A stretch of DNA of 64,000 nucleotides, from positions 372,001-436,000 of the forward strand of contig JARFXP010000003.1 in assembly GCA_029194675.1 (NCBI GenBank), given 5' to 3'. A program made the translations under genes and the position numbers. Position 1 is the stretch's first letter, and each line of letters starts with the position of its first letter. This DNA comes from Nitrospira sp. Its GTDB lineage: Bacteria; Nitrospirota; Nitrospiria; Nitrospirales; Nitrospiraceae. Below, piece after piece: positions 1 to 64,000 of the stretch. Under the pieces are notes generated by a model, which was given only the letters and a program-made list of their open reading frames with translations, was not told the origin of the DNA and did no database searches.

Positions 1-2054
1 TTCCGAATCTCGACTCGCTCAAGAAACGGCGGCAACACAGGACGGACGAAACTCACCAGGCGATGAGGTGTGTCGATTCGTAAGCCCAGACAAGCTTGAA
101 GCAGCAGGAAGCCGGAACCGGCCGCCCAGGCTTGCGGAGAACAGGCCGTCGGATAGAGCGTGGGGCTTTCCCCAGGCCGTCGAGAGAAGCCGCAGAACAA
201 TTCCGGCAGCCGATGGAGTTCGAGAAAGAGGCTGGCATCGAAGATGCCAGTCAAGACCTTCATCGCTCCTTGCTTATAGCCGTAAGCCGCCATGCCGGCC
301 GCGATGATGGCGTTGTCGTGAGGCCACACCGACCCGTTATGGTAGGACATCGGGTTGTACCGCGCCTCCGAGGTCGCGATCGTGCGGATGCCCCATCCAC
401 TGAAAAACTCCTCGCTCAACAGTGCGCGTGCTGTGCGTGCCCCACGTTCTTCCCCGGCAATGCCGCCATAGAGGCAATGACCCGCATTCGAGGCATGCAC
501 ACGGCAGGGCCGTCCCTGCCCGTCCAAAGCAAGGGCATAGGAGTCCATCTCCTGGCACCAGAACGCCCGCTCAAATCGATCTCGAAGTGAGTCCGCTTCT
601 TTCAGCAATCGATCGGCATGATCGAGCTCCCCCAGAAGCCGAGCCAAGTCCGCCGCCGTTCGTTTGGCTCGATACACGTAAGCCTGGACCTCACACAGGG
701 CAATCGGCCCCTCAGCACTGGTCCCGTCGGCGTGGAAAATGGCGTCATGAGAGTCTTTCCATCCTTGGTGCACCAGCCCCTTGTCGGTCCGTCGGGCGTA
801 GGTCGTGAAACCCATGCCGGTTGGATCGCCATACTGATCGATCCACTGCAGCGCCAGGCGAATATGCGGCCACAGCGTCGTGAGAAACCGGCGATCGCCG
901 CTCCGTTCGTAGTACGCGCCAGCCAGGACGATGAACAACGGCGTGGCGTCGACACTCCCGTAGTATCTGCCGAATGGAATTTCCCCGAGTGCCGCCATTT
1001 CCCCCTGACGCGTCTCATGCAAAATCTTCCCGACCTCTGCATCCTGTTCCGGCCGAATCTCCGTGGCCTGAGTCGAGGCCAGAAAGCCCAACACTCCTCG
1101 TGCGAGAGCAGGATTCACCCACAGCATCTGCAACGCCGTAATAATACCGTCTCGTCCGAACGGGACACTGAACCACGGTACACCGGCATAGGGATAGAGT
1201 CCTTGCGGCGTCTCCGAGATCAACATGTGAAGATCGGCGATCGACCGGTTCAACCAGTGATTGAACTGTTCATTCGACGTGTAGACGTGGGCATCGGAGG
1301 CTTTGGCTCTCTGTAACGCGCGATCGGCATCAAGTTGGGCTCGGTCGTAGGAGAGAAACACCCGGTTCCGCAGTTGTTTGATTTCACAGGAAATCGAGAT
1401 CTCCCACGTCATGCCGGCGTGCGGAGGGATGTTCGCCTCGATCCTCAATCCATCGGGCGTCACCCGTTTCGGCGCTGGAGAGCACCGGACAGAGGTCCGA
1501 CGGAGGGTCTCATCGAGTCCTTTGTACCCAAGCACCAGTCCTGTCTTCGATCGAATGGGGTTGAGCCGCCGTCCGCGACGAGGCCGCTGATGGCCTCTCG
1601 CTTCGAAGAGGTCGGCGAAATCCGTATCCATTGCCATCGTGAGCAAGAGGGGAAATTTCCTATCTCCGTAATTCTGAACTCGGATGCGCTCGTAACAGGT
1701 CCCTTGCCAGAGAAACCGGGTGCGGCATAGATGGAGCGTGCCTCGCGGTACCTGCCGTTGTCCGTCCATCAGGTCTGGGTTCGTCAGATCAATCCGAATG
1801 AGCGCATTGTCTTCTTTCACCACAGCGCTGAGCAACATGGGACGCTGCGTCCCGAGCGAAAGCTCGAATCGCGATAGGAAGCGCGTCCCCTCATGATAGA
1901 GACCTTGCGGTCCAGGGAGAACCTGATGAAAGTCACCGTACCGATCGAACACTGCGAAGGTCTCACCCTGCTTCAACACTTCCGTGCGGCCATCGGCCAA
2001 TGATGATGAGGCCAGGATGTAATATTGATCTTTCAATCGGATCACATCGTTCAT
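1..2054 (-). CDS. Glycogen-debranching-type amylo-alpha-1,6-glucosidase (3' end outside window)
   Basis: The minus-strand frame opens at an ATG at 2054, preceded by AAAGGAA, and stays open for 684 codons to the window edge, so the C-terminus is missing. The N-terminal half fits the bacterial GDE N-terminal domain. The middle carries the family's (alpha/alpha)6 glucosidase signatures: NHWLNRSIADLHML, then AGVPWFSVPFGRDGIITALQ, then GEIPFGRYYGSVDATPLF. Proteins of this family hydrolyse alpha-1,6 branches of glycogen-like glucans or related oligosaccharides in the cytoplasm. It is the last visible gene of a minus-strand run that includes a glycosyltransferase and two exporters, and lies 12 bases after the upstream MFS gene, so co-transcription is likely. 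Family assignment is firm; substrate is inferred. Confidence 0.88.
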   Translation of the reverse strand, partial: MNDVIRLKDQYYILASSSLADGRTEVLKQGETFAVFDRYGDFHQVLPGPQGLYHEGTRFLSRFELSLGTQRPMLLSAVVKEDNALIRIDLTNPDLMDGQRQVPRGTLHLCRTRFLWQGTCYERIRVQNYGDRKFPLLLTMAMDTDFADLFEARGHQRPRRGRRLNPIRSKTGLVLGYKGLDETLRRTSVRCSPAPKRVTPDGLRIEANIPPHAGMTWEISISCEIKQLRNRVFLSYDRAQLDADRALQRAKASDAHVYTSNEQFNHWLNRSIADLHMLISETPQGLYPYAGVPWFSVPFGRDGIITALQMLWVNPALARGVLGFLASTQATEIRPEQDAEVGKILHETRQGEMAALGEIPFGRYYGSVDATPLFIVLAGAYYERSGDRRFLTTLWPHIRLALQWIDQYGDPTGMGFTTYARRTDKGLVHQGWKDSHDAIFHADGTSAEGPIALCEVQAYVYRAKRTAADLARLLGELDHADRLLKEADSLRDRFERAFWCQEMDSYALALDGQGRPCRVHASNAGHCLYGGIAGEERGARTARALLSEEFFSGWGIRTIATSEARYNPMSYHNGSVWPHDNAIIAAGMAAYGYKQGAMKVLTGIFDASLFLELHRLPELFCGFSRRPGESPTLYPTACSPQAWAAGSGFLLLQACLGLRIDTPHRLVSFVRPVLPPFLERVEIR

Positions 2055-2066
2055 GAATCGTTTCCT

Positions 2067-3356
2067 TTATGCTCCGGCCCTTGCTCGACTCATCCGTGTG
2101 GCAGCCAACGCTGTGATCAACAGCACAAGAGCGATCCCGAGCAAGCCTGTTTCAGGTCCCAATTGCTCCGTGATCCATCCGAAAGCCGAGATTCCCCCAA
2201 TGGCTGCAGTCATGGCACCGGTCCCATAGAGTCCCAACACCCGTCCGATCATCTGACTCGGCGTAAGTTCTTGGATAATACCCCAGGCTATCGGAGTAAA
2301 TGCACCCATACCGCAACCGACTATTCCCATGAAGACACCGGCGAGGTATGGGTCGAGTGTCAGCGTCAATGCACAGAGGGCGGCGCCGCTTAACACACTG
2401 GCGCCCATAATCAGGCGCATCCGATCCTTGACCATCCAGTCCGTTACCCACAAAAGCCCGATTGACGTCAATAGCAATCCGACGCCGAGCGCCGACCATA
2501 AATAGCCGACCTCGACCGGACCCAATCCAAGCATTTTCCGGGCGAACACCGGGAAGAGCGCGGTCAACGCACTCGTGCCGAAGGTATAGAGGATTGCGGT
2601 ACCGGTCAAGAGTAACAGCCTCGGCTGGGTAACGACGCCATAACGAAATCCTTCGATCAGATCCTGCAGCATGGTCGGGGTAGAAACGGGTGACGGGGAA
2701 CTTGCGACAGGTTTGGCAAAACGGACCAGTATCAGGCACGCAGCCGATATCAAGTAGGTCGCCGCGTTGAGGCATAAAACTTCTTGTGACCCGTAGGCGG
2801 CAATGCCTAAGCCGCTCAGCGCCGGACCAAAAACAATGCCAAGGCTGGTCGTGCTTTGGAGGAGCGCGTTGGCGGCCGTGAACTGCGTTTTGGGGACAAA
2901 CCCAGGGATGGCGGCAGTGAGAGCCGGGCCGAACACCGCCGTGGCGATCGCGTGTAGGAGGACCAACGCGTAGAGGACAGATACCGTAAAGGATTCCACG
3001 GGGATCAGGCACGGAATCAACCCAATCAATACTGCGCGTAGCACATCGCTGGTGATCAGCAGGAGTTTCTTCGGGAGTCGATCGACATACACACCGATGA
3101 TCGGACCCAGCACGATCGGGGGGATCGTCTGTAGCAGACCGATCACAGACGTCTTGAGCGGGGATCCGGTGACGGCATAGACAAACCACAGAAGCGCCAG
3201 CTTGGAGACACCGTCGCCTATCTGCGAGATAAGTTGCCCGGACCAGACAAGTCCAAAATCGCGAGTCAGGAGCAGCGGACGATCCTGGACGGCGATTTTG
3301 TCTGCGTTCTCCACCACGGGGGCAGAGTAAGGCAAGCGGCCGGAGCGGCCTTGCAT
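2067..3356 (-). CDS. MFS transporter (EntS-like exporter family)
   Basis: A 429-residue protein with about 12 hydrophobic segments. The N-terminus reads DFGLVWSGQLISQIGD, typical of the MFS_3/EntS-like group of small-molecule exporters, and an MFS loop-2/3 motif GVYVDRLPKK is present. The start codon overlaps the stop of the upstream BON gene by one base (TGATG), which suggests translational coupling. It is a clear paralogue of the MFS gene at 4381-5700, sharing the phrases KLALLWFVY/KVALLWFVY and GLLQTIPP/GLLQTLPP. The substrate cannot be read from sequence. The neighbouring sugar-active genes hint at a saccharide or envelope role, but this is weak inference. Confidence 0.87.
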   Translation of the reverse strand: MQGRSGRLPYSAPVVENADKIAVQDRPLLLTRDFGLVWSGQLISQIGDGVSKLALLWFVYAVTGSPLKTSVIGLLQTIPPIVLGPIIGVYVDRLPKKLLLITSDVLRAVLIGLIPCLIPVESFTVSVLYALVLLHAIATAVFGPALTAAIPGFVPKTQFTAANALLQSTTSLGIVFGPALSGLGIAAYGSQEVLCLNAATYLISAACLILVRFAKPVASSPSPVSTPTMLQDLIEGFRYGVVTQPRLLLLTGTAILYTFGTSALTALFPVFARKMLGLGPVEVGYLWSALGVGLLLTSIGLLWVTDWMVKDRMRLIMGASVLSGAALCALTLTLDPYLAGVFMGIVGCGMGAFTPIAWGIIQELTPSQMIGRVLGLYGTGAMTAAIGGISAFGWITEQLGPETGLLGIALVLLITALAATRMSRARAGA

Positions 3357-4237
3357 CAGCTCTCGCCCTCCAGCCGTATCCGCTCAGTGTTCACGGCACG
3401 GACGCCCGGCACTTGACGAGCAGCCTCCGCCGCTTCCAGGACGATGACCTGGAAACGCACCGTTCCGTTGAGCTGGACGACACCGTCCTCAGTCTTCACC
3501 TCGAAGTTGGCGGCTTTTAAGGTCGCGCTTTTGGAGAAACGTTCTTTGATCAAGGTGGTGAGGATTTCATCCTGCTTCTTCAACAGCGTTTTCGCGAGGT
3601 CTTTCTCGACGGCAAGCTTGTTAACCACGGTTTTGACGCCTGAGACGGCTTGCGCGATCTCTGTCGCCGTTGTTTTCTCTGCTTCGGTCGAGACACGTCC
3701 TGTCAGGGTCACGGTTTGCTGATCGTCTTCAACTTCAATCTCGTAGTGGAAAAGCCGTGAATCCCCCATCAGTGCAAGCTTGACCGACAAAATCAGTGAA
3801 CCCAGGGACTTCTTGACGACAGGTTCCCTCTCCTTGCTCTCAGCCTCAACCGGTGGTAAGTCCGACTTGGCGGGAGGACTGGGTTGGGACTGCGGCTTCG
3901 TTTCGCCTGATGGTTTGTGCGGCGTTGGCTGCCCCTCGGAAGCGGCTGGGGCCTGTGGGAGACGTGGCACAGGCTTCTCCGGTGCCCCTTCTTTGTGATC
4001 GGCTGAGTCCGACTTGGCGGGAGGACTGGGTTGGGACTGCGGCTTCGTTTCGCCTGATGGTTTGTGCGGCGTTGGCTGCCCCTCGGAAGCGGCTGGGGCC
4101 TGTGGGAGGCGCGGCACAGCCTTCTCCGGCACACCCTCCTTTTCTTGTGGCTCCGCCGACGCCGAACCAACACTTATCAGTTCCAGCAAGAAAAGACTCA
4201 TACTCAGTATAATCAGCGCTCGTGGCGACTTGGTCAT
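3356..4237 (-). CDS. Exported BON-domain protein with duplicated proline-rich segment
   Basis: I place the start at 4237 because AGGAGG stands a few bases upstream and the next residues form a clean signal peptide (MTKSPRALIILSMSLFLLEL...SASA); an upstream in-frame ATG at 4291 would add an implausible leader. The mature protein of about 265 residues starts with two nearly identical 49-codon proline/serine-rich units, then has two BON-like modules: HYEIEVEDDQQTVTLTGRV with a following VSGVKTVVNKL, and NFEVKTEDGVVQLNGTV with VPGVRAVNTERI. BON domains (OsmY/BON) are thought to bind phospholipid or envelope surfaces. It is probably periplasmic or surface-associated. It sits between two paralogous exporters and overlaps the downstream one by one base. 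Confidence 0.8.
   Translation of the reverse strand: MTKSPRALIILSMSLFLLELISVGSASAEPQEKEGVPEKAVPRLPQAPAASEGQPTPHKPSGETKPQSQPSPPAKSDSADHKEGAPEKPVPRLPQAPAASEGQPTPHKPSGETKPQSQPSPPAKSDLPPVEAESKEREPVVKKSLGSLILSVKLALMGDSRLFHYEIEVEDDQQTVTLTGRVSTEAEKTTATEIAQAVSGVKTVVNKLAVEKDLAKTLLKKQDEILTTLIKERFSKSATLKAANFEVKTEDGVVQLNGTVRFQVIVLEAAEAARQVPGVRAVNTERIRLEGES
3860..4109. repeat. Two-copy 147-bp direct repeat inside the BON gene
   Basis: The segment beginning at 3860 recurs at 4007, giving a period of 147 bases (49 codons). About 100 bases are nearly identical in the two copies, including the stretches coding SEGQPTPHKPSGE and KPQSQPSPPAKSD. The near identity at DNA level points to a recent in-frame duplication. 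The encoded segment is a flexible Pro/Ser/Lys linker after the signal peptide, possibly crossing peptidoglycan. Confidence 0.85.
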
Positions 4238-4380
4238 CCAAGAGACCTCCTCGTGAACGGCCATTCTAACTCGCGACGGCTTTCGTGTCATCTATCCGCG
4301 GACCGAGATGGCCCCTTGAGATCCAAGGGGCCGCTCCCACTTCGATGCATCAGTGTTGCTACGAATTGGACGGTGGTGGG

Positions 4381-5700
4381 TTAGGAGGCAAAGGAGCCGG
4401 GTGTAGAAACGACCAAGCTCCCTTGGTGCGACTTGTAAAAGCTGAACAACCATGCGGTAGCTGCCGTCATGAGAAGAATGAAGCTGATTCCTCCTAGGCT
4501 GGCGGCCGGACCGATCGTATCGGCAGCCCATCCGAAACCCGCCATGCCGGCCATGGATGACGCCATTCCTCCCGTGGCGAAGCTCGTAAAGACTCGGCCT
4601 AGGAGATGTGCCGGCGTCAATTCTTGGAGCATCGTCCAGACCAACGGAGTAAACATGGCGGTGCTACCTCCGATCACCGCGATCAGGGCGCCGGCAACAA
4701 CAGGAGCTTCGAGGAAACCGAGCGCCGCGATGGCAAGACCTCCGACGGCCAAGGCGCCGGACATGAACCGCAAACGCCAAGACACGTCTCCTTGCGTGAT
4801 CGATGTCAGGCTAAGGGAGGCGAGCAGCATCCCGACTCCGAGTGCCGACCATAGCCACCCGAGCTGAATCGGGCCCACCCCAAGCACGTCTTTCGCAAAG
4901 ACCGGCAGCAGAAAAATGAAGGCACTGATGCCGACACTATAGAGAGTTGCCGTCAACATGAGGAGAAGAACCGTCTTCTGCTCGACGAAAACGAAGCGAA
5001 AACCCGCCAGCAAGTCGGCTGTGATGCCTTCCGTCAATCCTTTACTCGCCGTGGGCCGGGAGTCGAGAGTTTCATGCATCCGAATGGGGAACAAGCACAG
5101 GGCAGAGATGAAAAACGTGACTGCGTTGACGTAGAGCACATTGTGGGCTCCGATGAGCGCGATGCCGAGGCCACTGACGGCAGGACCCACAAGAAGCCCA
5201 ACATTGGTCGTCGTCTGCATGAGCGCATTGGCAGCGATAAGCCGCTCCTTGGGCACAATGAGAGGAACCGCGGAGGTCAAGGCCGGCCCGAAGACAGTGG
5301 AAAAGATTGCGGTGGCAAACACGAGGAAGTAGAGCCGGTCGAGAGTCAAGGCCCCCATGGCATAGAGCAACGGGATCAGGAGAACCATCAAGGTCCGAAG
5401 CAGATCGACACCGATCATCACCGGCTTCTTTCGAACACGATCCAGATAGACACCGATCAGCGGCCCAAACAGCAAGGGCGGCAGGGTTTGAAGCAGTCCG
5501 ACCATTGTCATCTTGAGCGCCGACCCGGTCAGATCATACACAAACCAAAGCAACGCCACCTTATTGAGGCTGTCACCGATCTGAGAGATCGTCTGGCCAG
5601 CGAACAAAAAACCGAAGTCTCTGGCTTTGACCATCTCCCAGCCTCGGGCACGGCTCGGAGTGGAACTAGTCTCTTCCAAACGAGCAGATATTTCAGACAT
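4381..5700 (-). CDS. MFS transporter (EntS-like exporter family), second paralogue
   Basis: A 439-residue MFS protein if translation starts at 5700 (MSEISARLEE). That ATG lies eight bases inside the end of the upstream glycosyltransferase and has a GGGCGAGG stretch just upstream. Upstream in-frame starts would read far into the glycosyltransferase and are unlikely. The hydrophobic profile predicts about 12 membrane helices; DFGFLFAGQTISQIGD and GVYLDRVRKK match the MFS_3 family. It is paralogous to the gene at 2067-3356, so the pair probably arose by duplication, with the BON gene now between them. Substrate unknown; export of a small molecule is the family expectation. Confidence 0.87.
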   Translation of the reverse strand: MSEISARLEETSSTPSRARGWEMVKARDFGFLFAGQTISQIGDSLNKVALLWFVYDLTGSALKMTMVGLLQTLPPLLFGPLIGVYLDRVRKKPVMIGVDLLRTLMVLLIPLLYAMGALTLDRLYFLVFATAIFSTVFGPALTSAVPLIVPKERLIAANALMQTTTNVGLLVGPAVSGLGIALIGAHNVLYVNAVTFFISALCLFPIRMHETLDSRPTASKGLTEGITADLLAGFRFVFVEQKTVLLLMLTATLYSVGISAFIFLLPVFAKDVLGVGPIQLGWLWSALGVGMLLASLSLTSITQGDVSWRLRFMSGALAVGGLAIAALGFLEAPVVAGALIAVIGGSTAMFTPLVWTMLQELTPAHLLGRVFTSFATGGMASSMAGMAGFGWAADTIGPAASLGGISFILLMTAATAWLFSFYKSHQGSLVVSTPGSFAS

Positions 5701-6787
5701 GCCGGCCTCGCCCAAAAATTTCATCCTCCTCGGAAGCGAAGGCCTGTGCGGCTCGAACGGCTCCATTCTCAAGCAGACGTTCATACAGCGCCACATAGTC
5801 GCGTGCCATCCGATCCGCGGTAAACCGTTCGTCAAAGGCTGCCCGACAGCGTCGCCGATCAATGAGTGGAATCTGTCCGACTGCATCCACCAGTTCGGCT
5901 ACAGTCTCGCAAATAAAGCCGGTGACACCGTGATCGAGGATTTCAGGAATCGATCCACGTCGGTAGGCTAGCACCGGGGTTCCGCATGCCAGGGCTTCGA
6001 TCAACACCAACCCGAAGGGCTCCGGCCAATCGTAAGGGCATACCAAGGCCATCGCATTGCCGAGAAACTCATCCTTCTCGGCATCGGAGATCTCGCCGAG
6101 GAACTCAATCAACGGATGGTTGAGCAATGGTTCGATTTCGGCTTCGAAATAGGTCTGGTCGGCAGGATCGACTTTTGCCGCAATCCGCAGGGGGAGGCCA
6201 GTGCGTTTAGCGATTTCAATCGCTTGGTCCGGACGTTTTTCAGGGGAGATGCGTCCCAGGTAGGCCAGATAACCTTGATGCTTTGGATGGAACCTGTAGA
6301 GATTGCGAGGAAGACCATGGTGGACAGTCCCAGCCCAGTTGGCCCAAGGCAACGGTTTACGTTGGGCGTCCGAAATGGACACCAACGGCATTTCAGAAAA
6401 TTCACGGAAGACCGGCTCCAATTCCGGAAGATCCTGACGTCCGTGTAGGGTGGTCACCACCGGGATGCTATTCCTCCGTGCCAGCGGGAATCCGATGAAA
6501 TCCAGGTGTGAATGAATAATATCGAAGCCCCTCGCCGCTCCGAGGCCCCGTTCCTGAAGCATCATCAACGGAGCGTCCCGGTTGAAGATACCGGTATTCA
6601 AGCGGAGTGCTTGTGGGCAGATTGCTTCAAGCCGCGCGGTCGTCTCTGAATCACCGCTCGCAAACAGCGTGACGTCATGCCCCAGGGCAACCAACTCCTC
6701 CGTGATGTAGGAAACGATTCGTTCGGTTCCCCCGTAGAGTTTGGGCGGGACGCTCTCCCACAGCGGGGCCACTTGTGCGATTCTCAT
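5693..6787 (-). CDS. Glycosyltransferase family 4
   Basis: A 364-residue GT-B fold enzyme. The N-terminus MRIAQVAPLWESVPP with the glycine loop YGGTERIVSYITEEL is typical of GT4 enzymes. The C-terminal domain carries the donor-binding E-x7-E motif region (PEPFGLVLIEALACGTPVLA) followed by RRGSIPEIL. It would transfer a sugar from a nucleotide-sugar donor; acceptor unknown. It is the first gene of the minus-strand run GT-MFS-BON-MFS-debranching enzyme and overlaps the next gene by eight bases, so they are probably one operon. Confidence 0.88.
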   Translation of the reverse strand: MRIAQVAPLWESVPPKLYGGTERIVSYITEELVALGHDVTLFASGDSETTARLEAICPQALRLNTGIFNRDAPLMMLQERGLGAARGFDIIHSHLDFIGFPLARRNSIPVVTTLHGRQDLPELEPVFREFSEMPLVSISDAQRKPLPWANWAGTVHHGLPRNLYRFHPKHQGYLAYLGRISPEKRPDQAIEIAKRTGLPLRIAAKVDPADQTYFEAEIEPLLNHPLIEFLGEISDAEKDEFLGNAMALVCPYDWPEPFGLVLIEALACGTPVLAYRRGSIPEILDHGVTGFICETVAELVDAVGQIPLIDRRRCRAAFDERFTADRMARDYVALYERLLENGAVRAAQAFASEEDEIFGRGRHV

Positions 6788-7260
6788 TGAGTATTCCTTT
6801 CTCTTCCCTTTGCAGCTGGACTGCTTGGTTCAGTCGTCAGCTTGGTTATAATTGTTAATGCATTATGCGGACCGGTTTGAAAACAACTGTCCGCTGATCG
6901 GCTGGAGGTGAAACAGGTGATGGGGTGTTTCGATCCATGGCTATCCGATAGCTCATTTGTTCTCGCTCACAATCCTCATGCTACTCATTCCATCTCGCTC
7001 GACTCAACGGACAAAAGTTCCGTCACCGGAGCAACATATGTCCACTCAAGGATGCTTGACTGGACATTGAGCCTCACGATCGGCACTCACCGGAGAAATG
7101 CACGTCGCCCAGCCGACTTGACGTGATCCGATGCAGTTTGCCGACAGCAAATGCGCCATATTCATTTCCAGATGAAACGCCCCACCCCTCTGTTCGTCTG
7201 CTGTTGCGGTATATCAAGTGCGAAGCAACGATGTGGGAGGGCTCTCTTCCGGGGATGCTC
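6788..7260. other. Gene-free stretch between two minus-strand genes
   Basis: About 470 bases with only short incidental reading frames on either strand. It should contain the promoter of the glycosyltransferase operon (reading left) and the 3' end of the gene at 7261-8538. A/T-rich sequence around 6840-6865 (TTATAATTGTTAATG) is the only promoter-like patch. I see no repeat, RNA gene or convincing hairpin. Confidence 0.4.
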
Positions 7261-8538
7261 CTACTGGCCCATTCTCGCGGCTTTGATGATTTTGTCTTCT
7301 TTGATCTGCTCTAAGAAACGATCGGGCGGGACCGCTGGAGGAACAATCTGTACTTCCTGCCAGCCTTCATTGAGTGATCCCTTATGCCCCTTCATTTCAT
7401 GGACCCATTGGTCGATGCGCTCTTGGCTCGTCCCGTCGCTGAACGTAACCCAGAAGAGAAAAGGTTGCGCTTGACCGTTCTGCGCCCCCTGAGCCACCTG
7501 CGGCTGTTGAGCCGGTTGCATCACCTCGGCCTGCCGTGCCAGTACCCTGTCCTCTTGCGAATCGCCACCTTTCGAGGGGTTTAGCCCGGCCGCAAGCAAC
7601 TTGTTCTTCAGGTCTTGATTGTACTGTTCAAGTCCGGCGATTTCTTTAGACATTCGGTCGTTGTCCACGGTCAGGCTATGGATCGCTGTTTCGATCTGTC
7701 CATGCCTCGTCTGGGCTTTGTTCGATGGCTGGTGCACCGCGCGTTCGACTTCCCGGCTAGCCATCACTGTCTGCTGCTTTTCCAGCTCCTGCCTGACGGT
7801 CTGCACACTAGTCTCGACGGATTCCTGCGTCGACGACAGTTTGGCCATGGCTTGCTGCAGTTGCGCCATGCCTTTCTGCTGTGACCCCAATGTCTCCCCG
7901 AGCTTCTCCTGCATCCGCGCCACCTCGTCCAGCTGCTGCTCGAGTCTTGCGGTTTCAACGATCCGGGAGGCAGGGAGAGCTTCGGACTGGACAACCGGAG
8001 ACGGCGCTGGTTCAGGCGCCATCCACGTCGTCATTCGGTCGGCGACCAATCCAACGACAGCAATCGCCAATAGTGCTTGCGTGAAGGCGACCGTTCGCAT
8101 TCCATACGCGAGCGCGGTATCCGGACGGTGGGCTGCCAATCTGTCGGCAACATCAACGATGCTCTTCCAGACTCGACTCCAGAAACTCGGTGCCGGACTG
8201 AACAGGGCGCTCAGCGTTCCCCCCTGTGCGGTGTTGAGAACGGACAGTTCGATCGTATCAGCGGAAAGCCGGACACGATGCGTCCTAAATCCATACTCGG
8301 GGGCAACAAGTCCTCCCAGAAGTGTTCCCTCTTCGGCGCGAAGCTGTACCGTCTCGATGTGGTCGATACACCGCACTTGCAACATCGCGCCGATTCCCGA
8401 TCCCTCAAGCTCGCCGACACGGCACTCGTTGACATAGACCTGGATTGGATCCGATGCGCCTCGCACAGGGCGGGGTCGGCTGCTCAATGATTCAAGGAGT
8501 CGCGACCGATATATTTCCAGATCCTCTTCCTGACCCAT
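7261..8538 (-). CDS. Single-span membrane protein with long coiled coil, unknown function
   Basis: 425 residues, with AAGGAGG placed well before the ATG. The N-terminal ~150 residues are soluble and mixed alpha/beta (GELEGSGIGAMLQVRC, LSADTIELSVLNTAQGG). One hydrophobic helix (AFTQALLAIAVVGLVADRM) sits near residue 175. The rest is a Gln/Glu/Lys-rich coiled coil running to about residue 330 and a small C-terminal domain ending FLEQIKEDKIIKAARMGQ. I do not recognise the family. It follows the gene at 8604-9485 by 65 bases and is probably co-transcribed. By layout (DNA-binding-like protein followed by a membrane protein) it could act as a membrane partner of that protein; this is speculation. 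Confidence 0.7.
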   Translation of the reverse strand: MGQEEDLEIYRSRLLESLSSRPRPVRGASDPIQVYVNECRVGELEGSGIGAMLQVRCIDHIETVQLRAEEGTLLGGLVAPEYGFRTHRVRLSADTIELSVLNTAQGGTLSALFSPAPSFWSRVWKSIVDVADRLAAHRPDTALAYGMRTVAFTQALLAIAVVGLVADRMTTWMAPEPAPSPVVQSEALPASRIVETARLEQQLDEVARMQEKLGETLGSQQKGMAQLQQAMAKLSSTQESVETSVQTVRQELEKQQTVMASREVERAVHQPSNKAQTRHGQIETAIHSLTVDNDRMSKEIAGLEQYNQDLKNKLLAAGLNPSKGGDSQEDRVLARQAEVMQPAQQPQVAQGAQNGQAQPFLFWVTFSDGTSQERIDQWVHEMKGHKGSLNEGWQEVQIVPPAVPPDRFLEQIKEDKIIKAARMGQ

Positions 8539-8603
8539 ATATCCTCCTTAGCTCTTCTTTCTTTACAGGCTCTCGATTGCATACCCAATACGCTTCGCCC
8601 CCT

Positions 8604-9485
8604 TCACGGCCGCACTTGCAATTCCAGACGCGGTTTTTCGCCGACCGCTGATCCGCTGGATCCCAGACCCCAGGCCGTTTGCATGCAATCGAGGCAAAGC
8701 GCCAGATGCCAAATCCGATAATCACAGCCATAGCCTTCAGCAAACATCTCCCCCCATTGAGATCGCGAGAGACAGGGATAATGGTCCGGCTCGCTTCTTC
8801 GGTAGTGGGCCTGAGCGACTCGGATAAGTCGTTCCGCCTCGCTGTTGAATCGATGTCGATGACGCTGCTGTTGATTCCCAAGCTCCGCGAGCTCTGCCTT
8901 CGTCAAGCCCATCTCGTCCATCGTGCGTTGCCAACCGTTCTTACGCCAGCGGCGAAAATTTTTATAGATGCGTTGACTCTCCAACCCATTGAGTCCGGTC
9001 ACCGCGATCACTTCTCCCGGGCCCCATCCATAAGCATGATGATAGAGCGCGATCAGCGCGTCACGGCTGATGACCGCGCGTGCTGCAAGACCGTCGACAA
9101 ATCGGCCGAGCGGCCTCAGCAAGTCCGGATGATAACAAAACGGGTCCGGCTTGCTGTGTTGTTTGGCGACTAGTGAGTCGAACAGAAACAACGGTCTGCA
9201 CGGAACTTCACTGCGTCCACAGACAAGAAACCGTTCAAGGTATTCAGAACCCCAACGTAACGCAAACTTCTCATGCTCGATGTCATCATTCCACTGGCCG
9301 GTCTCCCGTAAGAACCGTTTTGTGTAACCAGTCGCGCGATCCAAAAGCATCGGCAGGGCCTGTAAGGCGACCTGATCGAATTCATCCGGTGTCGAAACCA
9401 CCTCTTCGAGGCGACTCGCCGTTGCCGTACGATCAGACATCGTCTGACTCTTACTGACCGTGTTTTGCCTTCTCGTCACCGACAT
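8604..9485 (-). CDS. Hypothetical protein with a sigma-region-4-like helix-turn-helix segment
   Basis: 293 residues, with GGAGG just upstream of the chosen ATG; a second possible start lies at 9440. The middle (ALIALYHHAYGWGPGEVIAV, then GLESQRIYKNFRRWRK) has the spacing and character of a sigma-70 region 4 helix-turn-helix: an aromatic-rich helix, a turn, then a basic recognition-like helix. The first part (ATGYTKRFLRETGQWNDDIE, WGSEYLERFL) could be a divergent region 2, but that is weak. The C-terminal half has CLSRSQWGEMF and an HLALCLDCMQ stretch with closely spaced cysteines. Family not recognised; a regulatory role is inference. It precedes the membrane coiled-coil gene. Confidence 0.62.
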   Translation of the reverse strand: MSVTRRQNTVSKSQTMSDRTATASRLEEVVSTPDEFDQVALQALPMLLDRATGYTKRFLRETGQWNDDIEHEKFALRWGSEYLERFLVCGRSEVPCRPLFLFDSLVAKQHSKPDPFCYHPDLLRPLGRFVDGLAARAVISRDALIALYHHAYGWGPGEVIAVTGLNGLESQRIYKNFRRWRKNGWQRTMDEMGLTKAELAELGNQQQRHRHRFNSEAERLIRVAQAHYRRSEPDHYPCLSRSQWGEMFAEGYGCDYRIWHLALCLDCMQTAWGLGSSGSAVGEKPRLELQVRP

Positions 9486-9829
9486 TCTGCCTCCATTAAC
9501 ACCGAGAGGGCATTGGACAAATACTTCCTCGCGCTTGCTAATTTTGTCCGTTGTGTGCCCACCACAACATTGTCAGTGACATCCGGAATGGGAAAGCACC
9601 ATTTCCCTCCACCGACGGTTTACCCTGAGCAGAACTTCAACGGCAGACACGACAGACTAATTAACCAGATTTTCCTGGGCAATTACCAGTGGCGTAACAG
9701 TGGTTTAAATCGGCTCAAGGCTCTATAGTTAGAATTGCGAACTAATTGTCAAAAAGATCCGTGACCGCAGACCCAGACCACGCAGGTCACATTGTGTGAT
9801 AAATGAAAGATGGGTTAACTTTATTCGGA
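9486..9829. other. Intergenic stretch upstream of the sigma-like gene
   Basis: About 340 bases without a supportable gene. It separates the minus-strand gene at 8604-9485 from a histidine-kinase remnant. The A/T-rich part (about 9710-9830) must include the end of the remnant and may hold regulatory sequence; I see no clear hairpin or repeat. Confidence 0.35.
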
Positions 9830-10195
9830 TTAAGGGATCGAGAAGGTAACCGTTGTACCCTGACCCGGTTCGCCGGCGATCTTGAGAGTTCCTCCTAGCA
9901 CTCGTGCTCGCTCCCGCATGCCGACGATTCCCATCCCTCTTTGCCCATCCCACGCCAGGGTTGGATCAAATCCGATGCCGTCATCCGTCACGACAAGTTC
10001 CACCTCTCCTTGCTCGGTTTCGCCCAAGGTCACCGCGACATGCTTCGCCTTTGCATGTTTGAGGACATTGCAGAGACTCTCCTGAAGCAGACCACAAATC
10101 GTCGTCATGGTGCCGGGCGGAATTATTGTCGGGCAACAATTCCGGAGGTTCGCCGTCCTAAAGCCCGATGCTGGATTCAAGTGCCTCCATACCAC
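9830..10195 (-). pseudogene. Sensor histidine kinase remnant (C-terminal ATPase domain only)
   Basis: About 90 residues match the HATPase_c domain of NarL/UhpB-type two-component kinases: N-box region QESLCNVLKHAKAKHVAVTL, G1 box DDGIGFDP, and G2 box MGIVGMRERARVLGGTLKI, ending GTTVTFSIP. The dimerisation/phospho-acceptor (HisKA_3) helix and any sensor domain are absent; sequence before the IPPGTMTTICGLL region is not kinase-like. No response regulator is next to it. It reads as a decayed 3' fragment rather than a functional kinase, although a stand-alone ATPase domain cannot be excluded. Confidence 0.72.
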
Positions 10196-10287
10196 TATAC
10201 TGGAGGAAGGAACTCTTTCTACTAGGACGAGATTCGCGAAGTGACCGGTTCTTTTCTTGACTACGCTTCTAGGGCATTTCCTAGTCG

Positions 10288-10315
10288 TTGGTCAACTTGA
10301 TGGTCACCATATAAT
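10288..10315 (+). promoter_or_regulatory. Candidate sigma-70 promoter of the pyruvate dehydrogenase operon
   Basis: TTGGTC at 10288-10293 and TATAAT at 10310-10315 are 16 bases apart, about 105 bases before the aceE start codon. This is the best promoter-like pair in the divergent region and points at aceE-aceF-lpdA. Confidence 0.55.
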
Positions 10316-10323
10316 ACGGTGAC
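10303..10323. promoter_or_regulatory. Inverted repeat around the aceE -10 box (operator candidate)
   Basis: GTCACC and GGTGAC flank the -10 hexamer as perfect 6-base arms with a 9-base centre. A protein bound here would block RNA polymerase, so the site could be a repressor operator for the pyruvate dehydrogenase genes. The regulator is unknown. Confidence 0.45.
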
Positions 10324-10420
10324 AAGACCTTTTCTCGACGTCTGTCCGTCGCATTAGAGAGGTCTGCCTGCTATGATCAGCGCGTGCTAACGGGCCCCGA
10401 TCCTCAGGAATGATTCGACA

Positions 10421-13105
10421 GTGAGCGACCATCGCACTCCGCAGCCGCAGAATGACAGCGATCCACAGGAAACCCACGAATGGCTGGATTCGCTTGAGTA
10501 TGTCCTCGAGACAGGAGGCGTGGAGCGGGCGACTTACCTCTTTGAACGTCTCCACGATCGACTCGCCCAACGAGGGGCACGGATTTCCAACCCCTTCAAC
10601 ACACCATATGTCAACACGATTCCTGTCGCCCAGGAACCGGCTTATCCTGGCAACCTTGAGCTTGAACGTCGCATCCGCAGTCTCGTTCGGTGGAACGCTC
10701 TGGCAATGGTCGTCAAAGCGAATAAAGAACATTCCGGCATCGGCGGGCATATTTCGACGTATGCCTCGGCGGCCACCTTGTACGAGGTCGCCTTCAACCA
10801 TTTTCTGCGCGGCAAAGATTCACCCGATCGCGGAGACCTCGTCTATTTCCAAGGGCATGCCAGCCCGGGGATCTATGCACGCGGTTATGTCGAGGGCCGG
10901 CTTTCAGAAGAGGCGCTGCATTACTTCCGGGGCGAGATCACAGGCGAGGGAAAAGGCTTGTCGTCATACCCCCATCCCTGGCTCATGCCGGACTACTGGG
11001 AATTTCCAACGGTCTCGATGGGACTCGGGCCGATCATGTCGATCTATCAGGCGCGTTTCAACCGATACCTGAAGGATCGCGGCCTGAAAGATACGAGCCT
11101 CCAGCGCGTATGGGCCTTCGTCGGGGACGGTGAAATGGATGAGCCGGAAAGCTTCGCCGCGCTGACGCTCGCCGCTCGCGAGCAGCTGGACAATCTGACG
11201 TGGGTCGTTAATTGCAATCTTCAACGCCTCGATGGTCCCGTCCGTGGCAACGGCAAGATCATCCAAGAACTGGAAGCGATATTCCGCGGTGCAGGCTGGC
11301 ACGTCATCAAGGTGATTTGGGGCGGCGATTGGGATCCGTTGCTGGCGCAGGACGATGAAGGCCTGCTGATGAGACGGATGGGTGAAGTCGTAGACGGCTG
11401 GTATCAAAAATATACCGTGGAAGGGGGCGCCTTCGCTCGGAAACATTTCTTCGGCGCCGATCCTCGGCTGCTCAAGATGGTGGCGTCCTATTCGGACGAG
11501 CAAATCCACAAAATGATGCGCGGAGGTCACGATCCTAGAAAAGTATACGCCGCCTACAAGGCCGCTGTTGAACACCGAGGCCAGCCGACCGTGATCCTGG
11601 CCAAGACGATTAAAGGCTATGGATTGGGCGAGGCAGGCGAAGGCCGCAACGTCACCCATCAGCAAAAAAAGATGAACGAGCGGGAGTTACGCGAATTCCG
11701 CACGCGATTCAGCGTGCCCTTATCGGATGCACAAGTCGCTTCAACGCCGTTTTTTCGGCCGCCTGCCGGCAGTCCGGAAGCAACCTACCTCGCCGACCGA
11801 ATGAAGGCGATGGGTGGCTCCCTCCCGAAGCGACAGGTGAAGGTCGAGTCGTTGCAGACGCCGGGCCTCGATCAGTTCAAGGAGTTCCTCGACGGATCGA
11901 ATGATCGAGCGTTCTCCACGACGATGGGCTTCGCCCGCATGCTGGGCCGCCTGCTAGGCCAGAAGCCGTTCGGCAAACATCTCGTGCCCATCATTCCCGA
12001 CGAGGCGCGCACATTCGGACTCGAAGCGCTCTTCCGCCAATACGGCATCTATTCGCATCTCGGCCAGCTCTACGAACCGGCGGACAAAAGTTCCCTGCTC
12101 CATTATTTCGAAGCGACGAACGGACAGATTCTCGAAGAAGGCATCACCGAAGCCGGCGCGATGTCTTCTTTCATCGCTGCCGCCACGGCTTATGCGACAC
12201 ATGGGCTCAACACGATTCCCCTGTACATCTATTACTCGATGTTCGGGTTCCAACGAGTCGGGGACTTGATGTGGGCCGCTTCAGACATGCGCGCCCGGGG
12301 TTTTCTGCTGGGCGCCACAGCGGGGCGTACGACGTTGGAGGGCGAAGGCCTGCAACATCAAGACGGACACAGCCATCTGTTGGCCGGCACGTATCCGACG
12401 ATCGCCACCTACGATCCGGCGTTCATGTTCGAGCTTGCCGTCATCTTGCAGGATGGGCTCAGGCGCATGTACCAGAGTCAGGAAGAGGGGTTGTATTACA
12501 TCACGCTTTACAATGAACCCTATCCGATGCCGGCCATGCCGTCTGGTGCTGAAGAGGGCATACTCGAAGGCATGTACCGCTTCCGGCCGGCACCCGAGGG
12601 AGCCGCGCATCGAGCACAGATGTTGGCGAGCGGGCCGCTCGTCAACGAAGCGTTCAAAGCACAACAGTTGCTGCTGGAAGGCTACGGCGTCGCGGCGGAC
12701 CTATGGAGCGTGACGAGTTACAAAATGTTGCGGATGCGGACGCTTGAGGCCGAGCGATGGAACATGTTGCATCCCGAGGAGCCGCAACGAAAGAGCTATC
12801 TTCAGCAGACTGCCGAAACGTTCCATGGTCCCTGCGTGGCGGTGAGCGACTATGTGCGCTTGGTCAGCCAACAGATCGGTCCATGGGTGCCGGGCGGCCT
12901 GTTTGCGCTCGGTACCGACGGATTCGGCCGGAGCGATACCCGCAAGGCCTTGCGCCGGTTCTTCGAGATCGATGCCGAACACTTAGTCGTGGCGACACTC
13001 TACGCTCTCCATCGTCGAGACGGATCCATCGAGGCGAAGACAGTCAGCCAAGCCGCAAAAGAGCTGGGCATCCGAACGGACGACCAAGCGCCCTGGCAGC
13101 ATTGA
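10421..13105 (+). CDS. aceE: Pyruvate dehydrogenase E1 component, homodimeric type
   Basis: 894 residues, close to the usual length of single-chain E1 (about 887). It decarboxylates pyruvate with thiamine diphosphate and acetylates the lipoyl group of E2. The ThDP-binding motif is visible as GDGEMDEPESFAALTLAARE ... VVNCNLQRLDGPVRGN; other E1 features are HISTYASAATLYEVAFNHF and QGHASPGIYARG. The start is a GTG at 10421 with AGGA about ten bases upstream; an ATG just before it is out of frame and stops at once. It is followed by aceF (102-base gap) and lpdA, so the complete PDH complex is encoded together, with a promoter-like sequence upstream. Confidence 0.96.
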   Translation: MSDHRTPQPQNDSDPQETHEWLDSLEYVLETGGVERATYLFERLHDRLAQRGARISNPFNTPYVNTIPVAQEPAYPGNLELERRIRSLVRWNALAMVVKANKEHSGIGGHISTYASAATLYEVAFNHFLRGKDSPDRGDLVYFQGHASPGIYARGYVEGRLSEEALHYFRGEITGEGKGLSSYPHPWLMPDYWEFPTVSMGLGPIMSIYQARFNRYLKDRGLKDTSLQRVWAFVGDGEMDEPESFAALTLAAREQLDNLTWVVNCNLQRLDGPVRGNGKIIQELEAIFRGAGWHVIKVIWGGDWDPLLAQDDEGLLMRRMGEVVDGWYQKYTVEGGAFARKHFFGADPRLLKMVASYSDEQIHKMMRGGHDPRKVYAAYKAAVEHRGQPTVILAKTIKGYGLGEAGEGRNVTHQQKKMNERELREFRTRFSVPLSDAQVASTPFFRPPAGSPEATYLADRMKAMGGSLPKRQVKVESLQTPGLDQFKEFLDGSNDRAFSTTMGFARMLGRLLGQKPFGKHLVPIIPDEARTFGLEALFRQYGIYSHLGQLYEPADKSSLLHYFEATNGQILEEGITEAGAMSSFIAAATAYATHGLNTIPLYIYYSMFGFQRVGDLMWAASDMRARGFLLGATAGRTTLEGEGLQHQDGHSHLLAGTYPTIATYDPAFMFELAVILQDGLRRMYQSQEEGLYYITLYNEPYPMPAMPSGAEEGILEGMYRFRPAPEGAAHRAQMLASGPLVNEAFKAQQLLLEGYGVAADLWSVTSYKMLRMRTLEAERWNMLHPEEPQRKSYLQQTAETFHGPCVAVSDYVRLVSQQIGPWVPGGLFALGTDGFGRSDTRKALRRFFEIDAEHLVVATLYALHRRDGSIEAKTVSQAAKELGIRTDDQAPWQH

Positions 13106-13207
13106 GTTAGTGCGGAGTGTTGAGTGCTGAGGACTGAGTGCGGAGGATGTAAGGCTGAGGACTAGGGTGAGCGCCCAGTATCCGAACAGTCATCCGATAA
13201 AGGAGTT

Positions 13208-14563
13208 ATGAAAGTCGAGTTGCCATTTCTCGCGGAAGGGATCGAGGGCGGCGATGTGGTCCTGGTTCTGGTCCACGAAGGCGACCAGGTCAGCGAAGGC
13301 CAATCGTTGGTCGAATTGGAAACCGACAAGGCCACGGTCCCGGTGCCGTCGCCGGCAGCAGGAAAGGTCGTCCGTCTGCTTGTGCGGGAGGGGGATCACG
13401 TCCAGGTCGGGCAAGCGCTCGTCGAGCTGGACGGCGCACATGGCGTGGAGCAGTCGGCCAAGATGTCAGCGCCGGACAAGCCGGAGGTTGCTCCGGCTTC
13501 GCAACCTCCGCCGCCCGTCGAATCGGCTCATGGGGAGGCCTTAGAACGACGCGAAGGACTGCCGGCCGAATCATCCCCACCAGCGCCGCCGAAGACAGAA
13601 GAGCCGCCGCTCGCTCCGCTTGAGAATAAGATTGCTGCAGCGCCCTCAGCATCCGCCGGCCCCACCATCCCTGCGCCTCCGTCAGTGCGCCGGCTCGCCC
13701 GCGAGTTGGCGGTGGACCTGACACAGGTGAAAGGCACGGAAGCCGGAGGCCGGATCACCGCCGAGGATGTGAAAGCGTTTGTTCGTGAACGAACCAGACG
13801 CAGCGGTGTTGGGTCCGCAGCGAGGGCTTCCGAATCGGGCGGCGTCTTCGCCACGACGTACGGCAACGAGCGTCGCGAGCCTCTCCCGTCACTTCGACGG
13901 AAGATTGCGGCGAACATGACGCAGTCTTGGACGACCATTCCTCACGTCCATCAATTCCAGGATGCCGACATCACTGAGCTGATGGAGATGCACAAACGCT
14001 ACGCGCTCGAATTCAAGAAGAAAGGCGCGACGCTGACGCTCACCAGTCTCATCCTCAAAGCCGTCGTCCACGCGCTGAAGCGATATCCGCTGCTGAACGC
14101 CACCCTCGATCTCACCAGCGGTGAAGTAATCTACAAGGATTATTACAATATCGGGGTCGCCGTGGATACGCCGGCAGGATTGATCGTGCCGGTCGTCCAC
14201 GACGTCGATCACAAAGACTTGTTTCAAATTTCCGTGGAGCTCGCCGATCTGGCGGATCGCACGCGCGCACGTGAGGTCAAGCTGGAAGAGCTGCGCGGCG
14301 CCACATTTACCGTGAGCAACATGGGCGGTCTCGGTGCCGGTCCGTTCACCCCGATCATCAACGCACCACAGGTAGGCATCCTGGGCATCGGGAAGGCCCG
14401 GATGACGCCGCTGTATCGTGACGGGCAATTCGTGCCTCGTCGTGTGCTGCAACTCTGCGTGGCCTACGATCATCGGCTGGTGGATGGAGCGGTCGGGGCT
14501 CGCTTTACCATCGAGATCGTCAAGGTGCTGGAAGATTTCCAGGGGATGTTTCTGGGACTCTAG
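13208..14563 (+). CDS. aceF: Dihydrolipoamide acetyltransferase, E2 of pyruvate dehydrogenase
   Basis: 451 residues in classic E2 order. There is one N-terminal lipoyl domain with the lipoylated lysine in ELETDKATVP (Lys41), then a long Ala/Pro linker, a peripheral-subunit-binding domain around residues 155-195 (SVRRLARELAVDLTQVKGTE...GRITAEDVKAF), and the C-terminal acyltransferase domain with catalytic AYDHRLVDGAVGARF. It moves the acetyl group from lipoate to CoA. AAAGGAG precedes the ATG. Only one lipoyl domain is present, whereas many proteobacterial homologues of the aceE-linked type have up to three. Confidence 0.95.
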   Translation: MKVELPFLAEGIEGGDVVLVLVHEGDQVSEGQSLVELETDKATVPVPSPAAGKVVRLLVREGDHVQVGQALVELDGAHGVEQSAKMSAPDKPEVAPASQPPPPVESAHGEALERREGLPAESSPPAPPKTEEPPLAPLENKIAAAPSASAGPTIPAPPSVRRLARELAVDLTQVKGTEAGGRITAEDVKAFVRERTRRSGVGSAARASESGGVFATTYGNERREPLPSLRRKIAANMTQSWTTIPHVHQFQDADITELMEMHKRYALEFKKKGATLTLTSLILKAVVHALKRYPLLNATLDLTSGEVIYKDYYNIGVAVDTPAGLIVPVVHDVDHKDLFQISVELADLADRTRAREVKLEELRGATFTVSNMGGLGAGPFTPIINAPQVGILGIGKARMTPLYRDGQFVPRRVLQLCVAYDHRLVDGAVGARFTIEIVKVLEDFQGMFLGL

Positions 14564-14704
14564 GGAGTGCTGTGTGCTGAGGCAAAAGGTTTAAGCAGGA
14601 CGAGAACATGCCGAACGTAAGAGAATGGGTTCTGAGGCCTAGATCGTCAACTCGAACATTCCGGGCCCAACTCTCAGCACTCCGTTGAGCAACAAGAGGT
14701 ACGC
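14564..14704. repeat. Spacer with inverted GGAGTGCTG / CAGCACTCC arms
   Basis: The 141-base gap between aceF and lpdA begins with GGAGTGCTG and ends near 14685 with CAGCACTCC, so transcripts could form a long-range hairpin. A similar purine-rich GAGTGCTGAG-type run occupies the aceE-aceF gap (13106-13160). These look like degenerate intergenic repeats rather than genes. Confidence 0.4.
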
Positions 14705-16117
14705 ATGGCTGAATCACAGTACGACGTAGCGGTAATTGGGGCGGGCCCAGGCGGCTACGCCGCGGCCTTTCACGCGGCTGATATCGGCCTCCGCACCGCA
14801 TTGATCGACCAAGAACCGCAACTTGGAGGCGTCTGTCTCTTGCGAGGCTGTATTCCCTCAAAAGCTTTGCTCCATGCGGCCAAGCTGATCACAGATGCAG
14901 CAGAGGCGGAAAGCTGGGGGATTCATTTTGAGAAGCCCAAGATCGATCTCGAAACGCTCCGTGAACGGACGAGAGGCACCATCGGCAAGTTGACCAAGGG
15001 TGTGCGGACGTTGGCAGACAGCCGGAAGGTGGATGTGTTTCAAGCGAGCGCAGCCTTCACGAATCCGACGACGCTGACATTGTCCGGGCCTAACGGAACG
15101 ACAACGCTCTCCTGCTCTCACGCAATCCTCGCCACCGGCTCGCGTCCTGCCGTTCCGAATTCTCTCAAGCTCAATGATCCGCGAGTGATGGATTCCACGA
15201 GCGCGCTCGACTTGCCCGACGTTCCGGGGCGATTACTGGTCGTGGGCGGTGGATACATCGGACTGGAATTGGGCACCGTGTACGAAGCGCTTGGATCCGA
15301 AGTGACGATCGTCGAGATGCTGTCGCGCCTGCTCAACGGCGCCGATCCGGACCTCGTGAGGCCCCTGCAGCAACGTCTGCAACGGCGATTCAAGGCCATC
15401 AAGCTGAACACAAAGGTGGCCGCACTAGAGGTTCGCCAGGGCGGTATCGCGGCAACCCTGGAGGGCCCTGAGGGAACCAACCTAGAGGTCTTCGATCGCG
15501 TGCTCGTCGCCGTGGGGCGCAAGGCGAACACGGAGCAGCTCGGACTCGAACACACCAAAGTCGCCGTTTCTGAGAAAGGGTTCGTGCAGGTCGATAGACG
15601 GCTTCGCACGGCCGAGCCGACCATCTTTGCGATCGGCGATGTGATCGGGGAACCGATGCTGGCGCACAAGGCTACCCATGAAGGGTTGGTCGCGGCCAGG
15701 GTGATTGCTGGAAGAGAGGCGACGTTCGATCCTGCCGCTATTCCGGCCGTCGTTTTCACCGATCCCGAAATCGCATGGTGCGGTCTGACCGAAGAAGCCG
15801 CCAAGGCAGCGGGACAAGCCGTAAAAGTGACGCGCTTTCCTTGGGCGGCTTCAGGTCGAGCCGCCACCATGGGCCGCAACGATGGCCTGACCAAATTGGT
15901 CTGCGATGCCGAATCCGGAAGAATCCTCGGAGTAGGGCTCTGCGGAGTCGGCGCGGGAGAGCTGATCGCCGAGGGCGTCCTGGCGGTGGAGATGGGTGCA
16001 GTCGCGGAAGACCTGGCGGCCTCAATCCATCCGCATCCCACGCTGAGCGAGACCGTCATGGAGGCGGCGGAACTCTTCCATGGACAAGCGACGCACTTTC
16101 ATCCATCTAAACGCTGA
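14705..16117 (+). CDS. lpdA: Dihydrolipoyl dehydrogenase, E3 of pyruvate dehydrogenase
   Basis: 470 residues. N-terminal FAD Rossmann motif VIGAGPGGYAAAFHA is followed by the redox disulfide in GGVCLLRGCIPSKALLH (Cys44 and Cys49). An NAD-binding motif LVVGGGYIGLELGTVYEALG lies in the middle, and the C-terminal catalytic pair is in HPHPTLSETVMEAAE. It reoxidises dihydrolipoyl E2 and reduces NAD+. The start has AAGAGG about six bases upstream. It is the last gene of the PDH operon and its 3' end overlaps the convergent P-type ATPase by 11 bases. Confidence 0.95.
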   Translation: MAESQYDVAVIGAGPGGYAAAFHAADIGLRTALIDQEPQLGGVCLLRGCIPSKALLHAAKLITDAAEAESWGIHFEKPKIDLETLRERTRGTIGKLTKGVRTLADSRKVDVFQASAAFTNPTTLTLSGPNGTTTLSCSHAILATGSRPAVPNSLKLNDPRVMDSTSALDLPDVPGRLLVVGGGYIGLELGTVYEALGSEVTIVEMLSRLLNGADPDLVRPLQQRLQRRFKAIKLNTKVAALEVRQGGIAATLEGPEGTNLEVFDRVLVAVGRKANTEQLGLEHTKVAVSEKGFVQVDRRLRTAEPTIFAIGDVIGEPMLAHKATHEGLVAARVIAGREATFDPAAIPAVVFTDPEIAWCGLTEEAAKAAGQAVKVTRFPWAASGRAATMGRNDGLTKLVCDAESGRILGVGLCGVGAGELIAEGVLAVEMGAVAEDLAASIHPHPTLSETVMEAAELFHGQATHFHPSKR

Positions 16118-18848
16118 TTGCCCGCCGCCTTCTGAACCATTTGATCGTTTCCACGACGGCCAATGGGATGAGCGTCATGGCCACCAGCAGTTCCCAATCT
16201 TCCATCGGCAAGGGTGCGACCTTGAAGATGGACTGCAGGAACGGGGTCGCGAGAATGGCAATTTGCAGGGCAAGAGAAACGAGCACAGCCCAAATAAGCG
16301 AGCGATTCGTCGTCACTCCCACTTGAAACAGCGACCAACGATCACTCCGGCAATTAAAGGCGTGCACCAACTGAGCGGCAACCATCACAGCGAACGTCAC
16401 CGTTCGCGCCTGATCGATCGGCTGTTGCCAGACAAACAGGCTGTACGAAAACGCGCTCAGGGCAATGACCGCCAACATCATGCCTTCGCCGGCGATGGTC
16501 CAAAGCCTTTCACCGTCCAGTAAGCGTGCTTGGGTCTGTCGCGGCGGCTGCTGCATCAGGTCCGGCGCTTTCGGATCGACTGCCAGTGCAAGGGCGGGAA
16601 AACCGTCCGTCACGAGATTCATCCACAAAATTTGAATAGGCAGGAGCGGCAAGGGCAAGCCAAGCAATGTGGCAAAGAGCATGACCAACACTTCGCTGAC
16701 GTTGCACGACAGGAGAAAATGCACCGTCTTTCTGATGTTGTCGAAGATGCCCCGGCCCTCCTCGACCGCGTCGGCGATCGAGGCGAAGTTGTCGTCCGTC
16801 ACTACCATATCCGATGCTTCTTTGGTCACGTCGGTGCCGGTCATCCCCATCGCCACGCCGATATCCGCCGCCTTGATCGCCGGCGCATCGTTGACCCCGT
16901 CACCGGTCATGGCGACAATGGCCCCGTTCCGCTTCCAGGCCTGAACGATCCGGAGCTTGTGCTCGGCCGATACACGGGCATACACGCTGATTCGCTCCAC
17001 ACGTTGCCTCACTTGCTCGTCGGTTAAGCCGTCCAGCTCTGACCCGGACAACGCCACCCCGTCATCGCGATAGAGGCCTAATTCGCGGGCAATCGCGATC
17101 GCTGTCTCCTTGTGATCTCCGGTGATCATGGCAGTACGGATGCCTGCATCCCGACAAAGGCGCACCGCCTCTGCCGCTTCGGGCCGCAACGGATCCTTCA
17201 TCGCGAGAAGGCCGAGAAAGATCAAATCGCGCTCCACCTCTTCATCCGAACTCGCCGATTGGTCTAGAGGCCTGTACGCGACGCCCAGTACGCGGAGGGC
17301 TTGTTGTGCCAAGGAAGCATTAGCTTCGTCGATCAGCTGTCGATCCTGTTGGTCCAGGGGTTCGATCCGGCCATCCAGCGTGACACGCGCAGCGCAACGT
17401 TTCAGCAAGACATCGGGTGCTCCTTTGCAGTAAGCCATACGGCCTTGCTCCGTTCGGCGGATGATCGTCATCATCTTCCGCTCGGCATCGAACGGAACTT
17501 CTCTGTCCAGAGGCGCTCGGCGCTCCAACTCGGCTTTCGTGAGACCGGCCTTTGCCGCAACCACGAGCAGCGCACCTTCCGTCGGATCGCCGATGATCCG
17601 CCAGATGCCGTTTTCTTGTTGCAATGTCGCGCCGTTGCAAAGCACCGCGGTAGTCAGAAGGTCGCGCAGACCAGAGGGAAGTCCTGAGTCCGGAGTGCTG
17701 CTTTCCCGAATCTCCCCTGCCGGTTCATATCCCTCGCCGGTCACTTCGAAGTGGGAGTCACCCATGATCAAGCGCGTCACCGTCATCTCATTCTTCGTCA
17801 AGGTACCGGTCTTGTCGGTGCAGATCACTGTGGCAGATCCCAGCGTTTCGACCGCGGGGAGTTTGCGAATCAACGCATGTCGCTTGGCCATTCTGGTGAC
17901 TCCCAAGGCCAATGTAATCGTGACGACAGCGGGGAGGCCTTCGGGCACAGCCGCCACCGCGAGGCTTACCGAAATGAGGAACATCTCAACCAGCGGTTCT
18001 CCCCGGAGATACCCGAGGCCGAACACGACTGTGACCACCCCAAGCGTCAGCCATAAGAGCGTATATCCGAATTGTTCCAACCGTCGTTGCAGCGGTGTCT
18101 CGCTACGCTCCGCCTCATCGGCCTTTCGGATCATGGCGGCGATCCGGCCCAGTTCCGTTCCTAGACCTGTCGCCACCACGAGCCCACGGGCCTTGCCGGA
18201 GACAGCCACGGTGCCCATGAAGACCATGTTGCGTTGATCGGCGAGCGGTACTTCGGCGGCATCGAGCAGCTCCGCCTGTTTTTGTACGGGTGTCGATTCC
18301 CCGGTGAGTGAGGCTTCTTGAGCTTGGAAATTCGTTGAGTAGAGTAAACGTGAATCTGCGGGAATGCGGTCGCCCGCTTCGAGGGCAATCACGTCTCCTC
18401 TGACCAGTTCTCGTGCAGAAATAGACTGCAGCGTGCCTTCCCGAATGACGCGGGCCGTCGCGACCGACATCTTGCGGAGTGCCGCCAGTGATCGATCGGC
18501 TCGGAATTCCTGGACAAACCCCAGCAGGCCATTGAGAAACACGATGGCCAGAATCGCCGCCGCATCAATCCAGTCTTCCAACAAACCGGACACAAAGGCC
18601 GCTCCGATCAGCACCCACACGAGGAGGCTCGCGAACTGTGCGACGAAGAGTTTCAGCAACGAGGGAGGAGGGGCTTCGGGTAATTCGTTGGGTCCTTCTT
18701 GCGTTCGCCGGCGTGCCGCTTCATCAACAGGTAAACCGACGTTGAGGTCTGTCAGGAATTCATCAGCCAGGGCTTCCGTCGGGCGGGCGTACCATGTTGC
18801 TGCTCTCCTTGTCTCACTGGGCGTCTGTATGCTGCTCTCAATCCGCAT
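16107..18848 (-). CDS. Cation-transporting P-type ATPase (Ca2+-ATPase type)
   Basis: I set the start at 18848 (MRIESSIQTPSE), with AAAGGGA six bases upstream; an in-frame ATG at 19070 would add a non-homologous leader. The 913-residue product has the N-terminal cation-ATPase domain (WYARPTEALADEFLTDLNVG), the M4 ion-site motif AAVPEGLPAVVTITLALG, the phosphorylation motif CTDKTGTLTKNEMT, and the hinge motif MTGDGVNDAPAIKAADIGVA. PEGLP in M4 and overall length fit type II (SERCA/PacL-like) pumps, so Ca2+ export is the likely role; Mn2+ or Na+ cannot be excluded. About ten membrane helices are expected. Confidence 0.88.
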   Translation of the reverse strand: MRIESSIQTPSETRRAATWYARPTEALADEFLTDLNVGLPVDEAARRRTQEGPNELPEAPPPSLLKLFVAQFASLLVWVLIGAAFVSGLLEDWIDAAAILAIVFLNGLLGFVQEFRADRSLAALRKMSVATARVIREGTLQSISARELVRGDVIALEAGDRIPADSRLLYSTNFQAQEASLTGESTPVQKQAELLDAAEVPLADQRNMVFMGTVAVSGKARGLVVATGLGTELGRIAAMIRKADEAERSETPLQRRLEQFGYTLLWLTLGVVTVVFGLGYLRGEPLVEMFLISVSLAVAAVPEGLPAVVTITLALGVTRMAKRHALIRKLPAVETLGSATVICTDKTGTLTKNEMTVTRLIMGDSHFEVTGEGYEPAGEIRESSTPDSGLPSGLRDLLTTAVLCNGATLQQENGIWRIIGDPTEGALLVVAAKAGLTKAELERRAPLDREVPFDAERKMMTIIRRTEQGRMAYCKGAPDVLLKRCAARVTLDGRIEPLDQQDRQLIDEANASLAQQALRVLGVAYRPLDQSASSDEEVERDLIFLGLLAMKDPLRPEAAEAVRLCRDAGIRTAMITGDHKETAIAIARELGLYRDDGVALSGSELDGLTDEQVRQRVERISVYARVSAEHKLRIVQAWKRNGAIVAMTGDGVNDAPAIKAADIGVAMGMTGTDVTKEASDMVVTDDNFASIADAVEEGRGIFDNIRKTVHFLLSCNVSEVLVMLFATLLGLPLPLLPIQILWMNLVTDGFPALALAVDPKAPDLMQQPPRQTQARLLDGERLWTIAGEGMMLAVIALSAFSYSLFVWQQPIDQARTVTFAVMVAAQLVHAFNCRSDRWSLFQVGVTTNRSLIWAVLVSLALQIAILATPFLQSIFKVAPLPMEDWELLVAMTLIPLAVVETIKWFRRRRAISV

Positions 18849-19134
18849 CACGTCCCTTTCGCTAGCACAATTTGCAGCAGGGTGCATGCCATGCATAACA
18901 TCGACTATCAAACAGCCTTCCCTGTTCACTGTAGCGTTGTGCCACGTCAGCGAAGGGCCATGGTGGTCGAATGCAACACAAAGATTCTCTATGGCGAATG
19001 TCCCGCTGGTCCCGACAGAGACAACAGTGGTCCCTCCGGATGGAGTCCGAGGGAAACAGAGGCTTCTCAATAGAGGAAAGTTACAACCGGAGTCGCAAAC
19101 AGGGAAATCATACTGCCACTTCTGGTAGGTCGGC

Positions 19135-19428
19135 TCACCATTGATCTCGGAACAAGAGGAAGTACCCGACTGCGACCGCGATCGCTTGGAACAGGATCAG
19201 CCAGCGCATGAGACCCCATTGTGTCCTCGCGCGGCTTTCCTCCAGTCTCATTTTCGCTTGCAGAGAAGGTTGTGAGAGGATAAACGAGGCAACCATCTCC
19301 CTCGCCTCCTCACGGCTCATGTTTCGTTCCAGCTGAACCTGTTCGATTGCTTTGCTGCGGTCGCCTTGCGACAGCGCCTCCAGGGCTTTCATGGGAAGAT
19401 CGTATTCCACGCGTGCTTCCTCCGTCAT
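19135..19428 (-). CDS. Small tail-anchored protein with ribosomal L7/L12 C-terminal-like domain
   Basis: 97 residues. Residues ~12-60 (ALEALSQGDRSKAIEQVQLE, then MSREEAREMVASFILSQPSL) match the compact fold of the L7/L12 C-terminal domain, where a K-x-x-E-A-I-K-x-V-R ... L-K-E-A-K pattern is typical. A hydrophobic helix (MRWLILFQAIAVAVGYFLLF) closes the protein, suggesting a membrane tail anchor. The gene at 20754-21038 is a paralogue with the same architecture. Function unknown; such stand-alone domains may mediate protein contacts at the membrane. Confidence 0.72.
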   Translation of the reverse strand: MTEEARVEYDLPMKALEALSQGDRSKAIEQVQLERNMSREEAREMVASFILSQPSLQAKMRLEESRARTQWGLMRWLILFQAIAVAVGYFLLFRDQW

Positions 19429-19610
19429 GGTGACCGGAGAAGTCTATCAGAAAAGACCGCTGCTCGTCTTCCAGATTTCCACAGTGACTCCGTTTAATGG
19501 GCAGCGATGCAGTATCCTCGATTATCCCCTGGTCAGTTTCTATATAATGTGTGTGCCGACCCAAACCCGCACGTCTCACAGTCGATGACGTATTGAAGAG
19601 GAGGACCGTC

Positions 19611-19688
19611 ATGAATAGACTTTCAGAGGTTTGGCTGAAACCTCACCTTGCCAACGTGAACCGCGAGTCCTTTATAGCGTGCAGCTGA
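19611..19688 (+). CDS. Possible 25-residue leader peptide
   Basis: A strong ribosome site (GAGGAGGACC) precedes an ATG at 19611 that begins a 25-codon frame ending at TGA 19686-19688. The next gene starts only one base later at a TTG that has no ribosome site of its own. The layout fits a leader peptide that couples translation into the membrane protein at 19690. The alternative is that a frameshift has split one longer gene. Confidence 0.4.
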   Translation: MNRLSEVWLKPHLANVNRESFIACS

Positions 19689-19689
19689 T

Positions 19690-20094
19690 TTGGACTCGCG
19701 AATCCTACAAGCGGCAGCCCTCTACTTTCTTCTGGTGTTCGGTGCGGGGTTCGTGCTGGGAATCGGGCGAGTCCTCATGGTTGTTCCACTGCTCGGTGAG
19801 CGCACCGCAGAACTCTTGGAAATGCCTCTGATGCTCATCGTCATTGTCGCTGCAGCTGCATGGTTAGTCCGTCGCGGGCTCGATGATGGTCGGCTGTCTT
19901 CAGCACTCACCGTCGGGTTCATCGCTCTGGGAATGGTTTTGATGGCCGACTTGGCTGTGGGAATATGGCTCAGAGGACTGTCGACAACGGAAGTCTTTCT
20001 CGATCGCGATCCAGTCTCAGGCGCTGTTTACTATGCGGCTCTCCTGTTCTTCGCTCTCATGCCGACCATCATCACGCACGTTCGACAGAGCTAG
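19690..20094 (+). CDS. Four-helix integral membrane protein, unknown function
   Basis: 134 residues, almost all hydrophobic, with about four membrane helices: LYFLLVFGAGFVLGIGRVLM, then MLIVIVAAAAWLVRR, TVGFIALGMVLMADLAVGIW and AALLFFALMPTIITH. An in-frame TAG at 19675 forces the start to TTG 19690, which lacks a good ribosome site; translation may be coupled to the short frame ending at 19688. I do not know a function for this family. Confidence 0.7.
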   Translation: MDSRILQAAALYFLLVFGAGFVLGIGRVLMVVPLLGERTAELLEMPLMLIVIVAAAAWLVRRGLDDGRLSSALTVGFIALGMVLMADLAVGIWLRGLSTTEVFLDRDPVSGAVYYAALLFFALMPTIITHVRQS

Positions 20095-20109
20095 ACCCTT
20101 TCGCGCAGA

Positions 20110-20691
20110 TCAGAACAGTGGGTGGTGCGGGGCTGATGCGAATGGGGCGGCAGCCGGCACCTCTCCGGCATTGCCAAGAAACCGCCAGGCATCACCCTCT
20201 TTCACCAGATAGTGGACTTCACGAAACCAACTGTCGAGGGTGACTCGATCGCCCGAGCGTTCGTCGATGCCGTACAATCCTCCCGTGCAGGTCACTTCCG
20301 CACGAAGCCCATCGTTCACTCGCGAGACTTTGATATCGGAAAATAAATGGAGTGATTCCACAGCCTTGTAGTGTTCAAACACCTCGCCCCATACCCGTCG
20401 CACGTCGCTTTCTTTCAACCCATGGTAGTCGTAGGACGGTGCATAAAACTGCATGAGTGCGTCGATATCCTCCTTTTTCAGCGCCACCTCCGCACGTTCG
20501 AACGAGGCGAGCAGCCCTTTCACAACCGGATGGCCCAGCAGGCGGCTCTGTCGCGTGACCGTTTTCCCCTCCACCAACAAAATCGTTTCAGGCAACACTT
20601 GCACCGTGGCCGTCACTACAGCGGGCACAAGGGCCCAATACAAGGCTAGGCTCAGCATGATGACCATGGGCAACTTTCTGCCACGTTTCAT
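20110..20691 (-). CDS. Exported NTF2-like (SnoaL-type) protein
   Basis: 193 residues starting at 20691, with AAGGAG before the ATG and a signal peptide (MKRGRKLPMVIMLSLALYWALVPAVVTA). The mature part contains an NTF2-like alpha+beta cone: a helix-rich stretch ASFERAEVALKKEDIDALMQFYAP then YDYHGLKESDVRRVW and several strands ending SWFREVHYLVKEGDAWRFLG. These domains often bind small ligands or act as structural modules. Its role here is unknown. A longer in-frame start at 20820 would lack the signal peptide at the N-terminus and is unlikely. Confidence 0.75.
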   Translation of the reverse strand: MKRGRKLPMVIMLSLALYWALVPAVVTATVQVLPETILLVEGKTVTRQSRLLGHPVVKGLLASFERAEVALKKEDIDALMQFYAPSYDYHGLKESDVRRVWGEVFEHYKAVESLHLFSDIKVSRVNDGLRAEVTCTGGLYGIDERSGDRVTLDSWFREVHYLVKEGDAWRFLGNAGEVPAAAPFASAPHHPLF

Positions 20692-20753
20692 GTTGCACTC
20701 CTTACGTCGACTTAGGCTAACCTCAACTCTCGGCCGCCTACTCCCTTTCTCTA

Positions 20754-21038
20754 TCACCCAAGGCCATGCATCACGAGATACGCCATTCCTGCCGCAAGCA
20801 GCAGAAATCCCATCAGCCAACGAATAAATCTCTGTTGGGCCGTGGCGAGCACCTGGTCCATCTTTTTCTTGAGGGCCGGCTGAGAGACGAGATAGGCTTC
20901 CACCTCTTTCTTCGCCTCTTTCAGGCCGATATTCCGTTCTTGACGAACAACCTTGATCGCCTCGATCAAATTCCCATGCCGCAGCGCCTCAACCGCCGCT
21001 TTGGGAATGTCCGAAGAACGCCGTGGTTTATTTGTCAT
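20754..21038 (-). CDS. Small tail-anchored protein with ribosomal L7/L12 C-terminal-like domain, paralogue
   Basis: 94 residues from the ATG at 21038. ALRHGNLIEAIKVVRQERNI and GLKEAKKEVEAYLVSQPALK strongly resemble the L7/L12 C-terminal domain. A C-terminal hydrophobic helix (FIRWLMGFLLLAAGMAYLVM) should anchor it in the membrane. It pairs with the gene at 19135-19428 as a close paralogue; the two flank a membrane protein and a secreted NTF2-like protein. The ribosome site is weak. Function unknown. Confidence 0.73.
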   Translation of the reverse strand: MTNKPRRSSDIPKAAVEALRHGNLIEAIKVVRQERNIGLKEAKKEVEAYLVSQPALKKKMDQVLATAQQRFIRWLMGFLLLAAGMAYLVMHGLG

Positions 21039-21472
21039 GTTATCGCCGGAAGAACGCGCCGCGATTGAGGGCGGAGACGAGCACCCATACTCCGTCTCCC
21101 GACCCGATGGCAACTGCGGATAACCTTGATTGTGGGCCCACGCACTGCCCTTCTCTCGCTCAGGTCACGCACGACACCTCACAAGTGATGGAACGAAAGG
21201 CGTCTGCGATGGCTCTATTGAAGTCCAAACGACATGAGAGTCAATAGAATCCGATGTCTTCACCGTACCTCCCGTAGGCGTATGATCGCCACAATATGCG
21301 ATCACTATTAGTCTACCCTGAGAGACGACCTGAGCACGCATAATATATGTCTTCCTTGGGGTGATGCCTACAACCGCTCCTATCGCGCTCCGAATTGTGA
21401 CCCATCTTGACGTCGTCATAATCCTCTGCCACAAAGGATACCGGCCCAGGAAGGTTAAGCAGGAGTATGGTG
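21039..21472. other. Divergent intergenic region
   Basis: About 430 bases between a minus-strand small gene and the plus-strand aminotransferase, so it should hold both promoters. I see no RNA gene, strong hairpin or repeat in it. Confidence 0.35.
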
Positions 21473-22630
21473 ATGCGAACGGTCAGTCGACGGATGGCGG
21501 ATCTCGCCCAATCGGAGATTCGGGCGATGACACAGGCTTGTGCGAGCGTGAAGGGTCTCAATATGGCGCAAGGTGTTTGTGATACGCCGGTGCCTCCGAT
21601 CGTTCTTGAAGGGGCGGAGAAGGCCATCAGGGACGGGTACAATGTCTACACTCGCTTCGATGGGTTGCCAGAACTCCGGCAGGCCATAGCCAATAAGCTG
21701 GCCCACTATAACGACCTTCACGCCGACGCTGAAACGGAAGTGACCGTCAGCGCCGGGGCTACCGGCGCCTTTCACTGTGCCTGCGCGGCACTCCTCAACC
21801 CCGGCGACGAGGTCATCTTGTTTGAGCCGTACTATCAATACCATATCAGCGCACTCGTGGCCGTCGAAGCCGTTCCTGTAGTCGTCAAAATGCAGCCGCC
21901 GGCATGGACGTATTCACCGACCCAGCTCGAGCAGGTCCTGACGCCGAATACGAAGGCCATCATCGTCAATTCGCCCGGCAACCCATCGGGCAAGGTGTTC
22001 AGCCGAACGGAACTTGAGGCGCTGGCACATTTTGCGTGCCGACACGATCTGTTCGTCTTTACCGACGAAATCTATGAGTACTTTCTCTATGATGGGCGGA
22101 GCCACGTGGGCATGGCCTCCTTGCCGAATATGGCCGAACGGACGGTGACTATCGGTGGGTACTCGAAGACGTTCAGCGTCACAGGGTGGCGCATCGGATA
22201 CAGTGTGGCTGCGCAGCGATGGACAAAAGCGATCGGCGCTATGAACGATCTCCTCTACGTCTGTGCGCCAGCGCCGCTCCAAATGGGTGTGGCTCACGGT
22301 ATCAGAGAATTGCCCGACGATTTCTATGGAACCCTGGCTCGAGAATATCAGCATAAGCGCGACAAATTTTGCAGCGCTCTGGACGAGGCGGGACTGACGC
22401 CATCGATCCCAGAAGGAGCCTATTACGTATTGGCCGATGTCTCGCGGCTTCCAGGAGACAGTGGAAAAGCTCGGGCCATGTATCTATTGGAACGGACCGG
22501 TATCGCTGGTGTACCAGGAGAGGCCTTTTTCACGGGACAGGCCGGGGCCAATTATGTTCGCTTCAGCTACGCGAAGACGGATCCTGATCTCGATGAGGCT
22601 TGTCGACGTTTGACTCAAGCCGATTTCTAG
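21473..22630 (+). CDS. PLP-dependent aminotransferase, class I/II
   Basis: 385 residues. AGGAG lies seven bases before the ATG at 21473; another ATG at 21467 is too close to it. Fold type I signatures are present: TVSAGATGAFHCACAALLNP near the cofactor phosphate, NSPGNPSGKVFSRTEL, FTDEIYEYFLYDG, and the Schiff-base lysine in GGYSKTFSVTGWRIGY. Members convert amino acids such as aspartate, aromatic amino acids or methionine with 2-oxoglutarate; the substrate cannot be fixed from sequence. It is followed by a convergent phosphatase gene. Confidence 0.88.
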   Translation: MRTVSRRMADLAQSEIRAMTQACASVKGLNMAQGVCDTPVPPIVLEGAEKAIRDGYNVYTRFDGLPELRQAIANKLAHYNDLHADAETEVTVSAGATGAFHCACAALLNPGDEVILFEPYYQYHISALVAVEAVPVVVKMQPPAWTYSPTQLEQVLTPNTKAIIVNSPGNPSGKVFSRTELEALAHFACRHDLFVFTDEIYEYFLYDGRSHVGMASLPNMAERTVTIGGYSKTFSVTGWRIGYSVAAQRWTKAIGAMNDLLYVCAPAPLQMGVAHGIRELPDDFYGTLAREYQHKRDKFCSALDEAGLTPSIPEGAYYVLADVSRLPGDSGKARAMYLLERTGIAGVPGEAFFTGQAGANYVRFSYAKTDPDLDEACRRLTQADF

Positions 22631-22706
22631 AATCCTAAGAAGATCTCTCCTCACCGGCCACAATAGACAACTTCCGATAAGCACTCGCTTCTAAACGCAA
22701 GCGCGG

Positions 22707-23513
22707 TTATTCATCGTCTCCAGAGACCGAGCAAGTCAGGAGCTTGAGCTGTCGAGAGAGTGCATCGGGGCAGTGCTGGCTGGTGGCGATGATTCCGCAA
22801 AAGCGAGGCTCGGGCCGGTTAAAGGTCAGGCCACGTCCGCTCCCGTCATAGATGATCCCACCTGCTTCCTCGATCAGGAGGGTTCCCGCCGCAACATCCC
22901 ATTCATTTTCCGGTTCGAGCGTTGCGGCTCCATCGATGCGTCCGTTCGCTGTGAGGCCAAGCGCCCAGGCGATGGAGCGAATCGGGGGGCTGCTCATAAC
23001 CGGCACAAGCGATGCGAAGCGGCCGATTTCGCACTCCCATGGACTCAGGGCGACCAGCGGTTGCCGGCTGCCGCGCGGATTTTGTGGGGTAATCAATCTG
23101 TCATTGAGATGAAGCCCTCCTCCTCGAATGGCCGTGAATAACTCGTCCGTCGAAGGGTTGAAGATGGCCGCCACAACCGGTTGACCTCCTTGAATGAGTG
23201 CGACGGAGACACAAAACTCCGGCTCACCACTGATGAACGCTTTCGTCCCATCTATCGGATCGACGACCCAGACCCGCGTTTTGCGGAGCCTTTCCAGTTC
23301 ATCCGGCGATTCCTCTGATAGCCAACCATCCAGAGGGAAGGCCGACCGCAGGCGAGATAGGAGAATCTGATTCACGGCGAGGTCTGCCGAGGTCACCGGA
23401 GAATGATCCGGTTTCTGGGTTATCTCGAACCCATCGGCGGCGAATCGTAAGGCCTCCCTCCCGGCCGATCGGATTGCATCGATAAGGACTTCCAGCTCGT
23501 AGGCCCATCCCAT
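22707..23513 (-). CDS. Inositol-monophosphatase-family phosphatase (CysQ/bisphosphate-nucleotidase-like)
   Basis: 268 residues from the ATG at 23513; an upstream start at 23600 is possible but runs against the corA start. Metal-binding motifs of the family are clear: SEESPDELERL, then VVDPIDGTKAFISGEPEF, and the C-terminal NEWDVAAGTLLIEEAGGII. The spacing and the KAFI after DPIDGT favour the CysQ branch (3'-phosphoadenosine 5'-phosphate phosphatase) over true inositol phosphatases, but substrate is inferred. It is divergent from corA and shares a roughly 90-base intergenic region with it. Confidence 0.85.
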   Translation of the reverse strand: MGWAYELEVLIDAIRSAGREALRFAADGFEITQKPDHSPVTSADLAVNQILLSRLRSAFPLDGWLSEESPDELERLRKTRVWVVDPIDGTKAFISGEPEFCVSVALIQGGQPVVAAIFNPSTDELFTAIRGGGLHLNDRLITPQNPRGSRQPLVALSPWECEIGRFASLVPVMSSPPIRSIAWALGLTANGRIDGAATLEPENEWDVAAGTLLIEEAGGIIYDGSGRGLTFNRPEPRFCGIIATSQHCPDALSRQLKLLTCSVSGDDE

Positions 23514-23606
23514 GACAGAAGAGTAACAAGCCTGAAGACAGAAGAAAAGGAGCGATCTCGTCGGTCGCTTGACCTGACACAAGAATCTGCGTACAAGCAC
23601 GCTATC

Positions 23607-24662
23607 ATGAAATTGGTCCAGAAACGGTCAAGGAAGTCGGGACTCTCGCCCGGAACGCTCATCCACATCGGCGAGGCGCGAACCGAGGCCGTCACTATGA
23701 CCCTGTTCAATTATGCCGGTGCCCGATGCGAAGAGCATGTCGTCACGGACGCGAATGAGATTCGACTGCCCGCCGACGAAACGGTCACCTGGGTTGATGT
23801 CGGGGGCGTGCACAGGATCGACATCTTGGAAGCCTTCGGCAAACAGTTCAATCTCCACCCGCTTTTGCTGGAAGACATCGCCAACACCGATCAGCGCCCC
23901 AAGCTCGATGACTATGAGGCATATTTCTTTCTGGTCATGAAGATGCTCACGACCTCTGCCCGCGGGGACATACTGGTCGAACAAGTCAGTTTCGTCCTTG
24001 GGCGTAACTACGTCCTCTCGTTCCAAGAGAATGGAACCGACGTGTTTCACCCGGTGAGGGATCGCCTCCGAGGTGGCAAGGGGCGGCTTCGTCAAAGTGG
24101 ATCGGACTATCTGCTCCATGCACTCATTGATGCCGTGGTCGACCAATATTTCGCTGTTCTCGAAATGCTCGGCGAGCGGATTGAATTGCTGCAGGAACGA
24201 GTGATCGCCGACCCCAAGCAGGATATACTCAAAGACATTCATGCGCTCAAACAGCAACTCCTATTCGTGCGGCGCGTCGTCTGGCCCCTGCGGGAAGCGA
24301 TCAACAACCTGTCTCGATCGGAATGTCCATTTTTACATGAACCCACCAAGGTATTTTTTCGAGACGTCTACGACCATGTGGTGCAGATCGTCGACACCAT
24401 CGAGACATTGCGAGAAATGGTCTCCGCGAGTCTCGACATCTACCTATCAAGCGTCAGCTATCGGCTGAACGCCGTCATGCGGGTGCTGACGGTGATCACG
24501 ACGATTTTCATGCCGCTCACCTTTATCGCAGGCATCTACGGCATGAATTTCGAGCATATGCCGGAGTTGAAATGGTCCTGGGGTTACCCGATGGCATTGG
24601 GCGTAATGGGAGTCGTGACGGCCGTGATGCTGATTGGGTTCCGCCGAAAGAAATGGCTTTAG
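23607..24662 (+). CDS. corA: Magnesium/cobalt transporter CorA
   Basis: 351 residues with a large N-terminal cytoplasmic domain and two C-terminal membrane helices. The pore signature GMN is present in GIYGMNFEHMPELKW between the helices, and the protein ends with a basic tail RRKKWL. The N-terminus MKLVQKRSRKSGLSPGTLIH matches the start seen in many CorA proteins, supporting ATG 23607 although the ribosome site is weak. It imports Mg2+ (or Co2+/Ni2+) down the membrane potential. An intergenic repeat begins at its stop codon. Confidence 0.92.
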   Translation: MKLVQKRSRKSGLSPGTLIHIGEARTEAVTMTLFNYAGARCEEHVVTDANEIRLPADETVTWVDVGGVHRIDILEAFGKQFNLHPLLLEDIANTDQRPKLDDYEAYFFLVMKMLTTSARGDILVEQVSFVLGRNYVLSFQENGTDVFHPVRDRLRGGKGRLRQSGSDYLLHALIDAVVDQYFAVLEMLGERIELLQERVIADPKQDILKDIHALKQQLLFVRRVVWPLREAINNLSRSECPFLHEPTKVFFRDVYDHVVQIVDTIETLREMVSASLDIYLSSVSYRLNAVMRVLTVITTIFMPLTFIAGIYGMNFEHMPELKWSWGYPMALGVMGVVTAVMLIGFRRKKWL

Positions 24663-24830
24663 CAGGATGTTGAAAAAGCCCTCCAGCTTCGTTCTCACGT
24701 CGCTCAGAGACTCAACGTACGGCAAAAAGTACGCTTCGCCTCTTCGCTAGCTGCAGCCTTGCCCGTGGGAAGGCGCGTCTAGGCGCGCCGGGGTGGGCGG
24801 GTGAGAATGACGGTCTTTTTGAACATCCTG
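24663..24830. repeat. Intergenic inverted-repeat element, copy A
   Basis: Ends are CAGGATGTTGAAAAAG and the reverse complement of CAGGATGTTCAAAAAG, giving about 16-base terminal inverted repeats around a 168-base unit. The left half (CCCTCCAGCTTCGTTCTC, then GTCGCTCAGAGACTCAACGT) is shared with copy B at 43611-43731 and partly with copy C at 35221-35331. No coding capacity. Likely a small non-autonomous mobile repeat of this genome. Confidence 0.75.
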
Positions 24831-24840
24831 GTGTCTGATA

Positions 24841-25185
24841 CTACTCTTCTTGAATTTCCACCTTGTCCACGAAATAGGTGGTCTCACCGAAGCAGGTGGT
24901 CGGAATATGGCGATACTCTTTGTAATGCAAGATCACACGTTTCCCCATCACCTCCGATAATTGCGCGGCGACTTTATCGTCCCAGATCGTAAAGTCCCAA
25001 AGCAGAGGTGCCGTTCCCGGCACGGTTGTCATGGCCAACTCTCCTTCATGCGTCTTACAAAGCCAGCCCTTCGAGGAAAATTTTTGGATGTACCCGGCTC
25101 GGTTTCCATCGGAATAGGTCCAGTTGAACACGACAATGAGGTAGGCCGCGCCCACAAAGAAGAGAAGCGTCAGAAACAGTTTCAC
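24841..25185 (-). CDS. Small membrane-anchored protein, unknown function
   Basis: 114 residues from a GTG at 25185, preceded by GAGGAG at good distance. One N-terminal helix (LTLLFFVGAAYLIVVF) is either a signal anchor or signal peptide; the rest is a small soluble domain (GYIQKFSSKGWLCKTHEGEL, FTIWDDKVAAQLSEVMGKRV, YFVDKVEIQEE) with two cysteines. I do not know a function. It follows leuD by 14 bases on the same strand and may be transcribed with leuC-leuD. Confidence 0.72.
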   Translation of the reverse strand: MKLFLTLLFFVGAAYLIVVFNWTYSDGNRAGYIQKFSSKGWLCKTHEGELAMTTVPGTAPLLWDFTIWDDKVAAQLSEVMGKRVILHYKEYRHIPTTCFGETTYFVDKVEIQEE

Positions 25186-25199
25186 TGGTATCTCCTCAG

Positions 25200-25823
25200 T
25201 TAAGCATGGAGGTCACCGAACAGCCAAGGAACCTCAGCCTTCCGCCGAGATTCATAGGCCGTGATCGCATGTTCGTGCTGGAGCGTGAGGCCGATCGCAT
25301 CAAGTCCTCGGTAGAGGCAATCCTTGCGGAAGGGGTCGATCTCGAACCGATACACGCTCCCCAGCGGGGTGGTCACTGTTTGGCGGCCCAGATCAACCGT
25401 CAGCTGGTAGCCCTCAATACTGAGTACGTCCTTCATGAGCGGCGGCACCTCTTCAGCTCTCAACACCACAGGAAGGATGCCGTTCTGAAAACAATTGTTA
25501 TAGAAGATGTCCGCAAAACTCGGCGCAATGATGCATCGGAACCCCTGATCCAGCAGGGCCCAAGGGGCATGCTCACGGGATGAGCCACAGCCGAAATTGT
25601 CGCGGGTCAAGAGGATCGTCGCACTCCGATAACGAGGCTGGTTTAAGAAGAATGATGGATCTGGAGAGCCGTCTTTTAATTTCCGCCAATCAAAGAACAG
25701 ACCTTCGCGCAACCCAGTGCGCTTGATCGTCTTCAGAAACTGCTTCGGAATCACCTGATCGGTGTCGACGTTCACGCGATCCAGGGGAGCAACGAGCCCG
25801 GTCAGTGTCGTGAAAGGTTCCAT
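25200..25823 (-). CDS. leuD: 3-isopropylmalate dehydratase small subunit
   Basis: 207 residues from ATG 25823; a longer in-frame start would read into leuC. Family marks: [40 protein letters not shown], and [20 protein letters not shown]. With LeuC it isomerises 2- to 3-isopropylmalate in leucine synthesis. The leuC stop is seven bases upstream, so the two are co-transcribed. Confidence 0.95.
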
Positions 25824-25830
25824 TGCGTAA

Positions 25831-27234
25831 TCAGCTCCAGTGCCGGATATCCACAAAGTGCCCTTCAATGGCCGCGGCCACCGCCATGGCCGGCGACACC
25901 AGATGGGTGCGGCCTCCAGCTCCCTGGCGCCCTTCAAAATTCCGATTACTCGTAGAGGCACAGCGCTCACCGGGCCTCAGTACATCGGCATTCATCGCGA
26001 GACACATGCTGCAGCCAGCCTCCCTCCACTCGAACCCTGCCTCGCGGAACACTCGGTCGAGTCCTTCCGCCTCCGCCTGCTGCTTGACGAGCCCCGATCC
26101 CGGCACCACCATGGCATGCACGGTCTTCGCGACCTTCTTGCCCTTCGCGAAGCCGGCGGCGAGCCGAAGGTCTTCGATCCGCGAGTTCGTACAGGAGCCG
26201 ATGAAAACCCTATCGATCTTAATGTCGGTAATCGGCATATTGGGTGCTAGCCCCATGTAAGCCAATGCCCGGTCGGTGGCATTCTTTGTTTTCTCATCCG
26301 GCATCGCTCGGGGATCCGGAATATTCTGGTCCACACCAAGTACCATACCGGGGTTGGTGCCCCAACTGACTTGCGGCGCGATCTGTTCTGCCTGCAATGT
26401 GACGGTTGCATCATACGTGGCGTCAGAATCGGTCTTGAGCTGCCGCCATGCCTGGGTCGCCTGTGCGAACAGCTCTCCCTTGGGCGCCAACGGTCGGTCC
26501 TTGATATAGGCAATTGTCTTGTCGTCAGGGGCGACCATGCCTGCACGAGCCCCACCCTCGATCGACATGTTACAGAGGGTCATACGGCCCTCCATGCTGA
26601 GGACTTCAATTGCCGAACCGGTATATTCGATGACATAGCCGGTTCCCCCGGCGGTGCCGATCTTCCCAATGATCGCCAGAATAATATCCTTGGCTGAGCA
26701 GCGGTCGGAGAGAGTTCCATCGACGCGTAGTTCCATTGTCATGGGTCGCTTCTGCACCAAACATTGAGTGGCCAACACGTGTTCCACTTCACTCGTCCCA
26801 ATGCCGAAGGCCAGGGCACCAAACGCCCCATGGGTGGAGGTGTGGGAGTCACCACAGACGATCGTTGTACCAGGGAGGGTGAAGCCCTGTTCCGGGCCGA
26901 TGACATGGACGATACCCTGGCGTATGTCGCTCATGTTGAAAATGGAGATACCATAGTCCTTGCAGTTATCTTCAAGTGTTTGAATCTGAAGGGCGCTCAC
27001 TTGATCGGCGATCCCAAGCCGCCGGTCTGTGGTCGGGACGTTATGATCCGGCACAGCCAATGTCGCAGCGGGCCGACGAGGACGGCGCCCTGCGAGTTTC
27101 AACCCTTCGAAGGCCTGAGGCGATGTCACTTCATGAACCAATTGTCGATCGATGTACAGCAGCGTCGTTCCGTCCGGTTCTGACCGGACGACATGCGAAT
27201 CCCAAATCTTATCGAATAAGGTCTTGCCTGCCAT
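25831..27234 (-). CDS. leuC: 3-isopropylmalate dehydratase large subunit
   Basis: 467 residues from ATG 27234 ([16 protein letters not shown]), with TAGGAG just upstream; an in-frame ATG at 27261 is less likely. Cysteines that bind the 4Fe-4S cluster are in [20 protein letters not shown] and [13 protein letters not shown]. The aconitase-type active-site segment [20 protein letters not shown] is intact. It forms isopropylmalate isomerase with LeuD. A promoter-like pair lies about 40 bases upstream. Confidence 0.96.
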
Positions 27235-27269
27235 CTCAACTCCTACCCATCCCAAGCGCAAACCACGCT

Positions 27270-27300
27270 ATTATACAGAGAAGTCCTAGGGCTTTGACAA
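27270..27300 (-). promoter_or_regulatory. Candidate promoter of leuCD
   Basis: On the minus strand TTGTCA (27300-27295) and TATAAT (27275-27270) stand 19 bases apart, about 35 bases before the leuC start. The spacing is slightly long for sigma-70 but the -10 box is perfect. Confidence 0.45.
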
Positions 27301-27567
27301 GGTGCCTGTGCGTCCTCTGTTAGTTCGCCGGCGACACCTCGCCGAGCCTACTCCGCCATAGTAGTCAACAGTAGTCAACAGGCTACGAAGGCTGAAAGCC
27401 CGTCTCGTTCACGGACACCACCCATTCCTCCATGGCTTCAGGACTTGCCTCTCGATCTAGCGGCGTGAACGCTTAACGGTTAACGGTGGGAATGAGCCGC
27501 AACGAGAACATGCGGGCGATCCGCAGACAGGACATGCTTCCTGAGCTGGCGGTGAGGAAGATTATTC

Positions 27568-28440
27568 ATGGTTTGGGCGATCGAACTGGTTCCATTCGAG
27601 CAAGGCAGTCTGACAGCGGCGCAGTTTGACCGGCTTGCCGAAGTGCCGCCCGAGCTTGAATGGGTCGTAAACATCACCAATGAGAAAGCCCGCCGTGCCT
27701 ATAAAATCGACAGGAGCGAGTTTTCAGAATTCCTTGGCCTAAGAAGGCCTGATGATTTTCGAACCGTGACGCGCGCGCACGAGATCGCATAGCGTGAAAC
27801 GCTCGAGGGCCGGGAACTATCCGCAGCGACGATTCGGCGGAAGCTCTCGGCCCTCACCTCGCTGTTTGATTACCTGTACGAGCGCAACGCCATATCCGGC
27901 AATCCGGTGGACGGCCTGAAGCGACCGATGGCGAACAGCAACGAGGGCAGCACCCCTGCTCTTTCGGATGAACAGGCGCGGCGGCTGCTCGAAGCGCCTC
28001 CGGAGGACACGTTAAAAGGGGTACGCGACCGTGCCATTCTGGCTTCGTTACTCGATCAGGGCATGCGCCGGGAGAACTGTGCAGGCTGGCTGTCAAGGAT
28101 ATCCAGAGCCGCGAGGGCGTGAAGCACTTCAAAGTGAAGGGCAAGGCGGGAAGATTCGATATGTTCCCGTGCATCCGCTCGCGCAGCGGTTCATTGAACA
28201 TTATTTACAACTTGCCAGTCGCGACAACGACGAAGACGGGCCGCAGTTCCGTCCGGTTTTGAGTAATCGCACGGGAGAGCTTGAGAAGCCGTTGGATCCG
28301 AATTCAATCTATAGAAACGTCGTCAGAAAACATGGGCAGGAGACAGGCCTGAACATAGAGGTCAACGGGCTGTGTGTTAATTCGATGTGCGCGACGGCCG
28401 CCACGAATGCCCTCTCGCATGAAACAAGACGCGGCCCGAG
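27568..28440 (+). pseudogene. Tyrosine-recombinase (phage-integrase family) pseudogene
   Basis: Three reading frames join to give an integrase: SAM-like core-binding part (SLTAAQFDRLAEVPPELEWV, YKIDRSEFSEFLGL), then after an in-frame TAG at 27790-27792 the segment ATIRRKLSALTSLFDYLYER and ALSDEQARRLLEAPPEDT with GVRDRAILASLLDQGMRREN, then after frame changes near 28075-28140 the segment KIRYVPVHPLAQRFIEHYLQ. The second catalytic box reads VNSMCATAATNALSHE, where intact relatives have a His-x-x-Arg, so both catalytic residues look mutated, and the region with the catalytic Tyr is gone. It is a clear relic, probably of an old integrating element. Confidence 0.85.
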
Positions 28441-28519
28441 GATTCCCTTACGTTTCGGGTGCGGTATTAGCGTCCCCGCCATTCTTAAGCACGGCTTCGT
28501 CCACTACGTATTTTAGTAT

Positions 28520-28977
28520 CCGCCGACGCGGGGGAAGTGTGTATCTAGTATCTGAGAAGATCAAGAGTGTGGTCGCCAAGAAGGCGTCCCCGAGCTATCG
28601 TACCAGGGGAATCTCTTCCCACCGCGTTGTATCGCGCGGGCTTCTTGCGGGGCGCGTGTTGGGATGTCTCTCTTCAGGGAACGGTGTCTGAATCCACTCC
28701 ATTGTCGTTGTGCAGACGAGGCATGACCAGACTTATAGGGATGGATTTATATCTTGAAATGGCCTCTAATGTCATTCTGTCGCGTCATACAGTGCACCCA
28801 GATTCGGGATTTCGAACCTGGTTCCCGCCGCTCTTGAAAGACGGTAGCGATGGAAGTCGGGCCCGCCGGGCAGCTTCCCGCTTTAGTTCCACTATCGCGA
28901 ATTCATCTGTGTTCAATGTACTTAGGAATGGAGGTATGTCATGGCTTGCATTGCTCATTCACGGCTAACGACGTTGA
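28520..28977. other. Gene-free stretch after the integrase relic
   Basis: About 460 bases without a supportable gene. It includes a segment around 28610-28640 (GGAATCTCTTCCCACCGCGT and following bases) that recurs at about 33477-33510. No RNA gene or coding region can be supported. Confidence 0.4.
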
Positions 28978-29961
28978 TTATTGATTCGATACGCCATGGG
29001 CGAGCAATCGGGCAAGGGCAGCCGTGATCGGCTGCCCAGTCCTTTGTTCGACGAACAACCATTGTCCGGCGGGGTTGATTTCAAGAAACACATACTTGTT
29101 TTCCGGTGTCAGCCGCATGTCGATCGCGCCATACATCAAGCCGAATCGCGACAGAAGCATCTTTAGTCGACTGGTGACTTCGTCCGGCAGGGTAATGCTC
29201 TCGGTATGTGCCCGCGACATTTCCATGCGGAAGTCAACCGGGTATGAAGTTTCTTGTGAATAGATGGCGGCTGGAAAGAGTTCCTCACCGACCGCCGTGA
29301 TACGAAGATCGGCAATGGCAGGCACGTATTCCTGGAAGATGACGGGAGCATAGCGCACCGCGTCCAGCGCCTGTAATTCGGCCGGGCCTACAAGCCTAGT
29401 CTCTCGCCATTCGTGAATGGTGGCGGAAAACGCTTTGCAGATTGTGTGCCCAGCGCCGACCTCCTCAATGAAGCGGCGTGCTTCTTCCGGATCGTTCGTG
29501 ATAAGGGTTTTTGGAATGTCCAGACCGACTTCCTGAGCGATGCGCAGTTGAAAGGCTTTGCGGCTCGCAACGTCATCGCGGCTGGGATGATTGATCCACC
29601 GAGCATCGAGGGCATTCCAAAAACCGGCAAAAGCCTCCGATGCTTCGTTGTAAGCAAAGGTCTGATGTGTACCGCGAGTGACCTCAGGGTGAAGTTTAAA
29701 CGATTGAGGGCGACGCCACCAGACGGAGCGAATGTCGGCGCATCGGATTTCCGGCGTGGATTGAGAATACAGCGAGAACGAACGGACTCCCTTCCGCTCG
29801 TATGCCATCACGAGCCGAAGCTGCTGAGGAAACTGTGAAAGGTCGAGTAACCGCGCGTCGGCTCCCAGACGCCCAAGTTCAGCCAGGACCGCCGTCGCAT
29901 GTTCATCCACGGCGTGAGAGACAAGCAGGATCACACCGACCGCTTTTTGCTTGTTAGGCAC
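28978..29961 (-). CDS. ATP-grasp ligase of the MvdC/MvdD (graspetide synthetase) type
   Basis: 327 residues from a GTG at 29961 with GAGG upstream. Features of MvdC/MvdD-like ligases are visible: an N-terminal pre-ATP-grasp domain with DIRSVWWRRPQSFK, the ASRKAFQLRIAQEVGLDIPKT linker, and the C-terminal FLEINPAGQWLFVEQRTGQP signature where acidic Glu and Asn coordinate Mg-ATP. Known relatives use ATP to form ester or amide links between side chains of a precursor peptide. It starts six bases after the tyrosinase stop, so both are translated from one mRNA. The only plausible substrate nearby is the TLKFRDD repeat tail of the tyrosinase. Family is well supported; substrate is inferred. Confidence 0.82.
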   Translation of the reverse strand: MPNKQKAVGVILLVSHAVDEHATAVLAELGRLGADARLLDLSQFPQQLRLVMAYERKGVRSFSLYSQSTPEIRCADIRSVWWRRPQSFKLHPEVTRGTHQTFAYNEASEAFAGFWNALDARWINHPSRDDVASRKAFQLRIAQEVGLDIPKTLITNDPEEARRFIEEVGAGHTICKAFSATIHEWRETRLVGPAELQALDAVRYAPVIFQEYVPAIADLRITAVGEELFPAAIYSQETSYPVDFRMEMSRAHTESITLPDEVTSRLKMLLSRFGLMYGAIDMRLTPENKYVFLEINPAGQWLFVEQRTGQPITAALARLLAHGVSNQ

Positions 29962-29967
29962 TGAGCC

Positions 29968-31356
29968 TCAGCAACACCCTCCTTCATGCTGCGCGAGTTG
30001 CTGGTATTCTGCCTGCAGCGCGGCGTATTCTTGACGAAGCGCCATCAGTTGCTGTTCTTCGTTGGACGTGAGAAGACCCTGTCGCTGCGCATCTTCCCGT
30101 TCCATGATCGCTGCCTCGCATTGGGCGAGGGCGTTCTCACGCTCCGCAAGCGCCGATTGGAATGCGTCCGGAAAGCTCTGAGTCCATGCCATGGAGTGAT
30201 GCGGAGTGGCAAGGATGAACGGCGCGGACGACCGCCCCGCAGCACCTTGACTCATCTCTCGCACACCGGCCCTCGGATCGGGCAGGCCGGGGCCCGGCGT
30301 CACGCCGTCATCGGCAACCTTGAGTGTCCCACCGTCGTCGGAAAATTTCATCGTCGGCGTATCGTCCCGAAATTTGATGGTGGGCGGGCTATCGTCTCGA
30401 AACTTCAGTGTGGGCGGAATATCATCCCGGAATTTCAGAGTCGCGATATCATCTCGGAATTTCAGTGTGGGCGGAATATCGTCCCGGAATTTCAGAGTCG
30501 CGATATCATCTCGGAATTTCAATTTGGGCCGGCACTCGGGTTCCGTATCGTAAGCGTATCCCAGCGCTTGATGATCAAGCACGCTGCCGGGAGTCACCGT
30601 CTGACCTATGCCGGCCCACGGCTGCATCGCGTCTCCCAGATTGTGGCCCTGGGCCGCTCCGTTGACCGGCAGATACCCGGCGCCGGGATGGAGTCGTTGC
30701 CAATCCGCCCAGAGCTTATCTACGAAGCAGTGGTGAAGGAAGAAGATGGGATCGTTGGGAGAGGACATGGGCAACATAGATCCACCGACCCATACATGCA
30801 CAAGGTTGTGCAATTGAGGACCTGATATCCATCCTTCAAGGCGATTGCGAAATCCCGAGGCGGACAATCGAGTATACGGCGCCACGTCGTAGACCGTTTC
30901 GTTGAGAGCGGACGTGACGTCACTCGGCGTGGGAAGCGAGGGTGCCGAAATCCCGAAGCGACGTCGAAGGAATGGCCCATCGACATTCAGAGTCCAGTTA
31001 CCGTTCGCATGGGCAAAAGGCCCGGTCATCACTTGTCCGTCGGAAGGCCGGCCATCGCCGCCCATGAACGTGATGTCCCATAGAGACGAGCTTGGTGAAT
31101 TGTCGACCGTCCAATTCCAGTATGGAAGCGTGACGCTCGAATCAATCGTTTGGAGGTCCAGCTCGAACCGCCGAAGATACTCGCGATGCCATGGTAGAAA
31201 CGCAGGTCCTCGATGGGCATCGTTCATAGCATTGATGTGTTCTTGCACGTACTGGTCATACTTGCCGTTTGCTTTCAGCGCCAATACGGCTGCCACATAG
31301 TGTCCCTTTTCCTGAGCCGTAAGGGTTGCTTGATTCTTTCGACAGCGAAGTGCCAT
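29968..31356 (-). CDS. Tyrosinase-family protein with C-terminal array of graspetide-like TLKFRDD repeats
   Basis: 462 residues, with AGGAGG before the ATG. Residues 1-270 are a type 3 copper tyrosinase domain: CuA histidines in QEHINAMNDAHRGPAFLPWH (His40, His48, His57) and CuB histidines in PQLHNLVHVWVGG (His183, His187) plus DPIFFLHHCFVDKLWADWQ (His208/209). Residues 278-350 are eight tandem repeats of Thr-Leu/Ile/Met-Lys-Phe-x-Asp-Asp. A Gly/Pro linker, then a Gln/Glu-rich coiled coil (ALAERENALAQCEAAIMERE) and a HEGGCC end follow. Tyrosinases oxidise phenols with O2. The repeat resembles microviridin cores (T-x-K-Y-P-S-D), and the next gene is a matching ATP-grasp ligase. A MelC1-like cofactor gene precedes it. 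Confidence 0.85.
   Translation of the reverse strand: MALRCRKNQATLTAQEKGHYVAAVLALKANGKYDQYVQEHINAMNDAHRGPAFLPWHREYLRRFELDLQTIDSSVTLPYWNWTVDNSPSSSLWDITFMGGDGRPSDGQVMTGPFAHANGNWTLNVDGPFLRRRFGISAPSLPTPSDVTSALNETVYDVAPYTRLSASGFRNRLEGWISGPQLHNLVHVWVGGSMLPMSSPNDPIFFLHHCFVDKLWADWQRLHPGAGYLPVNGAAQGHNLGDAMQPWAGIGQTVTPGSVLDHQALGYAYDTEPECRPKLKFRDDIATLKFRDDIPPTLKFRDDIATLKFRDDIPPTLKFRDDSPPTIKFRDDTPTMKFSDDGGTLKVADDGVTPGPGLPDPRAGVREMSQGAAGRSSAPFILATPHHSMAWTQSFPDAFQSALAERENALAQCEAAIMEREDAQRQGLLTSNEEQQLMALRQEYAALQAEYQQLAQHEGGCC
30307..30525 (-). repeat. Tandem repeat array coding for eight T-[LIM]-K-[FV]-x-D-D units
   Basis: Units in order end as KLKFRDD, TLKFRDD, TLKFRDD, TLKFRDD, TLKFRDD, TIKFRDD, TMKFSDD and TLKVADD, separated by two or three residues (IA, IPP, IA, IPP, SPP, TP, GG). 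At DNA level a 57-base two-unit block is nearly identical at about 30425 and 30482, which indicates a recent duplication. The last units (lower coordinates) are more diverged. Confidence 0.9.
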
Positions 31357-31407
31357 TTCATCCTCCTGTACCAGAAGTCCACGTTAGGGTCCATAGACAC
31401 TTCCGAA

Positions 31408-31773
31408 CTATTTCTCGCCGTGATTGCGATCAGGTTTGTGACTCGGGTGTGAGCCGTGGCCAGAGTGTGGCTCAGAGACACTAATCTCAGCTTCTCCCCA
31501 TTGGCGAATGAGATCTTCGGCCAACTCATACGGGGAGCCATAAACTTTAAACATGCTCGCGTGCGAAAGAAATCCGTCCTCTGCTCTTTCAACAGGGATC
31601 TCGTTCCCGTCTATACGGAGACGAACCGACGCATCTTCCTTTGTCAACGCCCTCTCTCGTCCAGCATCAACCTCTATAGTGTGTCCACGGTAGACAGTTT
31701 TGTCCGGACGTTGCCCCTCTTTCTCCGGTGAAGCAGTCCGATGTCGGCGTCGCCTGTTTGTTTCCTTCGGCAT
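31408..31773 (-). CDS. MelC1-like tyrosinase cofactor (copper caddie) candidate
   Basis: 121 residues from ATG 31773 with GGGGAGG upstream. The middle follows the pattern of Streptomyces MelC1: TVYRGHTIEV, then VRLRIDGNEIPVERAEDGFL, then SHASMFKVYGSPYELAEDLI, matching the MelC1 order of YxGRxI, a VDGxxLxV strand, a dG-x-x-S turn, a Tyr near the loop and a closing helix. MelC1 proteins deliver copper to apo-tyrosinase and hold it until activated. The C-terminus is rich in histidine (HSGHGSHPSHKPDRNH), which could bind copper. No signal peptide is seen. It lies 51 bases before the tyrosinase gene. Similarity is by pattern only, so confidence is moderate. Confidence 0.6.
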   Translation of the reverse strand: MPKETNRRRRHRTASPEKEGQRPDKTVYRGHTIEVDAGRERALTKEDASVRLRIDGNEIPVERAEDGFLSHASMFKVYGSPYELAEDLIRQWGEAEISVSEPHSGHGSHPSHKPDRNHGEK

Positions 31774-32472
31774 AGCAGACCTCCCCTCGTTTGAATCTCA
31801 TAGAGTAAGGGAATGCGATTTAAGCATCAATGCACCGAGCGGTTAAGCCGATGTGTATAGGCTGACCCTTGAAGCCCAAGAGCCGTTAAAAACAGTGTCC
31901 TAGTTCGAAGCAGGAATCAGTAGGCAGATGGGCTTGTCTGCCCACAAAGGTCTATCTTGCTCGACTAACTAACTTCCGTAAATCGATTGATCAACTTTTC
32001 TCCTTGCTGCATGTGTTGGATTGCGATGTCGATCTCGAAGTTCGCTCCAAATACTTCAGCGGGAGAGCAATAATAGCAGATCGGACAAAATATTGTTATA
32101 GCGAAGATAGATAGTGAGGAACATTTAGAGTGGCGGTTTTAGAAGTGCCCCATTTTTTATATGAATATAAAGGAAGAAAAAAGTCTCGAGTCGAATGTAA
32201 TTGAGGAACGAAAGCTAGTTTTCACACTGTCGGCCAAAGATGCCTTAAGTGGGAATACAATAGTCCACCGTCGACTATAATAGGAGGGAAGACTTCCAGG
32301 AGGGAGACTTTGGAGTAGGATTCACATTCGAAATTAGAGCCACATCCCTAAGCCAAGTCTAACAGTCCCAGTGGAGCGGACGGCTACACCGTGGCCTCTT
32401 TTTGAGATCTGTTGTGGCTCCATACCGCTAGGCCGCCGCACTCAGGTGGGGTCCTGCGCACAGGAGGACAAG
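31774..32472. other. A/T-richer gene-free region upstream of the tyrosinase operon
   Basis: About 700 bases lacking a supportable gene, with clearly lower GC than its neighbours around 32090-32290 (for example ATATGAATATAAAGGAAG). It should contain the promoter for the operon reading left from 31773 and for the small gene reading right from 32473. No RNA or repeat recognised. Confidence 0.4.
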
Positions 32473-32664
32473 ATGTCAGATCTACCGGCCATCAGCATAA
32501 CCGTTGTTCCGCTGCCTAACGGAGGCTGGAGCGTCCAGCTCCGCCCGGCAGGACCAGCTCTCCCCGAGAACGCTTCCGCAAAGGACATGGAGCTCGCGCG
32601 CGCCTGTTATCACATCCTGCGGGAGCAGGTGTCGTTTCAGGTCACGCGCGCGTTTGCCGCCTGA
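32473..32664 (+). CDS. Small protein of 63 residues, unknown function
   Basis: A strong ribosome site (AGGAGGACAAG) stands directly before ATG 32473. The product (MSDLPAISITVVPLPNGGWS ... LARACYHILREQVSFQVTRA) has a plausible beta-hairpin followed by a helix. I do not recognise it. It is isolated in an otherwise gene-poor region. Confidence 0.5.
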   Translation: MSDLPAISITVVPLPNGGWSVQLRPAGPALPENASAKDMELARACYHILREQVSFQVTRAFAA

Positions 32665-33572
32665 CCGACTCGTGGACCGGTGCGCGGAGCTCATAAGGGG
32701 GATGGCTGCGAGCCCGCGGGTGCTGATTAGCCCCACGCCGGTCCACCCAACGCCCTCGCCGACGGGTGAGGAACTGAGTCGCCTCGGCCGCGAGCCACGC
32801 GAAGGGTGGCGCCATGCGGCAGCCACGAATTCTGTGTTTCGGCACCATGGACGCGGCCGGGTACCGACAGTTCTCTGGGGCACACGCTGTGCCAGGGGCG
32901 GCAGAGAGAGACCAGCCGGCGTCTCTGTCTCGCCTTGATCCTGATGGGTGACGGGTGCGACTCAGTGGTGGGAGTCGACACCACCGGAAGGAGAACGGGG
33001 ACGCGCGTCAGGCCTCACACGGGGGAGTGGTGTCCACACAATCCCAGCGCACGATGCCTGAGGATGGAAAGCGACGTGCGGAAGGTGTCGTGTGCCTCTT
33101 GACTGGAGTCTTCGAGATGGTCGACCCCTTTTCATTGTCCTCCCAATAGCGCAGATGAGGAAGTCATATCTGGGAAGTGGTTACAGGAGCTAGACATCGA
33201 ACTTACCAAGCTTCGAGGCTGAGCGGCTCACTTGGATGTCCACTACACCTTTACACCTTCCGTCACCGTCACGTGGTTACCGTCGGACTCCTACCGGACG
33301 CCAAAGGCCGTTCCCACCGCGCGCTCAGGAATGGCGTGGTTTCCCTGCCACAGTAACCACCTCCATTCCAAGCCGCTATGACCGCATGGATTCATAGATT
33401 TATCAGTTATATCGATCAGGCCAGTGTTTCGCGTTCGTTCCACAAAGGAAGGAATCGTCTCCTGTCTACCGCACAAGAGGAATCTCTTCCCACCGCGTTG
33501 TATAACGCGGTCTGCGGAAACCGGCCCGCATTGCCCATTACCGCTTTGTGCCGCCAAGATCGCCAAATTGGA
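32665..33572. other. Gene-poor, possibly decayed region
   Basis: About 900 bases in which only short, unconvincing frames occur. It contains a second copy (about 33477-33510) of the sequence seen at 28610. It ends against a UmuC remnant. Likely decayed accessory DNA. Confidence 0.4.
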
Positions 33573-33842
33573 TCATGCGCGCACCATGGTCTGAATTAAT
33601 TGCATCAACCGCTTCATCAGCCGCGATTGTCTTTGCCGGTCCCTTTCATCGAACAGATCGTGCCGTTCCCTTACCGCCGGAACCAGATCCGTCAGCATGA
33701 CGCCGCATTTCTGGTAAGCGTGGCCGGGCCGGAAAATCTTCTCACTGATCGTTGTGACCGCATCGATGAGATCCGAAAGCGTGCTCATCACGCGCCGGGA
33801 CATGTCGCCGTAGAGCGCATAGTTGGAGCTGGAGACTTTCAC
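33573..33842 (-). pseudogene. UmuC (Y-family DNA polymerase) C-terminal remnant
   Basis: The fragment SEKIFRPGHAYQKCGVMLTD followed by LVPAVRERHDLFDERDRQRQ and SRLMKRLMQLIQTM matches the C-terminal end (DUF4113) of UmuC, the catalytic subunit of error-prone polymerase V. The catalytic palm, fingers and thumb domains are absent upstream, as is umuD. It is a relic of an SOS mutagenesis gene. Confidence 0.78.
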
Positions 33843-33958
33843 ATTGTGGTGCCTGATCTTGTCGGTTTATCGGTTTAAATGATACGGGTCTCCCATCGCG
33901 AAGCCGAGCGCCTTGGCTTCATGGCTGCGCACTTAGCTCTCTGCGAAGGCGGTGAAGC

Positions 33959-34465
33959 TTGCCCTGCCTTGCAAGACGTGTTACCACCACGCTCGTGATA
34001 ATTGCGTCCTGGGACGAACCACGTATTGTGGAGTGGAGTCAGCTGTTGCTGGACAGCTATCGTCATTGGATTGGAAAAGATCTGATCGAGCGGGCGGGCG
34101 ACAGGAACCGGCAAGCGCGAACATTGTTCGAAGCCTCCTTTGTCGTGGTGTCGCACAGTGTGGAACCGGACCCGATCTTGAATTATGGCAATCAAACCGC
34201 CTTGGACCTCTGGGAACTCTCCTGGGATCGATTCATCAAGACGCCGTCGCGACTCACGGCCGAGCCGGATGACCGGGCTGAGCGGGCAAGGATGTTGGAA
34301 CGAGCCAAACTCTACGGTTACTTCGACGGATATCGGGGAATCAGAATTTCTTCGACAGGTCAACGCTTCCTTGTCGAGCAGGCATTGATCTGGAACGTTA
34401 TCGATTCGGTTGGGACACCTGTCGGTCAAGCCGCGACGTTCTCACAATGGTTCAACGTGTCCTGA
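33959..34465 (+). CDS. MEKHLA domain protein
   Basis: 168 residues if the TTG at 33959 is used (AAGGCGG lies about six bases upstream); a GTG at 33995 is an alternative. The body is a MEKHLA domain, a PAS-like sensor fold: LLLDSYRHWIGKDLIE, FVVVSHSVEPDPILNYGNQT, ALDLWELSWDRFIKTPSRLT and RISSTGQRFLVEQALIWNVI. In bacteria these are small stand-alone proteins of unknown role. It stands alone between the UmuC remnant and a convergent CBS gene. Confidence 0.8.
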   Translation: MPCLARRVTTTLVIIASWDEPRIVEWSQLLLDSYRHWIGKDLIERAGDRNRQARTLFEASFVVVSHSVEPDPILNYGNQTALDLWELSWDRFIKTPSRLTAEPDDRAERARMLERAKLYGYFDGYRGIRISSTGQRFLVEQALIWNVIDSVGTPVGQAATFSQWFNVS

Positions 34466-34557
34466 TCCAGAAGAGCGCATAGATTTCGACACTTCCGGAT
34501 TGATCACGGCAACGGCCACTCAGGGGAGCCGGACAGTCCACGGCTGTGGAGGAGGAG

Positions 34558-35172
34558 TCACGTCCAGAGTTCGAGGGGACCGTGGTTCGCGAGACCCTGC
34601 AACAGATCTCGGATAGCAAGGATGCCTACGACACGACGATCGTGATCCAAGATCGGAACGGCATGAATCCGTTCATCGAGCATGACGCGAGCAATGTCAC
34701 GGATCTCTGTCACGGGTGTTGCAGAAACAACTCGAGAAGTCATGATGTCAGCCAATCGCCGCCTGGAGGCCTGTCGCTTATCGGCCGCCGTGATCAGTTC
34801 CGGAACATGATGGAGTAGGTCCTGATACGACACCATTCCGACGAGAGTGTCGTGCATCGACGTGATGGGGATATGGTGGAATCCTTTGTGCGACATGCTC
34901 GACCAGGCGTCCAGCAAGGTGCTGTCGGATGGAAGAGAGTGAACCGGAGCACTCATCAAGTCCCGAGCTAAGATCGCCGGTTTCGGGTGTGGCCGTTCGC
35001 TGTTCTGTTGTTGATAAGCTGTTTGTGCTGCCAAGGCCGAGCGATCTAATGAAGAGGAATGTCGGCCATGATGCCCTCGCTCTCCAGCAGATTCGGCACG
35101 GCCATTCCGTGGGCCAACCGGCTTAATCGGATACGTCTCCACGATTCCATTGACCGACAGAATGATGGGCAT
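34558..35172 (-). CDS. Tandem CBS-domain protein
   Basis: 204 residues from ATG 35172, with GAGG upstream; longer in-frame starts would run into an intergenic repeat. After a variable N-terminal 80 residues come two CBS domains: ILARDLMSAPVHSLPSDSTL with FHHIPITSMHDTLVGMVSYQ, and LADIMTSRVVSATPVTEIRD with HAVPILDHDRRVVGILAIRD. Such pairs bind adenine nucleotides and often regulate another protein; no partner gene is adjacent. Confidence 0.85.
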   Translation of the reverse strand: MPIILSVNGIVETYPIKPVGPRNGRAESAGERGHHGRHSSSLDRSALAAQTAYQQQNSERPHPKPAILARDLMSAPVHSLPSDSTLLDAWSSMSHKGFHHIPITSMHDTLVGMVSYQDLLHHVPELITAADKRQASRRRLADIMTSRVVSATPVTEIRDIARVMLDERIHAVPILDHDRRVVGILAIRDLLQGLANHGPLELWT

Positions 35173-35220
35173 GCTGCATTTCCTCAACTGCCGTATCGGA
35201 GTCTTCGGAAAATACTTAAG

Positions 35221-35331
35221 CTGAGGATGTTGCAAAAACTCTCCAGCGTCGTCCTTCTCGCGAGTCGCCCCTCGGCAGCACTCTGGGAGGCTGGATTTTG
35301 TAGTGCAACATTTTCGTTCTTGCAACCTCAG
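35221..35331. repeat. Intergenic inverted-repeat element, copy C (degenerate)
   Basis: Begins CTGAGGATGTTGCAAAAAC and ends with GTTCTTGCAACCTCAG, the inverted form, and shares CTCCAGCGTCGT with copy B. The middle is diverged. It lies upstream of the CBS gene and part of it has become a false N-terminal extension of that frame. Confidence 0.6.
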
Positions 35332-35539
35332 CGTTCCAAATCGGTTGCTTCCGTTTTAAGCACTATGCTATAAGGCCAGAAGGATCATTGCGTGACGTGG
35401 CGAGTGTTGACAAGCGGTGCAAAGGCAATAGACGAAAGGCAGGCACATTACCAAAGGCCTGCACGTCCTCCAAGATTGACATCATACATATAATTCACAA
35501 GCCTCTATTTATCTCTTCTTTTCTCGCAAGGGGGTAGTC

Positions 35540-36016
35540 ATGGGCAAGACATTGTGGGCGGTCTTTCTAGGCCTCGGAATGGTGTTGGTTGGGGTTTCGG
35601 GTTCGTATGCGCTTCAGGCAGGCGGTGTTGAGACCGGTGATCTGGAAACCGGTTCTGTCGTCGGACAGCCGTTTAAGGAGCTGACCGTGGATGCTTCGTT
35701 CTATTCTGTGGATATCGGCAACATGAAGACTTGGTATCCTCCCACGACGGTCATCGATTTTAAGACGCGTCCTGGTGCTCCAGTTCTGATAAAAGTGACG
35801 AACAATTCCACTACCGAACATGGCTTTCAGCTGAGTGCTGCAGTCAATCAATCGGGACCATTTGTCTTGGATACCAGGTTAGTGGTCAAGCCTGGAGAAA
35901 CGAAGTACATCGGTGTGCCAACGAGCGATTTGTTTTATGCAGCGGGGAATACCCTCGAATATCGTTGTCACTTGCATCCGGCCCATGTCGGCGGCAAGTT
36001 GCTTATGCTCAAGTAA
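35540..36016 (+). CDS. Secreted cupredoxin-like protein
   Basis: 158 residues, with AAGGGGG before the ATG and a signal peptide (LWAVFLGLGMVLVGVSGSYA). The mature domain has a cupredoxin beta-sandwich with likely type 1 copper ligands: His in NSTTEHGFQLS and the C-terminal loop EYRCHLHPAHVGGKLLM, containing Cys, His and Met. It may carry electrons in the periplasm or bind copper. A strong terminator follows it, so it is probably a single-gene unit. Confidence 0.82.
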   Translation: MGKTLWAVFLGLGMVLVGVSGSYALQAGGVETGDLETGSVVGQPFKELTVDASFYSVDIGNMKTWYPPTTVIDFKTRPGAPVLIKVTNNSTTEHGFQLSAAVNQSGPFVLDTRLVVKPGETKYIGVPTSDLFYAAGNTLEYRCHLHPAHVGGKLLMLK

Positions 36017-36036
36017 GTTATTCCGATTCGGACAGT

Positions 36037-36071
36037 AAAAAGGCCTCGGTGACGCTCACCGAGGCCTTTTT
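36037..36071 (+). terminator. Rho-independent terminator of the cupredoxin gene
   Basis: A perfect 12-base stem (AGGCCTCGGTGA / TCACCGAGGCCT) with a three-base loop, followed by TTTTT and preceded by AAAAA, about 25 bases after the stop codon. Confidence 0.92.
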
Positions 36072-36092
36072 GTTCTGCGCCCACAATCACTC

Positions 36093-36128
36093 AAAACAAA
36101 AGACCCTGGCTCTCGATGGACCCAGGGC
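36093..36128 (-). terminator. Rho-independent terminator of the ferredoxin gene
   Basis: On the minus strand CCCTGG and CCAGGG form a stem around a loop at 36103-36127, followed by TCTTTTGTTTTG. It lies about 30 bases beyond the ferredoxin stop codon. Confidence 0.7.
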
Positions 36129-36156
36129 CCTCAAATAATAAAGTCAATGGACAGGA

Positions 36157-36507
<351 letters not shown>

Positions 36508-36758
36508 CTAAGCCTCCTTATCACGTCAAAATCACAATCACGTCAAAATCACATCAAAAGACTATAAGAACATTGACAAGTTCACGCGGCTCACACCATA
36601 GTGCCTCGGCCGACATATGGTGAGTAAGAACGCTGAAATGCATTTTATTCCGTGATTCTTTTCTAAGTCAACTGAACGGAATCTGGTTAGAAGACCTAGG
36701 CCATTATTGTGCCTGGGCCATTGGGCCCAACACAGAAGAAAGCATCGGTCGTCATCAT

Positions 36759-37259
36759 ATGACATCTGATCGAGCTCCGGCCAACAATCGAGAACAGCGG
36801 AAACAGCGGATCATCATGATGGCTTTGCTCGCCCTTCTCCTGATGAGCGCATCGGTTTTCCTCGTCGAACGCAAGGAATCGAGCATCATCGTCGTCACGT
36901 TCCCGAGTGGTGTCGAGCTGGAAGCCGAAGTGGCGGACACGCCGGAGAAGTTGCTCTTCGGGCTTGCCTTTCGAGATGCATTGCCTCCAAACGGCGGCAT
37001 GCTTTATATCTTTGAGCAAAACGGAATGCATCGCGTGACAACCAAGGAATATCGATTCCCGATCGACATTCTGTGGGTGGACGAGAGTCATCATGTGGTG
37101 TATATGCTGGAACATGCAGAGCCATGTGCCAAAGATCCGTGCCTGCTTTTCGGGCCACCGCTCGAAGCTGTTCGCTATGTGATACAGGCAGTGTCGGGGT
37201 TCATTCAGAAAACTGGAGTTGCAAAAGGCGACGAGCTCAAGTTTGCCCTTCGGATGTAG
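36759..37259 (+). CDS. DUF192-family exported or membrane-anchored protein
   Basis: 166 residues with an N-terminal hydrophobic helix (IIMMALLALLLMSASVFLVE) and a DUF192 domain: EVADTPEKLLFGLAFRDALP, GGMLYIFEQNG, FPIDILWVDESHHVV and FIQKTGVAKGDELKF. DUF192 proteins are usually periplasmic and of unknown function. The Rieske gene follows 32 bases later on the same strand. Confidence 0.83.
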   Translation: MTSDRAPANNREQRKQRIIMMALLALLLMSASVFLVERKESSIIVVTFPSGVELEAEVADTPEKLLFGLAFRDALPPNGGMLYIFEQNGMHRVTTKEYRFPIDILWVDESHHVVYMLEHAEPCAKDPCLLFGPPLEAVRYVIQAVSGFIQKTGVAKGDELKFALRM

Positions 37260-37291
37260 AGGCTGGGCCATCGCAAGAGGACATACGCACG

Positions 37292-37609
37292 ATGGATGAG
37301 TTTCAAAAGGTTGCCCAGATCGATGAGTTGCTTCCGGGAAACTCAAAGATCGTCAAGATCAATGACCGCCCGATCGCATTGTTCAATGTCGAGGGAAAGT
37401 TGTACGCCATCCATAATAGCTGTCCCCATGAGGGAGGTCCGCTTATTGAGGGAAGACTCAAAGGGTATGTCATTGCCTGCCCCTGGCATGATCTGGCCTT
37501 CGATATCAGAAACGGGCAAGGTGTCGACGGCGGCGGGTACTGTGTAGGAAGTTACGAAGTCCGGGTGGATGGGAACGATATTCTGATCGGCCCTCGGCGG
37601 AAAATATAA
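37292..37609 (+). CDS. Rieske 2Fe-2S ferredoxin
   Basis: 105 residues from ATG 37292. The cluster ligands are in NSCPHEGGPL (Cys-x-His) and IACPWHDLAFD (Cys-x-x-His). Small soluble Rieske proteins of this type resemble the ferredoxin of oxygenases or the nitrite reductase small subunit (NirD-like). No oxygenase lies next to it, so its partner is unknown. Confidence 0.88.
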   Translation: MDEFQKVAQIDELLPGNSKIVKINDRPIALFNVEGKLYAIHNSCPHEGGPLIEGRLKGYVIACPWHDLAFDIRNGQGVDGGGYCVGSYEVRVDGNDILIGPRRKI

Positions 37610-37663
37610 AAGAGGAAATCCGACTAAACCGCTTGTCTTCACGACGCGCATCAGGATATCGAC

Positions 37664-38002
37664 GTGAGTATTTCCAGTACCGATCACAACCCTACTTTGG
37701 ACGGCAGCGACCGCCGCCAGGTCACGGTCGACCAGTCTTTCTTTATCCATCTATGGGAAGATCGCACCAGAGGTGAACAGTGGGTGCCGTCTTACGACAC
37801 CAAAGGACTGGCGCTTCTCAGTGATGAGTTCCTGTGCATCGCGAGCAATAACGCTGTGGAAAACGGGCAGCGCATCTTCGAATTTAAAGCCGTGCAGTCA
37901 GGGGTGTACCAGCTGATTTTTGAAAAGCGCATGGGGTGGAAATTTACTGCCGAAGATCGGCGCTTGTTCAGAATAGAGGCAGCGCCGCCATCCAGGAATT
38001 GA
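37664..38002 (+). CDS. Chagasin-like (I42 family) protease-inhibitor domain protein
   Basis: 112 residues from a GTG. The domain matches the chagasin fold: a TGxxW-like loop in TRGEQWVPSYDTKGLALLSD, a middle loop NNAVENGQRIFEFKAVQSGV, and a final strand LIFEKRMGWKF. Chagasins inhibit papain-like cysteine proteases. No signal peptide is seen, so it may be cytoplasmic or use an internal start. It lies four bases before the class IV aminotransferase gene and is probably co-transcribed. Confidence 0.68.
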   Translation: MSISSTDHNPTLDGSDRRQVTVDQSFFIHLWEDRTRGEQWVPSYDTKGLALLSDEFLCIASNNAVENGQRIFEFKAVQSGVYQLIFEKRMGWKFTAEDRRLFRIEAAPPSRN

Positions 38003-38006
38003 GCCA

Positions 38007-38846
38007 ATGCCCGATATCGCGTTCATCAACGGTCGCTTTCTTGCTTGGGAAGAAGCGACCATTTCCATCGATGATCGAGGGTTCCAATTCGGAGATGCCG
38101 TCTACGAAGTCATTCGGACCTATCGAGGAAGCCCGTTCGAACTTGCCGCGCATCTTGCTCGGTTGGACCGGAGCGCAAGAGAACTCTCGCTTCGCCAACC
38201 GTACACCAGAGATCAATGGACCAGGTGGATTCAACAAGGACTCAGTCTGGCCGGATATCAAGATGCAAAGATCTACATTCAGCTTACCAGAGGGATGGCT
38301 CCCCGTGAGCATGGTTTTCCACCGGAGAGTCGCCCAACGGTCGTGATGACCATCAGGGAGTTTCATTCCCTGGGACCGGAAGTCCGCCGGGCCGGCGTAA
38401 GCGCATGTACCAGGGAGGATCTTCGATGGGGCCGCTGTGACATCAAAAGCGTCAATCTCCTGGCCAACGTCCTTGCCCGTGAAGAAGCGAGGAAGGCCGG
38501 CGTCTTCGAAGCAATCTTGGTCAGGGATGGCCTCGTCATGGAAGGTGCGCTGAGCAATGTCATGGCTGTTCAAAGTGGAGTCGTCATGACGGCCCCGGAG
38601 GGGCCGAGAATTCTATCCGGCGTCACACGAACCGTCGTGTTAGGGTTGGCGAAAAAGGAGGACATGGAGATCGAAGAACGATTCATACCGGTCGACCTCC
38701 TGTACCGCGCCGATGAGGTCTTTCTGACCGGAACCACGCTCGAAGTACTCGGGGTTGTCCAGATCGATGGGAAAATCATCGGCTCCGGCCAACCGGGTCC
38801 TATCACAAGAACGCTGGCTGCTCGCTGGGCGTTGTTGACCGGCTAG
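38007..38846 (+). CDS. dat: Class IV aminotransferase, D-amino acid transaminase type
   Basis: 279 residues. N-terminal SIDDRGFQFGDAVYEVIRTY resembles D-alanine aminotransferase; the PLP lysine is Lys147 in RWGRCDIKSVNLLANVLARE; the C-terminal ATTLEVLGV-like segment reads FLTGTTLEVLGVVQIDGK. Length and motifs fit D-amino acid transaminase, which makes D-glutamate or D-alanine for cell wall; a branched-chain aminotransferase or ADC lyase remains possible. It precedes a terminator and the rimP gene. Confidence 0.8.
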   Translation: MPDIAFINGRFLAWEEATISIDDRGFQFGDAVYEVIRTYRGSPFELAAHLARLDRSARELSLRQPYTRDQWTRWIQQGLSLAGYQDAKIYIQLTRGMAPREHGFPPESRPTVVMTIREFHSLGPEVRRAGVSACTREDLRWGRCDIKSVNLLANVLAREEARKAGVFEAILVRDGLVMEGALSNVMAVQSGVVMTAPEGPRILSGVTRTVVLGLAKKEDMEIEERFIPVDLLYRADEVFLTGTTLEVLGVVQIDGKIIGSGQPGPITRTLAARWALLTG

Positions 38847-38891
38847 TACTCTTGCTTTGGACTGAGGTGCATGGTATGGTGCTCCCTCTGT

Positions 38892-38918
38892 AAGTGGGCT
38901 CCTGCCCACTTTTTTGTT
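38892..38918 (+). terminator. Rho-independent terminator just before rimP
   Basis: AAGTGGGC and GCCCACTT pair around TCCT and are followed by a run of six T. It ends about eight bases before the first rimP start candidate, so it may terminate the preceding operon or act as an attenuator for the rimP operon. Confidence 0.8.
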
Positions 38919-38925
38919 TGGATAC

Positions 38926-39432
38926 ATGTCAAAGGGAAATGGGTTGAGCATACCGGGCAATGGTCCGCAGCCGGTTGCCGACCGGTTGCGCGAAGTCATT
39001 TCGCCGATCCTATGGACGCTCGGGCTTGAATTGGTCGATGTCGTGTGCGTGGGCCAAGGTCCTCGCTCGATCGTTCGAGTTCTGATCGATAAATCAGGTG
39101 GAGTCAGCATCGCAGACTGTGAGCAGGCACATAAGATCCTAGGACCGGCCCTCGACGTGGCCGATCCGTTCCCTCATGCCTATACGCTTGAAGTCTCTTC
39201 CCCGGGTCTTGATCGGGCCTTCAAGGGATCTCAAGATTATCAACGGGCAATTGGAAAAGAGGTGAGCCTCAAGCTTCGACAACCCCTCGAAGGCCAGTGG
39301 AGGATCACCGGGGAGCTGATGCAAGCGGATGAGCAGGTCGTAGTCCTGGCGGTGGCCGCGACGCGGGCGTCACGGACGGTGAGACTGAATCGAGACTTGA
39401 TTGCTGAGGCAAAGCTGGTCGTGAAAATTTAA
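38926..39432 (+). CDS. rimP: Ribosome maturation factor RimP
   Basis: 168 residues from ATG 38926. An alternative TTG at 38944 has a better ribosome site (AAAGGGA seven bases upstream), so the true N-terminus may be six residues shorter. Family marks: DRLREVISPILWTLGLELVD, CEQAHKILGPALDVADP, and YTLEVSSPGLDRAFKG. It assists 30S subunit maturation. It opens the rimP-nusA-infB group, a conserved order in bacteria. Confidence 0.92.
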   Translation: MSKGNGLSIPGNGPQPVADRLREVISPILWTLGLELVDVVCVGQGPRSIVRVLIDKSGGVSIADCEQAHKILGPALDVADPFPHAYTLEVSSPGLDRAFKGSQDYQRAIGKEVSLKLRQPLEGQWRITGELMQADEQVVVLAVAATRASRTVRLNRDLIAEAKLVVKI

Positions 39433-39485
39433 GGATCGGAGAGTGGGAGTATTGTAAGCGGTAACCGGATGCAGGAGCGTGCTGT

Positions 39486-40637
39486 ATGAACCGAGAACTG
39501 ATCTCAGTGATCGACGAAATCGGGCGTCAGAAAGGAATCGACAAGGCCCGAGTCATCGGGGCCGTTGAATCTGCCCTGCAGACAGCCGCAAAGAAACGCT
39601 TCGGCCAGGCTGAAAACATCCAAGTGGAAATCGACCCCAAGACCGGGGAAATTTCCGTCGTTTCCAAAAAGATCATCGTCGAAACGGTCAGCAATCCCAA
39701 AGCGGAAATCTCTCTTCAAGAAGCTCGTCAATATGATAGTGAAGCGGAGATCGGCGACGAAATCGGATCGTTGATTGAAATGAACGAATTGGGGAGAATT
39801 GCCGCACAAACAGCGAAACAAGTCATCTTCCAGAAGGTGCGTGAGGCGGAATGGGAAGCGGTTCAAAAAGAATATTCGACGCGTCAGGGGGATCTCGTGA
39901 CGGGGATCATTCTCGGAATGGAACGTCGGAATTACCTTGTGGATCTCGGAAAGACTGAAGCTATCCTGCCGATCCAAGAACAGATTCCGCGTGAAACCTA
40001 CCGGCGCGGCGATCGCGTGAAGGCGATGTTGCTGGAGGTGCGCCGTACGCCGAAGGATGTACAAGTCATTCTGTCTCGTAGCCATCCGCAGTTCGTGGCG
40101 AAGCTCTTTGAACTCGAAGTACCGGAAGTCATGGAAAAGATCATTGAAATCAGATCGGTCGTTCGAGAGCCGGGAGATCGGACGAAGATCGCGGTCACGT
40201 CACGTGAAAAGGCCGTGGATCCGGTGGGGGCCTGTGTCGGTATTAAGGGTTCACGCGTGCAAGCGGTCGTTCGGGAGTTGCGGGGCGAGAAGATCGACAT
40301 CATCACCTGGACTCAGGACCCGCGAGTCTTTATTGCCGAAGCCTTGAATCCTGCGACGATTGAAAAGGTAGGGATCGACGAAGAGAAGAAGTCGGCGCTC
40401 GTGGTCGCCGCCGACTCGCAATTGTCGTTGGCCATCGGCAAAAACGGTCAGAATGTCCGGCTTGCGGCTCGTTTGACGGGATGGAAGATCGATATCATCA
40501 GCGCAACGGAATACGAAAAAGAAAAAGTAGAACGCGATAAAGAAATTAAAGCCGCGCTCGCAGAGGAAGCCGAGGCTCAGCGATTGCAAGAAGAAGCTCG
40601 GCAGGCTGCCAGAGCCGAGGAAGCAACGAGCGGATAG
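39486..40637 (+). CDS. nusA: Transcription factor NusA
   Basis: 383 residues: N-terminal RNAP-binding domain ([20 protein letters not shown]), an S1 domain ([20 protein letters not shown]), and two KH domains ([20 protein letters not shown] and [20 protein letters not shown]). It lacks the acidic C-terminal repeats of the enterobacterial protein, as is usual for many phyla. The last ~30 residues are a charged helix. It controls pausing, termination and antitermination, and lies in the rimP-nusA-infB cluster. Confidence 0.95.
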
Positions 40638-40653
40638 AAAGCGGAACCGTCTC

Positions 40654-43224
40654 ATGGCTATGCGTGTATACGAACTCGCGAAGCAGTTAGGAATGGAGAA
40701 TCGAGTGCTGATCCCAGAGCTCAAGAAGATGGGAGCATCGGTTTCTTCTCACAGCAGTACGCTCGACGATGAGCTCGTTCAGAGGGCGTTGGATAAACTG
40801 GCCTCAAGATCGAAAGGCCATGTGACGGGAACCGAAGGAGAGTCCGGTGCAAGGCCGGTCGAGCATGCGAGTCACGGTAAAGTCGTGGTGGCAAGGAGCC
40901 ACGTCGTCGAAGAACCGCCCAAGCCGGACAAGCGTCGTATACTGATCAAACGAAAGAAAGAGGATGAACCGATCGAGGTCATTCCATCAGCTCCGATTGT
41001 TGAGGCTGAGCGTCAGGCGCAGCCCGTCCCCTCGATCACCGTGCCGACACCGCTTCCAGTCGCCGAGCAGCCCAGCAGTGGTGGACTAGTCGATCGCGAC
41101 CTTCCAACGGAAGAAGTTTCGGACGAGATTTCTCTACCCGCACCTGTGCCGCTCGTTGCGAAGCAGGAGGAGGTGCCGGCAAAGCCGACCGTCGCTCCGT
41201 CAACAATCGGGGTGTCGACTCCGGAACCGGTGACCGGCAAGAAGAAGAGCATGGCATTCGAGGCCATCGAGGCCGAAGCACAAAAAGACAAGCTTAAGAA
41301 AGTACGAAAACCGGGTCGCCCCAGAGATGGTCAGCAACAAGATGTGAAATTCCGTGAGGACGCCGCCCGCTGGCAAGACCTTCGTGCGATTCCGCTGCAA
41401 CGACGGGATGACCGATCCAAGCATGTACACCATAGCACCCTGGCAGAAATTACCAAACCACGCCGAAAGAGCGTGAAAGTCACCCCGCGGACGACGGTCA
41501 AAGAATTCGCCGAGTTGATCGGTCAACGGCCGGCGGACATCGTTCGCAAGCTGGTGGACATGGGACAAATGCTGACGCTTCACCAGCCTATGAACCTGGA
41601 TGCCGCATCGATTTTCGCAGAGGAAACTGGAGTCAAGGTCGACATATCGGTCGAAAAAGTGGGGGACGAGTTGCTGCAAGATGTCGTTGAAACGGGCGAT
41701 GATGAACGGCCGGAACCTCGACCGCCGGTCGTGACCATCATGGGGCACGTCGATCACGGAAAAACTTCCCTGCTCGATGCGATTCGCCAAACCAACGTGG
41801 CGGAAGGGGAAGCCGGTGGCATTACCCAACATATCGGCGCCTATACCGTCTCGGTGCGTGGGAAACAAGTGACGTTTCTGGATACTCCCGGCCACGAAGC
41901 CTTTACGGCCATGCGAGCTCGTGGTGCCAAGGTCACGGACATCGTCATTTTGGTTGTCGCAGCAGACGACGGAGTGATGCCGCAAACCATTGAAGCCATC
42001 CACCATGCCAAGGCAGCCGGAGTGCCGCTGATCGTGGCGATGAACAAGATCGATAAGCCGACCGCCAATCCCGATCGGGTCAAAAACGCCCTCTCTGAAC
42101 ATGGACTGATCTCCGAGGCATGGGGCGGGGATACCATTATGGTCGAGGTATCCGCCAAACAGAAAACGGGGCTCGATACACTCCTCGAGATGATTTTGCT
42201 TCAGGCGGAGGTGCTAGAACTCAAGGCGGATCCACACCGACAGGCCAAAGGCACCGTCATCGAAGCCAAGATTGAGCGCGGGAGAGGCCCTGTTGCGACG
42301 GTGCTGGTTCAGAGCGGGACGCTACGAGGGGGGGACGCATATGTCGTGGGAACATTCAGCGGCCGTGTTCGAGCCCTCATTAATGATCGTGGCGAAAAAG
42401 TGCAGCAGGCAGGGCCGTCCATTCCGGTGGAAGTGATCGGATTGCCCGGCGTTCCGTCGGCGGGAGACGTCTTCCATGTCGTCTCCAATGAAAGAGTCGC
42501 CCGGGAGATAGCGGAAGAACGAGCTCAAAAGCGACGGGCGGCAGAGCTGACCGGTCCCTCGAAAGTGTCCTTGGATGATCTGTTCGCGAAGATCCAAGAA
42601 GGATCCGTGAAGGAATTGGCGATTGTCATCAAGGCCGACGTACAAGGATCGTCCGAAGCATTGGCAGGCGCGGTTGAAAAGCTGTCGACGGAGGCCGTCA
42701 AGCTTCGTGTGATTCATAACGGAGTCGGTGGGGTCATGGAATCCGATGTGCTGCTCGCCGCCGCATCACGAGCCATCATTATCGGCTTCAATATCAGGCC
42801 CGAGCCGAAGGCCACCTCATTAGCCGAACAGCAGGGTGTCGATATCAGGCTCTACACGATCATTTATGACGCCATTGCCGACATCAAGGCGGCGATGGAA
42901 GGATTGCTCGAGCCCACCCTGAAAGAACGTGTGTTGGGACGAGCAGAAGTCCGGCAGGTATTTACGATTCCGAAGGTCGGAGCCGTGGCGGGGTCTTATA
43001 TCATTGACGGGACGGTCGCTCGGTCAAGTGCTGGGGTACGCGTGATTCGTGACAATGTGGTGGTCTATCAGGGTAAACTCGCTTCGTTGCGGCGTTTCAA
43101 GGACGATGTCCGTGAAGTGCAGCAGGGATACGAATGTGGCTTGAGCATCGAGAATTTCAACGATGTCAAGGCCGGCGATATCATCGAGGCCTATGCCATC
43201 GATAAGATCGCAACGAAACTCTAG
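40654..43224 (+). CDS. infB: Translation initiation factor IF-2
   Basis: 856 residues. An IF2-N helical domain ([20 protein letters not shown]) is followed by a long Pro/Val/Glu-rich linker. After a second IF2-N-like part ([20 protein letters not shown]) comes the GTPase domain with G1 [13 protein letters not shown]3 [15 protein letters not shown] and G4 MNKIDKP. Domain II and the C-terminal initiator-tRNA-binding domain ([20 protein letters not shown]) are complete. It delivers fMet-tRNA to the 30S subunit. It begins 16 bases after nusA. Confidence 0.96.
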
Positions 43225-43329
43225 AACTCTCAGAATTTTTGGTGCGGCCCGTTGTCCAAAGGCCGGGCACGCTTGTTCAACGAAATCGTAGAGTTTCTCT
43301 CAAGAGCCTACTTTAACTGAACCCTGGCC

Positions 43330-43611
43330 ATGGTCGTGGGTGTATGCACGGTAGAATTATTCATCTCGGGGAGTCAATCGCTCAAAGACAAGCGGCAGGT
43401 CCTTCATGGGCTCAAGGACAGGCTTCGAGGCAAGTTTAACCTTTCAGTCGCCGAAGTGGACGGTCAGGATCTTTGGCAGAAGGCCATCCTTGGAATGGCT
43501 TGTGTCTCGAATGAGGGTAGTCACGCGAACCGGGTGATTGAACAAGCGTTGAATCTCATCAAAAGCATGCCCGCAGTCGAAGTCGTCCGAACCCAATTGG
43601 AATTGCTCTAA
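43330..43611 (+). CDS. DUF503/YlxP-family protein
   Basis: 93 residues. VGVCTVELFISGSQSLKDKR, QVLHGLKDRLRGKFNLSVAE, and FNLSVAEVDGQDLWQKAILG match the small YlxP/DUF503 family that is regularly found between infB and rbfA. Its exact role, probably in ribosome function, is unsettled. Its stop codon forms the start of repeat copy B. Confidence 0.88.
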   Translation: MVVGVCTVELFISGSQSLKDKRQVLHGLKDRLRGKFNLSVAEVDGQDLWQKAILGMACVSNEGSHANRVIEQALNLIKSMPAVEVVRTQLELL

Positions 43612-43731
43612 GGATGTTGCAAAAGCCCTCCAGCGTCGTTCTCGCGTCGCTCAAGGTCTCAACGTACCAACCGCGTACGCCTCGACCTTTCGCTCATTGC
43701 GGCCTTGCTGGAAGGGCTTTTTCAGCATCCT
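43611..43731. repeat. Intergenic inverted-repeat element, copy B
   Basis: Ends AGGATGTTGCAAAAGCCCTC and the reverse complement of AGGATGCTGAAAAAGCCCTT form long (about 24 base) terminal inverted repeats around a 121-base unit. It lies between ylxP and rbfA in the ribosome cluster, so the transcript could form a long hairpin here. Sequence relation to copies A and C is plain in the left half. Confidence 0.82.
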
Positions 43732-43791
43732 CTGCAGTCTTACTCTTAAGGGCCACAGGATATTTGTGATTGCCAACGTCGGAATAGCAAG

Positions 43792-44202
43792 ATGTCGAAG
43801 ACGACCTATAAAAGAGCAGACCGGGTGGCCGACCAGATCAGGATGGAAGTGGCGGATATTCTCATGCGAAAAATCAAGGATCCCCGGGTACGTGACGTGA
43901 CCGTCACCGATGTCGAGCTGACGGGAGATTTGCGCATCGCTCATGTTTTTGTCACGACCATGGGAACGGGCGAGGCTGAACGGGACATCTTTGCCGGTCT
44001 CTCAAGAGCTAGTGGGTTTGTGCGGTCTGAATTGGGACGGCGACTCTCGCTCCGCTACCTTCCGGATGTGATTTTCAAGAAGGATGTCAGTGGAGCTCGT
44101 GGTGACCGCGTCATGAGGCTATTGGAAGAATTGCAGGGGACGTCTGAACAACAGGAAACCCAAGACCCTCCAAGCAGCAGGCAGGGGATCGCTGATTCTT
44201 AA
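43792..44202 (+). CDS. rbfA: Ribosome-binding factor A
   Basis: 136 residues. RADRVADQIRMEVADILMRK, DPRVRDVTVTDVELTGDLRI, and the KH-like core ending LRYLPDVIFKKDVSGARGDR match RbfA, a cold-shock factor that helps 30S maturation near the 5' end of 16S rRNA. The ribosome site is weak. It follows repeat B and precedes truB. Confidence 0.93.
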   Translation: MSKTTYKRADRVADQIRMEVADILMRKIKDPRVRDVTVTDVELTGDLRIAHVFVTTMGTGEAERDIFAGLSRASGFVRSELGRRLSLRYLPDVIFKKDVSGARGDRVMRLLEELQGTSEQQETQDPPSSRQGIADS

Positions 44203-44206
44203 GGGT

Positions 44207-45157
44207 ATGAACCGGACAGGCATTACAACCGACCAGGAGGGCAATCTGGAGGGAGTTCTCATTGTCCACAAGGAAGTCGGCTGGTCTTCACACGATGTCG
44301 TCGCCAAAATCCGGAGGTTATTGGGGGGCAACAAAGTCGGTCATGCCGGCACGCTCGACCCTCATGCCACGGGTGTCTTGCCCATCCTGGTCGGGCGGGC
44401 CACAAGAATCGCTGAATACCTGATCAATTGGGATAAGGAGTATCGTGCCGTCTTGCGCCTGGGCGAAACGACCGACACCCAGGATGCAACGGGGCAGGTT
44501 TTGACCAGAGTCGATCCCTGTGAGGTGTCTGAGGACGCCCTCCAGGCGGTGATCGCTCGATTCAGAGGAGTACAACAGCAACTGCCGCCGATGTACTCAG
44601 CGGTGAAGATCGGCGGACAACCGCTTTACAAAGCGGCGAGAGCAGGAAGAACGATCCACCGAGCAGAGCGGTCGATTGCGATTCATCAGCTGGAGATCGT
44701 GGGGTTTCACGATCGCGACGTGGTCCTGCACATTGTGTGCTCAAAAGGCACGTATGTACGCACGCTGTGCGCCGATATCGGACAGGCCTTGGGCGTAGGT
44801 GGGCATCTCCATACTCTCGAACGTCGCCGTGTAGGACCACTGTCGATCGAACAGGCCATGACGATCGATCAAGTCGCCGGTCAGTTGACGACGGGAACGC
44901 TCCGAAAGCAATTCATTCCGTTGGACCAACTCCTGTACCAACTCCCGGCGGTGGTGGTGAACGATGAGCAGGCGCAGCGTGTCCTGCATGGCTCGCCTAT
45001 CTTTTCGGCGGGAATTGGGCAACTGCCCTCTTCTCCCTCCGCTGTTTCCGTGCGTCTGAAGAATGAAGCAGGTCAGTTGTTGGCCATTGGAACTCACGAT
45101 GCCGGCTGCGTGGGGTCGATTAGAATTCGTAAGGTCCTGAGTCTCTTGAGTCATTAA
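44207..45157 (+). CDS. truB: tRNA pseudouridine-55 synthase
   Basis: 316 residues. The catalytic motif is [17 protein letters not shown], with the active Asp. The N-terminal motif reads [20 protein letters not shown] instead of the common GxLxxDKPxGxTS, a minor deviation. The middle TGEYDxxx-like segment is [16 protein letters not shown] region. It makes pseudouridine 55 in the T-loop of tRNA. It starts four bases after rbfA ends. Confidence 0.94.
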
Positions 45158-45173
45158 TGCGGAAGGAGTAGGT

Positions 45174-45443
45174 ATGGGATTACTGAAAGAGGCAAAGAGT
45201 GAACTCATCAAGCAATATCAGCAGCATGACAAGGATTCCGGATCGCCGGAGGTGCAGATTGCCGTGTTGACCAACCGGATTACGTATCTCACCGAGCATT
45301 TCAAGAGCCATAAAAAGGATCACCACTCGCGACGTGGGTTGTTGCAACTGGTCGGCCGCAGACGACGGTTGCTGGACTATCTCCGCGATGTGGATGACGC
45401 GCGTTACCGAGCGGTGATCGATCGACTCGGCATTCGCAAATAA
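45174..45443 (+). CDS. rpsO: Small ribosomal subunit protein uS15
   Basis: 89 residues, the usual length. [40 protein letters not shown] and [20 protein letters not shown] are classic S15 sequence. GGAAGGAG precedes the ATG. It binds 16S rRNA helix 22. A gap of about 210 bases separates it from pnp; S15 often regulates its own translation, but no clear site was identified. Confidence 0.97.
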
Positions 45444-45656
45444 CCGGTCGTACTAACAGCGGCGTTTCCCGTCGCCATAGCATCGTTCGACTGTGCCACA
45501 GATGAACACCGAGATGCGCTCACGCGAAGTCCGCAGTGTGAAAGTGAAAAGCTGTCAAGTTACTGAGGAGCCTCAGACCTTGAACTTTTTAACTTGTCGC
45601 CCACGGTTGAGCGTATCTCAGTGGGCATCTGTGGATCTAACCAGAGGAGACCATAG

Positions 45657-47774
45657 ATGGTACAGGTCGTAGAAATCGATATTGCAGGTCGGACCCTCCG
45701 CCTCGAAACCGGTCGTGTTGCAAAACAAGCTGATGGATCAATTTGGGCCTCGTATGGTGACACAGTCGTCCTGGCGACGGCCGTGGCCGCGCAAACTGCC
45801 AAGCCGGGCATAGATTTTCTTCCGTTGACCGTCGACTACCAGGAAAAGGCCTATGCTGCCGGGAAGATCCCCGGGGGGTACTTCAAACGCGAAGGCCGAC
45901 CGGCTGAAAAAGAAGTGCTGACAAGTCGCTTGATCGATCGCCCGCTTCGTCCACTCTTTCCGGAAGGCTATTACTTCGAAACACAGGTCATTGCCTCGGT
46001 CCTCTCGGCGGATAAGACCGGTTCTTCCGATATTATCGGCATCACGGCGGCATCAGCCGCGCTCGCAGTGTCGAACATTCCTTTCAACGGACCCGTCGCC
46101 GGGGTGAGGATCGGTCGGGTCAACGGCCGGCTTGTCGTCAATCCTGACCTCGAAACCATGGAGCAGAGCGAGCTGCATCTGGTGGTGGCAGGGACAGCGG
46201 ATGCCGTGATGATGGTGGAGGCGGGCGCCGACGAATTATCCGAGCAAACGATGCTCGAGGCCCTGGAATTGGCTCACGCTGAGATCAAGAAAATCGTCCA
46301 GAAGATCGCTGAATTGGCCAAGAAGGTCGGGAGGGCGAAACGGGAGGTCATTGCGGAGTCGATCGCCTCCGCGTTGCAAGCCGAGATCAAAGAGTTGGTT
46401 GCACAACCGATTCGTGACGCCATCATGATTGCCAATAAGACCGCACGACAGGAGCGGTTGGACCACATTCTGGCCGACGCTATTGAAAAGCTGAAGAAGC
46501 CGGATGATTCCTCAAGGGAGCGGCATATCAAGATTGTGTTCCATCAATTGGAATATACGGAAGTCCGGAAGATGATTTTGGAAAACCGATCGCGCGCCGA
46601 CGGGCGCGGCCCTGCCGATATCAGGCCGATCACCTGCGAGGTTGGTGCCCTGCCGCGCGCGCATGGTTCCGCGATCTTTACCCGAGGCGAAACACAGAGC
46701 TTGGCGGTGGTGACGCTAGGGACGACCGACGATGAGCAGCGCATTGACGCCTTGGAAGGGGAGTATACCCGGACATTTATGCTGCACTACAACTTCCCGC
46801 CCTTCAGCGTTGGTGAGGCGCGGCCGCTCCGCTCCCCAGGAAGGCGTGAGGTTGGGCATGGAGCCTTGGCTGAACGGGCGTTGAAACCCGTGATTCCGAA
46901 CAAGGATGTCTTTCCATACACCTTACGGATTGTTTCTGAAATTCTGGAATCAAATGGGTCTTCATCGATGGCAACGGTATGCGGCGGAACGCTGGCCATG
47001 ATGGACGCCGGAGTGCCGATCAAGGAACCGGTCGCCGGCATCGCCATGGGGTTGATCAAGGAAGGGGACGACGTCATTATCTTGTCGGACATCCTCGGCC
47101 TTGAAGATCATCTGGGCGATATGGACTTCAAGGTATGCGGGACCAAGAACGGCGTGACGGCGCTTCAAATGGACATTAAGATCGGCGGCATTACCACGTC
47201 CTTGATGCAACAGGCCTTGGAGCAGGCCCGCATGGGTCGCCTCCACATTCTCGACCGCATGTCCAAAGGGCTAGCGGGTCCCCGCACCGACCTGTCGCCG
47301 TTCGCACCTCGCATCTACACGATGAAGGTGAAGCAGGACAAGATTCGGGACATTATTGGTCAGGGCGGAAAAACCATCAGGGGGATTCAGGCCGACTGTG
47401 GCGTCAAAGTCAGCGTTGAGGATACCGGTGTCGTGACCATTGCTTCTGCGGACGAAGTGTCGTTGAAAAAAGCTCAGGAGATCATCAACCGCTTGACTGA
47501 GGAAGTTGAAGTCGGGAAGGTCTATATGGGTACGGTGAGAAAGATTATGGATTTCGGGGCATTCGTGGAAGTGTTGCCTGGTACGGATGGATTAGTGCAT
47601 ATCTCACAATTGGCGCATCACCGCGTGAAAGCCGTATCCGACGAGGTGGCCGAGGGCGATCAGATTCTCGTGAAAGTGCTGGAGATCGATAAGCAAGGCA
47701 AGATCCGGCTCAGCCGGAAGGAAACCATCCCTGCGCCGACAGGAAGCGGCGCAAAAGATTCAGCGAGCGGATAA
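45657..47774 (+). CDS. pnp: Polyribonucleotide nucleotidyltransferase
   Basis: 705 residues: two RNase PH domains (first with FKREGRPAEKEVLTSRLIDR, second with EGEYTRTFMLHYNFPPFSVG and IIPNKDVFPYT-like segment), the all-alpha linker, a KH domain (IIGQGGKTIRGIQADCGVKV) and a C-terminal S1 domain (MGTVRKIMDFGAFVEVLPGT). It degrades RNA by phosphorolysis from the 3' end. AGAGGAGAC precedes the ATG. Confidence 0.96.
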   Translation: MVQVVEIDIAGRTLRLETGRVAKQADGSIWASYGDTVVLATAVAAQTAKPGIDFLPLTVDYQEKAYAAGKIPGGYFKREGRPAEKEVLTSRLIDRPLRPLFPEGYYFETQVIASVLSADKTGSSDIIGITAASAALAVSNIPFNGPVAGVRIGRVNGRLVVNPDLETMEQSELHLVVAGTADAVMMVEAGADELSEQTMLEALELAHAEIKKIVQKIAELAKKVGRAKREVIAESIASALQAEIKELVAQPIRDAIMIANKTARQERLDHILADAIEKLKKPDDSSRERHIKIVFHQLEYTEVRKMILENRSRADGRGPADIRPITCEVGALPRAHGSAIFTRGETQSLAVVTLGTTDDEQRIDALEGEYTRTFMLHYNFPPFSVGEARPLRSPGRREVGHGALAERALKPVIPNKDVFPYTLRIVSEILESNGSSSMATVCGGTLAMMDAGVPIKEPVAGIAMGLIKEGDDVIILSDILGLEDHLGDMDFKVCGTKNGVTALQMDIKIGGITTSLMQQALEQARMGRLHILDRMSKGLAGPRTDLSPFAPRIYTMKVKQDKIRDIIGQGGKTIRGIQADCGVKVSVEDTGVVTIASADEVSLKKAQEIINRLTEEVEVGKVYMGTVRKIMDFGAFVEVLPGTDGLVHISQLAHHRVKAVSDEVAEGDQILVKVLEIDKQGKIRLSRKETIPAPTGSGAKDSASG

Positions 47775-47777
47775 GAC

Positions 47778-49043
47778 TTGTACCGCAAGCTCATTCTCGA
47801 TAACGGAATTCGTCTGGTCACTGAGCGCATTCCGACCCTTAAATCCGTGACGGTCGGTATCTGGGTCAATACGGGCTCTCGTGATGAAAGTCCCGCAGAG
47901 GCCGGGTATTCGCACTTCATTGAACACATGTTCTTCAAGGGGACGGTTGCTCGTTCGGCCACGGAGATCTCCCGTGAAATCGACGCGTTGGGAGGCGAGA
48001 TGAACGCCTTCACGACACGTGAAACGACGACGTTCTACGTCAAGGTCTTGGATCAGCACTTGCCCCAGGCGTTGGATCTGCTTTCGGATCTGTTCCTTCG
48101 ATCTCGTCTTGGCCGGAACGAAATTCAGAAAGAGAAACAGGTGGTGCTTGAAGAAGTCCGTATGGTTCAAGATGACCCGGAGGATCTGGTCCAGGAACTT
48201 CATACCAAGTTGGTGATGGGGCGACATCCCTTGAGTCGGCCGATCTTGGGGCGAGAATCAACCATCGTCCGGATCAGCCGATCGAATCTTCTCGACTATA
48301 TCGACGCCCATTACCGCCCGGAAGAAATCGTGGTGGCGGTCGCGGGGAATTTCGATCAATATCAGCTTGAAAAAACAATGGCTCGCACCTTTGGTGGATA
48401 TCACAAGTCCTCAAGCAGCATTCCTTGCAAACGGTGGCCTCCTGAACTCCAGGGTGGCGTGATGATGAAACAGAAGCCGTTGGAACAGGTTCACATCTGT
48501 GTGGGATTCGAGGGCGTTGCAGCGGGTCATAAGGACCGCTATGCGGTCTATGCCCTGAACGCGGTGCTCGGCGGCAGCGTCAGTTCTCGGCTTTTTCAAG
48601 AGGTCCGAGAGAAACGCGGCTTGTCCTATTCGATCTACTCATTTCTGTCCGGCTATTCCGATGGCGGCACCATTACGGTCTACGTTGGAATTCGGGCACG
48701 AGAGGTTGAGCGGGTCCTGGATTTGGTCTGCCGTGAAATTCGAAAACTGGCCAGGCATGGTATCGATGGTCACGAACTCAAACGCACGAAGGATCAAATG
48801 AAAGGCAGTCTCATGCTGAGTTTGGAAAGCTCACATAGTCGGATGAACAAGCTTGCCAAGGATGAGCTGATTGCCGGAACCCATACGACGTTGGAGGATC
48901 TGACGATGGAGATCGACGGCGTGACCGAGCAGCAAGTATTTCAAACCGCACAGAGCCTGTTCGTCGAGGACAGCATCGCGTTGACCGGATTGGGCCCTCT
49001 TTCTTCACGGCAAGTGCGGGAGTTGAGCGCAAACTTTTCGTAA
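47778..49043 (+). CDS. M16-family zinc protease
   Basis: 421 residues from a TTG three bases after pnp, so translation is probably coupled. The inverse zincin motif is HFIEHMFFKGT (His-x-x-Glu-His) with the downstream Glu in EEVRMVQDDPEDLVQELHTK. A second M16-type domain holds the R/Y pair region (FQEVREKRGLSYSIYSFLSG). Such pitrilysin-like proteases, often beside pnp, process peptides; substrate unknown. Confidence 0.92.
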   Translation: MYRKLILDNGIRLVTERIPTLKSVTVGIWVNTGSRDESPAEAGYSHFIEHMFFKGTVARSATEISREIDALGGEMNAFTTRETTTFYVKVLDQHLPQALDLLSDLFLRSRLGRNEIQKEKQVVLEEVRMVQDDPEDLVQELHTKLVMGRHPLSRPILGRESTIVRISRSNLLDYIDAHYRPEEIVVAVAGNFDQYQLEKTMARTFGGYHKSSSSIPCKRWPPELQGGVMMKQKPLEQVHICVGFEGVAAGHKDRYAVYALNAVLGGSVSSRLFQEVREKRGLSYSIYSFLSGYSDGGTITVYVGIRAREVERVLDLVCREIRKLARHGIDGHELKRTKDQMKGSLMLSLESSHSRMNKLAKDELIAGTHTTLEDLTMEIDGVTEQQVFQTAQSLFVEDSIALTGLGPLSSRQVRELSANFS

Positions 49044-49147
49044 CCGTCGTTGATGCAGTTGAGACCAATTCATGGAAATCTCACGACGGATTCTTCATTG
49101 ACATCCTGACGCAAGTTTCTTTACATTAGAATTCAGCAAACATTTCC

Positions 49148-49285
49148 TTGACAGGACATCGCTGTTTCAGTACCGTTCCGGTACCGGTTGGACAGTTTCC
49201 CGTTCGTGTTGCGGTGGAGGCTATTGAAGAACGTAAATTCCCAAAAAGCTTTGCACAAGCTTTGATTGAGCGACTTCAGAAGTGA
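49148..49285 (+). CDS. Possible small protein or gene remnant of about 45 residues
   Basis: A frame from TTG 49148 to TGA 49285 encodes VPVPVGQFPVRVAVEAIEER followed by KFPKSFAQALIERLQK, a protein-like sequence with a basic amphipathic end. There is no ribosome site and no recognised family. It could be the tail of a lost gene. Confidence 0.25.
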   Translation: MTGHRCFSTVPVPVGQFPVRVAVEAIEERKFPKSFAQALIERLQK

Positions 49286-49341
49286 GGACGGATAACGTCT
49301 CAGGATATCGGGCTCAAATTTGATGCAAGGAGGGATAACGT

Positions 49342-49851
49342 ATGAAAAGGGCTGTCATTCTAGCTGCCGTGACGGTGTTTTCGGGATTCGGCTTGCTAGC
49401 GGCCGGGATCTCCCTAGCTGCCGACATAGAGCATTTAGGCCTCGCTGATGCGGTGGTTGGGGGAAAACCGCTGAAGGCCGAAACCGCTGCCAAGACGCTG
49501 CAAGGTCGTGTCTGGTCGCAGTGGGCGGATAACCCGGACGGAGAACTCCTGTTCGGGATTCAATATTGGAATACTGGAGAGCCGGGATCCGGCACACCTG
49601 CGGGCCGATCATCGACGACGTTTGACGTGAAGCCGCCTGATCCATTGTTCAGTTGTTGCGCTTGGGGTTTTACCGGAGGTAGTGAGAAAAATTCTACCTA
49701 TTCAGGCTGGTATACCGCCACGACGGTCCGTCTTATGGTCAAAGATAAGGCCCTGATGGATCAAATCATCAAGGCCTCTCAAGAATTGGTCGCCATGGAG
49801 ATCACGCTGGACGGCAGAACCATCACCGGCTTCAAGGTGATCAAGGACTAG
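49342..49851 (+). CDS. Exported protein of unknown function
   Basis: 169 residues, with AAGGAGG well placed before the ATG and a signal peptide (VILAAVTVFSGFGLLAAGISLAA). The mature part has a Cys-Cys pair (FSCCAWGFTGG) and beta-rich sequence ending EITLDGRTITGFKVIKD. It shares the short phrase TLQGRV with the next gene, which also encodes an exported protein; the pair lies 42 bases apart and is probably one operon. Family not recognised. Confidence 0.78.
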   Translation: MKRAVILAAVTVFSGFGLLAAGISLAADIEHLGLADAVVGGKPLKAETAAKTLQGRVWSQWADNPDGELLFGIQYWNTGEPGSGTPAGRSSTTFDVKPPDPLFSCCAWGFTGGSEKNSTYSGWYTATTVRLMVKDKALMDQIIKASQELVAMEITLDGRTITGFKVIKD

Positions 49852-49893
49852 TCACTGTCAATGTCGAAGATGTTGTTGAAGGAGGACTCGATC

Positions 49894-50556
49894 ATGATCT
49901 TGCAGAAGCGAGGTGCAGCCGTTCTGGCAGCCGTTGCGCTCGTCGTCGGTATGGGTTCGACTGCCTCGGCCATTGAATCATTTCAAGAGCGATTCGAGTG
50001 GGGCGATATGAGCAAACCGACCACACTTCAAGGTCGGGTGATCGTGCTTGATCCATATGATGAAGCGGTGTGGATCAACATCGCCGTATTCGGCGGGAAT
50101 GCCGAGAGCGGCTTGTTCTGGCAAAAAGTTCATCCGGGTAAAAATGTGAAGTTCTATGCCGATAAGTCCGCCTGGCAAGAGTTGAAGAAGATGGGCCGGT
50201 CTCATGCCGGACCGGCAGCAGCAAAAGAAGTTCCTCCAGGCAGCACGACCGACTTGATTGAATTCGTTGTCACAGAGATTGAACAGAATCATCGGGTGAT
50301 TTCATCCGTGAAGAAGATTCCTGAGGTGTCTGGTTCAATGGGTAAGCCTGTGAGCATGTCCGGGCTTCGTCTCAAGGATTGTACCGGGAAGAGTGAATAC
50401 GATAAGGCTTGCGCAGCAGCCAAGCAAGATCTCAACTCTTCGCCGGTTTCTCCCGATGGGAGTAACGTCGGTATGCAATACGATGTGATGCTTCCAGGAG
50501 GAAAAACTCTCGGCGGTCTCGTTCCATGGACCGCACAGTATAATCGTCCGCACTGA
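49894..50556 (+). CDS. Exported protein of unknown function
   Basis: 220 residues from ATG 49894; AGGAGG lies eight bases upstream, favouring it over ATG 49861. A signal peptide (RGAAVLAAVALVVGMGSTASA) is followed by an acidic/aromatic mature domain (FQERFEWGDMSKPTTLQGRV, AVFGGNAESGLFWQKVHPGK), possibly beta-rich, and a C-terminal part with two cysteines (LKDCTGKSEYDKACAAAKQD). No family recognised. A strong terminator follows. Confidence 0.78.
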   Translation: MILQKRGAAVLAAVALVVGMGSTASAIESFQERFEWGDMSKPTTLQGRVIVLDPYDEAVWINIAVFGGNAESGLFWQKVHPGKNVKFYADKSAWQELKKMGRSHAGPAAAKEVPPGSTTDLIEFVVTEIEQNHRVISSVKKIPEVSGSMGKPVSMSGLRLKDCTGKSEYDKACAAAKQDLNSSPVSPDGSNVGMQYDVMLPGGKTLGGLVPWTAQYNRPH

Positions 50557-50572
50557 AGGCTATCCCAGGTGC

Positions 50573-50613
50573 AAACGGGCGGCCTCCCGAAAGGGACGCC
50601 GCCCGTTTTATTT
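50573..50613 (+). terminator. Rho-independent terminator of the two exported-protein genes
   Basis: AAACGGGCGGC and GCCGCCCGTTT form an 11-base stem enclosing a CTCCCGAAAGGGAC loop, followed by TTATTTT. It lies about 20 bases after the stop codon. Confidence 0.88.
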
Positions 50614-50710
50614 TCACCGGCCTACGCAGGAAGCCATGCCGTCATGCAGTGCGCAGACTAGCATGGAATGTCCTACCTATGGTATCTCTACGGATACAGT
50701 TCTGTATCTA

Positions 50711-50846
50711 GCAGGCTGCGGAAAAACCCTCCGTTCATCCTTACGAGAGCCTCAGGACGAACGGAGCGGTCATTGAATATACTGAGGTTTTCCGTTCGTG
50801 CTGAGCCTGTCGAAGCACAGAAATCGAGTTTTTCCGCAGCCTGTTA
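50711..50846. repeat. Intergenic inverted-repeat element, copy D (different type)
   Basis: AGCAGGCTGCGGAAAAA at the left and TTTTTCCGCAGCCTGTT at the right are 16-17 base inverted ends. The interior includes an imperfect hairpin with CGTTCGTGCTGAGCCTGTCG. It resembles the A-C elements in size and style (ends with a run of A after a G/C core), but differs in sequence. No coding capacity. Confidence 0.7.
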
Positions 50847-50952
50847 GTTCGATACCGATCATGGCGATCACCCTCCCCATCGCCGTTGACTCTACGTCAT
50901 CATCCTGTCTCCTTTCACTGTGTGGTCATGGACTTCGCCTAAGTCGCGCTAG

Positions 50953-51806
50953 GGCCTGTCATCAATTAAGCCATGTGATGGAGGCAGCGAGATAGATTGC
51001 GCCAAGGAAGTTGGCCGCGCGTTTGTCGTAGCGTGTAGCAATCGCGCGGAATTGTTTGAGTCTGGCAAAAAAGTTCTCGATCAGGTGCCGTGCCCTGTAC
51101 AGGGCTTTATCGTATGCTCGGGTGGTTGTTCTGTTGGATTTTGGCGGGATGACGATATTCTTGCCCGCTTGTTGCAACGGCTGGATTATCCGTTCATCGG
51201 CGTCAAACGCCTTGTCGGCGAGGATCGTGTCGGCGTCGATGCCGGGAAGAAGGGCATCGGCCCCATCAAGGTCATGCGCCTGGCCTGGTGTGAGATGAAA
51301 ACTCGTGGGATTGCCCAGCGCATCGCAGGTGGCGTGGATTTTCGTGGTCAATCCTCCTTTGCTGCGTCCGATCGCTTCCTGTTCGCGATGCCCCCTTTTG
51401 CGCCCGCACTGTGCTGGTGAGCACGGACGATCGTTGAATCGATCATGGCGTATCCGTTGTCGGGATCATCGGCCAGACGCTCGAACACCTGCTTCCAGAC
51501 ACCGCCCTTGCTCCAGCGCGTATGACGCGTGTGGATCACCCGGAAATCCCCGAACCGCTCCGGCAGATCCCGCCATGGGATCCCGGCACGGTAACGGTAC
51601 AAAACAGCCTCCACAAACAGTCGGTTGTCTTTCGCTGTCACACCCACTGCGCCTTCACGCCCTGGCAGCAGTTTCTCGATCTTCTCCCATTGGTCATCAC
51701 GCAACCCGTATCGTCTCACCATCCGCAGGCCCCTCCCTCGGCCTGTGGATGAGTGAATCACAACATTATGGCTCTGTGAACCCAGAAAATTAATTGATGA
51801 CACGCC
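50953..51806. mobile_element. IS5-family (IS427-like) insertion sequence
   Basis: 854 bases. Ends are GGCCTGTCATCAATTAA and the reverse complement GGCGTGTCATCAATTAA (one mismatch). Flanks are CTAG on the left and TTAG on the right, near-identical to the YTAR target duplication of IS5. It contains one transposase in two overlapping frames on the minus strand. It looks complete and perhaps still active. Confidence 0.85.
50962..51722 (-). CDS. IS5-family transposase, made by -1 frameshift
   Basis: orfA starts at ATG 51722 (GGAGGGG upstream) and ends at TGA 51348; orfB is open to 50962. Joining them by a -1 shift at the A4G5 run (minus-strand AAAAGGGGG, 51391-51399) gives a 253-residue DDE transposase: DUF4096-type N-terminal part (AVLYRYRAGIPWRDLPERFG), DDE Asp in MIDSTIVRAHQHSAG, Asp in ILADKAFDADE and Glu in ARHLIENFFARLKQF. 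This is the standard arrangement of the IS427 subgroup, so it is a programmed frameshift rather than a mutation. Confidence 0.88.
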
Positions 51807-51867
51807 TTAGTGCGTTCTGGTTTTTGCATGGCAGGTATTGGTATTGCTGCGGTTGTTAATAAGACCT

Positions 51868-54546
51868 ATGGCAACGATCTATCTCTCCTCCACCTACGAA
51901 GACCTCAAGGACTTCCGATCTGCGGTAGTGCATGCACTCCGCCAAAGCGAGTATCGCGTCATCGCCATGGAAGACTATGTGGCGACTGATCAGCGGCCGG
52001 CGGACAAATGCCTTCGGGATGTGGAGCAAGCCGATATCTATGTCGGGCTTTTTGCATTTCGCTATGGGTATGTTCCGCCATCTGAGCACAACAACCCAAA
52101 GGGCTTATCGATTACCGAATTGGAGCTTCGCCATGCACAGCATCATAAAAAACCTTGTTTGACGTTTCTCGCCGATCCAAAGGCGTCTGGGTTCCCAGCC
52201 ACCCTGATGGATGCGTTCACCGGCGATGGTGACGCTGGAAAGCACATCAAGCGGTTGCGTGACGAATTGGGTCGTGAGCAGACGGCGAGCTTCTTCTCAG
52301 CACCCTACCAGCTGGCGAGTCTGGTCCAGGCTGCGGTGGCAAGCTATCTGGCGGCGCACAGGACACCAGCATCATCGAGCACACCACAAACGCCGACTCC
52401 CACGGCCATCACCTGGGATATCAAGAAAAATGGCTCGCCTTATCCCGGACTGATGCACTTCACCCGCAAGTACGCGCCCGTGTTCTTTGGTCGCGAGGCG
52501 GAGATCCATGACGTTCTTGACCGGTTGCGATCTCCTGAGGGGCGCTTCCTGATCATCAGCGGGGCGTCGGGCACTGGGAAATCCTCCCTCGTGGACGCTG
52601 GTGTGTTGCCGAAAATTGAGACGACCGTAGCCAACGAAGGTCCTGGATATCACAGTGCGCGCATGGTGCCGAGTCGGGGTCGCCATCCCTTTGATGCACT
52701 GATGCGGCCGCTGCATGGGTATGCCGAGCAGGCGGGAGTAGATGCTTACACCGTGAGCGAACAACTGCTGAGCCAGCCCAATCATCTGCCACAGATTTTT
52801 GGAGAAATCGCGTCGAAATGTTTCAAGAATGCTGAACTCGTGTTGTTCCTTGATCAGATGGAAGAATTGTTTACAGGGCAGGATCGGGCACAATCCCATA
52901 GTTTTCTCTCAGCTCTTTATCGCACTACGCAGGATGCCCCCCTACGTATCATCGCGACGATCCGGAGTGATTTCTTGCACCATTGTCATGAACAGCCCGA
53001 TTTGTTGAGAATGCTCAACGGGCAAGGGCATATTGGGATTGGCCCCATTGATGCAGGCAGTGTTCGTGAAATGATTCTCAGACCGGCGCAATGTGCAGGG
53101 CTTTCTCTGTCGGAAAAGCTGGTCCGCCGTGTTACAGATGAAGCTGGCCACGAGCTGGGTAACTTACCGCTCTTAGCGTTTGCATTATGGCAGCTCTTCG
53201 ATAAACGAGCGGGGAAGGAACTGACTGAACGGGCCTACGATGAAATGGGCGGCCTTGCCGGTGCCATTAGCCAGCGGGCAGATCGGGTGATGACCGAATT
53301 AGGTGAGGAAGCAAGGAATGCCTTCGACAAAGTGTTCGCTCAGCTCGTACACCTTGAACGCGAGCGCCCGCCGACTCGTAGACGCGTGAGTCTCATGGTC
53401 TTCAGGTCAGACGCGCCCGCGAATCAACTGATCGAAACGCTGGCAGGCCCAAAATGCCGAATCCTGGTCAAAGGTGGTGAAGGGAGTGAGGCCATGGTTG
53501 AGGTTGCCCATGAAAAGCTGTTTTCAGCCTGGCCTAAGCTCAAAGACTGGATCGATAGTAGTAGTGCCGACTTGCGGCTGATTGATTATGTAGAGGAGGC
53601 AGCGCGACGATGGTACGAGACGGGCTGTCATCTCGAAGAAGTGTGGCGCAAAGAGAGGGCCGAAGCAGTCGAACGTGCGTTGACACGATTCAAGAGAATG
53701 CCTTCTGCTCAGCTGTATACAATGATCCACCCACAGAAGATGTTGATTGAGCGGCTCGATGATGCGGCACTGTCACATGAAGACCGTCTTCTGATCGGTC
53801 AAAAGTTGTGTGAGTTTGGCGACACGCGGGATGGGGTCGGTCTGAAGGATGGTCTACCTGACATCGTGTGGATCGATATCCCTGGAGGCAGCATTATATT
53901 GGAGGAGATCGACCAGGTGTTCGAGGTCAAAACCTTCCGGATCGCCAAATATCCCGTAACCAACCTGCAATTCGAGGCGTTTATCAGTGCACAGGATGGC
54001 TACCGAAATAAGCAATGGTGGAATAACATCGAACCGAGCGAGAAGGCTCGTGTGACGACATGGAAGGAGACCAATGCACCGCGAGAGACCGTCTCCTGGT
54101 ATGAAGCCGTCGCCTTTTGCCGGTGGCTCAGTGCTAAGACCGGCAAGAGTATTCATCTTCCAACGGAGTGGGAATGGCAGCAGGCCGCAACAGGCGGAGA
54201 TCCGCAGCGTAAGTACCCGTGGGAAGGTGGATGGGATGGGTTTCGCTGTAATAGCTGGGACAGCCGACTGAGCCGGACGACAGCTGTGGGCATATACCCA
54301 GCTGGAGCTACAACACAGGGTATTTACGACATGGCTGGAAACGTGTGGGAATGGTGCCAGAATAAGTACGAGAATCCCGAAGGTCCGGAGGCGGTACGTA
54401 TTGACAAGGGCGGCGAGCGCGTGCTGCGTGGCGGTTCCTGGGACAGCAGACCGGAGTACCTCCTTGCGTCGTACCGGGATGACAGGGACGATGTTGTTGC
54501 CCGAGGCGGCGGCCTTGGCTTTCGGCTCGTCCAGGACATTCCCTAA
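51868..54546 (+). CDS. DUF4062 - STAND ATPase - FGE/sulfatase-modifying-factor fusion
   Basis: 892 residues from ATG 51868 (MATIYLSSTYEDLKDFRSAV); an upstream ATG at 51838 is less likely. Residues 1-~90 are DUF4062, a TIR-like Rossmann domain. A STAND-type ATPase begins near residue 220 with Walker A ISGASGTGKSSLVDAG, Walker B LVLFLDQMEELFTG and sensor RIIATIRSDFLHHC; helical repeats follow. From about 665 to the end is an FGE-type (C-type lectin-like) domain: RIAKYPVTNLQFEAF, LPTEWEWQQAATGG, MAGNVWEWCQN and a tail RVLRGGSWDSRPEYLLASYR...GFRLVQD. Such fusions occur in biological-conflict proteins. The tail resembles the variable region of diversity-generating retroelement targets, but no reverse transcriptase is in the window. 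Confidence 0.85.
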   Translation: MATIYLSSTYEDLKDFRSAVVHALRQSEYRVIAMEDYVATDQRPADKCLRDVEQADIYVGLFAFRYGYVPPSEHNNPKGLSITELELRHAQHHKKPCLTFLADPKASGFPATLMDAFTGDGDAGKHIKRLRDELGREQTASFFSAPYQLASLVQAAVASYLAAHRTPASSSTPQTPTPTAITWDIKKNGSPYPGLMHFTRKYAPVFFGREAEIHDVLDRLRSPEGRFLIISGASGTGKSSLVDAGVLPKIETTVANEGPGYHSARMVPSRGRHPFDALMRPLHGYAEQAGVDAYTVSEQLLSQPNHLPQIFGEIASKCFKNAELVLFLDQMEELFTGQDRAQSHSFLSALYRTTQDAPLRIIATIRSDFLHHCHEQPDLLRMLNGQGHIGIGPIDAGSVREMILRPAQCAGLSLSEKLVRRVTDEAGHELGNLPLLAFALWQLFDKRAGKELTERAYDEMGGLAGAISQRADRVMTELGEEARNAFDKVFAQLVHLERERPPTRRRVSLMVFRSDAPANQLIETLAGPKCRILVKGGEGSEAMVEVAHEKLFSAWPKLKDWIDSSSADLRLIDYVEEAARRWYETGCHLEEVWRKERAEAVERALTRFKRMPSAQLYTMIHPQKMLIERLDDAALSHEDRLLIGQKLCEFGDTRDGVGLKDGLPDIVWIDIPGGSIILEEIDQVFEVKTFRIAKYPVTNLQFEAFISAQDGYRNKQWWNNIEPSEKARVTTWKETNAPRETVSWYEAVAFCRWLSAKTGKSIHLPTEWEWQQAATGGDPQRKYPWEGGWDGFRCNSWDSRLSRTTAVGIYPAGATTQGIYDMAGNVWEWCQNKYENPEGPEAVRIDKGGERVLRGGSWDSRPEYLLASYRDDRDDVVARGGGLGFRLVQDIP

Positions 54547-54695
54547 CACTTACACTTTGCGCTTTGACCCTTTGCCTCCGATTCCGCCGGGCGAGTGCAG
54601 TTTTCAAGTTTATCGTCCTAATCCATTCGCCCCGAGCTCGTCGGCAAGCTCAGAGCAGGCATGTCGAAGGGGGGACGGGTTCTGAGAGATGCGGT

Positions 54696-55043
54696 TTACG
54701 GCTGCAAGGCGAGCGTGATGCGGATCGCCTCTTCGACGGTAGCCAGCTCTTCTTGGCTCAATGTGTCGATTCTCGATTGCAATCGTGATTTATCCAAGGA
54801 TCGGATCTGGTCGCCCAATACACGAGCCGGCCTGCCGTTGACGACAACCATGGCTTCACCTGGATACAAGGAATCGACATGGCTGGTCAGCGGCAGGACC
54901 ACCACGCGAGAGCCGAAGGTGTTGCAGGAATTGTTCGAAACGATCACCGCGGGTCTGGTCTTCTTGATTTCGGACCCAACCGTAGGATCCAACGCAACCC
55001 AGTAGACATCCCCTCGACGGGGTGGCTTCCTCAGTTTGGCCAC
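54696..55043 (-). CDS. MazF/PemK-type toxin
   Basis: 115 residues. RRGDVYWVALDPTVGSEIKK followed by TRPAVIVSNNSCN is the classic start of MazF/PemK mRNA interferases; VVVLPLTSH continues the fold. It cleaves mRNA at short sites when free. Its start overlaps the antitoxin by 13 bases, typical of a co-regulated toxin-antitoxin pair with antitoxin first. Confidence 0.92.
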   Translation of the reverse strand: MAKLRKPPRRGDVYWVALDPTVGSEIKKTRPAVIVSNNSCNTFGSRVVVLPLTSHVDSLYPGEAMVVVNGRPARVLGDQIRSLDKSRLQSRIDTLSQEELATVEEAIRITLALQP

Positions 55044-55258
55044 CCTTCGCCCTCCGTGCTCTGCCAGTCATCCCCCAGGTCTTTCCGCCAGCGTTCTTTC
55101 CGGGCGGCACGGTAGGCTTCGTCAAGGGCCTTCTTGTCCGGATGAAGTTTCGCTCGAACGGCGGAGGAGATGAACGCACTGAGCTTCTTCGGAGGCACTT
55201 CCTTCTTGAGCCTCGCGTAAATATCCTCATCCATCGTGATGTTCAATCGGACAGCCAT
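55031..55258 (-). CDS. Antitoxin of the MazF/PemK pair (ribbon-helix-helix type)
   Basis: 75 residues from ATG 55258, with AGGAGG upstream. VRLNITMDEDIYARLKKEVP and SAFISSAVRAKL fit a ribbon-helix-helix DNA-binding domain; the C-terminal half (ARKERWRKDLGDDWQSTEGE) should wrap the toxin. It probably represses its own operon together with the toxin. Confidence 0.85.
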   Translation of the reverse strand: MAVRLNITMDEDIYARLKKEVPPKKLSAFISSAVRAKLHPDKKALDEAYRAARKERWRKDLGDDWQSTEGEGWPN

Positions 55259-55299
55259 CGGTCCTCCTGCTAAGGCAATGCTGTATTGTATACAGGATG

Positions 55300-57030
55300 C
55301 ATTTTTCTGGCAAGACAACTGATTGCGGCGATCGAGTGGCTGGGACTCACCCTGTTCTGAAAATGCCACCGTACTTAGGCGGCTGGCTCAAGGATCACGC
55401 GATGGCCCAAGCGCTCCAACTGCTTGACGTGCCGGCGGGTGGCCTGCTCTCGATCCCGTTGATCGAGGTAGGCAGCGCCCACCTCGTGGTAGGGCACACG
55501 GTCCTTCAGCATGTGATAGACGACTACGAGGATCGTATGCCCGACTGCCACCACCGCTTTCTTGTGCCCGCGATGCCGCATGAGGCGCCGGTAGCGAGCG
55601 GCGAGCCGACTGTCTTTGACCCGAATCGCGGCCAAGGCGGCTTCCGTCAACGTGGTGCGCAGCCAGCGGTTGCCCTTGCGGGGCTTGCCGCTCTGCCGCT
55701 TGCCCGCACTCTCGTGGTGCCCCGGACAGATGCCCGTCCAACTGCTGAGATGGCGATCCGAAGGAAAGGAGGCCATGTCGACGCCGATCTCGGCCACGAT
55801 CCCTTCAATCGTGCGCTGGTTCACCCCCGGGATCGCATCCAGCGGGGCCACCACCTCTGCAAAAGGGCGGAGCTGCTCCTCGATGCGCTGGCTCAGGCGT
55901 TCAATGGCCTCCTCCAGATAGTCCAGATGCGACAGGAGTTCACTCACCAGGAACGCATGATGCCGACGAAAGCGGCCGGTCAGAGCCTGTTGCAACGCCG
56001 ACAGCTTGGCGCGCAAGCGCCCCCGGGCCAAGTCGGCCAACACCTCGGGGTCCGTGGTACCAGCGACCAGCGCGTCCAGCATCGCCCGGCCCGACACGCC
56101 CAGGATATCGGTGGCGACCGACGCCAATTTCACGCCGGCATCTTCCAGGACCTTGTGCAGCCGCTGGACTTCGCGGGCGCGTTCCTGAATGAGCGTTTTG
56201 CGGTAGCGCGTCAGATCCCGGAGCTCCCGGATCGGGGCCGGCGGCACGAAGCTGCCCCGCAGCAGCCCATGCTCCAGCAATTGCGCGATCCAGACGCCGT
56301 CTTGAACGTCGGTCTTGCGACCTGGCACGTTGCGCATGTGAGCAGCATTGACCAAGAGACACGTGAAGGCCTCTTCGAGCACGTAATAGATCGGCTTCCA
56401 GTACACCCCCGTGCTCTCCATGGCCACGTGGGTGACCCCGTGGGTGGTCAGCCAATCCCGCAACGTCAGCAACTCAGCCGTCGTCGTGCCAAAGGTCCGC
56501 ACGTGCTGGAGGCGTTCGCCCCCTGGCCCTGCCACCCGCACGCACACCGCGACGGTCTCTTTGTGCACATCCAGTCCCGCGCATCGCTCGAGTACTCGCT
56601 CCATGGCCTCCCTCCTCCTGATAGGGGTCAAGGCCGTGGCCTGGAGGCGCCTCCTGTTCACGACTCTGTTCTGCGTGCTCGTGGCAACAATGCGGGGTGC
56701 CGAAAGCGCCCGCGGCAGACTAATCGCGGACTCGTGGTACCAAGGGTACCCGCCGTTGACCAGGCCACGGTGCTTATCAGAATAGCGCATGTTCATCATG
56801 CGGGGTGAGCCATCGCTCATGAGGACTAATCCGAAATAATTTTGACGACAGATCGCATAAACACTGCGGGTGACGTGGCGAACGGGGCGAACTTCCCACC
56901 CTCCCAACCCTGCCGCGCCGAGACGCGGCTTCCAGCAAGCGCGCGCAACGGAAGGGCCTCACTGGGGGATGGGTGGAGTGAGCACGGTGGGGCTGTTCGC
57001 CATGACAGGACCCGCGGAATAAACCAATAG
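55300..57030. mobile_element. IS110-family element (ends not resolved)
   Basis: The transposase and its upstream non-coding segment form one element. IS110 elements lack clear inverted repeats, so the ends given are rough. The non-coding part on the 5' side of the gene is where IS110-group bridge RNA is encoded. Confidence 0.45.
55375..56604 (-). CDS. IS110-family transposase
   Basis: 409 residues from ATG 56604 (GGAGGGAGG upstream). The N-terminal DEDD RuvC-like domain shows GLDVHKETVAV, VAMESTGVYWKPI and KTDVQDGVWIAQLLEHG; the C-terminal Tnp20 domain shows IPGVNQRTIEGIVAEIGVDM and SSWTGICPGHHESAGKRQSG with the nucleophilic Ser. IS110 enzymes use a non-coding bridge RNA to pair the element end with the target. 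Longer in-frame starts up to 56907 lack homology. Confidence 0.9.
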   Translation of the reverse strand: MERVLERCAGLDVHKETVAVCVRVAGPGGERLQHVRTFGTTTAELLTLRDWLTTHGVTHVAMESTGVYWKPIYYVLEEAFTCLLVNAAHMRNVPGRKTDVQDGVWIAQLLEHGLLRGSFVPPAPIRELRDLTRYRKTLIQERAREVQRLHKVLEDAGVKLASVATDILGVSGRAMLDALVAGTTDPEVLADLARGRLRAKLSALQQALTGRFRRHHAFLVSELLSHLDYLEEAIERLSQRIEEQLRPFAEVVAPLDAIPGVNQRTIEGIVAEIGVDMASFPSDRHLSSWTGICPGHHESAGKRQSGKPRKGNRWLRTTLTEAALAAIRVKDSRLAARYRRLMRHRGHKKAVVAVGHTILVVVYHMLKDRVPYHEVGAAYLDQRDREQATRRHVKQLERLGHRVILEPAA

Positions 57031-57069
57031 ACGAATTTCTATTTTCGGATTTAGGCTAACCAATGATCA
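56605..57069. other. Non-coding flank of the IS110 element and gap before mutS
   Basis: About 460 bases without a gene. The part next to the transposase start is the expected place of the bridge RNA. The part nearer mutS, with an A/T-rich AATAGAAATTCGTCTATTGG segment, may hold the mutS transcription end. No RNA structure was proven. Confidence 0.4.
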
Positions 57070-59715
57070 TCAGCGATCGGAAGGGATGTTGCTGTCCGAA
57101 CTTACCATCCGCTGCAACTCGGCGAGGCGATTCAAGGCATCAAGCGGTGTCATAGAGAATAGGTCGATCTGCTTGACCTCCTCAATGATGGGATGAGGCT
57201 GGGGAAGGGGATCTGATGTTGGTGGGGGTTGTTCTTGAATCAACTCGGAACGAGTCGACTCCGGTTGTTCAAGTTGCGACAACACCGCTTGGGCGCGATG
57301 AATCACGTTGGTAGGGAGCCCTGCAAGTTTGGCCACGTGGATGCCGTAACTCCGGTCGGCTTTGCCCGCCACGATTTTTCTCAGAAACACGACGTCTCCG
57401 CCGCGTTCCTGAACGGCCACGCGATAATTCTTGATTCCGGTCCGTTGCTGCTCCAGCTGTGTCATCTCATGGTAATGGGTGGCGAACAACGTGCGTGCGC
57501 CTAATCGCGCACGGTCATGGATGTGCTCTGCGATCGCCCAGGCGATGCTCAAGCCATCGTAGGTGCTTGTGCCGCGACCGATTTCGTCCAGTAGAATCAG
57601 GCTGCGTTGAGTCGCGTTCTGGAGAATGTTGGCTGTCTCGACCATTTCCACCATGAACGTACTCTGGCCTCCCGCCAGATTATCCGAGGCTCCCACTCTG
57701 GTGAAGATGCGATCGGTCAATCCGATCTGCGCTTCTGCGGCTGGTACGAAGCTGCCGATTTGAGCCATCAGTACGATCAGTGCGACTTGGCGAAGATAGG
57801 TACTCTTTCCCGCCATGTTCGGCCCGGTAATGATCAACAGCCTGTTCGTTTCCAGATCCAGGACCGTGTCGTTCGGGACGAACCCCGAATCGGTACAGAG
57901 TCGTTCGACCACTGGGTGGCGACCCTCCTGTATGGTGATGGCGCCTCCTTCCGTGACCGAGGGCTTGCTGTACCGGTGCAGGGCGGCGGCCTCGCCCAAT
58001 CCGGCTATGACATCAATAAGGGAAAGGATGGTCGCCATGGCGTCTAATCGATGCGCTTCATTGGCCAGCCTTGCACGAACTTGAATGAAGATCTCCTGCT
58101 CACGAGCGAGCAACTTGACGTCGGCCCCGGTGACACGTTCTTCCAACTCCTTCAACTCTGCGGTCATGAACCGTTCGGCATTGACCAGGGTTTGCTTGCG
58201 AATATAGTCGGCGGGGACACGAGCAAGATTGGCTTTGGTGATCTCGATGTAGTAGCCGAACACCTGGTTGTAGCGGATTTTCAACGATTCTATGCCCGTT
58301 CGTTCACGCTCCTGCGTCTCGAGTGCGGCGATCCAGCTTTTCCCTTCCTTGCTTGCTTTACGCAACTCGTCGATTGCCGGGTCATAGCCGTCTTTGATGA
58401 TATTCCCATCGCGAAGGGAGAGCGGAGCATCAGGTCGGATGGCTTCCTCGATCAGGTTATACAGATCTTGGCCGTTATCCCATGACGCCCGTGCATCGCA
58501 GAGTAGCCGGCTCTGGAGCGGTGCCAGCTGGGCAAAGATCTCAGGGAAAGCTGAGAGAGACTGTTTGAGGGCAAGCAGTTCTCGTGGGCCGGCCAAACCG
58601 AGTACGATGCGACTGCCGAGTCGAGCAATATCCTGGATCTCCCGCAATCCCGTACGTAACGCAGTCCGCACCTGCATCCTGTCCTTCAGTTCTTCCACGG
58701 CATCGAGGCGAGCGTTGATTTGGTCACAACGCACCAACGGCCGTACCAGCCACTGTCGAAGGAGTCGACTTCCCATGGCGGTGGCGGTTCGATCCAGCAC
58801 GGTCAGGAGCGTTGCAGACTTCAAACCAGAAACAGTTTCGTTCAACGCGAATGGCTTGAGAAGTTCCAGGTTGCGGATCGTCACTCCATCCAGGTGCATG
58901 TACTCGCTATTCTGGCGAACAGTGAATCGCCGAACATGATCCAGAGGAACCGTCGGTTGAGTCTCGCGGAAGTACGACAAGACTGCTCCAGCAGCACGGC
59001 TGGCATCTGGGAAGTCGGCACAGCCCAAGGTTTCCAAGGTTTGCACGCGGAAGTGGTCGGTCAAGGTGCGAACAGCCGATTGATGGCTGAACGATGCCGG
59101 TGGTCGTTCACACAGGCGCGCTCCTGCTATTTGCTCGATCCAAGGGGAGCGGCGGTCTGCGGGGAAGAGAACTTCCCGAGGATCCAACCGAGCGACCTCG
59201 TTCAACAGTTGTGGGGACGCGTGGGGACCGTGAAACTCCATGCCCCAAAATTCCCCCGTTGACACCTCCAGGACCGCTAGGCCGATCGGTGATCCTCGAT
59301 CGGAGTCTGATCCAACGGAGAGGGCGGCGAGATAGTTCAGCTCGGAAGGGGCAAGGAATTCTGTGTCTACGAGTGTACCAGGAGTATAAAGCCTGACGAC
59401 CTCTCGCCGTACCAGGCCTTTTGCTGCCTTGGGATCCTCAACTTGCTCGCATAACGCGACGAGACGGCCTGCCTTCAAGAGCTTTGCGATATAGCCTGTG
59501 GCGGCATGATAGGGAACGCCACAAAGCGGAACAGGATGGACGCTGTTCTTGTCGCGAGAAGTGAGGGCGATCGATAAGAGTCGAGACGCCTCCTGTGCGT
59601 CCTCGTAGAACATCTCATAAAAATCTCCGACGCGAAAAAACAGGATGGCTTCAGGGTATCCCTGTTTGATGTCCCGATACTGCCGCATGAGCGGGCTCGG
59701 GGTTGAGTCACTCAT
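57070..59715 (-). CDS. mutS: DNA mismatch repair protein MutS
   Basis: 881 residues from ATG 59715 (MSDSTPSPLMRQYRDIKQGY); an ATG 63 bases upstream is less likely. The mismatch-binding Phe-x-Glu motif is in FFRVGDFYEMFYED. Walker A is GPNMAGKSTYLRQV, followed by SLILLDEIGRGTSTYDGLSI. It recognises mispairs and recruits MutL. It is eight bases overlapped by lapA in the run pdxJ-nnrE-tsaE-lapA-mutS. Confidence 0.96.
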   Translation of the reverse strand: MSDSTPSPLMRQYRDIKQGYPEAILFFRVGDFYEMFYEDAQEASRLLSIALTSRDKNSVHPVPLCGVPYHAATGYIAKLLKAGRLVALCEQVEDPKAAKGLVRREVVRLYTPGTLVDTEFLAPSELNYLAALSVGSDSDRGSPIGLAVLEVSTGEFWGMEFHGPHASPQLLNEVARLDPREVLFPADRRSPWIEQIAGARLCERPPASFSHQSAVRTLTDHFRVQTLETLGCADFPDASRAAGAVLSYFRETQPTVPLDHVRRFTVRQNSEYMHLDGVTIRNLELLKPFALNETVSGLKSATLLTVLDRTATAMGSRLLRQWLVRPLVRCDQINARLDAVEELKDRMQVRTALRTGLREIQDIARLGSRIVLGLAGPRELLALKQSLSAFPEIFAQLAPLQSRLLCDARASWDNGQDLYNLIEEAIRPDAPLSLRDGNIIKDGYDPAIDELRKASKEGKSWIAALETQERERTGIESLKIRYNQVFGYYIEITKANLARVPADYIRKQTLVNAERFMTAELKELEERVTGADVKLLAREQEIFIQVRARLANEAHRLDAMATILSLIDVIAGLGEAAALHRYSKPSVTEGGAITIQEGRHPVVERLCTDSGFVPNDTVLDLETNRLLIITGPNMAGKSTYLRQVALIVLMAQIGSFVPAAEAQIGLTDRIFTRVGASDNLAGGQSTFMVEMVETANILQNATQRSLILLDEIGRGTSTYDGLSIAWAIAEHIHDRARLGARTLFATHYHEMTQLEQQRTGIKNYRVAVQERGGDVVFLRKIVAGKADRSYGIHVAKLAGLPTNVIHRAQAVLSQLEQPESTRSELIQEQPPPTSDPLPQPHPIIEEVKQIDLFSMTPLDALNRLAELQRMVSSDSNIPSDR

Positions 59716-60052
59716 CACCGAAGTCCCTCGAGGATTCCATTTGAGTGGGACTCTGAGTCCGTCCAGAGATTTTTTCAAGAGATTGCCTGAGTCGCTCCAA
59801 GTTCACTTCAGCTTCCTGTAAGGACTTCGTTTTTCGACGAAGGTCGATACGCGCACGGACCCAGGGAGGAAAAAGCAGAATGACCGCGACCAACAGGCCG
59901 ATGACAAAACCGGCCATGATGGGCTTGTAAATAGGTGTTGAAGCTTCGAGCAATCCAAAAAAATAGCGGAGGGTGACTTCCTGTTCTTGGTTTTGAAGGA
60001 AGAAGGCCAACGAAAGGAGCAAAAGAATGCCGACCAGGATCAATCGAGTCAT
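59708..60052 (-). CDS. LapA-domain (DUF1049) membrane protein
   Basis: 114 residues with two hydrophobic helices (LVGILLLLSLAFFLQNQEQE and AGFVIGLLVAVILLFPPWV) and a charged C-terminal coiled segment (RRKTKSLQEAEVNLERLRQ). This is the LapA pattern, a small envelope-assembly protein. Its ATG overlaps the tsaE stop by four bases (ATGA), and it overlaps the mutS start by eight, which supports one operon. Confidence 0.82.
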   Translation of the reverse strand: MTRLILVGILLLLSLAFFLQNQEQEVTLRYFFGLLEASTPIYKPIMAGFVIGLLVAVILLFPPWVRARIDLRRKTKSLQEAEVNLERLRQSLEKISGRTQSPTQMESSRDFGDE

Positions 60053-60591
60053 CGCGACGAAGTCTTTCTACCAGCCTGGAGGCTTGCTCTGACTGATCGT
60101 GAAGCTGGACGCACGATGTTCTTGATTTGAGCGAGAAGTGAGCGAGAGCGTGAACCTCTTGCTTCCAGCCGTACTGCTCTGGTCGTCCTGGTCCGATGGG
60201 CAAACTTCACTTCCAGGCGGTCCTCCGGGAGTACTCGGGGGAACCGGTCCGCCCACTCAATGGCGACGACCGCATCGTCCGTAAGGTAGTCAGCGAGTCC
60301 GATCGACTCGATTTCCTCAGGTCTCCGCAACCGGTACAAGTCGACATGAATGACAGGAAGACGCCCCTGGTATTCATGTACAAGCATGAAGGTCGGACTC
60401 GTGACGGATGTATCGGGCGCACCGAGCCCGGCAACAATCCCTCGGACCAGTACCGTCTTCCCAACGCCCAATTCACCGATCAAGGCGAGCACTTCCCCTC
60501 CATGGAGCAGCCGGCCAATGGCATATCCGAACGATTCTGTCTTGCCGGGAGATGAGAGAATAAGATCCAGAGACCTGATAGATGGAGCCAT
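60049..60591 (-). CDS. tsaE: tRNA t6A biosynthesis ATPase TsaE
   Basis: 180 residues from ATG 60591 (MAPSIRSLDLILSSPGKTES). Walker A is GELGVGKTVLVRG, followed by TSPTFMLVHEYQGRLPVIHV, HVDLYRLRRPEEIESIGLAD and VVAIEWADRF. It partners TsaB-TsaD to make N6-threonylcarbamoyladenosine in tRNA. A 12-residue longer start (60627) is possible. Confidence 0.92.
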   Translation of the reverse strand: MAPSIRSLDLILSSPGKTESFGYAIGRLLHGGEVLALIGELGVGKTVLVRGIVAGLGAPDTSVTSPTFMLVHEYQGRLPVIHVDLYRLRRPEEIESIGLADYLTDDAVVAIEWADRFPRVLPEDRLEVKFAHRTRTTRAVRLEARGSRSRSLLAQIKNIVRPASRSVRASLQAGRKTSSR

Positions 60592-60601
60592 GGGAACGTC
60601 G

Positions 60602-62197
60602 TCACAGGGGATCGTTCCGTATTGCATCGGTCTTGTGTGATGGAGCCTGATGTATGAACTTGAGGGCATAGGGAATCTCCTCGATCACGTCCCCCGCGAT
60701 CAACCCGGCCTGCCCCATCTTGGCTGCAGCCAAATCGCCGGCGGCTCCATGCAGGTATGTCGCTGCACAGGCAGCCTCCCAGGTGGCTAGGCCTTGGGCT
60801 AAGAGTCCCACCACCATGCCGGTTAACACATCACCTGTTCCTGCCGTTGCCATCCCTGGATTCCCGGTAGGGCAAATCGCAACGGCTCCGTCCGGACGGG
60901 CGACGACGGTTCGGGCACCTTTCAACACAACGAACAAGCCTCGCTCTCGGGCGAACCGGGAGGCAGTACCGATCCGATCGCTGTTGACGGTCTGCGGCGT
61001 GGCGTCTGCCTCCAGTCGCGCCATCTCTCCGGGATGCGGCGTGATAATCGGCGGTGTCTTGCAAGATGCCAAGAGAGCGGTCCGCCCAGTCAACGCGTTC
61101 AGGGCGTCTGCATCCAGAACAGCCGGTCGATCAAGTTGTTTCGTCAAGCCCTGGACGAGTTCAACCGTTTCCGGATGGGTGGATAATCCTGGACCGATGG
61201 CGATAGCGGTTCTCGCCGTCATGAAGGCGACGAGCCGATCCAATGCAGTTCGTGCAAAGGTACGCGCTTTGGTTTCAGGCATCGGAACCGTCATCGCCTC
61301 CAGCAGCTTTGCTTCCAATATATCGTTGACACTCGTAGGGATTGCGACGGTCACGAGCCCCGCGCCGACACGCAGCGCCGCTCGCGCGGCCATGGCGGCT
61401 GCTCCGGTTTTTCCAACGGACCCGGCAATAATGCCGGCATGACCAAACGAGCCTTTGTGATTCGATGGCTGCCGTCTCGGCAGGTACGTTCGCACATCGT
61501 GCTCTGTAATCAGAGTCGTTCGGCTCTCGACCGCGTCAATGTAAGCCGGCGGAATTCCGATGTCGACAATGGCCACCTCGCCGGCCAGATCGATCCCGTC
61601 GCTCTGATAGAGGCCTAACTTCGGCAGTCCAAAGGTCACGGTAAGGGAGGTACGAACAGCTCGACCCAGGATAGTACCGGTATCAGCATGGAGGCCCGAC
61701 GGTAGATCGACAGCCACCACGGGACGGTCGGTTTCGTTGATGCTGTCAATGGTCTCAGCATAACGTCCGGTTACAGCAGAGGAGAGTCCTGTCCCGAGGA
61801 GCGCGTCGACGAGGATATCACTGTCCTGAAAAAGTGCCTGCGTCTGAGCCTTGGACGTGTATAGACGCACGGAGGATTTCCCTGCGCCACGGACGAATTG
61901 CCTATACATCGTTGCAGCGTCACGGCTCAGTTCGGAGATGGGTGCCATGGCGAGCACGCGCACGTTCGCATGGCGTCGACGAAGTAGGCGAGCGGCGACG
62001 AATCCATCCCCCCCATTGTTGCCTTTGCCGCACACAACGGTGACCGTCTTGCCCCGCAGGGGTCCCAACCGCTGTTCAAGGCAAGACACGACGCCGGACC
62101 CGGCACGTTCCATCAACGTGGCCGCTGGGATATGAGCCTCCGAGATCGTTCGGCGGTCGAGCTCCTGCATCTGTGCAGCGGTGATGATCTTGGTCAT
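60602..62197 (-). CDS. nnr: Bifunctional NAD(P)H-hydrate epimerase / dehydratase
   Basis: 531 residues, the usual length of the fused enzyme. The YjeF-N epimerase half has TVVCGKGNNGGDGFVAARLL; the C-terminal ADP-dependent dehydratase half has TPHPGEMARLEADATPQTV and GNPGMATAGTGDVLTGMVVG. It repairs hydrated NADH/NADPH. It lies between pdxJ and tsaE, a common bacterial order. Confidence 0.93.
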   Translation of the reverse strand: MTKIITAAQMQELDRRTISEAHIPAATLMERAGSGVVSCLEQRLGPLRGKTVTVVCGKGNNGGDGFVAARLLRRRHANVRVLAMAPISELSRDAATMYRQFVRGAGKSSVRLYTSKAQTQALFQDSDILVDALLGTGLSSAVTGRYAETIDSINETDRPVVAVDLPSGLHADTGTILGRAVRTSLTVTFGLPKLGLYQSDGIDLAGEVAIVDIGIPPAYIDAVESRTTLITEHDVRTYLPRRQPSNHKGSFGHAGIIAGSVGKTGAAAMAARAALRVGAGLVTVAIPTSVNDILEAKLLEAMTVPMPETKARTFARTALDRLVAFMTARTAIAIGPGLSTHPETVELVQGLTKQLDRPAVLDADALNALTGRTALLASCKTPPIITPHPGEMARLEADATPQTVNSDRIGTASRFARERGLFVVLKGARTVVARPDGAVAICPTGNPGMATAGTGDVLTGMVVGLLAQGLATWEAACAATYLHGAAGDLAAAKMGQAGLIAGDVIEEIPYALKFIHQAPSHKTDAIRNDPL

Positions 62198-62239
62198 GGT
62201 GAACCGAAGGTGATGAACGGACCCAGCAGCTCGATGGCA

Positions 62240-62953
62240 TCAACCGAGCAAGGTCTTCATCTCTTTCACGGCCTGTACGAGACCGACGAGAACCGCCCGT
62301 GCGATGATACTGTGCCCGATGTTGTACTCGACGATTTCGGGAACATGCGTCAGGCGTTTGATGTTGTGGTAATTCAGTCCATGGCCGGCATTCACTCCGA
62401 TCCCGAGCTTGTAGGCCAACTTGGCGGCGTGGGTGATCGCCTCGAATTCCGCATCGGCTTCCTTGGAGCGTGTGGCATTCGCGTAACGGCCGGTATGCAA
62501 CTCCACGAAATCAGCCGCAATTTTGTGCGCGGCCCTGATCTGATTCAGATCAGGCTCGACAAAGACGCTGACCGGAATCCCTCCGTTATGCAACAGAGTC
62601 ACAATGCTCTGAATTCGGTCGCGTTGTCCAACAATATCAAGCCCACCTTCAGTGGTGAGCTCCTGTCGCTTTTCCGGCACCAACGTGACGAGGTCGGGCT
62701 TGATGCTCAGGGCGATCTTCGCCATTTCACCGTCGGCCGCCATTTCAAGGTCGAGCTTTGTACGGGCAATCTCGCGAAGAAGGTGAAGGTCTCGGTCTTG
62801 GATATGTCGACGGTCTTCCCGCAGATGAACGACCAGGCCATCGGCTCCTGCCAGTTCGACAAGAACAGCCGCCGCCAAGGGATCCGGATCGGCTCCTCCA
62901 CGTGCCTGCCGCAACGTCGCCACATGGTCGATATTCACACCAAGCCTGGCCAT
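62240..62953 (-). CDS. pdxJ: Pyridoxine 5'-phosphate synthase
   Basis: 237 residues. [40 protein letters not shown] and [20 protein letters not shown] are hallmarks of PdxJ, which condenses 1-deoxyxylulose phosphate with aminoacetone-3-phosphate to make pyridoxine phosphate. AAAGGAG precedes the ATG. In many genomes acpS follows pdxJ; here nnr follows directly. Confidence 0.95.
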
Positions 62954-63250
62954 CCCTCTCCTTTATTCAATCAGCCTGATCACAACCTGTGAAAAAAGCT
63001 AGATCCGGCAATCAAGCGGTATTAGTAGCAGAAAGGAACGAGATGGGGCAAGGACGGGTTCGCCGATAGACGAAGGACTGGATGAAGAGCTTCTGTCCTT
63101 GGCAGTTTCGGAACCACGTGGGAATGAGGTAAATTGACTCGACCAAAGCCCTCAATTAGAATATCTTGAATATCCGCTTTCCACATCCCTTCGCTCATGT
63201 ATCGCGATGAGTTAGTTTGGGAAATATCGAAAAGGGGTCAAAGGAAGTTC
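62954..63250. other. Divergent intergenic region at pdxJ and the right-end aminotransferase
   Basis: About 300 bases that must contain the promoters of both genes. No repeat, RNA gene or clear hairpin seen. Confidence 0.35.
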
Positions 63251-64000
63251 ATGGGGTTGGGCGAAGGTTTTTATCGAATCAAGCGGCTCCCTCCGTATGT
63301 CTTCGCGCAGGTTCAATCCCTCAAGCTTGAGGCTCGGCAATATGGCGAAGACATCATCGATTTTGGGATGGGCAATCCCGATCAACCGACGCCGCCGCAT
63401 ATCGTCGAGAAGATGATCGAGGCTGCCCGCAAGGGGAAGAATCATCGTTACTCGGCCTCGCGCGGCATCACGAAACTGCGGCACGCGATTTGTGCGTGGT
63501 ACAAGAGAAACTACGATGTTGACCTGGATCAGGAGACCGAAGCCATCGTCACCATCGGATCGAAAGAAGGGCTCGCTCACCTGGCCTTGGCACTGATCGG
63601 CCCAGGCGATGTCGTCCTGACCCCGACGCCGACCTATCCCATCCACATGTACAGCTTCATCATTGCCGGTGGTGAAGTCCGTGGCATCGAACTCCGCCAG
63701 GACAGCGATTTCTTCGAGGATCTGACGCGCGTCTATCGGCAGACGTTTCCGAGACCGAAGATCCTCGTGATCAATTTTCCCCACAATCCCACCACGGCCG
63801 TGGTGAATCAGGAGTTTTTCAAGAAGATCGTGGCGTTTGCCAAGGAGCACAACGTCATCGTCATCCACGACCTCGCCTACGCCGATCTTGTGTTCGACGG
63901 CTATAAGGCACCAAGCTTTCTTCAGATCCCGGGCGCCAAAGACTGCGGGGTAGAGTTCTACACGTTGTCCAAAGCCTACAACATGCCCGGCTGGCGGGTG
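63251..64000 (+). CDS. PLP-dependent aminotransferase, AlaC/LL-DAP-aminotransferase-like (3' end outside window)
   Basis: The frame from ATG 63251 (AAAGGAAG upstream) is open for 250 codons to the window edge. [60 protein letters not shown], and [13 protein letters not shown] with the PLP Lys are typical of the AlaC/DapL branch of class I/II. Likely substrates are alanine, glutamate or LL-diaminopimelate. Rest of the gene lies beyond the window. Confidence 0.88.

Follow-up and report, generated by a model that had tools for sequence, protein, structure and literature searches.

The window, meaning here the whole stretch of 64,000 nucleotides of Nitrospira sp. DNA that was analyzed, carries on its minus strand, at 31773-28978, three genes in the order MelC1-like protein, tyrosinase, and ATP-grasp ligase (Table 1). 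The first two are separated by 51 bases and the tyrosinase and ligase by 6 bases, just as in the three-gene operon proposed by a preliminary description of this DNA, and each open reading frame lies where that description had placed it. Because the surroundings of the locus showed neither a tRNA nor a sharp GC shift, there is no clear signature of an island. Promoter and terminator scans of the locus gave nothing better than shuffled sequences did, and the locus found no anti-phage defense match in PADLOC-DB.

Table 1. Features of the tyrosinase-ligase locus (positions are those of the window)
Feature	Position	Strand	Basis
MelC1-like copper chaperone/caddie, 121 aa	31408..31773	-	NF047833, weak match; position kept in relatives
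Tyrosinase with C-terminal tail, 462 aa	29968..31356	-	PF00264; MelC2
Tyrosinase catalytic domain, residues 5-270	30547..31344	-	NCBIfam and PDB matches stop at residue 270
Core-like repeat array, residues 278-350	30307..30525	-	Tandem motif; predicted disordered
Conserved tag PFILATPHH, residues 379-387, candidate recognition (follower) motif	30196..30222	-	Motif common to unrelated enzymes
C-terminal helical hairpin, residues 396-459	29980..30171	-	AlphaFold2 pLDDT about 80-92; helical C terminus in relatives
Graspetide-synthetase-like ATP-grasp ligase, 327 aa	28978..29961	-	TIGR04187, PF21068, structure model, catalytic residues

The tyrosinase domain is a good MelC2 homologue. It matches the Pfam Tyrosinase family with an E value of 2.5e-43, scores 332 bits against the NCBIfam MelC2 model (below the equivalog cutoff of 450), and has the six His copper ligands of a MelC2 central domain, all invariant in the alignment (A4). 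The small protein encoded ahead of it lacks a signal peptide, has a His-rich C terminus, and scores 23.4 bits (E 5e-5) against NF047833, whose cutoff is 120. Its naming as MelC1-like in the preliminary description is thus backed by a weak similarity and by a conserved position, since in two Chloroflexota loci (L026 and L028) a MelC1-like gene also sits directly upstream of a tailed tyrosinase, but the score itself falls short of the family cutoff. A similar small gene occurs at L120, a locus from the same genus.

The tail of the tyrosinase contains eight gapless heptads, namely KLKFRDD, four copies of TLKFRDD, TIKFRDD, TMKFSDD, and TLKVADD (tandem array score, 238). The preliminary description had read them as eight T[LIM]K[FV]xDD repeats; the number and position of the repeats stand, but Thr opens only seven of them, the first having Lys at position 1. 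With the units located by motif in an array that itself has no gaps, pN/pS is 0.03 at T1, K3, D6, and D7 versus 0.43 at L2, F4, and R5, and several synonymous codons are used. The key repeat positions are under purifying selection, and the array is more than a product of chance. AlphaFold2 predicts residues 278-394 to be disordered and residues 396-459 to fold as a helical hairpin. This hairpin, together with the short element PFILATPHH that precedes it, makes up a second part of the tail that had previously been overlooked.

What kind of enzyme is encoded next door? The third gene product had been taken for an ATP-grasp ligase of the MvdC/MvdD type, and this holds: the signature FLEINPAGQW is present, Pfam returns PF21068 and RimK, and the best NCBIfam model is TIGR04187 (GRASP_SAV_5884; 252 bits, 7.8e-75). 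The TIGR04187 cutoff of 350 is reached neither by this protein nor by its relatives (209-264 bits), and together they form a distinct subfamily for which TIGR04187 is the best-matching model. Its active site is intact, as in MvdC/MvdD-like ligases, with K176, Q210, R220, D243, R245, E294, and N296 invariant in 84 ligase sequences and K135 and D281 kept in 83 of them. The structure model (pLDDT 94) matches AMdnB and MdnC (Z score of 33 for each), MdnB, PruB, and CdnC (31 each), and PsnB (28); RimK reaches a Z score of about 23, against 27-33 for the graspetide macrocyclases. No relatives of the ligase were found in viral contigs.

When the ligase alone served as the query in a GTDB-wide scan that covered about 85,000 species genomes, 80 ligase loci in about ten phyla were recovered, several of them from metagenome-assembled genomes. 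The loci are found in Chloroflexota, Acidobacteriota, Planctomycetota, Pseudomonadota, Actinomycetota, Verrucomicrobiota, Bacteroidota, Myxococcota, and Krumholzibacteriota, as well as in an archaeal MAG. At most of them, the open reading frame that ends at the ligase start encodes an enzyme with a repetitive tail. The gap between enzyme and ligase has a median of 16.5 nt and is 100 nt or less in 78 of 82 cases, and ten pairs overlap by 4 nt. Classified by motif, the neighboring enzymes include 23 astacins, 21-23 trypsin-like proteases, 16-19 M43 proteases, 5-6 subtilisins, 2 tyrosinases, and 1 matrixin, and Pfam confirmed the class of representatives. A simple hydrophobicity test detected a clear N-terminal signal peptide in none of the classified enzymes. 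Repeats beside ATP-grasp genes in relatives, for which the preliminary description had proposed a search, therefore do co-occur across about ten phyla, and the module is not a lone oddity but a large family, formerly noticed just as "peptidases next to ATP-grasp genes." Conversely, the six tyrosinases inspected in relatives that have no adjacent ligase have no such tail, although three carry other repeated C-terminal domains. The tyrosinase of L120 has a PKELKE tail and lies beside a different ATP-grasp pair, one protein truncated and the other full. Slippage readily yields short tandem repeats, and a low-complexity tail could in principle have come to lie next to an unrelated ATP-grasp gene by accident. 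Given that the same gene order and the same tag recur in dozens of loci of about ten phyla, and that selection appears to guard the key repeat positions, this explanation deserves almost no credence.

The astacin-like protease of a same-order genome (L002), next to a ligase 48% identical to that of the window, ends in PF[ISV]L[AS]TPHH and a helical C terminus, and so does the M43 protease of Burkholderia stagnalis (L025), next to a 52%-identical ligase. Since these two end like the tyrosinase, the C-terminal tag is common to unrelated enzymes. Among relatives, the helical C terminus is conserved with an EYQQL-like end. A strict form of the tag, PFx[LMVI][AS]TPH[HQRA], is present on 46 of 82 ligase-neighbor enzymes. 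About 40% of loci have a loose tag or none, and there the search pattern itself included P and F. At the DNA level, among 396 genomes of the phylum, 2 contain the tag pattern, each time at a ligase locus. Of the 35 genomes from which other loci came, 17 have it, in one copy each and always within the ligase locus; the reversed pattern, used as a control, gave 0 matches. At three loci (L059, L070, and L084), repeats flank the tag on both sides, which is what a tag used for recognition, with the repeats serving as cores, would lead one to expect.

PFxL[AS]TPHH thus behaves as a constant, recognition-like element that resembles graspetide leader motifs: PFILATPHH contains the PF of the recognition motif in graspetide precursors, though it lies C-terminal of the core. 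A comparison of the tail and tag with the NCBIfam graspetide precursor models gave no match at E values up to 10, a search in which the HMMER filters may drop weak matches. The preliminary description had assigned the role of leader to the tyrosinase domain. This part of its interpretation is rejected, because the enzyme domain is freely swapped while the tag and tail persist. From these comparisons, the enzyme would be the precursor, but its folded domain would not be the leader.

If the enzyme varies, what determines the tail? Several classes of tail can be told apart: TxKFxDD; PTxxxD/GTxxxD; KxxxD; TxKE...KDP; and PKD/PKE. The TxKFxDD class is enriched in Thr/Ser-to-acid spacings of +5 and +6, a z score that is partly circular in that the class was chosen by motif, so the weight is placed on 42 tails not selected for spacing. 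In these, Thr or Ser precedes Asp or Glu by five residues 335 times versus 106 expected (z = 24.8, a figure inflated, like the other z score, because related loci are not independent). In the Lys-based classes, the acid follows Lys at +1, +4, or +5, and in some tails (L031) position 1 is itself Lys. In the tails, as in graspetide cores, donors (Ser/Thr/Lys) and acceptors (Asp/Glu) are thus a fixed distance apart. Their common denominator is a donor five residues ahead of its acceptor, with Lys3 dispensable. A ring formed by Lys3 only was considered as the shared feature and rejected, as the B. stagnalis and Marivita tails are mostly without Lys3 yet keep the T-to-D spacing of +5.

The ligase tree bears on the same question. 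One clade of 21 ligases (98% support) spans partners as different as tyrosinases, subtilisins (S8), M43 proteases, astacin, and matrixin (M10), and the majority of its members go with TxKFxDD-like tails; M43 enzymes in another ligase clade have PKD tails. Over pairs of different enzymes, tail similarity correlates with ligase identity (rho = 0.36), and 0 of 999 Mantel permutations gave a value as high. It is the ligase, then, and not the enzyme, with which the tail goes. Might the ligase nevertheless act on some other target and leave the tail unmodified, as an acidic spacer or a repeat that binds metal? The Asp pairs and the HH of the tag could bind metal. Such a reading would leave unexplained why, even between enzyme classes, the type of tail varies with the ligase, why the donor/acceptor spacing is conserved, why the tag is always accompanied by a ligase, and why homologues without the tail also go without the ligase, and we regard it as very improbable. 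The other half of the earlier interpretation, that the ligase cross-links Thr or Lys of the tail to Asp, fares correspondingly well, with strong comparative support from the co-occurrence of repeats and ligase, the conserved T-to-D spacing, the tracking of tail with ligase, and the tailless state of those tyrosinases of relatives that have no neighboring ligase.

Taken together, these data make it highly probable that the locus encodes an enzyme-borne graspetide system, in which the tyrosinase works as an enzyme and at the same time serves as the ligase's ribosomal substrate; the ligase would form rings in the enzyme's own tail. The proposed chemistry is inferred from the ligase family and from conservation. 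The ligase would bind the C-terminal PFILATPHH, a natural "follower" that replaces the N-terminal leader, and would phosphorylate the side chains of Asp residues (D6 and perhaps D7) within the disordered repeats. Thr1, or Lys in the first repeat, would then attack the activated Asp, so that each repeat closes into a small ring. The connectivity proposed is that of Thr1-Asp6 esters, with Lys3-Asp7 amides as a possible second ring. The MelC1-like protein would separately assist copper loading. The modified tail would most likely remain attached and serve the enzyme as a spacer or stalk that is stiff and resists proteases, which is the least certain step.

The fate of the tail can be viewed in three ways. 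(i) It may be cross-linked and then released as a classical RiPP, such as a protease inhibitor or an antimicrobial, with the enzyme serving as a carrier or, in protease loci, as a self-cleaving maturation peptidase. Characterized microviridins and plesiocin do inhibit proteases (PMC8939145 and PMC13097080), peptidases make up the majority of the ligase neighbors, and the authors of a 2022 census proposed that such peptidases process peptides (PMC8939145). However, tyrosinases, which are unable to cleave, carry the same tail, a C39/PCAT exporter is not among the recurrent neighbor families annotated, and the C-terminal tag and helical hairpin are conserved; release is therefore unlikely. (ii) The cross-linked tail may be a latency element, a zymogen-like block that persists until it is removed or rearranged, an idea compatible with the same chemistry. 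All of the carrier enzymes are potentially harmful in the cytosol and have no evident N-terminal signal peptide, and protease inhibition by graspetides would again fit. Yet TxKFxDD is common to copper, zinc, and serine enzymes, whose active sites are unrelated, which speaks against an inhibitor specific for one active site, and separate small companion genes are already present (the MelC1-like gene here and a lipocalin-like gene upstream of M43 in relatives). Latency is accordingly doubtful, to about the same degree as release. (iii) That enzymes of all three kinds, copper, zinc, and serine, share a repeat type argues instead for a general tail function, for which a stiff, protease-resistant spacer would be one candidate. 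On balance, we lean toward a portable cassette of repeat tail, PFxL[AS]TPHH tag, and ligase that has moved among at least six enzyme classes in about ten phyla, the permanently cross-linked tail being a structural or functional part of the enzyme and not a released product.

In natural graspetides, the precursor is short, its leader is N-terminal, and cleavage usually follows. The present system works like a graspetide system, but it is not a classical one, as the carrier is a 462-aa enzyme in place of a short, dedicated precursor with an N-terminal leader. If this is true, natural graspetide chemistry takes place on a folded enzyme with a C-terminal recognition tag, an arrangement that had recently only been engineered, and it offers a ready tool to cross-link protein tails. 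It also raises a question: why would a cross-linked tail be needed by tyrosinases and proteases that have no evident signal peptide? None of the papers searched combines graspetide with tyrosinase or mentions KFRDD. Prior mention is possible in Lee 2020, Ramesh 2021, and Iyer 2009, although the relevant branches are still treated as unsolved in the 2022 census, whose references include Lee and Iyer (PMC8939145).

These are branches 7 and 8 of the ATP-grasp enzymes surveyed by Makarova et al., for which no precursor was found and whose neighbors are peptidases "of several unrelated families," supposed by the authors to cleave other proteins; a YscW homologue was noted in branch 7 and a truncated ATP-grasp protein in branch 8 (PMC8939145). 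The ligase loci described here fit this unsolved picture of "no precursor, many peptidases." Varied peptidases are their neighbors as well, a YscW homologue is present in L002 and L077, and a truncated ATP-grasp-like gene is present in L120, L123, and L124. The neighborhood of branch 7, peptidases of several families plus a YscW homologue, is seen in relatives and not in the window itself. The difference is one of interpretation: in the published branches the precursor is missing, whereas here the neighboring enzyme is the likely precursor, and the missing substrates of these ligases would be the tails of the enzymes encoded beside them. Likewise, the "diverse families of neighboring proteases" of graspetide group 32 have been read as serving maturation or resistance (Carter et al. 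2026, PMC13097080).

The closest characterized systems each share part of this design. Streptomyces MelC1/MelC2 operons have the same pairing of chaperone and tyrosinase and the same copper ligands, but have neither tail nor ligase. RimK, which glutamylates the tail of ribosomal protein S6, belongs to the same superfamily and is likewise an ATP-grasp enzyme whose target is a folded protein's C-terminal tail, as proposed here; it adds free glutamates and forms no rings, and it is structurally more distant than the macrocyclases. Microviridin MdnB/MdnC and plesiocin PsnB share with the window system the ligase fold, the catalytic residues, and a PF-containing recognition motif, and their Thr/Lys-to-Asp/Glu chemistry is of the type proposed for the window, but they act on a short precursor with an N-terminal leader and yield a released product, in contrast to an enzyme-borne tail with a C-terminal tag. 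In fuscimiditide ThfA/ThfB, a leader relocated to the C terminus is still functional, with RPFG as the key motif (Johnson et al. 2026, PMC13003496). There, too, the recognition motif is C-terminal and the core lies on its N-terminal side, but that construct was engineered, whereas the arrangement in the window is natural and follows a folded enzyme. Finally, in corallotide (graspetide group 15, CorA/CorB), a TIGR04187 ligase makes Lys-Asp lactams, one per repeated KxxxD motif, as established by MS and NMR (Carter et al. 2026, PMC13097080). Corallotide thus combines a TIGR04187-type ligase with repeated single-ring motifs in an unusually large precursor, as the window system appears to do, and its KxxxD spacing recurs in the window (K3-D7) and in Cellulomonas tails. 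Its precursor, however, a peptide of about 22 kDa, lacks an enzyme domain and has the conventional leader order, and the system is restricted to Corallococcus and includes an extra hydroxylase.

Does the pairing of a tailed enzyme with an ATP-grasp ligase take other forms within the same genus? At L120, the tyrosinase gene has a small MelC1-like gene before it and two ATP-grasp genes after it, one for a truncated ATP-grasp-like protein and one for a full ligase; the tail of this tyrosinase is of the PKELKE type. This locus looks like the tail-ligase arrangement proposed for the window in a "branch 8" form (the ATP-grasp branch with a truncated ATP-grasp partner; Makarova et al. 2022, PMC8939145), with Lys-Glu replacing Thr-Asp. 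A truncated and a full ATP-grasp gene also adjoin the tailed gene in both L123 and L124. Just downstream of the window ligase lies a short ORF, possibly a mobile-element remnant.

Coordinates of features in the window and in loci around ligase relatives
Locus	Position	Strand	Feature
L120 (G004, same genus as window)	3782-7017		locus of the tyrosinase with PKELKE-type tail
L123 (G010, same genus)	5920-7899		M6 peptidase, Lys/Glu-rich tail
L124 (G010, same genus)	5697-8504		DUF6519 protein, Lys/Glu-rich tail
L121 (G077)	4114-5921		ligase of same family and adjoining gene
L025	6105-6413		small lipocalin-like gene
Window	27907-28122	+	short ORF; weak, below-threshold phage integrase match

In one ligase subclade (L059, L070, L082, L083, and L084), the neighbor proteins have no recognized enzyme domain and share a small domain, GKFVLSxGxGxxVTL; in L059, L070, and L084, the tag, a candidate ligase recognition motif, is flanked by repeats on either side. 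The product of the gene beside the L121 ligase (36% identical) ends PVEPFAYMVRKNYPP..., and this locus is possibly a separate graspetide-like system.

At the PKD-tail loci L085, L090, L100, L101, and L102, the ligase shares its strand with an M28 peptidase gene located ~2.2 kb upstream. Four Cellulomonas astacin loci (including L067, 5514-7619) have a gene for a GGDEF-EAL protein after the ligase. Directly upstream of the M43 enzyme gene, in L025 and seven other loci, is a lipocalin-like gene (about 105 to 130 amino acids), whose product may be an intracellular guard or chaperone; it holds the position that the MelC1-like gene has in tyrosinase loci.
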